Shown: piece by piece, positions 1 to 41,021 of the stretch
How the letters are laid out: each line of letters opens with the position of its first letter
How positions within the stretch are numbered: position 1 is the stretch's first letter
Source of the DNA: Acidobacteria bacterium Ga0077522
GTDB taxonomy: Bacteria > Acidobacteriota > Vicinamibacteria > Vicinamibacterales > Vicinamibacteraceae
Length of the DNA stretch: 41,021 bases
NCBI GenBank assembly: GCA_001464065.1
Contig: LNDN01000046.1
Span: 1-41,021, forward strand
Direction of reading: 5' to 3'
Notes under the pieces: model-generated
Database searches by the model: none
What the model was told of the DNA's origin: nothing
Seen by the model: the letters and a program-made list of their open reading frames with translations, nothing else
Program-made: the position numbers and the translations under genes

Positions 1-162
1 CCCAGTGTCGAGGTCGACCGAGCGCACGCCGCCATCCGCCACGGTGTTGCCGAGCACGCCGACCCACGCCCGCCCCTGCTGCCCCCGCGCCTCCTGGACC
101 AGCGGGCCCGCCACCACGCCCACACAGCCGACCACCACCCACACACACCGTCGCAATGACAT
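1..162 (-). CDS. secreted protein of unknown function, 5' end only
   Basis: Reading leftwards from an ATG at 162, 54 codons stay open to the window edge, so only the N-terminus is present. A strong Shine-Dalgarno sequence (AGGAGG, about 172-177) sits about 10 bases upstream and supports the start. Residues 1-20 look like a signal peptide: SLRR, then a Val/Gly-rich hydrophobic stretch ending near AGPLVQEARG. What follows (AWVGVLGNTVADGGVRSVDL) is too short for a family call. The gene lies downstream of the uvrB-mla operon but is separated from it by a hairpin at 224-255, so it is probably transcribed on its own. The call rests on the ribosome binding site and the signal peptide. Confidence 0.6.
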   Translation of the reverse strand, partial: MSLRRCVWVVVGCVGVVAGPLVQEARGQQGRAWVGVLGNTVADGGVRSVDLDTG

Positions 163-223
163 CACGGCAGATCCTCCTGCCGCATGGACGGACAGGCCGC
201 CGGCGATTCCCCTGGAACGCAGA

Positions 224-255
224 AAGGGCCGGTGCACGCGAGGTGCCCGGCCCTT
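224..255 (-). terminator. hairpin terminator after the mla operon
   Basis: An inverted repeat has arms AAGGGCCGG and CCGGCCCTT, extended by a TGCAC/GTGC stem around a short loop. On the minus strand it is followed by CTTTCT, a weak U-tract. It begins about 40 bases after the stop codon of the 186-residue protein, the last gene of the uvrB-mla operon. It fits an intrinsic or hairpin-assisted terminator. The short U-tract makes it less than certain. Confidence 0.55.
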
Positions 256-296
256 GATCCTGCGGACGACGTCCGCCGCGACGCGCTCGAGTTGGC

Positions 297-857
297 CTAG
301 TTGGCCTTCGCCTGCGCGACGAGCAACCCGAGCAGGCGCGTGTACTCCTGCTCGGCCGCGGTGAACGCGCCGGTGTACTCCTCTTCCTTCAGCTTCGCCT
401 TGCGCCACAGTCCGTCGAACGTGGTCGTGCGGCCACCCATCGTCACGACGTCGGGGCCCTGGTTCTTCGCCGGCTTCACGGCGAGCCCGTTGGCGAGCAG
501 GTCTTCGATGACGACCTTGCCGTCGGGAATCGAGGCGGCCTGCAGATCCTGATACGCCTCCTGGTACTTCTTCGTGAGCACGCGCTCACGCAACAGCACG
601 GGAGCCGAGTACGCCGCCGACACGACCAGCAGCTGCAGTTCGGGCAGCAGCATCGCCGCCACGAAGCGCGTGTTGTTGGTCGGGTCCTCGGCCGCGATGA
701 AGCGCGGTCCGGGGCCATTGGCTTTCGCGCCCAACAACGTCGCCAGTTCCTTCACCGGTGCTGCCGTCCCTGCCGCCGGCTGCGCCGACGCGCCGCTCGC
801 CTGAGCGAGTGCCGCGACCACGACCGCTGCCGCCATCCGACTGCCCCACTGATTCAT
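297..857 (-). CDS. exported protein of unknown function (186 aa), last gene of the mla operon
   Basis: I do not recognise this family. The ATG at 857 is chosen because a GGAGGA motif lies about 12 bases upstream; the frame stays open to 1052, but that part overlaps the next gene and looks non-coding. Residues 1-30 (QWGSRMAAAVVVAALAQASG and following) form a typical signal peptide with probable cleavage near ASAQ. The mature part is about 155 residues, mostly helical in composition, with a charged stretch KAKLKEEEYTG and an alanine/leucine-rich C-terminus. It follows mlaD and another unknown protein in the same direction, so a periplasmic role connected with lipid transport is possible, but this is inferred from position only. 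Confidence 0.65.
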   Translation of the reverse strand: MNQWGSRMAAAVVVAALAQASGASAQPAAGTAAPVKELATLLGAKANGPGPRFIAAEDPTNNTRFVAAMLLPELQLLVVSAAYSAPVLLRERVLTKKYQEAYQDLQAASIPDGKVVIEDLLANGLAVKPAKNQGPDVVTMGGRTTTFDGLWRKAKLKEEEYTGAFTAAEQEYTRLLGLLVAQAKAN

Positions 858-879
858 CAACCGAAGTCCTCCGAGGGAG

Positions 880-895
880 GGCGCGCATGCGCGCC
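880..895. repeat. 16-base perfect palindrome between two unknown genes
   Basis: GGCGCGCATGCGCGCC lies in the 52-base gap between the 146-residue and 186-residue proteins. It could form a strong hairpin in the mRNA just upstream of the ribosome binding site of the last gene, or be a binding site. No function can be assigned from the sequence. Confidence 0.5.
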
Positions 896-909
896 AGAGA
901 GACTGCCCG

Positions 910-1350
910 TCAGCCGATGAAGAGCGCGTCGTCCTCGTCGCCGCCGGTGGCCGGGCGACGACGACTGGTGCTGCCCTTCCTGATCGACCCGACCGCGGCC
1001 CTGAGAGCCGAGGCCAGCGCCATGCCCTCTCGAGCTGGAGCGACGACCGCATTCTGCACCACTGCGAGCGTCTGATCCACCCGCTGAGCTGCCGACGTGA
1101 ACGCGACGTCGGCCTTCTCGGCCTGCTGGACGGCGAGGGCGGACAGCCGGGCGGCGTCGGCGCCGATGACCGTGAGCCGGTCGACCAGCGGCTGCACCTG
1201 CTGCTGGACCTGCTGCTCGACGCGGGAGACCCGGGCCTGGATCTTCCGGGCAGCGATGGCCCCGGCGACGATGGCCCCGACCTGGGTGAGGGCCATGACG
1301 AGCGTCGAGATGGCGATGATGGCGAGCCAGAGATTGGAGGAATCGTTCAT
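910..1350 (-). CDS. membrane-anchored coiled-coil protein of unknown function (146 aa)
   Basis: The ATG at 1350 begins 14 bases after the mlaD stop. Residues about 7-33 (LWLAIIAISTLVMALTQVGA and following) form one transmembrane segment. A Gln/Val-rich coiled-coil stretch follows (SRVEQQVQQQVQPLVDRL, about 41-60), then a long Ala-rich helical region, and finally a basic patch (RKGSTSRRRP) and an acidic tail (GGDEDDALF). The layout resembles DUF948-like single-pass coiled-coil proteins, but I cannot place it in a family. Its position directly after mlaD suggests a structural role next to the MCE transporter; this is inference. Confidence 0.7.
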   Translation of the reverse strand: MNDSSNLWLAIIAISTLVMALTQVGAIVAGAIAARKIQARVSRVEQQVQQQVQPLVDRLTVIGADAARLSALAVQQAEKADVAFTSAAQRVDQTLAVVQNAVVAPAREGMALASALRAAVGSIRKGSTSRRRPATGGDEDDALFIG

Positions 1351-1364
1351 GGGCGTGAGGGCCG

Positions 1365-2405
1365 TCAGAAGATGCTGACCTTGACGTTCAGGTACTTCTT
1401 GGGGTCCTTCTTGATCTCGGCCAGCAGGCCCCGCAGCTCTGCCACGGCGCCGTTCATGTTGTCGTACAGCTGCTTGTCCTGCAGCAACTGCCCCGCGGTG
1501 CCCTGCCCGGAGTTCAGGGTGGTCACGAGCGTGTCCATGCGCTGCACGACGGAGTCGAGCCGATTATAGAGCCCGTTGTCGGTCAGCAGCTTGCCGGCCG
1601 TGCCGTCGCCGTTCCTGAGCCCCGTCGTGACCGCCCGCAGGTTGTCGGTCGTCGTCGTCAGCGACTTGGCCAGCGCGTCGTCGTTGAGCAGCGTGCCGAG
1701 CGAGCCCTTGCCAGCCGCGATGTTCGACGTCACCGTGTCGAGGTTCGCCAGCGCCCGCTCGAGGTTCTTCGCAGCCGCCTGGTTGTTGAGCAGCGTCCCG
1801 GCCGGCCCCTTGGCCTGCCGGATCGACAGGATGACGTCCTCGGTCGACTTCACCATCGCGCTCAGCTGGTCGTACAGCTCGTCCTGGGTGAAGAGCTTGC
1901 CCACGGTGCCCTTGCCCGCGCGCAGGTCCTCGATCAGCGCTGCCGCCTGCCCGAGCGTCGCGGTGGCGTTCTCGGCCACGTCGGCAATCTGCCCCGGCGT
2001 CTTGATCGCGCGAATGTAGGACCAGTCCTCGAGCGGGGTGCCCGCGGTGGACGCGGTGATGTCCACGGCGCCTTCGCCGAGCAGACTCACCGACCCGACC
2101 TGGGCCACGGAGCGCTCCGTGATGCGATTGGCCACCTCGGGGTTGATGCGCATCACCACCTCGACGACCGCCCCGTCGAGGTACACGTCGTCGACCGCGC
2201 CGACGTTGACGCCGGCGAGGCGCACCACCGACCCCGACTGCAGGCCGCCGGCGTTCGGGAAGCGGGTTTTCAGGTGATAGCGGCCGGAGAACAGCCCGGC
2301 GTCGCCGCCGACCGCGAAGATCAGCATCGTGGCCAGCACGAAGGCGGCCACGGCGAGAATGCCGATCTTCAGTTGGGACCAGGCGAGAGTGCGGGTACGT
2401 GGCAT
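1365..2405 (-). CDS. mlaD: MlaD/MCE-family lipid-binding protein of an ABC transporter
   Basis: Proteins of this family form a ring in the periplasm that ferries phospholipid between the membranes. There is one N-terminal transmembrane helix (residues about 11-33) and an MCE domain (about 41-120; note VRLAGVNVGAVDDVYLDG and the VGSVSLLGEGAVDI segment). A long helical C-terminal region carries five repeats of a G-x-G-x-x-G-x-L motif at about 164, 199, 233, 266 and 300, spaced 33-36 residues apart. This tail is longer than in E. coli MlaD and probably makes a coiled needle or barrel extension. The gene starts 4 bases after the mlaF stop, in the order mlaE-mlaF-mlaD. Family assignment is secure; the exact lipid cargo is not visible. 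Confidence 0.9.
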   Translation of the reverse strand: MPRTRTLAWSQLKIGILAVAAFVLATMLIFAVGGDAGLFSGRYHLKTRFPNAGGLQSGSVVRLAGVNVGAVDDVYLDGAVVEVVMRINPEVANRITERSVAQVGSVSLLGEGAVDITASTAGTPLEDWSYIRAIKTPGQIADVAENATATLGQAAALIEDLRAGKGTVGKLFTQDELYDQLSAMVKSTEDVILSIRQAKGPAGTLLNNQAAAKNLERALANLDTVTSNIAAGKGSLGTLLNDDALAKSLTTTTDNLRAVTTGLRNGDGTAGKLLTDNGLYNRLDSVVQRMDTLVTTLNSGQGTAGQLLQDKQLYDNMNGAVAELRGLLAEIKKDPKKYLNVKVSIF

Positions 2406-2409
2406 TGAA

Positions 2410-3258
2410 TCAACTCAGGAAGAGCTGCAGGTACGGGTCGTTGTTGGCGCGCAGTTCGGAGGCCGTGCCTTCGAAGGCGATCAGGCCGTCACGCAGCATG
2501 ACGAACTCGGTCTGGGCCAGCTTCTCGGGAGACGCAGGGACAATCTGGACCTTGCCGTCGGGGCCGCGCACGGCCATCCGCTCGGCGACCCAGAAGGCAT
2601 CGCGCAGTTGGTGCGTGACCACCAGGGAGCTGACGCCCTCGATGTCGCGCAGTTTGACGATCTCGTCGTCGATGGTGATCGACGTGATCGGGTCCAGCCC
2701 GGTCGTCGGCTCGTCGTAGAGCAGGATGCGGGGCTGGAACGTCATCGCCCGGGCGATGGCGACGCGACGCCGCTGCCCGCCCGACAGCTGCGAGGGCATC
2801 TTGTCGATGTGCTCCTCGAGCTCGACCCAGCCGAGCACTTCCTCGACGCGCCGATGGACGTCGTTCAGGTCCATGTCGCTCTCTTCGTACAGCTTGTAGC
2901 CGACGTTCTCGCGGACCGACAGCGAGTCGAAGAGCGCGCCCTCCTGGAACACCATGCCGACATCGTCGCGCACCTTCATCATGTCGGACTCGCTCAACGT
3001 GTCGACGCGGACGCCGTTGACCCAGATCTTGCCGGTCTGCGGCTTGAGCAGCCCCAGGATGAGCTTGAGGATGGTGCTCTTGCCGGCACCGCTCGCGCCC
3101 AGGAAGATCTTGGTGAACCCGGCGCGCAGCTCGAAGCTGATGTCCTTGAGGATGACGTTGTCGCCGAACGCCAGGAAGACGCGCTCGAAGACGATGATGG
3201 GCTCGCCGGGCGTCTTGACCCGCGACAGGCGACTCTCGAGAGGTGTTGGCGTGCCCAT
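2410..3258 (-). CDS. mlaF: ABC transporter ATPase, MlaF type
   Basis: This is the cytoplasmic ATPase of the MCE lipid transporter (282 residues). Visible motifs are Walker A GASGAGKST (54-62), Q-loop VFQEGALFDSLSVRENV (Q105), signature LSGGQRRRVAIARA (from 158), Walker B ILLYDEPTTGLDP (178-190) and the switch histidine VTHQ (H216). The EGALFDSLSVRENV segment is typical of the MlaF subfamily. The ATG at 3258 is used; it lies 2 bases past the mlaE stop, so the two are translationally coupled. An upstream in-frame extension to 3969 overlaps mlaE and is a shadow. Confidence 0.93.
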   Translation of the reverse strand: MGTPTPLESRLSRVKTPGEPIIVFERVFLAFGDNVILKDISFELRAGFTKIFLGASGAGKSTILKLILGLLKPQTGKIWVNGVRVDTLSESDMMKVRDDVGMVFQEGALFDSLSVRENVGYKLYEESDMDLNDVHRRVEEVLGWVELEEHIDKMPSQLSGGQRRRVAIARAMTFQPRILLYDEPTTGLDPITSITIDDEIVKLRDIEGVSSLVVTHQLRDAFWVAERMAVRGPDGKVQIVPASPEKLAQTEFVMLRDGLIAFEGTASELRANNDPYLQLFLS

Positions 3259-3260
3259 GA

Positions 3261-4034
3261 TCAGTACAGCAGGGAAATCAACAGCTTGGTGATGATGAAG
3301 TCGAGGACGAGGACGGCCACCGAGCCGGCGACCACGGCCTGGGTGGTACTCCTGCCGACGCCCTGGGTGCCGCCGGTCGTCCGCATGCCGACGAAGCAGG
3401 CGATGCTGACCAGCGCGAAGCCGAGGAACACCGGCTTGATCAGGCCCATCCAGATGTCCTGGATGTAGAGCCCCATCACCACCGAGTTCCAGTAGACGCT
3501 CGAGGCCACCCGCAGCTGCGTGACCGTCGTGATCCAGGCGCCGACGATGCCGACGAAGTCCGAGATGACCGTCAGGATCGGCACCATCACGACCCCGGCG
3601 ATGACGCGCGGCAGCGCCAGCTTGCGGACCGGGTCGGTGCCCAGGGCGCGCAGGGCGTTGAGCTGGTCGGTCACGGCCATGGAGCCGAGCTCCGCGGCGA
3701 TGCCCGAGCCGACGCGGCCCGTGACCATGAGGGCCGTCAGCACCGGCCCCAGTTCCTTGATCATCGAGGCGCTGATGAGGCGGCCGACCACCGAGCGGGC
3801 GCCGAACTGGTCGAGCGTCATGCCCGACTGCAGGGCGAGCACGGCGCCGGTGAAGCCGCCGGTCAGCAGCACCACGGTCAGCGACCCGACGCCCACCGCG
3901 TCGAGCTGTTCGACGACGTCGCGGTAGTAGAAGGGGCGGCTGGTCGCGGCGCGTGCCAGCGCGACGCACAGTTTGACGTACTCCTGGACCTCGAAGAAGG
4001 CCTTCTTGGCCCAGCCGGTGATGAAGAGTTGCAT
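3261..4034 (-). CDS. mlaE: MlaE-type permease of the MCE lipid transporter
   Basis: This 257-residue inner-membrane protein has the MlaE fold: an amphipathic N-terminus, then about five membrane segments (for example LTVVLLTGGFTGAVLAL, VIAGVVMVPILTVI, FLGFALVSIACFVGM, AVVAGSVAVLVLDFI). The conserved segment ELGPVLTALMVTGRVGSGIA followed by AELGSMAVTDQLNAL is the family hallmark. It is the first of the three transporter genes and begins 27 bases after the uvrB stop, so it is probably read through from uvrB. Confidence 0.93.
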   Translation of the reverse strand: MQLFITGWAKKAFFEVQEYVKLCVALARAATSRPFYYRDVVEQLDAVGVGSLTVVLLTGGFTGAVLALQSGMTLDQFGARSVVGRLISASMIKELGPVLTALMVTGRVGSGIAAELGSMAVTDQLNALRALGTDPVRKLALPRVIAGVVMVPILTVISDFVGIVGAWITTVTQLRVASSVYWNSVVMGLYIQDIWMGLIKPVFLGFALVSIACFVGMRTTGGTQGVGRSTTQAVVAGSVAVLVLDFIITKLLISLLY

Positions 4035-4061
4035 GGGTTCAGGTGCCGGCGCCCGCGGCGC

Positions 4062-6086
<2,025 letters not shown>

Positions 6087-6114
6087 GTGGGCGAAGGCAG
6101 AGTGAATCCTCGCG

Positions 6115-6120
6115 ATCGTA
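6115..6120 (-). promoter_or_regulatory. possible -10 element of uvrB
   Basis: The minus-strand hexamer TACGAT matches the TATAAT consensus at four of six positions and sits about 28 bases before the uvrB start. I see no convincing -35. No SOS (LexA) box of a type I can recognise is present in the 123-base gap between uvrB and the VWFA gene. Confidence 0.25.
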
Positions 6121-6181
6121 CCATCCCCGGCCGGCCGCGCCGGCGCGATTCGGCCCGGCGATCGACGGGCGGACGCCCGCG

Positions 6182-6200
6182 GCCGCGCGCATCGCGCGGC
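6182..6200. terminator. GC hairpin after the VWFA gene
   Basis: A perfect 8-base stem (GCCGCGCG and CGCGCGGC around CAT) begins 9 bases past the stop codon of the VWFA gene on the minus strand. There is no U-tract, so it would be a pause or RNA-stabilising hairpin rather than a textbook intrinsic terminator. The rest of the 6087-6209 gap shows only GC-rich sequence. Confidence 0.35.
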
Positions 6201-6209
6201 AAGCGGCGC

Positions 6210-7145
6210 TTACTCCGGGCGGGCGGCGGCCGGCTCGGGGCGCATCAGGGCGAAGTAGCCCTTGCGCGCCCGAATCTTGGCGGCCTTGAGGTCGGGCCGG
6301 TTGAGTCGGACGTCGAGCTTGCGCCAGCGGCCGTCGTTGGCCTGATTGCTGGAGATGTACCCGATGAGGTACCGGCTGTCGACGTCGGCCTGCACCTGGG
6401 CGTAGGCCTGGTCGATGTCCTTCTTGTTGGCCGGGAAGAACGCGAGGCCGCCCGTCGCTTCGGCGATCTGGGTCAGGCGCATGCGCTGCTCCAGCTTCTC
6501 GCGCGCACTCTGCTGCTCCAGGAACCCGACGATGTACACGGTCACGTCGGAGGCCTTGAGCGCCGTCAGCGCATCCGAGAACGACATGACGCTGCGGGTG
6601 TCGCCGCCGTCGGTGTAGGCGACCATGACCTTCTCGCCGGCCTGGTGCGACGTGCCGTCGAGGTAGACACCGAGCGCGTCGTACAGGGCCGTCCAGCCAT
6701 CCGGCTTGCGGTTGCGCAGCCGTTCGACGAAGCGCGGGAAATCGGCCTGCCCGAACTGCGCCACGCGCACCTCGGTGTCGAAATCGACCAGGGTGATGTC
6801 CTCGGCCCGCTGCAGGAGGTTGCAGAACTTGACGGCGGCGCTGCGTGCCATCGCCAGGTCGACCGACATGCTGCCGGAGGTGTCGAAGAGCAGGCCGATG
6901 TGCAGCGGTGGCCGCTCGGCCTCGTCCTGCCCACCGGCCGTGAAGAGTTGCAGGGCCTGGGGGGTGCCGTCCTCGAGGACCGTGAAGTCCTCGCGTGCCA
7001 GGGTGGGGACGCTCTGCCCCGCCTTGTCGACGACTGCGACGCCGAGGCGCACCGTCTCGACGCCGGAGCGAAAGACCTGCTGGGCTGTGGCTGGCTGCGC
7101 ACTGACCGTGATCAGGAGCGCGGCCGCCGTGACGAGACGCGTCAT
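6210..7145 (-). CDS. secreted VWFA domain protein (VWFA-related Acidobacterial domain type)
   Basis: An exported 311-residue protein with a signal peptide (TRLVTAAALLITVSAQPATA, cleavage near TAQQ). After a short beta-rich segment (VFRSGVETVRLGVAVVDKAG, then VPTLAREDFTVLEDGTPQAL) comes a von Willebrand A domain with an intact metal-ion-dependent adhesion site: DTSGSMS for the DxSxS motif and YTDGGDTRS for the distal Asp. This layout is typical of a large family especially abundant in Acidobacteriota; partners are unknown. The ATG at 7145 is preferred because a GGGGGGA ribosome-binding tract lies 7-8 bases upstream; ATG 7151 would sit against that tract. It is divergent from the DHH gene. Confidence 0.85.
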   Translation of the reverse strand: MTRLVTAAALLITVSAQPATAQQVFRSGVETVRLGVAVVDKAGQSVPTLAREDFTVLEDGTPQALQLFTAGGQDEAERPPLHIGLLFDTSGSMSVDLAMARSAAVKFCNLLQRAEDITLVDFDTEVRVAQFGQADFPRFVERLRNRKPDGWTALYDALGVYLDGTSHQAGEKVMVAYTDGGDTRSVMSFSDALTALKASDVTVYIVGFLEQQSAREKLEQRMRLTQIAEATGGLAFFPANKKDIDQAYAQVQADVDSRYLIGYISSNQANDGRWRKLDVRLNRPDLKAAKIRARKGYFALMRPEPAAARPE

Positions 7146-7276
7146 GGCCATCCCCCCGTGACGAGGCCGCCGGCGCGCGGGAGGGCCTCCCCGCCGCATC
7201 CGGATCCGGCCATGCTGGAAACCCGCTCAGGATACACCTTCAAGAACCGGGACCCCATTGCCGATCGTCGGAAGAG

Positions 7277-7282
7277 TATAAT
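7277..7282 (+). promoter_or_regulatory. -10 element upstream of the DHH gene
   Basis: An exact TATAAT stands in otherwise GC-rich sequence 50 bases before the ATG at 7332, predicting a leader of roughly 40 bases. The best -35-like hexamer, TTGCCG at 7258-7263, is only 13 bases away, shorter than the usual 16-18. The 186-base divergent gap holds no other clear feature. Confidence 0.5.
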
Positions 7283-7331
7283 CGTGGTTTGGCCCGTGGG
7301 GGTCGCCTCCCGCAGGCTCCCACACACGCCC

Positions 7332-8777
7332 ATGAAGTGCCTGGCCGTCTGTCAGAACGAACTCGTGATGCGCACCCTGCAGGGGGTGCTCAGTCCGACC
7401 TTCGACGTCGAGTTCCTCGTCGAAAGCCGCCCGCTCGCCCGGAGGCTGGCCGACGAGGGCCTCAAGGTCACGGTCACCGACTGCTCACGCTGTGACTCGT
7501 ACGTCAAGGTCGACCTCACCCCCAGCACCTGCGTCATCGTCGAGGACACCGGGAAACGGAGCCTGAAGCGGCTCATCGGGGCGGTCCGCGACGCCGGGGG
7601 CACCTTGACCTACGTCATCTCGACCGGGCCGAGTACCCGGCGAGCCGACGAGGCCAAGACCGCGTTCCCCGACATCTTCACGCTGACCCTCGCCGAACTG
7701 CTCGCCCCCCAACTGCACGCCGAACTCGAACGCAGCGTCTCCCGCGCCCGCGTCCTCCAGTACCAACGCTATTTCGCCGACGCCGACCGCGTCCTCATCC
7801 TGCTGCACAACGAGCCGGACCCGGATGCGATGGCCAGCGGCCTGGCCCTGCGCAACCTGCTGCGCCGGACCAAGACCACCGCCATCATCGGCGCGGTGCA
7901 GGGCGTCAGCCGGCCCGAGAACGTCCGCATGGCCCACCTGCTCGACATCCACGTCGAGAAGGTGACGCCGGAGCAGTTCGCGAGCTTCGATCGGGTGGCC
8001 ACCGTGGACGTGCAGCCGCACTACTTCAGCGGTCAGCTGCCCCACGTCGACCTCGTGGTGGACCACCATCCGGAGCAACCCGGGTACAGCGCCGTCTTCA
8101 AGGACATCCGGGCCGACTACGGCTCGACGAGCACGATCCTCACCGAGCACCTGCGCGCCGTGGACATGAACGTGTCCGAACGGGTCGCCACCGCGATGCT
8201 CTACGCGATCAAGTCCGACACGCTGTTCTTCGCGCGCCACACCAACCGGCAGGATCTCGACGCCTTCACGTACCTGTATCCGCTGGCCGACGCCGCGCTG
8301 ATCCGCAAGATGGAAGGCGCCGACATCACCCTCGAGCGCCTGCAGACCGTGGTCAAGGGGCTGGCCGACAGCGACCTGCGCGGCGACCTGTTCTTCGCCA
8401 GCCTGGGCCCGGTGCCCCGCGAGGACTTCATCACCTACACCGCCGACTTCTTCCTGCAGCTGGAAGAGACCAAGTGGACCTTCGTCACCGGCATCGTCAA
8501 GGATGCGCTCGTGCTGTCGGTGCGCAACCTCGGCTACTCGCGCAACGCCGGCGAGTTCGTCCGCAAGTACTTCGGCGAGATCGGCAGCGCCGGCGGCCAC
8601 CGGGCCATGGCCAAGGCCGTGGTGCCGCTGCAGGCCTTCGCCGAGCGCCACGGGGCGCGGACCCCCAAGCAAATCAATGCGGCGATCGCCGCGATGGCCG
8701 AGCAGTTCATGCACGACACGGCCAGCGCCCGCAAGGACGACAAGGCGTCCACCGCCCTGGTGCCGACGACGTCCTGA
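7332..8777 (+). CDS. DHH-family phosphoesterase with an N-terminal RCK/TrkA-N-like domain
   Basis: The C-terminal three quarters is a DHH/DHHA1 phosphoesterase related to the RecJ/NrnA/GdpP group, manganese enzymes that cleave short RNA oligomers, pAp or cyclic dinucleotides. Motifs: HNEPDPDA (159-166), TVDVQ (225-228 region), VDHHP (243-247), KSDT (D296) and GGHRAMA (421-427) in the substrate-binding DHHA1 part. The first about 130 residues (MKCLAVCQNELVMRTLQGVL onward) look like a small Rossmann-type RCK/TrkA-N domain; I infer that from pattern only. The ATG at 7332 is used; the open frame further upstream runs antisense to uvrB and VWFA and is not coding. The exact substrate cannot be read from the sequence. 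Confidence 0.88.
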   Translation: MKCLAVCQNELVMRTLQGVLSPTFDVEFLVESRPLARRLADEGLKVTVTDCSRCDSYVKVDLTPSTCVIVEDTGKRSLKRLIGAVRDAGGTLTYVISTGPSTRRADEAKTAFPDIFTLTLAELLAPQLHAELERSVSRARVLQYQRYFADADRVLILLHNEPDPDAMASGLALRNLLRRTKTTAIIGAVQGVSRPENVRMAHLLDIHVEKVTPEQFASFDRVATVDVQPHYFSGQLPHVDLVVDHHPEQPGYSAVFKDIRADYGSTSTILTEHLRAVDMNVSERVATAMLYAIKSDTLFFARHTNRQDLDAFTYLYPLADAALIRKMEGADITLERLQTVVKGLADSDLRGDLFFASLGPVPREDFITYTADFFLQLEETKWTFVTGIVKDALVLSVRNLGYSRNAGEFVRKYFGEIGSAGGHRAMAKAVVPLQAFAERHGARTPKQINAAIAAMAEQFMHDTASARKDDKASTALVPTTS

Positions 8778-8786
8778 GCAAGAATT

Positions 8787-9110
8787 CAGGCGGGCTTCGC
8801 TGATCTTCAAAATGCAGAATGAAGTGCAGGTCCGAGCAACGCCACGCTCCGCAGCGGGCGTTGAGCAATGCAGGCGGGCTTCGCTGACCTTCAGAATGCA
8901 GAATGAAGCGCAGGTCCGAGCGACGCCACGCTCCGCAGCGGGCGTTGAGCAATGCAGGCTCACTTCGCTGACCTTCAGAATGCAGAATGAAGCGCAGGTC
9001 CGAGCAACGCCACGTTCCGCAGCGGGCGTTGAGCAATGCAGGCGGGCTTCGCTGACCTTCAGAATGCAGAATGAAGCGCAGGTCCGAACAGCGCCGCGCT
9101 GCGCGGGGAC
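8787..9110. repeat. tandem array A: 84-base units
   Basis: Units begin at 8787, 8871, 8955 and 9039, each exactly 84 bases. Each unit starts with CAGGCGGGCTTCGCTGA or a close variant, then carries a CAGAATGCAGAATGAA core, a GCAGGTCCGAG segment and ACGCTCCGCAGCGGGCG. Units 1-3 are nearly identical. Unit 4 matches to about 9087 and then decays into the start of array B. The array lies between the convergent DHH (ends 8777) and trans-sulfuration (ends 9673) genes. Because 84 is a multiple of three, both strands stay open, giving artificial repeat-protein frames; I do not regard these as genes. Confidence 0.92.
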
Positions 9111-9117
9111 AACTCCG

Positions 9118-9678
9118 ACAGCGGCTGTGCGGACGCCTGGCGTTGCCCGCCCCGCCCAGCATTCTGAATTCTGCATGTCGGCGACGTGCGCCTGAATAAC
9201 TTCAGGTAGCGCCGCGCTCCGCGCGCGGCGACGTCGACGACTGCTGTGCGGCCGCCCGGCGTTGCCCGCCCCGCCCAGCATTCTGAATTCTGCATGTCGA
9301 CGACGTGCGCCTGAATTACCTCAGGTAGCGCCGCGCTCCGCACGCGGCGACGTCGACGACTGCTGTGCGGCCGCCCGGCGTTGCCCGCCCCGCCCAGCAT
9401 TCTGAATTTCGCATGTCGGCGACGTGCGCCTGAATTACCTCAGGCAGCGCCGCGCTCCGCACGCGGCGACGTCGACGACTGCTGTGCGGCCGCCTGGCGT
9501 TGCCCGCCCCGCTCTGCATTCTGGACTTTGAATGTCGGCGACGTGCGCCTGAATTACTTCAGGCAGCGCCGCGCTCCGCACGCGGCGACGTCGACGACTA
9601 CTGTGCGGCAGCCTGGCGTTGTCCGCCCCGCACTGCATTCTGAATTATGAATGTCGGCGACGTGCGCCTGAATTACTT
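9118..9678. repeat. tandem array B: 119-base units reaching into the end of the next gene
   Basis: Four full units begin at 9203, 9322, 9441 and 9560, exactly 119 bases apart, preceded by a partial unit (about 9118-9202). Each has CAGGTAGCGCCGCGCTCCG (or CAGGCAG...), GACGTCGACGACTGCTGTGCGG, a CATTCTGAATTCTGCAT core and an end with CCTGAATTACCTCAGG, which can form a small hairpin. The core and the CGCTCCGCA block recall array A, with the CAGAATG/CATTCTG core in opposite orientation. The last unit covers the final lysine and TAA of the trans-sulfuration gene (9673-9678). Arrays A and B account for essentially all of the 895 bases between genes. Confidence 0.92.
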
Positions 9679-10848
9679 CAGTGCCTGATCCACGTCCGCG
9701 ATGAGGTCCTCGAGCGTCTCGATGCCGACCGACAGGCGCACCATGCCTGGCGTGACATCGGCCCGCGCCAGTTGCTCGTCGGTCCAGCCGTACTGCGACG
9801 TCAGCACCGGCAGCCCCGCCAGGCTCTCCACCCCGCCCAGACTCGTGGCGCGCTTGAAGACCTCAATGCGATCGAAGAACCGGCCCGCCGCCTCGAGGCC
9901 CCCGGGCAGCTCGATGGTGACCATGCCGCCGAACCCGCGCATCTGGGCCGCCGCGATACCGTGGTCGGGATGCGATGGCAGGCCCGGGTAGAGCACCCGC
10001 GTCAGGCGCCGATCGCCGTCGAACGCCCGCGCCAGCGCGAGGGCATTGGCGTTGTGGCGCTCCATCCGCACCTCGAGCGTCTTGAGACCGCGCCCCACCA
10101 GCGAGGCGGCCGCCGGATCCAGCATCGCGCCAATCAGCTTGCGCGCCGGAAGCAGCGCGTCCACGAGCGTCCGAGCCCCCATCACCGCGCCAGCCGTGAC
10201 GTCGCTGTGCCCGTTGAGGTACTTGGTCACGCTGTGCATCACCAGGTCGACGCCGAGCGTCAGCGGCTGCTGGTTGTACGGCGTGGCGAACGTGTTGTCC
10301 ATCACCGACCGCACGCTCGCAGCACGGCACGCGCCGGCCAGCCGCGCGATGTCGAGGCACCGCAGCGTGGGATTGATCGGCGACTCGAACCACACCAGCT
10401 TCGTCCGCGGGCCGATCGCGGCGGTGGGGTCGCGGAGCGCGTCGAGCTCGAGCAGACGCGCGGTGATGCCGAAGCGCGGCAGGAACGACTGCAGCAGGTG
10501 GAAGGTGCCGCCGTAGATCGCGGCGCTGCACAGCACCTCGTCACCGGCGGAGAGCAATCCGAGCATCGTGCTGGCGATCGCGCCCATGCCCGACCCGAAG
10601 ACCATCGCGGCCTCGGCCTGCTCGGCCTCGGCGAGCTTGGCCTCGAGTGCATGCGTGGACGGGTTGTCGTAGCGCGAATAGAGATACTTCCCCGTCGACC
10701 CGTCGATGTACGCCTGCAGGTCGGCCGTCGAGTCGAACAGGAACGTCGTCGTCTCGTAGATCGGCGTCGTGAGCGGCGCGGCGTGCGGCTGCGCGCCCTC
10801 GGCCGTGTGAATCAGGCGGGTCGCCAGACCCTGACGAGTGGTAGGCAT
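9673..10848 (-). CDS. PLP-dependent trans-sulfuration enzyme (cystathionine gamma-synthase/lyase family)
   Basis: The 391-residue protein belongs to the Cys/Met metabolism PLP family. Signs are SRYDNPSTHALEAKLAEAE (58-76), the glycine-rich FGSGMGA (84-90), the aspartate that binds the PLP ring nitrogen in MDNTFATPYNQQPL (D184) and the Schiff-base lysine in HSVTKYLNGHSDVTAG (K209). The family includes cystathionine gamma-synthase, cystathionine gamma-lyase, methionine gamma-lyase and O-acetylhomoserine sulfhydrylase; I cannot separate them by eye, so no symbol is given. The ATG at 10848 is 4 bases after the patatin-like gene's stop, so it is probably co-transcribed with that gene and greA. Its last codon and stop lie inside a tandem repeat unit. 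Confidence 0.93.
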   Translation of the reverse strand: MPTTRQGLATRLIHTAEGAQPHAAPLTTPIYETTTFLFDSTADLQAYIDGSTGKYLYSRYDNPSTHALEAKLAEAEQAEAAMVFGSGMGAIASTMLGLLSAGDEVLCSAAIYGGTFHLLQSFLPRFGITARLLELDALRDPTAAIGPRTKLVWFESPINPTLRCLDIARLAGACRAASVRSVMDNTFATPYNQQPLTLGVDLVMHSVTKYLNGHSDVTAGAVMGARTLVDALLPARKLIGAMLDPAAASLVGRGLKTLEVRMERHNANALALARAFDGDRRLTRVLYPGLPSHPDHGIAAAQMRGFGGMVTIELPGGLEAAGRFFDRIEVFKRATSLGGVESLAGLPVLTSQYGWTDEQLARADVTPGMVRLSVGIETLEDLIADVDQALK

Positions 10849-10852
10849 GCGA

Positions 10853-12364
10853 TTACGTGAGAGGAAGGTCGTCTACCACCGGCGCAGACGAGGAGGAAGG
10901 CGCGGCGGGCTCGAGCCCGTCGGCGCTGCCGCCGACCACCGGCACGATGAACTGCGCATAGGCATCGTCGTAGCCGCGGCGCACCAGTTCACCGAGGACG
11001 GCGTGGCGATCGGAACGGGCGTCGTGCACACCGGCCAGGTCGAACGGCCCGAGCGGATTGTGCACGGGCTGCACGTGGTAGACGCTGGTGAAGCGATCGA
11101 AGAACGCCGTGGAGGCGTCGCGCACGCTCGCACTCTCGTGTCCGGCGATCGCCTGCCCGAGCCAGGCCCGCGGGTCGGCCCGGCGCGAGGCCAGCCCGTG
11201 TGGGCCCGACAGCGGCGATGCCGCGCTCACGAGGATGACCTGCTCGGCGCCCGCGGCCGAGACCTCTTCGAGCAGGCGAACGAGGGCCTCGGGCCGATCG
11301 GCCACCAGATGGGTCTCGCCACGCCAGGCCCCCTCGAGCGGGAACGTGATCGGGTGCGGTTCGGCGGCCAGCGGCACGGCGAGGGCGGCACTGAGGCCGT
11401 CCATGGCCAGATCGCGCCCCGGCCCCAGCAGGTCGATGACCTCGCTCGCCCGCACGCCATCGGCGTCCTCGGCGAAGAAGCGACGACGCCAGGTGTCCTG
11501 CAGGGCGGCGAAGACGAGATCGCGTCGGGTGTCGAGGTCGTGGACGACGAACAGCAACTCGGCCGACCCGGGCTGGCCGAGCCCATCGCCGATCATCTCG
11601 ACGAATCGCCGACTCAACTCGTGTCGGTCGGCGCTGCGCCCGCCTCCGGAGGCCGGACCGCTCCACAGGGCCTGCGCGAAGTGCCTGACAGCCGGCTGCG
11701 CATCCAGGGGGGACCCGAGCGCGATCCACCACGGGCGTCCTTCGACGCGACGGCGGCCACGACTGCGCACGCGCAGGACGTACTCGCCAGCCAGGAAGAG
11801 CGCGGCGCCGAGCAGCGACAGCACCGCGACGCGTGGGATGACCTGCGCGAACAACGTGTGGTTGAAGGTCGCCGCGATCGTCTCGACGAAGAGGCCGGCG
11901 ACCCGACCGTCACGGTCGAGCCCGCTCAGCTGGACGATGTAGGCCAGGGGATACAGCAGCGCCGCGATCACCTGCACCAGCACGGGGATGGCGAGCACGA
12001 AGAACGACAGGCTCAGCGCCCACCCGACGACTCGCCACGGCAGGCGCCAGCCGTAGAGACGCGACGCGCGCGGTCCGCTCCAGGCCCCGGAGGGCTGCCA
12101 GAGCCGAGTGCCGCCGTCGAGCGCGGCGAGCATCGCACTGGCCACGCCCATGCCACGCCCCGCCACGAGATCGACCTTGACGCCCGCCTCGGCGAGCGCC
12201 TTCATCACGCCGGCGTGATAGGCCCCGGCGCTGCCCGTGCCCGTGAAGACGAGCGCGGTGCGCAGCCGGGGCGCATACGGCGTGCCTGGAGCAGCGTCAC
12301 CGTGCGGGGCGGCGCTAGTCGTGAATGGTGACGAGTTTGATGAGCTCGAAGGAGCGCTGGCCAT
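10853..12364 (-). CDS. patatin-like membrane protein lacking the nucleophile serine
   Basis: The N-terminal part has the patatin fold signature: a beta-strand and glycine-rich oxyanion-type loop, LVFTGTGSAGAYHAGVM (38-54), then the nucleophile-elbow position VAGRGMGVASA (67-77). Active patatins have G-x-S-x-G there; this protein has G-R-G-M-G, so Gly71 replaces Ser. I also see no clear C-terminal DG[GA] motif with the catalytic Asp. Two strongly hydrophobic regions (about 103-141 and 160-188) would anchor it in the membrane, which is unusual for patatins. The start at ATG 12364 overlaps greA by 50 bases; no later in-frame start precedes the patatin loop. It may bind rather than hydrolyse lipid (inference). 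About 503 residues. Confidence 0.75.
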   Translation of the reverse strand: MASAPSSSSNSSPFTTSAAPHGDAAPGTPYAPRLRTALVFTGTGSAGAYHAGVMKALAEAGVKVDLVAGRGMGVASAMLAALDGGTRLWQPSGAWSGPRASRLYGWRLPWRVVGWALSLSFFVLAIPVLVQVIAALLYPLAYIVQLSGLDRDGRVAGLFVETIAATFNHTLFAQVIPRVAVLSLLGAALFLAGEYVLRVRSRGRRRVEGRPWWIALGSPLDAQPAVRHFAQALWSGPASGGGRSADRHELSRRFVEMIGDGLGQPGSAELLFVVHDLDTRRDLVFAALQDTWRRRFFAEDADGVRASEVIDLLGPGRDLAMDGLSAALAVPLAAEPHPITFPLEGAWRGETHLVADRPEALVRLLEEVSAAGAEQVILVSAASPLSGPHGLASRRADPRAWLGQAIAGHESASVRDASTAFFDRFTSVYHVQPVHNPLGPFDLAGVHDARSDRHAVLGELVRRGYDDAYAQFIVPVVGGSADGLEPAAPSSSSAPVVDDLPLT

Positions 12365-12782
12365 TGGGGGTGGGCACCGTGACCTCGTCGCCCTCTTCCT
12401 TGCCGAGCAGCGCACGGCCGATCGGAGACGCCGTCGAGATCATGCCCTTGGCCGCGTCGGCGTCCTCGGGCATGACGAGCTGATAGACGACGGTCTCGCC
12501 GTCCTCGCGCAGGGTCACCGTGGACCCGAACGCGACCTTGCCCGTCGGGATCTTGTCGAGGTTGATCAACGAGATGTCGGCCATGCGCTTCTTGAGCATG
12601 CCGATGCGGGCCTGGAGGAAGGTCTGCCGTTCCTTCGCGGCCTGGTACTCCGCATTCTCGCGCAGGTCGCCGAGCTCACGCGCACGCTGGATCTCCTTGG
12701 GGAGCTCCGTCTTGAGCTCGCGATCCAGGGCGGAGATCTCGTCTTCGAACTTCCTGAGCAGCTGCGCTTTGACTTCTAGCAC
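12315..12782 (-). CDS. greA: transcription elongation factor GreA
   Basis: GreA rescues backtracked RNA polymerase by stimulating transcript cleavage. The N-terminal coiled coil carries the tip segment LGDLRENAEYQAAKERQ with its acidic residues; the C-terminal FKBP-like domain includes STASPIGRALLGKEEGDEV and ends FELIKLVTIHD. A GTG at 12782, with a GGGA stretch about 10 bases upstream, gives 155 residues, matching the family's usual length of about 158. An ATG at 12830 would add 16 residues (VRLRYPAVPSPGTTY...) that do not look like GreA. It heads a minus-strand operon with the patatin-like and trans-sulfuration genes. Confidence 0.92.
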   Translation of the reverse strand: MLEVKAQLLRKFEDEISALDRELKTELPKEIQRARELGDLRENAEYQAAKERQTFLQARIGMLKKRMADISLINLDKIPTGKVAFGSTVTLREDGETVVYQLVMPEDADAAKGMISTASPIGRALLGKEEGDEVTVPTPNGQRSFELIKLVTIHD

Positions 12783-12851
12783 GTATGTCGTTCCCGGCGA
12801 TGGCACGGCGGGATATCGCAAGCGCACCATGCACTTGCGAGTCCGCGTCTG

Positions 12852-12880
12852 TTGGGCCAACGACGCGGAAATCTTACCAT
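12852..12880 (+). promoter_or_regulatory. possible promoter of the SpoU methyltransferase gene
   Basis: TTGGGC (12852-12857) and TACCAT (12875-12880) are separated by 17 bases and sit about 30 bases before the ATG at 12912, in the gap divergent from greA. The match to consensus is only moderate (3/6 and 4/6). Confidence 0.3.
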
Positions 12881-12911
12881 AGGGGTGCACGGCGGACTGC
12901 CCGCCTCCGCC

Positions 12912-13760
12912 ATGACCGATCCCACACTCACCAGTCGTCGTCATCCACTCGTCGCGCGCTGCCGCGACGCCGCCGACGGTCATGCCGATGAGGTCCTCCT
13001 CGAAGGACCGCATCTGGTGGCCGACGCCCTCCGTGCCGGGGTGGCCCTCGCCGTCGTCCTCGTCGCGGAAGGCGCCGACGCACGTCCGGACGTCGCCGCC
13101 ATCGTGCAGGACGCCCGCCGACGGGGGCATCTCATCCAGCGCGTCACTCTCGGCGTGCTCGATGCCGCGAGTCCGACCCGCACGCCGGTGGGCATCGTGG
13201 CGCTCGCGTCCGTGCCCCTGCGTGACCCGGCGGCGTTGCTGCACCCTGCCCCCGCGCTCGTCACGGTCGCGATCGGCATCCAGGACCCCGGCAATGTCGG
13301 CACGCTCATCAGGAGCAGCGAGGCCGCGGGGGCCACGGGGTTCCTCGCGACCGGCGGCACCGCCCACCCGCTCGGCTGGAAGGCGCTGCGCGGCGCAATG
13401 GGCAGTTCGCTCCGTCTCCCCGTCGCGCGCGTGGCCGAGACGATGACGGGACTGGAGGCGCTGCAGCACGCCGGCCTGCGACTCGTCGCCCTGGACGCCA
13501 CTGGTGAGGTCGACCTGCACACCGCCGATCTCGAGGGGCCGCTCGCCGTCTGCGCCGGCGCCGAGGGCGCCGGTCTGCCCGAGGCCGTGCTGGCGATGGC
13601 CGACGTCCGGCTCCGCATCCCCATGCACCCGCCGGTCGAGTCGCTCAACGTCGGCGTGGCGACCAGCCTGGTGCTGTTCGAAATCGCGCGACAACGCCGC
13701 GCCGCGGCCACGGGCGACGCTGTGGGTAGGGGCGACGCTGTGGGTAGGGCCGGCCCCGGT
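12912..13760 (+). CDS. SpoU/TrmH-family RNA 2'-O-methyltransferase; no stop codon of its own before rarA
   Basis: A SAM-dependent trefoil-knot (SPOUT) enzyme that methylates ribose in rRNA or tRNA. After an N-terminal substrate-binding segment (DEVLLEGPHLVADALRAG), motif 1 is GIQDPGNVGTLIRSSEAAGA, motif 2 is GAMGSSLRLPV, and motif 3 is CAGAEGAGLPEA then IPMHPPVESLNVGVATSLVL, so the catalytic domain is complete to FEIARQRR. The frame has no stop there; it stays open through all of rarA to 15179. A TAG in another frame lies at 13727-13729, so a one-base deletion just upstream would explain the loss. The end given here is the base before the last one preceding rarA, not a real stop. An 18-base tandem duplication (13714-13749) lies at the junction. 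Confidence 0.75.
13714..13757. repeat. 18-base tandem duplication with a REP-like fragment
   Basis: GCGACGCTGTGGGTAGGG occurs at 13714-13731 and again from 13732. The second copy continues into GGGCCGGCC, so its end (GGGTAGGGCCGG) matches the flank and first arm of the dispersed hairpin family seen at 33734 and 40771. It looks like a truncated member of that family. It lies across the end of the SpoU methyltransferase gene, just before the rarA start. Confidence 0.7.
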
Positions 13761-13761
13761 C

Positions 13762-15132
13762 ATGAGCGAACCGAGCCTGTTCCCGAGCAGCGGCGATCGC
13801 CACGACGCGGGCCCGCGCCCCACCGGGCACGTGCCGCTGGCCGACCGCATGCGTCCGCGCACCATCGACGAGATCGTCGGCCAGGAGGCGCTGCTCGCCC
13901 CCGGGCGGCCGTTGCGCGAAGCCATCGATCGCGACGTCCTGCAGTCGGTGATCCTGTGGGGACCACCGGGCACGGGCAAGACCACCCTGGCGCGCGCCAT
14001 CGCCAATGCGACAGCGGCGCGTTACGTGTCGTTCAGCGCCGTGCTGTCGGGCGTCAAGGACGTCAAGCAGGTGATGACCGATGCCGCACTGGCCCGTCAG
14101 CGCGACGGCGCTCGCACAGTGGTGTTCGTCGACGAAATCCACCGGTTCAACCGGGCCCAGCAGGACGCCTTCCTCCCCCACGTCGAAGCCGGCGACATCG
14201 TCCTCGTCGGGGCCACCACGGAGAATCCCTCGTTCGAGGTCAATGCCGCGCTGCTGTCGCGGTCCAAGGTCTTCGTGCTGGCGTCGCTCACGCCCGAGGC
14301 CATCGCCACCATCCTCGAGCGGGCCCTGACCGACGCCGAGCGCGGGCTCGGCGCGGGCGACGTGCAGGTCGAGGACGGGGTGCTCCGCGCCATCGCCGTC
14401 CATGCCAACGGCGACGCGCGCAGCGCCCTCAACCTGCTCGAACTGGCGGTCAGCGTGGTACCCGACGCCGCCCCGCGTCTGTTGACCCGCGAGCACCTGT
14501 CCCCGCTGGTCGCTCGCCGCACGCTGCGGTACGACAAGGGCGGCGAGGAGCACTTCAACCTCATCTCGGCCCTGCACAAGTCGCTGCGCAACAGCGATCC
14601 CGATGCCGCCGTCTACTGGCTCGCCCGCATGCTGGAATCGGGCGAGGACCTGATGTACGTGGCGCGCCGGCTCGTCCGCTTCGCGTCGGAGGACATCGGC
14701 AACGCCGACCCGCAGGCCCTGCCCCTCGCCATCGCCGCGCAGCAGGCGGCACACCTGCTCGGCCTGCCCGAGGCCAACACGGCCCTGTCGCAAGCGGCGC
14801 TGTACCTGGCCACCGCGCCGAAGAGCAACGCCGTGTACGTCGCCTACAACGACGCGGCCGACGCCGCCAGGCGGGACGAGGCCGAACCGGTCCCGCTGCA
14901 CCTGCGCAATGCGCCAACGCGGCTGATGAAGCAGCTCGACTACAGCAAGGGCTACGAGTACGCCCACGATGCGGCCGACGCCATCACCGGCATGGACTGC
15001 CTGCCGCCGGCCCTGCAGGGGCGGCAGTTCTACCGCCCGACCGACCGCGGCTTCGAAAAGGAAATCGCGCGGCGACTCGAGGGCTGGCGCGAGATCAAGC
15101 GGAAACGTCGAACGCCGAACGCCGAACGATGA
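13762..15132 (+). CDS. rarA: replication-associated recombination protein A (MgsA/WRNIP1 family AAA+ ATPase)
   Basis: RarA acts at stalled replication forks. The 456-residue protein has the family start SLFPSSGDR...PLADRMRPRTIDEIVGQ, Walker A GPPGTGKTT (67-75), Walker B VVFVDEIHRFN (120-130), sensor-type VGATTENPSFEVNAALLSR, and the C-terminal tetramerisation part (LISALHKSLRNSDPDAAVYW; QALPLAIAAQQAAH; YVAYNDA). The ATG at 13762 gives the conserved N-terminus; no strong Shine-Dalgarno sequence is seen. The last residues (RRTPNAER) are encoded by a tandem 7-base repeat and are likely a lineage-specific tail. Confidence 0.96.
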   Translation: MSEPSLFPSSGDRHDAGPRPTGHVPLADRMRPRTIDEIVGQEALLAPGRPLREAIDRDVLQSVILWGPPGTGKTTLARAIANATAARYVSFSAVLSGVKDVKQVMTDAALARQRDGARTVVFVDEIHRFNRAQQDAFLPHVEAGDIVLVGATTENPSFEVNAALLSRSKVFVLASLTPEAIATILERALTDAERGLGAGDVQVEDGVLRAIAVHANGDARSALNLLELAVSVVPDAAPRLLTREHLSPLVARRTLRYDKGGEEHFNLISALHKSLRNSDPDAAVYWLARMLESGEDLMYVARRLVRFASEDIGNADPQALPLAIAAQQAAHLLGLPEANTALSQAALYLATAPKSNAVYVAYNDAADAARRDEAEPVPLHLRNAPTRLMKQLDYSKGYEYAHDAADAITGMDCLPPALQGRQFYRPTDRGFEKEIARRLEGWREIKRKRRTPNAER

Positions 15133-15153
15133 GGCGGGAGTCGGGAGGCGGGG
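15105..15153. repeat. heptanucleotide repeat at the 3' end of rarA
   Basis: From 15105 the 7-mer AACGCCG is repeated with variants (AACGTCG, AACGCCG twice, AACGATG) and encodes the last residues and stop of RarA. After the stop a second heptad type follows: GGGAGTC, GGGAGGC, GGGG. The same GGGAGTC type occurs at 33680-33707. Confidence 0.7.
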
Positions 15154-15179
15154 CGTTCCGTCGTCGTCGCCAGTCGTAG

Positions 15180-15199
15180 CCGCCGGACTTGTCCGGCGG
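15180..15199. terminator. hairpin between the convergent rarA and SAM methyltransferase genes
   Basis: Arms CCGCCGGA and TCCGGCGG enclose the loop CTTG. It stands in the 87-base gap between two genes that end towards each other, so it may terminate both. There is no U-tract on either side. It is a different sequence type from the GGGTAGGG-flanked hairpins elsewhere in the window. Confidence 0.5.
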
Positions 15200-15219
15200 A
15201 GTCGGGGCGGGCCTCGCCG

Positions 15220-15972
15220 CTACACCCGTCCGGCCAGCACGGTGAGCGGCCAGTCGACGTCGACCGGCCTGTCCGGATCGCCCCAGACCTCGCGCAGCGC
15301 ACGTTCCACCGGGGCCACGGGGTCGCCGCCCTCCGCGGCCGCGAGACGCGCCGTCGCCGACCAGCTGCGCAGGAACCCGGCGACCTGGAGCAGTGTCCAC
15401 TGGCTGTGCATGTGAAACGCGGGCGTGGCGAGACGCGCGAACGGAAACGCCAGGTCGCGGTAGCCGTTTTCGACGTGAACTCGTTCCGGCGGCCACCACG
15501 AGGCGCACGTCACGTAGTGATACTCGCGGACGATCGCCTCCGCCTCCTTCAGGCCGAGCGTGAAGGCCCCATACGTCCACGCGGCGATCACGCCACCGGG
15601 CCGCAGCACGCGCGCCACCTCGGCATGGAACGCCGGCAGCGGGAACCAGTGCAGCGCCTGTGCGACCGTGACCAGCGCGACGCTGGCCGCCGCGAGCCCC
15701 GACGCCTCGGCGGCGGCCTGCCGGTACTCCACGCGCGGATGCGGCTCCGCGTGCGCCAGTTGCCCGGCGCTGGCGTCGGTGGCCACCACACGTGCGAAGT
15801 GCGCGGCCAGCGCCACCGACGCCTGACCGTTGCCTGCGCCGCAGTCCCACGCCAGGTCTGACGCCGGGGCCTGCGCCGCCACCCACGCAAACAGCTCGGG
15901 CGGATAGGTCGGGCGACTCTCGACGTACTGCCGCGAGACGCCCCCGAAGTGATCGGAGAAGGGATGGGTCAC
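15220..15972 (-). CDS. class I SAM-dependent methyltransferase
   Basis: A 250-residue small-molecule type methyltransferase. SAM-binding motif I is LAWDCGAGNGQAS; an acidic residue after strand 2 (VVATDASAGQL) would hold the SAM ribose; VALVTVAQALHWF and VLRPGGVIAAW are the post-motif signatures of the Methyltransf_11 group. The N-terminus DHFGGVSRQYVESRPTYPPEL resembles trans-aconitate and related methyltransferases, but the substrate is not predictable. It starts with GTG at 15972. It is divergent from the GNAT gene (34-base gap) and convergent with rarA. Confidence 0.9.
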   Translation of the reverse strand: MTHPFSDHFGGVSRQYVESRPTYPPELFAWVAAQAPASDLAWDCGAGNGQASVALAAHFARVVATDASAGQLAHAEPHPRVEYRQAAAEASGLAAASVALVTVAQALHWFPLPAFHAEVARVLRPGGVIAAWTYGAFTLGLKEAEAIVREYHYVTCASWWPPERVHVENGYRDLAFPFARLATPAFHMHSQWTLLQVAGFLRSWSATARLAAAEGGDPVAPVERALREVWGDPDRPVDVDWPLTVLAGRV

Positions 15973-15994
15973 CTGGCCAGCATACCGGGCCGGC

Positions 15995-16000
15995 TATGAT
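15995..16000 (+). promoter_or_regulatory. -10-like element immediately upstream of the GNAT gene
   Basis: TATGAT ends 6 bases before the ATG at 16007, so a transcript would start at or next to the start codon (leaderless). No clear -35 is seen at the expected distance. Confidence 0.4.
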
Positions 16001-16006
16001 GCCCGC

Positions 16007-16756
16007 ATGCGCCCCTCCGCCCTGCGCGCGTCCCCCACCGACGTGCTGCCCTGGCGTGCGCTGTTCCTGCACGAACTGCACGCGCAGTGCCGCTACGACG
16101 CCTGCCATCGACGTGGATGGGCCGATGCGTGGCTGCTCCACCTCGACGATCGCCCCGTCGGGTACGCGGCCGCAAAGGGCCTCGACGCCCTCACGGCCCG
16201 CGACGCCCTCTTCGAGTGGTACGTCGCGCCGCCGTGCCGTGACCACGTCATCCCTCTGGCCACCGCCCTCGTCGCGGCCTCCAGTGTCACCGCCGTCGAG
16301 TGCCAGACGAACGACCCGTGCCTCTTCCCGGTCGCGCAGGCCCTGGCACCGATGCGGCGTCCCACCACGGTGTTGTTCGAGGCGCCGGCGACGTCGCAGC
16401 CGCGCCGGTCGAGAGACACCCAGCTGCGGCTCCGCGGCGACGACCAGACGTTCCCCCATACCTTCGAGCCTGTCGGCGACCACGTGCTCGACATCGACGG
16501 CGACATCGTCGGCACAGGCGGGTGGCTGACCCACTACAACCCGCCCTTTGCCGACATCTACATGGAGGTCGCGCCGGCCCATCGGCGCAAGGGCTACGGC
16601 ACCCGGCTGGTCGCCGGGCTCATCGAGGCCTGCTGGCTCGCAGGCCACATCCCGGCGGCGCGCTGCAGCATCGACCACGTCGCCTCGCGCGCGACGCTGC
16701 ATGCCGCCGGCATGCGCGAAGTCGGGCAGGTGGTGGTCGGCACGATCGACACCTGA
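16007..16756 (+). CDS. GNAT-family N-acetyltransferase
   Basis: A 249-residue two-part protein. The C-terminal half has the GNAT acetyl-CoA signature: IYMEVAPAHRRKGYGTRLVAGLIEA (the R-x-x-G-x-G loop that holds the pyrophosphate), preceded by GDIVGTGGWLTHYNPPFADI and followed by a typical C-terminal strand. The N-terminal half (PTDVLPWRALFLHELHAQCR; PVGYAAAKG) looks like a degenerate, duplicated GNAT-like domain. The acceptor is unknown. The ATG at 16007 has no Shine-Dalgarno sequence and lies 6 bases after a -10-like hexamer. Confidence 0.88.
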   Translation: MRPSALRASPTDVLPWRALFLHELHAQCRYDACHRRGWADAWLLHLDDRPVGYAAAKGLDALTARDALFEWYVAPPCRDHVIPLATALVAASSVTAVECQTNDPCLFPVAQALAPMRRPTTVLFEAPATSQPRRSRDTQLRLRGDDQTFPHTFEPVGDHVLDIDGDIVGTGGWLTHYNPPFADIYMEVAPAHRRKGYGTRLVAGLIEACWLAGHIPAARCSIDHVASRATLHAAGMREVGQVVVGTIDT

Positions 16757-16818
16757 CACGCCCGTCCCGAGCATGCCCGGCGTCTGGAGCCGGCTGTTCG
16801 GCGCCCGGTGGCCGATTT

Positions 16819-16874
16819 CGGTTCCCGGTTGCCCGTTCCCGGTTGCCCGTTCCCGGTTCCCGGTTCCCGTCTCC
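16819..16874. repeat. tandem heptanucleotide repeat downstream of mutL
   Basis: Eight consecutive 7-base units, CGGTTCC, CGGTTGC, CCGTTCC, CGGTTGC, CCGTTCC, CGGTTCC, CGGTTCC and CGTCTCC, run up to 3 bases from the mutL stop, in the gap between the convergent GNAT and mutL genes. On the minus strand they read GGAACCG-like, of the same general type as the GGGAGTC units near aspS. Confidence 0.85.
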
Positions 16875-16876
16875 CG

Positions 16877-18736
16877 CTAGATCCGCTGAAAGCTCTTCTC
16901 GATCTCGCGGCGCGTGATGCGCAGCATGACGGGACGCCCGTGCGGGCACACCGTCGAGTACGCCGTGGCGTGCAGTTCGTCGAGGATGAACTGCATCTTC
17001 TCGAGCGGCAGCGGATCGTTGGCCTTGACCGCGGCATGACAGGCCATGGTCGCGGCGATGTGCTTGAGCACATCGTCGACGCGGCCGGCGCGGTCGAAGC
17101 CTTCGAGGTCCTGGCCGAGGGCGCGCAACGTCGGCTCGACGTCCTGCACGCCGATGAGCGACGGCATGGCGCTCACCCGCACCGACTTGCCGCCGAACGG
17201 GGCGACCTCGAAGCCGAGGCGTTCGAGATCGGCCATGTGAGCCTCGATGCCGGCGACCTGCGACGCGTCCAGCTCGAACACCAGCGGCGTCAGCATGCGC
17301 TGACTCTGCAGGCGCCCCGACGTCAGTCGCTCGTAGATGCGTTCGTACAGCACGCGCTCGTGCGCCACGTGCTGGTCGATGATGGCGATCCCGTCCTGAT
17401 CCACCGCGAGGATGTACGTGTGCCGGAACTGACCCAGCGGCTTCATCGGCAGGATCGCGTCGTCGGTCACCGGACGCGCCTGGCCGCCGAGGGCCGCGGC
17501 GACCTCCCACGCGGCCAGCGCCTCGTCGGCGTTGAGGACGCCTCCGCGAGGCGGCCCTCCCAACCCCGGCGGCCCCTCACCCGCTGACGATCCGACCAAC
17601 TCGGCCCGTCCCGGCAGCTCGGGGGATGACGACGAGCCCACCGGACGCCACGAGGCCTGATGCAGTGAGGGGTCGGGACGCAGCACGCCGGGCAGCATCG
17701 GCATGGCAGGCAACGCGATGGGCGCCACCGGGGCCTGCAGGCGCAGTTCCGGTGAGGGCCCCGCGCCCAGCGCATCGCCCAGGGCGCGACGGAGCACCTC
17801 GTGGACGAGGCCCTGCTCGAGGAACCGGACCTCGGCCTTCGTCGGATGCACGTTGACGTCGACGCGTTCGGGCGGCATCTCGATGAACAGGTGCACTTCC
17901 GGGCTGCGTTCCTTGACCGTCGCCACCGCGTACGCGGCCTGGATCGCGTGGGCGATGGTCTTGTCGCGGACGATGCGCCCGTTGACGTAGATGTTCTGCG
18001 GCCCCCGGCGCGGCCCCTGCTCGGCCAGCGGCGCGATGTAGCCGTGCACACGCAGGCCGCCGCCCTCGCGGCGCACCTCCACGAGGTCCGGACGTGCCTG
18101 GTAGATCTGGTAGAAGCGCTCCGCGACCTCGCCGGCGGGCGGGCAGTCGAGCAGCTTGCGGCCGCCACTCGACAACTGGAAGCCGATGGTGGGGGCCCCG
18201 AGCGCCAGCTGCGTCATCAGCCGCGAGACCTGGGCCGCCTCCGCCGAATCCGCCTTGAGGAACTTGCGCCGGGCCGGCAGGTTGTAGAACAGATCGCGCA
18301 CCTCGATCGTGGTGCCTTCGGGCGCGCCGATGTCGTGGATGCCGACCATCTCGCCGCCATCGATCCGCAGTTCGACACCGGTGAGCGAGCCTCGGGCGCG
18401 GGTGCGCAGCGAGAAACGCGACACCGACGCGATGCTGGGCAGGGCTTCGCCGCGGAAGCCCAGCGTGCGGATGCCGTCGAGGTCCGCCGCGACGCGAATC
18501 TTGCTCGTCGCGTGCCGGTGCACGGCCAGCCGCGCATCCTCCGGCGACATGCCCTCGCCATCGTCCTCGACGCGGATCAGCGCCCGGCCGCCCTGCTCGA
18601 TGGCCACGGCCACGCGACGCGCCCCGGCGTCGAGCGCGTTCTCGACCAGTTCCTTGACGACCGAGGCGGGGCGTTCGACCACCTCGCCGGCGGCGATCTG
18701 GTTGGCCAGCGCCGCGGGCAGCACCTGGATCTTCAC
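16877..18736 (-). CDS. mutL: DNA mismatch repair protein MutL
   Basis: MutL couples mismatch recognition by MutS to strand incision. The GHKL ATPase domain has VVKELVENALDAGA (26-39), EDDGEGM (57-63), TSKIRVAADL and GFRGEALPSI (93-102); the second N-terminal domain contains VNVHPTKAEVRF. A Pro/Gly-rich linker (about 335-425) leads to a C-terminal domain with endonuclease motifs: DQHVAHERVLYE (454-465), ACHAAVKA (565-572) and CPHGRP (597-602), so the protein probably nicks DNA itself. The usual DQHA reads DQHV here. Part of the linker (residues about 392-400) is encoded by a hairpin resembling the intergenic REP-like family. The start is GTG at 18736, one base past the corA stop; 619 residues. 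Confidence 0.96.
   Translation of the reverse strand: MKIQVLPAALANQIAAGEVVERPASVVKELVENALDAGARRVAVAIEQGGRALIRVEDDGEGMSPEDARLAVHRHATSKIRVAADLDGIRTLGFRGEALPSIASVSRFSLRTRARGSLTGVELRIDGGEMVGIHDIGAPEGTTIEVRDLFYNLPARRKFLKADSAEAAQVSRLMTQLALGAPTIGFQLSSGGRKLLDCPPAGEVAERFYQIYQARPDLVEVRREGGGLRVHGYIAPLAEQGPRRGPQNIYVNGRIVRDKTIAHAIQAAYAVATVKERSPEVHLFIEMPPERVDVNVHPTKAEVRFLEQGLVHEVLRRALGDALGAGPSPELRLQAPVAPIALPAMPMLPGVLRPDPSLHQASWRPVGSSSSPELPGRAELVGSSAGEGPPGLGGPPRGGVLNADEALAAWEVAAALGGQARPVTDDAILPMKPLGQFRHTYILAVDQDGIAIIDQHVAHERVLYERIYERLTSGRLQSQRMLTPLVFELDASQVAGIEAHMADLERLGFEVAPFGGKSVRVSAMPSLIGVQDVEPTLRALGQDLEGFDRAGRVDDVLKHIAATMACHAAVKANDPLPLEKMQFILDELHATAYSTVCPHGRPVMLRITRREIEKSFQRI
17539..17563. repeat. REP-like hairpin inside the mutL linker
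   Basis: Arms CGCCTC and GAGGCG around CGC are followed by GCCCTCCCAA. The hairpin-plus-CCCTCCCAA layout matches the intergenic element at 31839-31867, with different but still complementary arm bases. In frame it encodes Gly/Pro-rich linker residues of MutL. Confidence 0.5.
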
Positions 18737-18737
18737 G

Positions 18738-19748
18738 TCAGAGCCAGCCCCGTCGCTTGAAGTACCAGATCATCACGGCGCTCATCGCGCCCATCATGAT
18801 CACGATGTCCCAGAACTGGGCGCCGTCGCCGCCAGGCATCATCGGGATCTTGACGTTCATCCCGTACAGGCTGGTCAGCACCGTGAGCGGCATGAAGATC
18901 GTCGCAAACAGCGTCAGCATCTTCATGACTTCGTTCATGCGGTTGGACACGAACGACAGGTGGGCGTCGAGCACGCCGGTCACCCGATCGTGGAAGGTGT
19001 TGGCCTCGTCGGCCAGGCGCACGAGATGGTCGTGCACGTCGCGGAACTTGTAGCTCAGCGACTCGTCGACGATGGCGAACTCGCGACGCGCCAGTCGGGC
19101 GATGACGTCGCGCTGGGGCATGACGACGCGCCGCAGTGACCCGACGTCGCGCTTGATGGCGAGGATCTGCCGCACGACTTCCTCGTTGCTGGCGCTGAAC
19201 ACGGCGTCCTCGACATCATCGAGCCGCTGCTCGAGTTCGCTGACCTCGGGCCGGTAGTTGTCGACCATCGTGTCGACGATGCGGTGCACGAGCGCCATCG
19301 GTCCGCCGCCGAGCACGAAGCCGTTGCGGGGACAGATACCCTGAATCGACGCGATGGAGCGCGACGTGCCGTTGTGCACCGTCACGAGGTAGTTGGGCCC
19401 GACGAAGAAGTCGATGTCGTGGGTCGAGAAGCCGCCCTGCTGCGTGGCGTTCCAGTCGATGCCGTGCAGGATGACGTACAGGTAGCCGTCGTACGGCTCG
19501 ATCTTGGGATGGTGCGACGACCCGACGGCGTCCTCGACCGACAGCTCGTGGAAGCCGAACACGCCCGACAGGATGCGGCGCGTCTCGGCGGGGTCGACGT
19601 TGCCGAGGTCGGCCCAGAGGATGACACCGGAGTCGGGGGCCAGCCAGGCCGGATCGACCGCCTCGGCCAGACGAGTGTGCCCGTCCACGTGGACGAACAC
19701 GGTCAGCACGTCCGACGTGCCGGACTGAGTCAGGGGGCCGAGTTCCAT
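18738..19748 (-). CDS. corA: CorA-family magnesium/divalent cation channel
   Basis: A 336-residue protein with a large cytoplasmic N-terminal domain (the FGFHELSVEDAVGSSHHPKI segment is typical), a long stalk helix (LSFVSNRMNEVMKMLTLFA) and two C-terminal membrane helices joined by the signature YGMNVKIP (GMN about 296-298). These channels carry Mg2+, sometimes Co2+ or Ni2+, as pentamers in the inner membrane. The C-terminus FKRRGWL is the basic end seen in the family. It begins with ATG at 19748 and is followed after one base by mutL, with which it is probably co-transcribed. Confidence 0.94.
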   Translation of the reverse strand: MELGPLTQSGTSDVLTVFVHVDGHTRLAEAVDPAWLAPDSGVILWADLGNVDPAETRRILSGVFGFHELSVEDAVGSSHHPKIEPYDGYLYVILHGIDWNATQQGGFSTHDIDFFVGPNYLVTVHNGTSRSIASIQGICPRNGFVLGGGPMALVHRIVDTMVDNYRPEVSELEQRLDDVEDAVFSASNEEVVRQILAIKRDVGSLRRVVMPQRDVIARLARREFAIVDESLSYKFRDVHDHLVRLADEANTFHDRVTGVLDAHLSFVSNRMNEVMKMLTLFATIFMPLTVLTSLYGMNVKIPMMPGGDGAQFWDIVIMMGAMSAVMIWYFKRRGWL

Positions 19749-19795
19749 CGCGCCCTCAGCAAAGCAGGACTGCCGGGGGCAGGCAACAAAAAAGT

Positions 19796-19877
19796 GGGTA
19801 GGGCGAGTTCTCCGAACGCGTCGGAGACCACCACCCTACCCATGGGACTGACAGACGGCCGGCTCGGAGAGCCGGCC
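19796..19877. repeat. two REP-like hairpins between ppdK and corA
   Basis: The first (19796-19841) has terminal inverted repeats GGGTAGGG and CCCTACCC enclosing an inner CTCCGA/TCGGAG stem. The second (19857-19877) has arms GGCCGGCTC and GAGCCGGCC around GGA, followed by CCCTCCCCC, and begins 8 bases past the ppdK stop. On the minus strand they could terminate or stabilise the ppdK transcript. The rest of the 137-base gap shows nothing else. Confidence 0.8.
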
Positions 19878-19885
19878 CTCCCCCA

Positions 19886-22762
<2,877 letters not shown>

Positions 22763-22803
22763 GAACGGGATGACTCCTGGATGAACGTGGGTGAAGGCGG
22801 GAC

Positions 22804-25035
22804 TCAGGCCTGTGGCCCCGCGATGGCAGAGAGATCGGCGATGTCGCGCACCGTATCGCGCAGGGCAGCCAGCAGCGACAGGCGGGCCTGGCGCAGGGCG
22901 GCATCGTCGACCATGACGAACACTTCGGTGAAGAACCGGTCCACGGCCGGCCGCAACGCGGCGACCTCCAGCAGGGCACGGGTGTAGTCGGCGTGTCCCA
23001 CTGCCGCCGCAATGCTGGTCCGGCGCGCTTCGAGCGCGTCGGCCAGGGCCAGCTCGGCGGGTTCGACGAGGGCGGCCCGGACGGCCACGAGATCCCGGCT
23101 GCCGGGATCCGCGGCGGGCACGTCCTTGACGATGTTGGTGGCGCGCTTGAAGAGCACTGCCAGCGGCTCGAAGTCGGCCGACGGACGCACCGCACGCAGG
23201 GCCTCGAGGCGCTGCCGCACCGACAGCGGCGACAACCCCGCCAGCCCCAGCCCCTCGGGCAGGACGGCGGCGATCTCGTCGGCGCGGTAGCCCCGCTTCT
23301 CGAACAGGAACCGCAGGCGGTCGACGATGAAGGCCCCGAGCGCCGGCATCTTGGCGTCGATGTCCGGCACGCGCCCCTGCTCGGCATAGGCCCGCTGCGC
23401 CTCGGCCACGATGGCGTCCAGGGCCACGTGGCGGGTGACACCGCCGACCTCGGGGAGATCGACCAGCACCTTGACCAGGCCCTGCGCGGCACGGCGCAGG
23501 GCGAACGGGTCGCGGGTGCCCGTCGGCTGCTCACCAGCCGCGAAGAGCCCGACCAACGCATCGACGCGATCGGCGACCGAGACGGCCGCCCAGGTCAGGG
23601 CGACCTCGCCCAGCTGCGCCGCCGTCGGCACCTGCTGCGCCTCGACGCCCAGCGGCTGGTACTGGTAATAGATCGATTTCCAGACCCCCTCGCCGAGGCC
23701 GTCCTCGCGGGCGTAGATGCCACCCATCTGGCCCTGCAACTCGGTGAACTCGCGCACCATGTCGGTGGTCAGATCGGCCTTGGCGAGGCGGCCGGCGGTG
23801 CCGGCGTCCTCGGCCTGGGCCGGCGTGCCACCGAACGCCTCGGTGACGATCCAGCGCGCCAGCCGATCGAGCCGCTGCGCCTTGGCGGCGTAGCTGCCGA
23901 GGGCCTTGTGGAACAGCAGCGTGTCCAGCCGCGCCAGCTTGGCCTCGAGCGGGGCCCGACGGTCGGCGTCCCAGAAGAAGCGGGCGTCGCGCAGACGGGC
24001 GGTCAGCACCCGCTCGGCATTGATCGCAATCTTCTGCGGCTGCTCGACTTCGATGTTGGTGACGGCGAGGAAGGCCGGCAGCAGCTTCTGCTGTTCGTCC
24101 AGCACGGGGAAATAGTGCTGGTGATGAATCATCGTGGTGGTGAGGACCTCGTCGGGCAGCGCGAGGAACTCGGGTGGGAACACCCCGGCCACCACCGACG
24201 GGTACTCGACCAGATCCGCCACCTCGTGAAGCAGGCCGCCCTGCGACGACACGCGGCCCCCTAGTCGCCGGGCATGGGCGTCGAGTTCGCGCACCAGGCG
24301 GTCGTGCCGCTCGGAGTGCTCGAGCAGCACGAAGTGCTCGCCGAGCCGTTGCTTGTAGTCGCTGACGCTGCGCACCTTGACGGAGCGCCCCGGACGCCCG
24401 CTCATCGCGAGGAAGCGATGCCCGTAGGTCAGCGCGCCGGTCCGGACGTCCTGCACGAGGCTCGATTGCGCCCCGGGATTGCGCCGGATGACGAACGGCA
24501 CCACGCGCCCGCCGAACAGGAACAGCATCCAGCGAATCGGCCGCCCGAAGGTGAACTCACCCTTGCCGTCGTCGAGCCACGCGTCCCAGCGCATCTGCTT
24601 GGGGAACGTCAGATCCCGCAGGGTGGCGCCGAGCACGTCTGGCAGCACGTCGACGGCGGCGCGGCCGCGGTCGCGCTTGAGCACCGAGAGGTACTCGCCC
24701 TTCGGGGTCGTCACGCGGGTCAGTTCGGAGACGATCGCGCCGTACTTGCGCGCGAAGCCGACGGCGGCTGGCGTCGGCGTGCCATCAGGCCCGAAGGCGG
24801 CGGAGACGGCCGGGCCACTGACGGGCTCCTCGAGGTCCGTCTGCCGTTCGGCGACGCGGGTCACATGGGCCGTCAGCCGGCGCGGGGTGGCGCTGCTCTC
24901 GACGGGCCCGTCGGTGCTGAGGCGGAAATCCTTCAGCCGCTGCCCGAGGCGCTGAGCGAGTTGCTCGGTCAGCGCCGGCAACCACGACGCAGGAAGTTCC
25001 TCGCAGCCGATCTCGAGCAGTAGTTCGCGGTCCAT
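22804..25035 (-). CDS. glyS: glycyl-tRNA synthetase beta subunit
   Basis: The beta subunit of the heterotetrameric bacterial glycyl-tRNA synthetase, which carries tRNA-binding parts. The start [19 protein letters not shown] is the family hallmark. [81 protein letters not shown] and [15 protein letters not shown] are all present, and the C-terminal anticodon-binding part ([19 protein letters not shown]) is complete. The ATG at 25035 has AGGAGAGGA about 12 bases upstream; 743 residues. It lies 28 bases after glyQ. Confidence 0.97.
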
Positions 25036-25063
25036 CCGTTGGTCGAATCCTCTCCTGGCCGGC

Positions 25064-25945
25064 CTAGGCGCTGGGCACGGGGGCGTCGACATCCGCCCCG
25101 GCGTACGCCCGGGCGATGGCCACGGCCAGTTGGCGGACGCGCAGGATGTACGCGGTCCGCTCGGTGACCCCGATGCCGCCACTGGCATCGAGGGTGTTGA
25201 ACAGGTGCGAGCACTTCAGGCAGTGCTCGAGCGCCGGCAGCACGAGGCCGTCGCCAATCAGGCCCTGCGCCATCGCGTAATGCCGGTCGAACAGGTCGCG
25301 GTTGAAGGCGGCAAACGCCTCGCCGCCCATGCCCACCTGGCCGAACGCATACCGGGACTGCTCGACCTCGTCGCGGTGACGCACGTCGCCGTACTTGACG
25401 CCCGGCGCCCACTCGAGGTCGTAGACGTTGGTGACCTTCTGCAGCACCATCGCCAGTCGCTCCAGCCCGTAGGTCAGTTCGGCCGCGATCGGCGACAGCT
25501 CGATGCCGCCCGCCTGCTGGAAGTAGGTGAACTGCGTGATCTCCAGGCCGTCGAACAGCACCTGCCAGCCGATGCCCCATGCCCCGAGCGTCGGCGACTC
25601 CCAGTTGTCTTCCTCGAACCGGATGTCGTGGGCCCGCGTGTCGATGCCGCAGGCCTCGAGGCTCTGGAGGTACAGGTACTGCACCTCGTCGGGCGCCGGC
25701 TTGAGGATCACCTGGAACTGATGGTGCTTGTACAGGCGGTTCGGGTTCTCGCCGAAGCGGCCGTCGGCCGGGCGCCGCGACGGCTGCACGTAGGCCACGT
25801 TCCAGTGCTGGGGGCCGAGCACCCGCAGGAAGGTCTCCGGGTTCATCGTCCCGGCGCCGACCTCGAGGTCGAGGGGTTGCTGCAGCAGGCAGCCCTGCGC
25901 GGCCCAGTACTGCGAGAGCTTGAAGATGAGGTCCTGAAAGGTCAC
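25064..25945 (-). CDS. glyQ: glycyl-tRNA synthetase alpha subunit
   Basis: The catalytic alpha subunit, 293 residues. [59 protein letters not shown] and [20 protein letters not shown] are family-defining, and [21 protein letters not shown] and [21 protein letters not shown] complete the active site. It begins with GTG at 25945, which overlaps the recO stop by 4 bases (GTGA), so it is translationally coupled. Longer upstream open frames run through recO and are shadows. Confidence 0.97.
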
Positions 25946-26682
25946 GGATTGATCTCTCGCAGCACACGAGCCGCCCGCGGCTCGCGATCGAGGTGCCAGA
26001 CGAGCAGCAGCCGATGGGCCGCCGCCAACTGCCCGAGCGCCTCGCTCGATACGTTCACACCACCAAGGGCCGCCGGCGCCACGTGCGCGGCCTCGGCCAG
26101 GAACTGCAGCGCCGCCGCGGGCACCGAGACGCCCTGCCCATGCGACGCACACTGTCGACACAGGAACCAGTGCGACCGGGGCTCGAGCACCGCCCCGCCC
26201 TGCAACGACGCCCCACACTGCGGGCAGGCGTGCGTCGAGGGGTACACCCCCTGCAGCCGCAGCAGCCAGTACTCGAAGTACCGCGCCAGCCGCTCGGCCC
26301 CGACCCCCACCCGCATCGCCTCCAGCACCGCGACCCCCAGCCGGTACAGCCGTTCCTGCGGGTCGTTGTCCGGCGCCCATTCATCCAGCAACTCCGCGAA
26401 GTAGCTCGCGTAGGTGCAGGCCTCGCCGCCAGCGGTCAGCGGCGACCCGAGCACGTCGGCGTCCTGCAGCCGCACCAGCTCGCGCTGCTCGCGTTCCTGG
26501 TACGCCATCCGCACGTGCGTGAGCGGTTCCAGCGCGCCGCCGAACCGCTTGCGCGACCGGGCGCCCCCCTTGGCCACGCCGCGTTTCTTGCCACGGTCGC
26601 GGGTGAGCATCACGACGATCAGATCGCTCTCCCCGAGCCGGTACGTCCGCAGCACGAGCGCCTCGCTGGAGTGCAGCGGCAT
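25942..26682 (-). CDS. recO: DNA repair protein RecO
   Basis: RecO loads RecA together with RecR in the RecFOR pathway. The N-terminal OB-fold begins [20 protein letters not shown] and continues [19 protein letters not shown]. The middle helical part has [20 protein letters not shown], and a four-cysteine zinc site follows (CPQC at about 152 and CRQC some 25 residues on). The 246-residue length is normal. The start is ATG at 26682; the ribosome binding site is weak. It is coupled to glyQ by a 4-base overlap. Confidence 0.94.
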
Positions 26683-26699
26683 GCGGACAGTCCCGTATT

Positions 26700-28070
26700 C
26701 TACCCCGCCCCGCCGAGATGCCTCAGAAGCACCGTCGCCAGACCGAGGAACGCGAAGAAGCCGAACATGTCGGTCAGCGGGGTGATGAAGGCCGACGAGG
26801 CCAGGGCAGGGTCGACCTTCAGGGCCCGCAAGCCGAGGGGCACCAGCGTCCCCGCGGTCGCCGCCACGAACATGTTCATGATCATCGCCAGGCCCAGAAT
26901 CAGGCCCAGCCACGGGTTGCCCTGCACCAGCCACGCCGCCAGCGCCGCGACCACGCCGAGCCCCAGGCCGTTGCCCAGGCCCACCAGGATCTCCTTGAAC
27001 AGCGCGCGCCGGGAGTTGGCCGGGTTCAGCTCGCCCAGGGCGATGCCACGAACGATCACCGTCAGCGTCTGCGTACCGGCATTGCCGCCCAGACCGGCCA
27101 CGATCGGCATGAACACCGCCAGCGCGGTGACCTGCGAGATCGTCCCTTCGAACATCTTCACGACCGCAGCCGACCCGAACGCCGTCACCAGATTGACGTA
27201 GAGCCACGGCAGGCGCTTGCGCAGCGAACTGCCGGCCGGCGAGAACACGCTGTCGTCGGTCGACACGCCGGCCAGGCGATAGATGTCCTCGGTCGCCTCG
27301 TCCTTGATGACGTCGATCACGTCGTCGACCGTGATGACGCCGACCAGCTTGTTCTCGAGGTCCACGACCGGGATCGCCAGCAGGTTGTACGACGCCACCT
27401 GGCGCGCCACTTCCTCCTGATCGGTGTCCACCCGCACGCTGAGCAGGTCGCCGCCGGCGATGCGCTTGAGCGGCGTCTCCGGGGCCACCAGGAGCAGCCG
27501 GCGCAGCGAGGTGACGCCCACCAGGTGGTTCCGCTCGTCGATGGTGTACAGGTAGAACACCATCTCGACGTCCCGCGCCGACTGCAGCTCGGTGATCGCC
27601 TCCCCCACCGTCAGCTCCTCGGACAGGGCGAAGACGTTGGGGTTCATGATGCGCCCGGCGGTGTACTCCGGGTACTCGAGGAGCTCCTCGACCTCGGTGT
27701 CCTGCTTGCCGCGCATCAGGTCGAGGACGCTGCGCGACAGCTCCTCCGGCAGGGCCTCGACGATGGCCGCCGCGTCGTCGGACTCCAGTTCCTGGACGTA
27801 GCGCGCGATTTCCTCGGCCGACCGCCCCTCGAGCAGGTGCGCCCCGACCTCGGGCCCGAGCTCGCTGAGGGCCTCCATCGCGTGCCGCGGACTGCGATCC
27901 AGCAGCACGTCGAACGCGGTCTGGCGCTCGCGCTCGTGCAGTTCGCCGAGCACCGCCGCCAGGTCGGCGGGATGCTGCTTCTGCAGCAGGTTGAGCAGAT
28001 TGGCCGTCGCCCCGACGCGGATCAGCCGCTTCACCGAGGCCAGGATGACGTCGATTTTGCGCTGTGCCAT
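26700..28070 (-). CDS. mgtE: MgtE-type magnesium transporter
   Basis: A 456-residue magnesium channel. The N-terminal domain (residues about 20-130; LEGRSAEEIARYVQELESDD, ALPEELSRSVLDLM) is followed by two CBS domains (about 140-260; EYPEYTAGRIMNPN, VDLENKLVGVITVDDVIDVI) that sense cytosolic Mg2+. The membrane domain has LPWLYVNLVTAFGSAAVVKM, the conserved FMPIVAGLGGNAGTQTLTV and NPWLGLILGLAMIMNMFVAA, with a conserved Asp in ITPLTDMFGFFAFLG. The gene is inserted between era and recO, which are often adjacent. Confidence 0.96.
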   Translation of the reverse strand: MAQRKIDVILASVKRLIRVGATANLLNLLQKQHPADLAAVLGELHERERQTAFDVLLDRSPRHAMEALSELGPEVGAHLLEGRSAEEIARYVQELESDDAAAIVEALPEELSRSVLDLMRGKQDTEVEELLEYPEYTAGRIMNPNVFALSEELTVGEAITELQSARDVEMVFYLYTIDERNHLVGVTSLRRLLLVAPETPLKRIAGGDLLSVRVDTDQEEVARQVASYNLLAIPVVDLENKLVGVITVDDVIDVIKDEATEDIYRLAGVSTDDSVFSPAGSSLRKRLPWLYVNLVTAFGSAAVVKMFEGTISQVTALAVFMPIVAGLGGNAGTQTLTVIVRGIALGELNPANSRRALFKEILVGLGNGLGLGVVAALAAWLVQGNPWLGLILGLAMIMNMFVAATAGTLVPLGLRALKVDPALASSAFITPLTDMFGFFAFLGLATVLLRHLGGAG

Positions 28071-28089
28071 GGGGGTCGGGCGCGCCCCG

Positions 28090-28109
28090 CGACGTCACCA
28101 CGACGTCAC
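28090..28109. promoter_or_regulatory. direct repeat of CGACGTCAC upstream of mgtE
   Basis: Two copies of CGACGTCAC, each with the palindromic core GACGTC, lie 11 bases apart about 20-40 bases upstream of mgtE. It could be an operator, but in GC-rich DNA it may be chance. The remainder of the 121-base era-mgtE gap shows a lone TTGACC on the minus strand with no matching -10, and no riboswitch that I can recognise. Confidence 0.2.
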
Positions 28110-28191
28110 GCGACACACAGATCGGGTCAAAGTACCATGCGGACGGCCTTGGTCAGGACGACTTCGCTGGTCGGCCGTCGGCCGTCGAGCA

Positions 28192-29088
28192 TCAACGACG
28201 ATGCTTCGGCAGACCCAGGTCGTCGAGCGTCCGCTCGTTCTCGCGCCAGTCCTCGCGCACTTTCACGTGCAGATCGAGGTAGACCCGCCGCTCGAAGAAC
28301 TCCTCGATCTGCTTGCGGGCCGCCGTCCCGATCGTCTTGATCATCTCGCCAGCCCGGCCGATGATGATCGGCTTCTGGGACGGCTCCTCGACCAGGATGC
28401 TGCAGTAGATGGCGAGGGGCGCCTCCTCGTCCTCCGGTTCCTCGTAGCGATCGACGACCACCGCGGTGGTGAACGGCAGTTCGGCGCGGGTGTGCACCAG
28501 GACCTGCTCGCGCACCATCTCGGCGGCCAGCGACCGCGCCGACTGGTCCGTCAGGTAGTCGTCCGGATACAGCGGTGGCCCCTCCGGCAGATGCGACAGC
28601 AGCACCTGCTCGAGGGCCTCGACGTTGTCACCGGTGGCAGCCGACACCGGCACCACGTCGATGAAGGCATACCGGGCGCTGAACCACTCGATGAGGGGCA
28701 GGAGCTTGTGCTTCTTCAGCCGATCGATCTTGTTCAGCACCAGCACGACCGGCTTGGACAGCTGCGGCAGCAGGCCCAGCATGAAGTCGGTGCCGCGGCC
28801 GACGTCCTCGGACGCGTCCACCACCAGCGCCACGACATCGGCCTCGCGGGCCGCCCCGATGGCGGCGTCGACCATGCGGACGTTCATGCGGTGCATCGGC
28901 CGGTGGACGCCCGGCGTGTCGAGGAACAGGATCTGCCCGTCCGGCAGGCTCTTGGCCCCGAGAATCCGCGTCCGGGTGGTCTGCGGTTTGTCCGACACGA
29001 TGGCCAGGTGCGCGCCGACCAGCCGGTTCAGCAGCGTGGACTTGCCCGCGTTGGGACGTCCGAGCAGCGAGACGAAGCCCGACCGCAT
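28192..29088 (-). CDS. era: GTPase Era
   Basis: Era binds the 3' end of 16S rRNA during small-subunit assembly. G1 is GRPNAGKST (10-18), the switch I region is QTTRTR, G3 is DTPGVH, G4 is NKIDRL and G5 is SAATGDN. The C-terminal KH domain is recognisable from EEPSQKPIIIGRAGEMIKTI and the ARKQIEEFFERRVYLDLHVK segment. 298 residues, normal length. It follows the CorC-like gene after 2 bases, in the conserved ybeY-corC-era order. Confidence 0.97.
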   Translation of the reverse strand: MRSGFVSLLGRPNAGKSTLLNRLVGAHLAIVSDKPQTTRTRILGAKSLPDGQILFLDTPGVHRPMHRMNVRMVDAAIGAAREADVVALVVDASEDVGRGTDFMLGLLPQLSKPVVLVLNKIDRLKKHKLLPLIEWFSARYAFIDVVPVSAATGDNVEALEQVLLSHLPEGPPLYPDDYLTDQSARSLAAEMVREQVLVHTRAELPFTTAVVVDRYEEPEDEEAPLAIYCSILVEEPSQKPIIIGRAGEMIKTIGTAARKQIEEFFERRVYLDLHVKVREDWRENERTLDDLGLPKHRR

Positions 29089-29090
29089 GC

Positions 29091-30323
29091 CTACTCCTCC
29101 CCTTCCGCCGGCAGCCGGCGAACGCGCACCTTCAGCACGCGGCGGCGCTCGGCCTCGAGCACCTCGATGTCGAGCCCGTCCTCGATGATGTGCTCGCCCA
29201 CGGCGGGCACCCGACCGAGGCGGCTCATGAGGTAGCCCCCGATGGTCTCGAAGCCTTCGCGCTCGATCTCGACGCCCAGCCGCTCGGTCAGTTCGTCGAT
29301 GCCCACCTTGGCGCTGAACACCCAGGTGTCGTCCGGTTCCTCGACGATCGGCTCGGCCTCGACGTCGTACTCGTCGCGAATCTCGCCGACCAGTTCCTCG
29401 ACGAGGTCCTCGACGGTGACCAGGCCCGCCGTCCCGCCGTACTCGTCGACGACGAGCGCGGTCTGCGTACGCGTGCGCTGCAGTTCCTTGAGCAGTTCCG
29501 GGGCGCGCTTGGTCGCCGGGACGACGTGCGCCGCCCGCACCAGCGCCGTGAAGGCCCCCTCGTCGGGATGCGTCGCGCCCTTCAGGAAGACGTCCTTCAT
29601 GTGCACGAACCCGACGACGTCGTCGAGGCTCTCGCGATAGACGAGCAGGCGGGAGTACTCGGACTCGCGGAGGCGGGCCCGCAGGTCGCCGAGCGACGCA
29701 TCAGCCCGGATGGCGACGATGTCGGGGCGGGGCGTCATGACCTCGCGGACGAGGCGATCCTGGAAGGCGACCAGCGATCGGAACAGCTCGCGCGCTTCTT
29801 CCTCGTCTTCTTCCGCGTCGGCCTCGTCCTCGGCCTGTGCCGTGGCCACGACCTCCTCGGTCTGCGGGTCGTCGTCGGCGCGGCGGTCGCTGCCGTTGAC
29901 GCCGGCCATGAGGTGCGTGAACGGCGCGAAGGCCCGGGCGATCACGGCAAACGACGGCAGCAGGAGCGCCAGCACCTGCTGCGGGTTGCTGCGCACCAGC
30001 AGTTGCGGCAGCAGCAGGAAGCAGACGAAGACGAACGCGAGCATCGAGACCAGGAACAGCCAGATGCCGTGCTCGGAGCGCCCGACCCCCTCGACGTGCG
30101 CCAGCAATACCGCGACGATCACCGTGACGAAGCCGAGCAGCACGCGGGCCGGAAAGAACAGGGCCGGCGGGTCCTCGAGGAACGTGCCGAGCAGGTCGCG
30201 CGATCCCGCGGCGCTCTCGGCCATCATGCGCAACGAGAAGCGCATGAGCGCGCTGAACGCCGCCAGGATCGTGCCGAGATACACGGCCACGCACGCCAGC
30301 AGGAAGACGACCAACGGAATCAC
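29091..30323 (-). CDS. CorC/HlyC-type (CNNM) membrane protein with CBS pair
   Basis: A 410-residue protein with about four hydrophobic segments at the N-terminus (residues 2-26, 57-78, 88-110 and a weaker one around 120-135) corresponding to DUF21. An acidic linker ([17 protein letters not shown]) follows, then a CBS pair ([40 protein letters not shown]) and a C-terminal CorC_HlyC domain ([36 protein letters not shown]). Family members are implicated in Mg2+ export or cobalt resistance. The start is GTG at 30323, overlapping the ybeY stop by 4 bases (GTGA). Confidence 0.92.
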
Positions 30324-30796
30324 GCGCGGGTCTCCCGCTCGATCAGTCCCGACGTCAGGCCGCCCTTGCGCCGCAGGCGGGCCTCCGCCCGCCGCATCTG
30401 CCCCGTGTCGGTCTCGTGGTCGTACCCGAGCAGGTGCAACAGGCCATGCAGCGCCAGCACCTTCAGCTCGGTGCCATACGCGTGACGCGCGGCAACGGCC
30501 TGCCGGCGCGCCACGCCGGTGGCGATCACGATGTCACCGAGATGACGCACCTGGCCCCGCACGCGCGGGCCATCGTCGTCGGCCGGGAAGGAGAGGACGT
30601 CGGTGGCGTGGTCGACGCCGCGCCACTCGCGATTGAGCCGGCGCATGGCCGTATCCCCCGTGAGGACGACGGTGACCGTGCCTCGCGCGCGGCTGGGCGC
30701 CGTGGCGGCGAGCCAGCGGCCGAGCCCGGGGGCGCGAGCCGGGCGGCCGTCGCGGGTGCACACCGTGACGGCCAGGGAACGAGGGTCGGCGTCCAT
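30320..30796 (-). CDS. ybeY: endoribonuclease YbeY (rRNA maturation factor)
   Basis: YbeY is a zinc-dependent single-strand RNase needed for 16S rRNA 3'-end processing and ribosome quality control. The zinc motif [11 protein letters not shown] (His117, His121, His127) is intact, and TDVLSFP and LGDIVIATG are the usual core strands. The ATG at 30796 lies 4 bases after the phoH stop and gives 158 residues, the normal size; the frame extends further upstream into phoH but that part is not YbeY-like. Confidence 0.95.
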
Positions 30797-30800
30797 GCGA

Positions 30801-31835
<1,035 letters not shown>

Positions 31836-31838
31836 CGC

Positions 31839-31867
31839 GGACGGCTCGGCGAGCCGTCCCTCCCAAC
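31839..31867. repeat. REP-like hairpin between aspS and phoH
   Basis: Arms GGACGGCTC and GAGCCGTCC around GGC (31839-31859), followed by CTCCCAA. It lies in the 61-base gap between the aspS stop and the phoH start, so the hairpin would form in the phoH leader. Confidence 0.8.
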
Positions 31868-31896
31868 GCGCATGGACGCTAGCATGCCGCCTGCGG

Positions 31897-33657
31897 TCAG
31901 GCAAGCGGCTTGAGGTGCAGTTCCTTCCACTGGCGGGCATCCACCGTGGAGGGGGCATCGGACATGAGGTCGACGGCCGCCGCGGTCTTCGGGAAGGCGA
32001 TCACGTCCCGGATCGACGGCTCCCCGGCCAGCAGTGCCACGATGCGATCGAGGCCGAGCGCGATGCCGCCGTGCGGCGGCGTGCCGTATTCGAGCGCGTC
32101 GATGAAGAACCCGAACCGCAGCTTGGCGTCCTCATCCGAGATGCCGAGCAGGCGGAAGAGCTGCCGCTGGACCTCGGGGTCGTGGATACGGATGCTGCCG
32201 CCGCCGATCTCGCTGCCGTTGAGCACGAGATCGTAGGCCTTGGCCGTCACCTCGCCAGGCGCCTCGGTCATCCGCGGCAGGTCGGCGTCCGACGGGGCCG
32301 TGAACGGGTGATGCATGGCCACCCAGCGCTGCTCGTCCTCGGCCCAGTCCAGCAGCGGGAAATCCACCACCCACAGGAACTCGAACCTCGTCGGGTCGAC
32401 GAGGTTGAAGCGCTTCGCGAGCGACAGGCGCAGCGCGCCGAGCAGCTTGGAGACCTGCGCCTCGGTTCCCGCCGTCATCACCAGCAGGCCGTCGGTGCCG
32501 GCGCCGGAGACCTCGAGCGCACGCGTCAGCGCCGCCTCACCCATCGCCTTGGCCGACGTGGCGAGGCCCTTGTCGGTCTGGCGCGCCCAGAGCAGCCCGC
32601 CAGCGCCCATCTCGATCGCCTCGGCGACGATCTTGTCGACCTCGGCACGCGAGATCTTCGCGCCGCCCGGCACCACCAGTCCACGCAGCACCCCGCCGCT
32701 GGCGAGCGCCTCGCGCACGGGCCCGAACGGCGTGTCGGCGAAGACGGCGCCCAGATCCTGAATCTCCATCCCGAACCGGAGATCCGGCTTGTCCGACCCA
32801 TAGCGGGCCACCGCCTCGGCGTAGGTCATCGTGCGGAAGGGGGTGGTGATCTCGATGCCCCCGACCGTGAAGATCTCGGCGATGAGCGGCTCGATCAGCG
32901 AGAACACGAGCGCCTGCGACGCGAAGGAGATCTCGACGTCGACCTGTGTGAACTCCGGCTGCCGATCGGCGCGCAGATCTTCGTCACGGAAGCACTTGAC
33001 GATCTGGAAGTAGCGGTCGAGTCCGCCAATCATCAGGATCTGCTTGAAGATCTGCGGCGACTGCGGCAGCGCGAAGAACTCGCCCGGATGCACCCGGCTC
33101 GGCACGAGGTAGTCGCGCGCGCCTTCCGGCGTGCTCTTGGTGAGGATGGGCGTCTCGATCTCGAGGAACCCGAGCTCGTCGAAGTACCGCCGGATGCCCA
33201 TCGTCAACCGGTGGCGCAGCATCAGGTTCTTCTGCATCCGCTGCCGCCGCAGGTCGAGATAGCGGTAGCGCAACCGCGTGTCCTCGGCCACGAAGCTCTC
33301 GTCGGCGATGCCGAACGGCGGCCGACGGGCGTCGTTGAGCACCCGCAGTTCGCCGATGCGCACCTCGACCTGCCCGGTGTCGAGCTTGTCGTTGACGGTC
33401 TCGGGCGAGCGCGGCGCGACCTGGCCGAGCACGGCCACCACCATCTCCGTCTTCAGCTTCTTGGCCTGGCCCAGCAGGGGCTCGGCCTCGGTCACGACCT
33501 GCGTGACGCCGTAGCGGTCGCGGATGTCGAGGAAGATGACCGCGCCCATGTCGCGGACGCGGTGCACCCAGCCGAGCAGGACGACCTCCTGGCCGACGTG
33601 GTCGGGCCGGAGTTGGCCGCAGGTGTGAGTTCTGTAGAGGTCGCCGAGAAGATCCAT
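31897..33657 (-). CDS. aspS: aspartyl-tRNA synthetase
   Basis: A bacterial-type AspRS of 586 residues. The N-terminal OB-fold has GQLRPDHVGQEVVLLGWVHR and RDMGAVIFLDIRDRYGVTQV. The class II core has TPEGARDYLVPSRVHPGEFF, ALPQSPQIFKQILMIGGLDR, motif 2 CFRDEDLRADRQPEFTQVDV and motif 3 GIALGLDRIVALL. A bacterial GAD insertion is present between them (RAVLARYG-like region with GALRLSLAKRFNL). ATG 33657 is used; a GTG two codons upstream (33663) is possible. It follows hisS after 110 bases. Confidence 0.96.
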   Translation of the reverse strand: MDLLGDLYRTHTCGQLRPDHVGQEVVLLGWVHRVRDMGAVIFLDIRDRYGVTQVVTEAEPLLGQAKKLKTEMVVAVLGQVAPRSPETVNDKLDTGQVEVRIGELRVLNDARRPPFGIADESFVAEDTRLRYRYLDLRRQRMQKNLMLRHRLTMGIRRYFDELGFLEIETPILTKSTPEGARDYLVPSRVHPGEFFALPQSPQIFKQILMIGGLDRYFQIVKCFRDEDLRADRQPEFTQVDVEISFASQALVFSLIEPLIAEIFTVGGIEITTPFRTMTYAEAVARYGSDKPDLRFGMEIQDLGAVFADTPFGPVREALASGGVLRGLVVPGGAKISRAEVDKIVAEAIEMGAGGLLWARQTDKGLATSAKAMGEAALTRALEVSGAGTDGLLVMTAGTEAQVSKLLGALRLSLAKRFNLVDPTRFEFLWVVDFPLLDWAEDEQRWVAMHHPFTAPSDADLPRMTEAPGEVTAKAYDLVLNGSEIGGGSIRIHDPEVQRQLFRLLGISDEDAKLRFGFFIDALEYGTPPHGGIALGLDRIVALLAGEPSIRDVIAFPKTAAAVDLMSDAPSTVDARQWKELHLKPLA

Positions 33658-33679
33658 GGTCACAGTGGGACGGAGAAAC

Positions 33680-33707
33680 GGGAGTCGGGAGTCGGGAATC
33701 GGGAGTC
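33680..33707. repeat. heptanucleotide repeat upstream of aspS
   Basis: Four units, GGGAGTC, GGGAGTC, GGGAATC and GGGAGTC, lie in tandem, trailing into degenerate GTCGG-rich sequence up to about 33735. The tract is in the hisS-aspS gap, so it would be part of the leader on the minus strand. Confidence 0.8.
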
Positions 33708-33733
33708 GGCGTCGTGTCGGCGTCGGGGAATCG

Positions 33734-33757
33734 GGTAGGGCCGGCTCTCCGAGCCGG
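33734..33757. repeat. REP-like hairpin downstream of hisS
   Basis: GGGTAGGG (33733-33740) is followed by arms CCGGCTC and GAGCCGG around TCC (33741-33757). It starts about 10 bases after the hisS stop on the minus strand and may act as a terminator or 3'-end stabiliser. Confidence 0.8.
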
Positions 33758-33767
33758 GCGGAACAGA

Positions 33768-35138
33768 CTACAGAGATCCCGAGGCGACGGGCGTGAGCAG
33801 GTCCTTCAGGTACGCGCCGGCCTGCGCACGTGGCACGCGTTGCTGCTCGCCGGTCCGCAGGTCCTTGACCGTCAGCTCGCCGGCGGCACGCTCGTCATCG
33901 CCTTCGACGACCACCAGCGGCACGCCGGTCGCGGCCGCGTACTTGAACTGCTTGCCAAGCTTGTCGGCATCCGGGTAGACCTCGACGCGCAGCCCTCCGG
34001 CCCGGAGGGTATGCGCCAGCGCCAGGGCGTCGCCGGCCGTGTCGGCGTTCCACTGGGCGATCAACACGTCGGCGGCCGTGGCGGCGATGTGGGCCGGGAA
34101 CATTGCCCGCTCCCCCATCACCACGAGGATGCGCTCGAGCCCCAGCGAAAAGCCGGCGGCGGGCACCGCCTGGCCGAGGAACATGCCGACCAGGCCATCG
34201 TACCGGCCACCGCCACCGAGACTGCCCGCCAGATCCGGGACGGTCATCTCCATGATGCAGCCGGTGTAGTAGGACAGTCCGCGCGCCAGGCTCAGGTCCA
34301 CGCGCAACTGGTGAGCCGCGGGCGTGCGGGCCGCCAGCGCGAGCACCGTCCGCATGGTGGCGATGCCGGCGACGGCCTCGGCATGGCCGGCGACGAACGC
34401 CTCGACCCGATCCAGCGCCGCGGCGTTGTCGGCGGCGACCACACCCGAGAGGGCCGCCGCGCCGAGAATCCCGAGCACGGTGTCGGCCACCTCGGGACGC
34501 AGCCCGCGCGTCTCGTACTCGGCCTTGACCCCGTCCAGCCCGATCTTGTCGAGCTTGTCGAGCGCCACCAGGGCATCGCCGTGCTTGTCGGCCGGCACGC
34601 CGGCCACGTCGAGCACGCCGGTCAGCACGGCGCGATGGTTCAGGCGCAGCACCGCATCGCTGAAGCCGAGGGCCTGCATCGCCTCGCAGGCCGCGGCGCA
34701 GAGCTCGGCCTCGACGACCGGCGAGGTGGAGCCGGTGGCATCCACGTCGCATTGGTAGAACTCGCGGAACCGGCCGCGGGCGGGGCGATCGGCACGCCAC
34801 ACCGGCTGAATCTGATACCGCTTGAAGTACTTCGGCAGCGTGCCGCGGTGCTCGGCGACCACGCGCGAGAGCGGCACCGTGAGGTCGTAGCGGAGGGCCA
34901 GATCGGCCTGCCCCGACGCCTCGTGCTCGCCGCGCTTGAGGATCTTGAAGATGAGCTGATTGCCCTCGTCGCCGTACTTGCCGAGCAGCGTCTCGATGTT
35001 CTCGACGGCCGGCGTCTCGAGCGGCTCGAACCCGTAGCGCTCGTACACGCCGCGGATCACGCCGATGACGTAGGTCCGCCGGCGGACGTCCGCGGGCAGG
35101 AAGTCCCGCATGCCGCGGGCTGGTGCAGTGGAAGCCAT
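33768..35138 (-). CDS. hisS: histidyl-tRNA synthetase
   Basis: A 456-residue class II synthetase. ARGMRDFLPADVRRRTYVIG is the conserved start; TPAVENIETLLGKYGDEGNQ, LRYDLTVPLSRVVAEHR and KYFKRYQIQPVWRADRPARG (motif 2, continued by RFREFYQCDVD) follow; the histidine-specific segment is SLARGLSYYTGCIMEM and motif 3 is AAGFSLGLERILVV. A C-terminal anticodon-binding domain (VLIAQWNADTAGDALALAHT) is present. The start at ATG 35138 is 14 bases after the carbonic anhydrase stop. The open frame upstream is antisense or shadow. Confidence 0.97.
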   Translation of the reverse strand: MASTAPARGMRDFLPADVRRRTYVIGVIRGVYERYGFEPLETPAVENIETLLGKYGDEGNQLIFKILKRGEHEASGQADLALRYDLTVPLSRVVAEHRGTLPKYFKRYQIQPVWRADRPARGRFREFYQCDVDATGSTSPVVEAELCAAACEAMQALGFSDAVLRLNHRAVLTGVLDVAGVPADKHGDALVALDKLDKIGLDGVKAEYETRGLRPEVADTVLGILGAAALSGVVAADNAAALDRVEAFVAGHAEAVAGIATMRTVLALAARTPAAHQLRVDLSLARGLSYYTGCIMEMTVPDLAGSLGGGGRYDGLVGMFLGQAVPAAGFSLGLERILVVMGERAMFPAHIAATAADVLIAQWNADTAGDALALAHTLRAGGLRVEVYPDADKLGKQFKYAAATGVPLVVVEGDDERAAGELTVKDLRTGEQQRVPRAQAGAYLKDLLTPVASGSL

Positions 35139-35152
35139 GGGGTGCCGCGGCG

Positions 35153-35698
35153 TCAGCCGCGGGCCTCGCTTGCCTCGGGCGCCGTCGTGGCGTCGCCCAT
35201 GTAGTCGAGTCGGTAGCCCACGTAGCGGGCCGAGTAGTCGAGAATCGAGGCGACTTCCTCGTCGGTCAGGGTCCGGCGGACCTTGCCCGGGCTGCCCATG
35301 ACCAGCGACCGCGGCGGCACCACGGTCCCTTCGGTGACCAGCGTCCCGGCCGCGACAATCGAGTCCGAGCCGATGACGGCGCCGTTCAGGACGATGGCGC
35401 CCATCCCGATGAGGACCCGATCCTCGATGGTGCAGCCATGGATGAGGGCCCCGTGGCCGATGGTGACCGCGTCGCCGATCGTCGTGGGGTGGGTGCCGCG
35501 CATCACGTGGACGACCGTGCCGTCCTGGATGTTGGAACGGGCCCCGATGCGGATGCGATGGACATCGCCACGCACCACACACTGCATCCAGATGCTCGAT
35601 TCCGGACCGATGACCACATCTCCGATGACCTGCGCGCTCTGGTCCACGAAGACCGACGGGTCGAGCTGGGGCCATTGGCCGCGGTACGGGCGAAGCAT
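35153..35698 (-). CDS. gamma-type carbonic anhydrase / left-handed beta-helix protein
   Basis: A 181-residue hexapeptide-repeat protein of the gamma-carbonic anhydrase (YrdA/CaiE-like) family, which forms trimers with metal at subunit interfaces. The three metal ligands are in place: His64 (VVHV), His82 and His87 (GHGALIHGC). RGDVHRIRIGARSNIQDG carries the conserved Arg, Asp and Gln. The C-terminal helix (DEEVASILDYSARYVGYRLD) packs on the helix in this family. Many members have weak or no carbonic anhydrase activity, so function is uncertain. ATG 35698 is used. It heads the long minus-strand run into hisS. Confidence 0.9.
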   Translation of the reverse strand: MLRPYRGQWPQLDPSVFVDQSAQVIGDVVIGPESSIWMQCVVRGDVHRIRIGARSNIQDGTVVHVMRGTHPTTIGDAVTIGHGALIHGCTIEDRVLIGMGAIVLNGAVIGSDSIVAAGTLVTEGTVVPPRSLVMGSPGKVRRTLTDEEVASILDYSARYVGYRLDYMGDATTAPEASEARG

Positions 35699-35707
35699 GA
35701 ACTCCGC

Positions 35708-35713
35708 ATTATA
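35708..35713 (-). promoter_or_regulatory. -10 element directly before the carbonic anhydrase gene
   Basis: An exact TATAAT on the minus strand ends 9 bases upstream of the ATG at 35698. Transcription would start within a few bases of the start codon, giving a leaderless or nearly leaderless mRNA for the head of the hisS-aspS block. No good -35 is visible at 16-18 bases. Confidence 0.5.
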
Positions 35714-35806
35714 CGACTCCGGTGCGTCACGGCGCCGCGGACGCTCACGGGACGCGTGGGATGCGCGGCACGCATCCAATAAATCCTGAGCATGATTGCC
35801 TAACAA

Positions 35807-35826
35807 AGATAACTTTGACTTTATCT
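35807..35826. promoter_or_regulatory. inverted repeat in the AT-rich region before pheA
   Basis: AGATAA and TTATCT flank an 8-base centre (CTTTGACT) in an AT-rich island (about 35775-35826) that stands out from the GC-rich surroundings. It lies 26 bases upstream of the pheA ATG, where an operator or core promoter of the pheA-ilv operon would be. TTGACT at 35815-35820 resembles a -35 but has no matching -10. I see no T-box, attenuator or leader peptide in this 153-base divergent gap. Confidence 0.35.
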
Positions 35827-35851
35827 CCCCTCCCCGGCACGATGGGTGGGC

Positions 35852-36721
35852 ATGGTGGTCGCGTTCCAGGGTGAACCGGGGGCCTACAGCGAGGCGGCGG
35901 CGCAACGATACGCACCGGACGCCACACTGCTGCCCTGTCCCAGCTTCGAGGACGTCTTCCGCGCCGTGGAGAGCGGGCGGGCCAGCTTCGGGGTCCTGCC
36001 GATCGAGAATTCCATCGGCGGCACCATCCACCGCAACTACGACCTGCTCCTCGAACACGCCCTGCAGATCGTCGGCGACCTCGAACTGAAGGTCGTGCAC
36101 AGTCTCATCGCCCTGCCGGGCACCACCATCGACCAGATCAAGACCATCTACTCGCATCCGCAGGCCCTGGCGCAGTGCGACCGGTACCTGCGCAGCCTGC
36201 CGGGCGTCGAGGTGGTGGCGACCTACGACACGGCCGGCAGCGCCAAGCTCATCAAGGATCGCCAGCTGGCCGGGGCCGCCGCCATCGCGTCCGAGCGCGC
36301 CGCCGCGGTGTTCTCGTTGCAGATTCTCGAGTCGGGCATCCAGGACTTCGCCGACAACATCACCCGGTTCCTGGTCGTGGCGCCCGCGTCGACGGCCCCG
36401 GTGGCCGCCGCCACCAACAAGACGACGGTGGTGTTCACGCTGGCCAACGAGGCGGGCGCGCTGTTCAAGGCGCTCAGCGTCTTCGCGCTGCGCGGCATCG
36501 ACCTGACCAAGCTCGAGTCGCGCCCCATCCCGGGTCGTCCCTGGGAGTACCTGTTCTACGTCGATCTCGCCGTCGGCGCCGAGGATGCCCGCTGCGCGCG
36601 GGCCTTCGCGCACCTGGCCGAGTTCGCCCCCATGTTCCGCAACCTCGGGTCGTATGCGTCCACGCTGCTGCCCCGTTCGACGGCCGCGGCCCCTGCCGTG
36701 GCGGCAGGAGATCCCGCATGA
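35852..36721 (+). CDS. pheA: prephenate dehydratase
   Basis: Prephenate dehydratase converts prephenate to phenylpyruvate in phenylalanine synthesis. This is a monofunctional 289-residue form with no chorismate mutase domain. [14 protein letters not shown] (4-17), [20 protein letters not shown] and the catalytic TRF (171-173, in NITRFLVV) are present; the C-terminal ACT domain (about 190-270) has the phenylalanine-binding signature [17 protein letters not shown], so feedback inhibition is expected. The ATG at 35852 is preceded by GGGTGGG. Its stop overlaps the ilvD start (ATGA), so it is the first gene of the ilv operon. Confidence 0.95.
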
Positions 36722-38439
36722 CCGACCTGAACAAGCACAAGAGCGCGGCGCTGACCGACGGCCCCAATCGCGCCGCGGCGCGCGCGATGCTGAAGGCCTG
36801 CGCCTTCACGGACGAGGACCTGGCCAAGCCGCTGGTGGGCATCGCCAACACCTGGACCGAGATCGGCCCGTGCAACTTCCATCTGCGGCGCCTGGCCGAG
36901 CACGTCAAGGACGGCGTGCGGGCCGCGGGCGGCACGCCGATGGAGTTCAACACGATTGCCGTGTCGGACGGCATCACGATGGGGGCCGAGGGCATGCGCG
37001 CCTCGCTCGTCAGTCGTGAAGTGATCGCCGACTCGATCGAACTCGTGAGCTTCGGGCACCACCTCGACGCCGTGGTCATGCTGTGCGGCTGCGACAAGAC
37101 GATTCCCGGCACGATCATGGCGCTGGCGCGGCTGAACATCCCGGGCGTCATCCTGTATGGCGGCTCGATCGCGCCCGGCACCTGGCAGGGCAAGGACGTC
37201 ACCATCCAGGACGTCTTCGAGGGCATCGGCGCGCAGGCGGCCGGTCGCATCTCGCTGATCGAACTGAAGGATCTGGAAGACAAGGCGTGCCCCGGCGCCG
37301 GCGCGTGTGGCGGCCAGTTCACCGCCAACACGATGGCGATGGTCGCCGAGTTCCTCGGCATCGCCGCGATGGGCAGCGTCAGCATCCCGGCCACGCTGCC
37401 GGCCAAGGACGCCGCCGCCGAGCAGGCGGGGCGCCTCGCCATGGACCTGCTGCGTCGGGGCGTGCGTCCTCGCGACCTCATCACGCGCACGGCCTTCGAG
37501 AACGCCATCACCGGCGTCGTGGCCACGGGCGGCTCGACCAACGCCGTGATGCACCTGCTGGCGATCGCCACCGAAGCCGGCGTGCCGCTGAGCATCGACG
37601 ACTTCAACGCCATCAACGACCGCACGCCGCTGCTGGCCGACCTCAAGCCGGGCGGGCGCTACGTCGCGGCCGACCTGCACGCGGCCGGGGGCACCGGGCT
37701 CGTCTGCCAGCGCCTGGCCGCCGCGGGCCTCATCGACGGCAGTGCGCCAACGGTGACCGGCCGGACCATCGGCGAGGAAGCCGCGGCCGCGCAGGAGACG
37801 CCCGGGCAGGATGTGGTGCGTCCCTTCGACACGCCGCTCAAGCCGACCGGCGGCCTGCTGATCCTCAAGGGCAACATCGCGCCGGCGGGCAGCGTGGTGA
37901 AGGTGGCCGGCTCGTCGCTGGGCGGACACCAGGGCCCGGCGCGCGTCTTCGAGGGCGAGGAAGCCGCCTTCGCGGCCGTCCAGGCCGGCCAGATCAACGC
38001 CGGCGACGTCGTCGTCATCCGCCACGAAGGGCCCAAGGGTGGGCCAGGCATGCGCGAGATGCTGGGCGTCACGGCGGCGATCATGGGCGCGGGGCTCGGC
38101 GACAAGGTCGCCCTGCTCACCGACGGCCGCTTCTCGGGCGCCACGCGCGGCCTGATGGCCGGGCACGTCTCCCCCGAAGCCGTCGCCGGCGGCCCCATCG
38201 CCGCCATCCGCGATGGCGACGTCATCACGTTCGACCTGCAGCAGCGCCGCCTCGACATGGCGGTCAGTGACGACGAGATTGCGCGGCGGCTCGCGTCGTA
38301 TCAGCCACCGGCGCCGCGCTACACGACCGGGGTGATGGCCAAGTACGCCAGCCTCGTGTCCTCGGCCTCCGAGGGCGCCATCACGCGCCCGGCGGCCACG
38401 TTGGCCAACCAGATTCGCCGCCAGACACCCGTCGCCTGA
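36718..38439 (+). CDS. ilvD: dihydroxy-acid dehydratase
   Basis: IlvD dehydrates dihydroxy-isovalerate and dihydroxy-methylvalerate, the third step of valine and isoleucine synthesis. The 573-residue protein has the three iron-sulfur cysteines Cys52 (GPCN), Cys125 (CGCDKT) and Cys197 ([12 protein letters not shown]), as well as [17 protein letters not shown] and [12 protein letters not shown]. It starts at ATG 36718 with AGGAG 9-10 bases upstream, overlapping pheA by 4 bases. Confidence 0.97.
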
Positions 38440-38480
38440 AGTTCGTCGTTCGAGCCCATAGCCCTACGCCTTTTTTTCTG

Positions 38481-38508
38481 AGCCCCGAGCCCAGAGTCCT
38501 GAGCCTGA
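38481..38508. repeat. heptanucleotide repeat in the ilvD-ilvB gap
   Basis: Four 7-base units, GAGCCCC, GAGCCCA, GAGTCCT and GAGCCTG, lie directly before the ilvB start, after a run of seven T (38471-38477). The T-run has no hairpin before it, so I do not call a terminator. Confidence 0.6.
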
Positions 38509-38509
38509 T

Positions 38510-40219
38510 ATGAAGAAGACCGGAGCCCAAATCCTGTTCGAGAGCCTGGTGCGCGAAGGCGTCACCTGCGTGTTCGGCTACCCCGGCGGCGCGATCCTGC
38601 CGGCGTACGACGCGATGCTCGACTACCCGATCCGCCACATCCTGGTGCGCCACGAGCAGGGCGCCACGCACATGGCCGATGGCTATGCGCGCGCCACCGG
38701 CCAGGTCGGTGTCGCCATCGCGACCAGCGGTCCGGGGGCCACCAACATGGTCACCGGCATCGCGACCGCGATGATGGATTCGGTGCCGATCGTCTGCATC
38801 ACCGGCCAGGTGGGCAGCAAGGCCATCGGGTCCGACGCGTTCCAGGAAACCGACATCACCGGCATCACGCTGCCGATCACCAAGCACAACTACCTGGTGA
38901 CCAAGCCCGAAGAGGTCGCGCGCGTCGTGCGGGAGGCGTTCTATGTCGCGCGCTCGGGCCGCCCGGGCCCGGTGCTGATCGACATCACGAAGGACTGCCA
39001 GCAGTCGTCGTGCGAGTTCGTGTGGCCGGAGGAGCCGAAGCTGCGCGGGTATCGTCCGTCGCACACGCCGAGTTCGCGCGAGGTCGAGCAGGCCCTCGAG
39101 CTGATCAACTCGGCCAAGCGGCCGATCATCCTCGCCGGCCGCGGCATCCAGCAGTCCAACGCGCGCGAGGCCGTGCTGGCCTTCGCCGAGCAGGCCAACG
39201 TGCCGATTGCGATGACGCTGCTCGGTCTGGGCGCCATCCCGGCGAGCCACCCGCTCAACCTCGGCATGATGGGCATGCACGGCGAGGCCTGGGTCAACAC
39301 GGCGATTCAGGAAGCCGACCTGCTGCTGGCCTTCGGCATGCGCTTCGACGACCGTGTCACCGGCAACGTCAAGACGTACGCGCCCAACGCCAAGAAGATC
39401 CACATCGACATCGACCCGGCCGAGCTGAACAAGAACGTCCGCGTCGACGTCGGCCTGATTGGCGACCTGCGCACGACGCTCGAGGAGCTGCAGCCGAAGA
39501 TCGCCGCGACCGACCGCAGCGACTGGATCGCCTACATCTCGATGCTCAAGGGCGACTCCGCGGTCCGCGACATCCAGAACCTGCCCGACAACGGCCACCT
39601 CTACGCCGCGCACGTCATCAACGACCTGTGGCGCGAGACGCGCGATCGCGAGACGATCGTCGTCACCGACGTCGGCCAGCACCAGATGTGGGAAGCGCAG
39701 TACTACAAGCACGAGGACCCGCGCTCGCTCATCACCTCGGGCGGCCTCGGCACGATGGGCTTCGCGCTGCCGGCGGCCATCGGCGCCAAGGTGGCCCGGC
39801 CCGATGCCGAGGTCTGGGTGGTGGTCGGGGACGGCGGCTTCCAGATGACGATGTGCGAGCTGGCGACGATTGCCCAGGAGGGCATCGACATCAACATCGC
39901 CATCATCAACAACGGGTTCCTCGGCATGGTCCGGCAGTGGCAGGAGTTCTTCTACGAGCGCCGCTACGCCGCCACGCCGCTGGTCAACCCCGACTTCGTC
40001 AAGCTGACCGAGGCCTTCGGTCTCAAGGCGATGCGCGTCGAGACGCGCGGCGACGTCGTCCCGGCGGTGCGCGAGGCCCGGCGTCACCAGGGCACCGTGC
40101 TGATCGACTTCCGCGTCGAGCAGGAAGACTCGGTCTATCCGATGGTCCCCGCAGGCAACGACCTGCACAACATGATTCGGCGCCCCAGCGCCATTGTCGA
40201 AACGGGAGCGGACGCATGA
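38510..40219 (+). CDS. ilvB: acetolactate synthase large subunit
   Basis: The catalytic, thiamine-diphosphate-dependent subunit that makes acetolactate or acetohydroxybutyrate. The catalytic Glu49 is in RHEQGATHMADGYAR; VFGYPGGAILPAYDA and ATSGPGATNMVTGIATAMMD are typical; the ThDP/Mg motif starts at GDGGFQMTMCELATI and ends with NNGFLGMVRQWQEFF; RPGPVLIDITKD is also present. The 569-residue length is standard. The start is ATG 38510. The stop overlaps the ilvN start (ATGA), so large and small subunits are made in a coupled way. Confidence 0.97.
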   Translation: MKKTGAQILFESLVREGVTCVFGYPGGAILPAYDAMLDYPIRHILVRHEQGATHMADGYARATGQVGVAIATSGPGATNMVTGIATAMMDSVPIVCITGQVGSKAIGSDAFQETDITGITLPITKHNYLVTKPEEVARVVREAFYVARSGRPGPVLIDITKDCQQSSCEFVWPEEPKLRGYRPSHTPSSREVEQALELINSAKRPIILAGRGIQQSNAREAVLAFAEQANVPIAMTLLGLGAIPASHPLNLGMMGMHGEAWVNTAIQEADLLLAFGMRFDDRVTGNVKTYAPNAKKIHIDIDPAELNKNVRVDVGLIGDLRTTLEELQPKIAATDRSDWIAYISMLKGDSAVRDIQNLPDNGHLYAAHVINDLWRETRDRETIVVTDVGQHQMWEAQYYKHEDPRSLITSGGLGTMGFALPAAIGAKVARPDAEVWVVVGDGGFQMTMCELATIAQEGIDINIAIINNGFLGMVRQWQEFFYERRYAATPLVNPDFVKLTEAFGLKAMRVETRGDVVPAVREARRHQGTVLIDFRVEQEDSVYPMVPAGNDLHNMIRRPSAIVETGADA

Positions 40220-40770
40220 ATACCTTCGTGGTGCTCGTCGAAGACCACCCCGGCGTCCTCACCCGCGTCAGCGGGCTGATTCGTCGCCGCGGCTTCAACA
40301 TCGACTCGATCACGGTCGGCCACACCGAGACCGCGGGCGTGTCGCGCATGACGATCGCGGTGGAGGCCGACGAGTTCGGCGCCCGCCGCATCGAGGCGAA
40401 CCTCTACAAGCTGCTCGAGGTGCTGCGTGTCGACAACGTGACGCGGCAGCCGTCGATCTTCCGCGAGCTCGCCATCCTGAAGGTGAAGACGACGCCGGAG
40501 ACGCGCGCCCAGATCTTCCAGCTGGCGCCGATCTACCGCGCACGCATCATCGACGTCTCGACCGAGTCGCTGGTCATCGAGATCACCGGCAACCAGGACA
40601 AGGTGCAGAGCCTGATCGACGTGCTCGAGCCGTACGGCATCCTGGAGATCGCCCGCACGGGCCGCCTGGCGATGCTGCGCGGCACCGGCACGGCGAGCAA
40701 GCCCCCCGAGGACGAGCAGGACTTCGGCGCCGCCAAGGCCGAGGAAGACCTCATCTCGCACTCGGTGTAG
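40216..40770 (+). CDS. ilvN: acetolactate synthase small (regulatory) subunit
   Basis: The regulatory subunit that activates the large subunit and confers valine feedback inhibition (symbol ilvN or ilvH). The 184-residue protein has an N-terminal ACT domain (TFVVLVEDHPGVLTRVSGLI, RRRGFNIDSITVGHTE) and the second domain (RELAILKVKTTPETRAQIFQ; ARIIDVSTESLVIEITG; YGILEIARTGRLAMLRG). It ends with a short acidic tail (KAEEDLISHSV). Coupled to ilvB by a 4-base overlap. Confidence 0.96.
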   Translation: MNTFVVLVEDHPGVLTRVSGLIRRRGFNIDSITVGHTETAGVSRMTIAVEADEFGARRIEANLYKLLEVLRVDNVTRQPSIFRELAILKVKTTPETRAQIFQLAPIYRARIIDVSTESLVIEITGNQDKVQSLIDVLEPYGILEIARTGRLAMLRGTGTASKPPEDEQDFGAAKAEEDLISHSV

Positions 40771-40929
40771 GGGTAGGGACGGCTCTCCGAGCCGTCCGTC
40801 TCCGCCCGACGACAGCAATCCCTCACGGCCGGCTCGGAGAGCCGGCCCTCCCACGTTCTTTCCCCAAGGCCGACGGCCCGGTGCCGAAGGCCATTCCATG
40901 ACGGCCGGCTGGGACAGCCGGCCCTACCC
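40771..40929. repeat. 159-base REPIN-like cluster between ilvN and ilvC
   Basis: The region is bounded by inverted ends GGGTAGGG (40771-40778) and CCCTACCC (40922-40929) and holds three hairpins. The first is 40777-40797, arms GGACGGCTC and GAGCCGTCC. The second is 40827-40847, arms GGCCGGCTC and GAGCCGGCC. The third is 40903-40923, arms GGCCGGCT and AGCCGGCC. It fills nearly the whole gap and begins right after the ilvN stop. It may separate ilvC expression from the upstream genes. Confidence 0.8.
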
Positions 40930-40940
40930 AACGACACACA

Positions 40941-41021
40941 TGGCTGCACACATCTACTACGACAACGACGCCGACCTCGCCCTCATCCAGGGCAAGAAGG
41001 TCGCGATCATCGGGTATGGCT
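40941..41021 (+). CDS. ilvC: ketol-acid reductoisomerase, 5' end only
   Basis: The 27 codons before the window edge read AAHIYYDNDADLALIQGKKV then AIIGYG after the start methionine, the classic N-terminus of IlvC with the beginning of the NADPH-binding Rossmann loop (GYGSQG). It catalyses isomerisation and reduction of acetolactate between the IlvBN and IlvD steps, and follows ilvD-ilvB-ilvN in the same direction. No strong Shine-Dalgarno sequence is seen in the short stretch before the ATG. Confidence 0.9.

Follow-up and report, generated by a model that had tools for sequence, protein, structure and literature searches.

The methyltransferase gene upstream of rarA has no stop codon at its end in the stretch of DNA that was analysed (41,021 nucleotides, the window), and its reading frame crosses a degenerate REP element and runs over the whole of rarA in another phase. 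At all of the 68 orthologous loci that were read, the gene stops normally. We consider that this is quite likely a real and passive loss of the stop at a junction that carries a REP, whatever the mutation behind it. The features of the locus are collected in Table 1.

Table 1. Features of the methyltransferase-rarA locus (positions of the window).
Feature	Position	Strand	Remarks
SpoU-family 2'-O-ribose RNA methyltransferase, conserved part	12912..13700	+	C-terminal ...FEIARQRR
5-bp direct tandem CGCCG-CGCCG	13695..13704	+	End of the conserved part; read directly from the sequence
First 18-bp unit, GGGCGACGCTGTGGGTAG, REP 5' part	13712-13729	+	GTAG tag 13726-13729
Second 18-bp unit, GGGCGACGCTGTGGGTAG, identical	13730-13747	+	GTAG tag 13744-13747
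REP stub, GGCCGGCCCCGGTCA, hairpin lost	13748..13762	+	Folding and comparison with intact REPs
rarA (mgsA), AAA+ ATPase	13762-15132	+	MgsA_C PF12002 (227 bits), PF16193, PF00004
Continuation of the methyltransferase frame	13701..15179	+	REP-coded AAATGDAVGRGDAVGRAGP, then Arg-rich out-of-frame reading of rarA

The open methyltransferase frame and its tail

The methyltransferase likely starts at the ATG at 12912, and its codons begin at positions divisible by 3, according to the frame analysis of the window. The open frame begins already upstream of this ATG, passes the FEIARQRR motif (ending at 13700) and meets its first stop at TAG 15177-15179, in such a way that 755 amino acids are encoded from the ATG, confirming the original prediction of a frame without a stop that spans all of rarA. 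The real coding frame of 13762-15132 is that of rarA, which is 87-89% identical to three congeners; it lies one base on from the methyltransferase phase and is contained completely within the open frame. The Pfam SpoU_methylase domain (PF00588, 101.8 bits, DNA about 13260-13679) is complete, covering profile positions 3-142 of 142 and thus intact to the last one, and a SpoU_sub_bind match (30.4 bits) was also detected. Among the NCBIfam equivalogs, RlmB scored 97.2 bits vs a cut-off of 160 and TrmH 54.8 bits vs 227, and every one of the nearest RlmB/TrmH models stayed under its cut-off. The genome contains other SpoU-family matches, which could make a loss of this methyltransferase tolerable. 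A second SpoU paralog, 37% identical, is found in the same genome (C35:44556-45332), and the frame around it is open over 757 codons. No match to the locus was found on plasmids.

Arg makes up 25.6% of the continuation of the frame past the conserved part, in which Pfam gave no match. Beyond 13762, the three codon positions of this frame have GC contents of 0.90/0.73/0.49, compared with 0.83/0.54/0.86 in the domain part, and the coding pattern there is therefore the one of rarA, seen out of phase. When the synonymous codons of rarA were shuffled (5,000 times), 3.4% of the shuffles stayed open from one end of the gene to the other and the median position of the first stop was codon 113, so the length of the tail alone is only mildly unusual. 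This openness is the point in favor of a functional fusion, or of an overlapping gene in the second frame of rarA. Against it, this frame is interrupted by stops in two congeners (G001 and G003), the tail carries no domain and is Arg-rich as is typical of out-of-phase reading, and the synonymous change in rarA is 0.35-0.40 in the pairs that include the window and 0.33-0.41 among congeners, so no slowing toward the window was found in this comparison. In a third congener, G002, the frame over rarA is open, yet its methyltransferase does not enter it. The long tail is thus passive, nothing points to a role of the second frame, and a functional long tail found no support in domains or constraint. 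A functional second frame was rejected after examining domains, congener stops and synonymous rates, none of which spoke in its favor; we regard it as very improbable that the REP insertion converted a coupled gene pair into a fully nested one, with a methyltransferase of 755 residues actually produced and its Arg-rich tail, translated from rarA in another frame, retained for a role such as RNA binding.

A degenerate REP at the junction

The junction holds the 18-base tandem duplication that had been noticed before, as two identical units followed directly by GGCCGG, and the suspicion that it ends in a fragment of a REP-like family proved right: it is a degenerate GTAG-tagged REP, consisting of two exact GTAG-bearing copies of 18 bp and a hairpin-less stub, from a family with 189 matches in the genome. 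The copy in the window keeps the GTAG, whereas its folding gives -2.0 kcal/mol, without any hairpin signal, vs -12.1 kcal/mol (z -3.67) for the family consensus. It is exact only over the 5' part of the REP (GTGGGTAGGGCCGG, with 26 exact copies in the genome), and because its 3' half is degenerate, the exact boundary of the element is uncertain. A terminal GTCA, such as intact REPs have, would supply the A of the rarA ATG. With up to one mismatch, GGGTAGGGCCGG occurs 5 times in the window, vs 0.27 expected. Other matches to the REP core are located at 33733-33744 (+), 40771-40782 (+), 40918-40929 (-) and 19872-19883 (-).

The TAGs at 13727 and 13745, one in each 18-bp unit, are the GTAG tags of the REP, and both are in the same frame, one that the methyltransferase misses, together with the TGA overlapping the rarA ATG. 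The methyltransferase crosses the REP in a stop-free frame (GTG GGT AGG). TAG 13727, taken in the original prediction as the proper end of the protein, is a tag of the repeat itself and not the ancestral stop. To bring TAG 13727 (or 13745) into frame, the upstream sequence would need a net +1 or -2 bases; the one-base deletion that had been invoked for this holds if it means a base already lost from the gene, and not otherwise.

The family consensus is GGGTAGGGCCGGCTCTCCGAGCCGGCCGTCA, and its pattern, with 0 matches in the reversed control of every genome tried, including this one, gave 52, 72, 13 and 1 matches in the congeners, 8 and 0 in two sister-genus genomes, and none in a more distant one. 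The REPs of this genome are often arranged as head-to-head pairs. A RAYT gene was found in contig C241 (ORF 4981-5658, NF047646, 95.8 bits vs a cut-off of 80) with REPs on both sides (C241 4866, 4914, 5012 and 5689), so that C241 4866-5720 is a REPtron of a Luteitalea REP family, in the classical GTAG REP/RAYT arrangement. GTAG- and CGTC-tagged REPs with RAYT/TnpA-REP, including REPs inside or ending ORFs, have been described (BMC Genomics 2013, PMC3733652). The genome family shares with those GTAG REPs (PMC3733652) a short hairpin with GTAG at its 5' foot, the pairing of inverted copies, a tyrosine transposase gene bordered by REPs, and copies at ORF ends where the GTAG can give a TAG stop; unlike them, the copy in the window has its GTAG in the wrong frame, hence providing no stop, and it is hairpin-less, with a tandem 18-bp REP 5' unit.

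Among sampled REPs, the GTAG supplies an apparent TAG stop to the upstream gene at loci L008 and L070 (minus strand), and at L013 the REP is read through stop-free (...VGRAGSPSRPS...) as a C-terminal extension of the upstream gene (...AVGRAGSPSRPSGESA). The GTAG tags often provide the stops of neighboring ORFs, and the methyltransferase frame misses them. In an Lhr-type helicase gene (C322, L136 about 260-360), an in-frame REP pair with two 18-bp units, QADAVGRADAMGRAGSPSRPSSS, was observed, in a frame open over 1425 codons; the alignments with congener helicases break around this insert, where G001 has 12 residues vs about 60 in this genome. Tandem REP 5' halves (GGGTAGGGC plus about 9 variable bases) were also seen upstream of REPs on contigs C3, C18, C29, C57, C217, C218, C260, C290 and C322, besides 13712-13747 of the window, with a period mostly of 18 and also of 17-21. 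With period 18, such tandems were matched 16 times here and not once in six relatives. They may have arisen by slippage or through the transposase.

Orthologous junctions and the loss of the stop

The methyltransferase-rarA pair was read at 68 other loci, a few of them being the same species twice. The stop falls 20-39 codons past the SLN motif in 68/68 of these loci, vs 512 codons in the window. In most of the 68 it lies at the beginning of rarA or close to it, ATGA is the commonest ending, and in relatives the two genes are mostly joined via a short start/stop overlap. This comparison of orthologous junctions, proposed with the original prediction, thus separates the window from the loci that stop normally beyond chance. 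A contig search for relatives gave none above about 50% identity.

Four congener genomes (genus Luteitalea) were available, of which G004 is without both genes, perhaps from incompleteness. G001 and G003 share the window's phase between methyltransferase and rarA, and their methyltransferases end at a TGA that lies within the GTGAGTGAG start of rarA. The window bases aligned to this region are ATGAGCGA, with a rarA start of ATGAGCGAA, in such a way that the in-frame TGA reads CGA; the second codon of rarA is AGT in G001 and G003 and AGC in the window, both Ser, so the difference is silent. Since G001 and G003 share the phase of the window and carry the TGA in the rarA start, no frameshift or sequence error is required. 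G002 has ATGAGCGAG with a different phase and stops at ATGA. No REP is present at the methyltransferase-rarA junction of the congeners. Those of G001 and G002 (L132/L133) hold a different short tandem repeat, of GGGAGTC/GGGAATC type, so this boundary has gathered repeats repeatedly, a REP here and that type in two congeners.

Polarizing substitution vs indel through a tree was attempted and abandoned, as the four-species, eight-gene matrix gave 46 sites each for the pairing of the window with G001 and with G002, leaving both standing and rejecting only G001 plus G002 with the window outside. Because of this, the GTGAGTGAG state of the congeners is not proven ancestral.

A GTAG-type REP, with its two 18-bp 5' units and hairpin-less stub, sits between the genes, and, most simply, the TGA inside the rarA start (GTGAGTGAG) would have been replaced by CGA (ATGAGCGAA), silently for rarA. 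Judging from the aligned bases, that one silent substitution would be enough to lose the stop, and the REP need not itself have removed it. The methyltransferase frame passes the REP stop-free, missing the TAG of the GTAG, and then stays open because the GC-rich downstream gene has few stops in that phase.

Since G002 is in the other phase and its pairing with the window is left standing by the tree, an indel from a G002-like state could also have occurred, for instance by slippage at the CGCCG tandem, which would have shifted a gene that once ended at the TAG of the REP or at the ATGA and that would now be decaying. This tandem is one conceivable site for a frame-changing event, TAG 13727 and the rarA ATGA fall in one and the same missed frame, the ATGA is the commonest ending of orthologs, and G002 displays that phase. 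However, tandems of 5 bp are not rare in DNA so rich in GC and this one could be due to chance, two of the three congeners already have the phase of the window so that no indel is needed, and the methyltransferase domain is intact to the end of its profile; we hold this route as possible and rather doubtful. Within a real stop loss, a substitution would be somewhat favored over an indel. An error of the assembly, with the true gene ending at the TAG of the REP or at the rarA ATGA, is possible, less likely than a real stop loss and in our estimation unlikely. The assembly is a draft of 429 contigs, and either a net +1/-2 bases upstream, which would bring TAG 13727 or the TGA at the rarA ATG in frame, or one miscalled base at the former stop would suffice. 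Against this, as the 18-bp copies are identical, an erroneous indel must lie outside them, confined to about 26 bases (13701-13711 or 13748-13762), and a wrong number of copies was rejected as the cause, 18 being a multiple of 3 that leaves the frame unchanged. Among the three options originally offered, a lost stop at a junction bearing a repeat fits best, a frameshift or error is not required, and a functional tail is unsupported.

REP spread and tightly packed operons

In Rickettsia, palindromic elements (RPE) are repeats read in frame within proteins. The case described here resembles them in that a short mobile palindrome is read stop-free as protein (GDAVGR here, DAVGRADAMGRAGSPSRPS in the Lhr-type helicase), and differs in involving another repeat in another phylum and, in the methyltransferase, the very end of the gene, where the stop has been lost. 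Overlapping genes can also arise through 3' extension after loss of a stop codon. Similarly, an upstream gene has here lost its stop and entered the downstream gene in another frame, with the difference that the overlap extends over all of the downstream gene (about 1.4 kb) and not over a few bases.

This kind of event is already known, and the stop loss, which is probably real, looks like an accident of REP spread in collision with a start/stop overlap of a GC-rich operon rather than a new kind of gene. The methyltransferase, to judge from its intact domain, may still work, or its decay may just be beginning; a long product, should the cell make one, would at most be a methyltransferase whose tail is useless, and the stop-start coupling to rarA would be lost as a consequence. 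For annotation, the call of a 755-aa "methyltransferase" would be wrong in its last two thirds. The locus illustrates clearly what happens when a REP family spreads into bacterial operons whose starts and stops overlap tightly: the GTAG tag gives a stop in one frame and none here, and the GC-rich composition lets the frame run over the next gene. Production of the long protein, if it occurred, would offer a test of how cells tolerate the loss of a stop.
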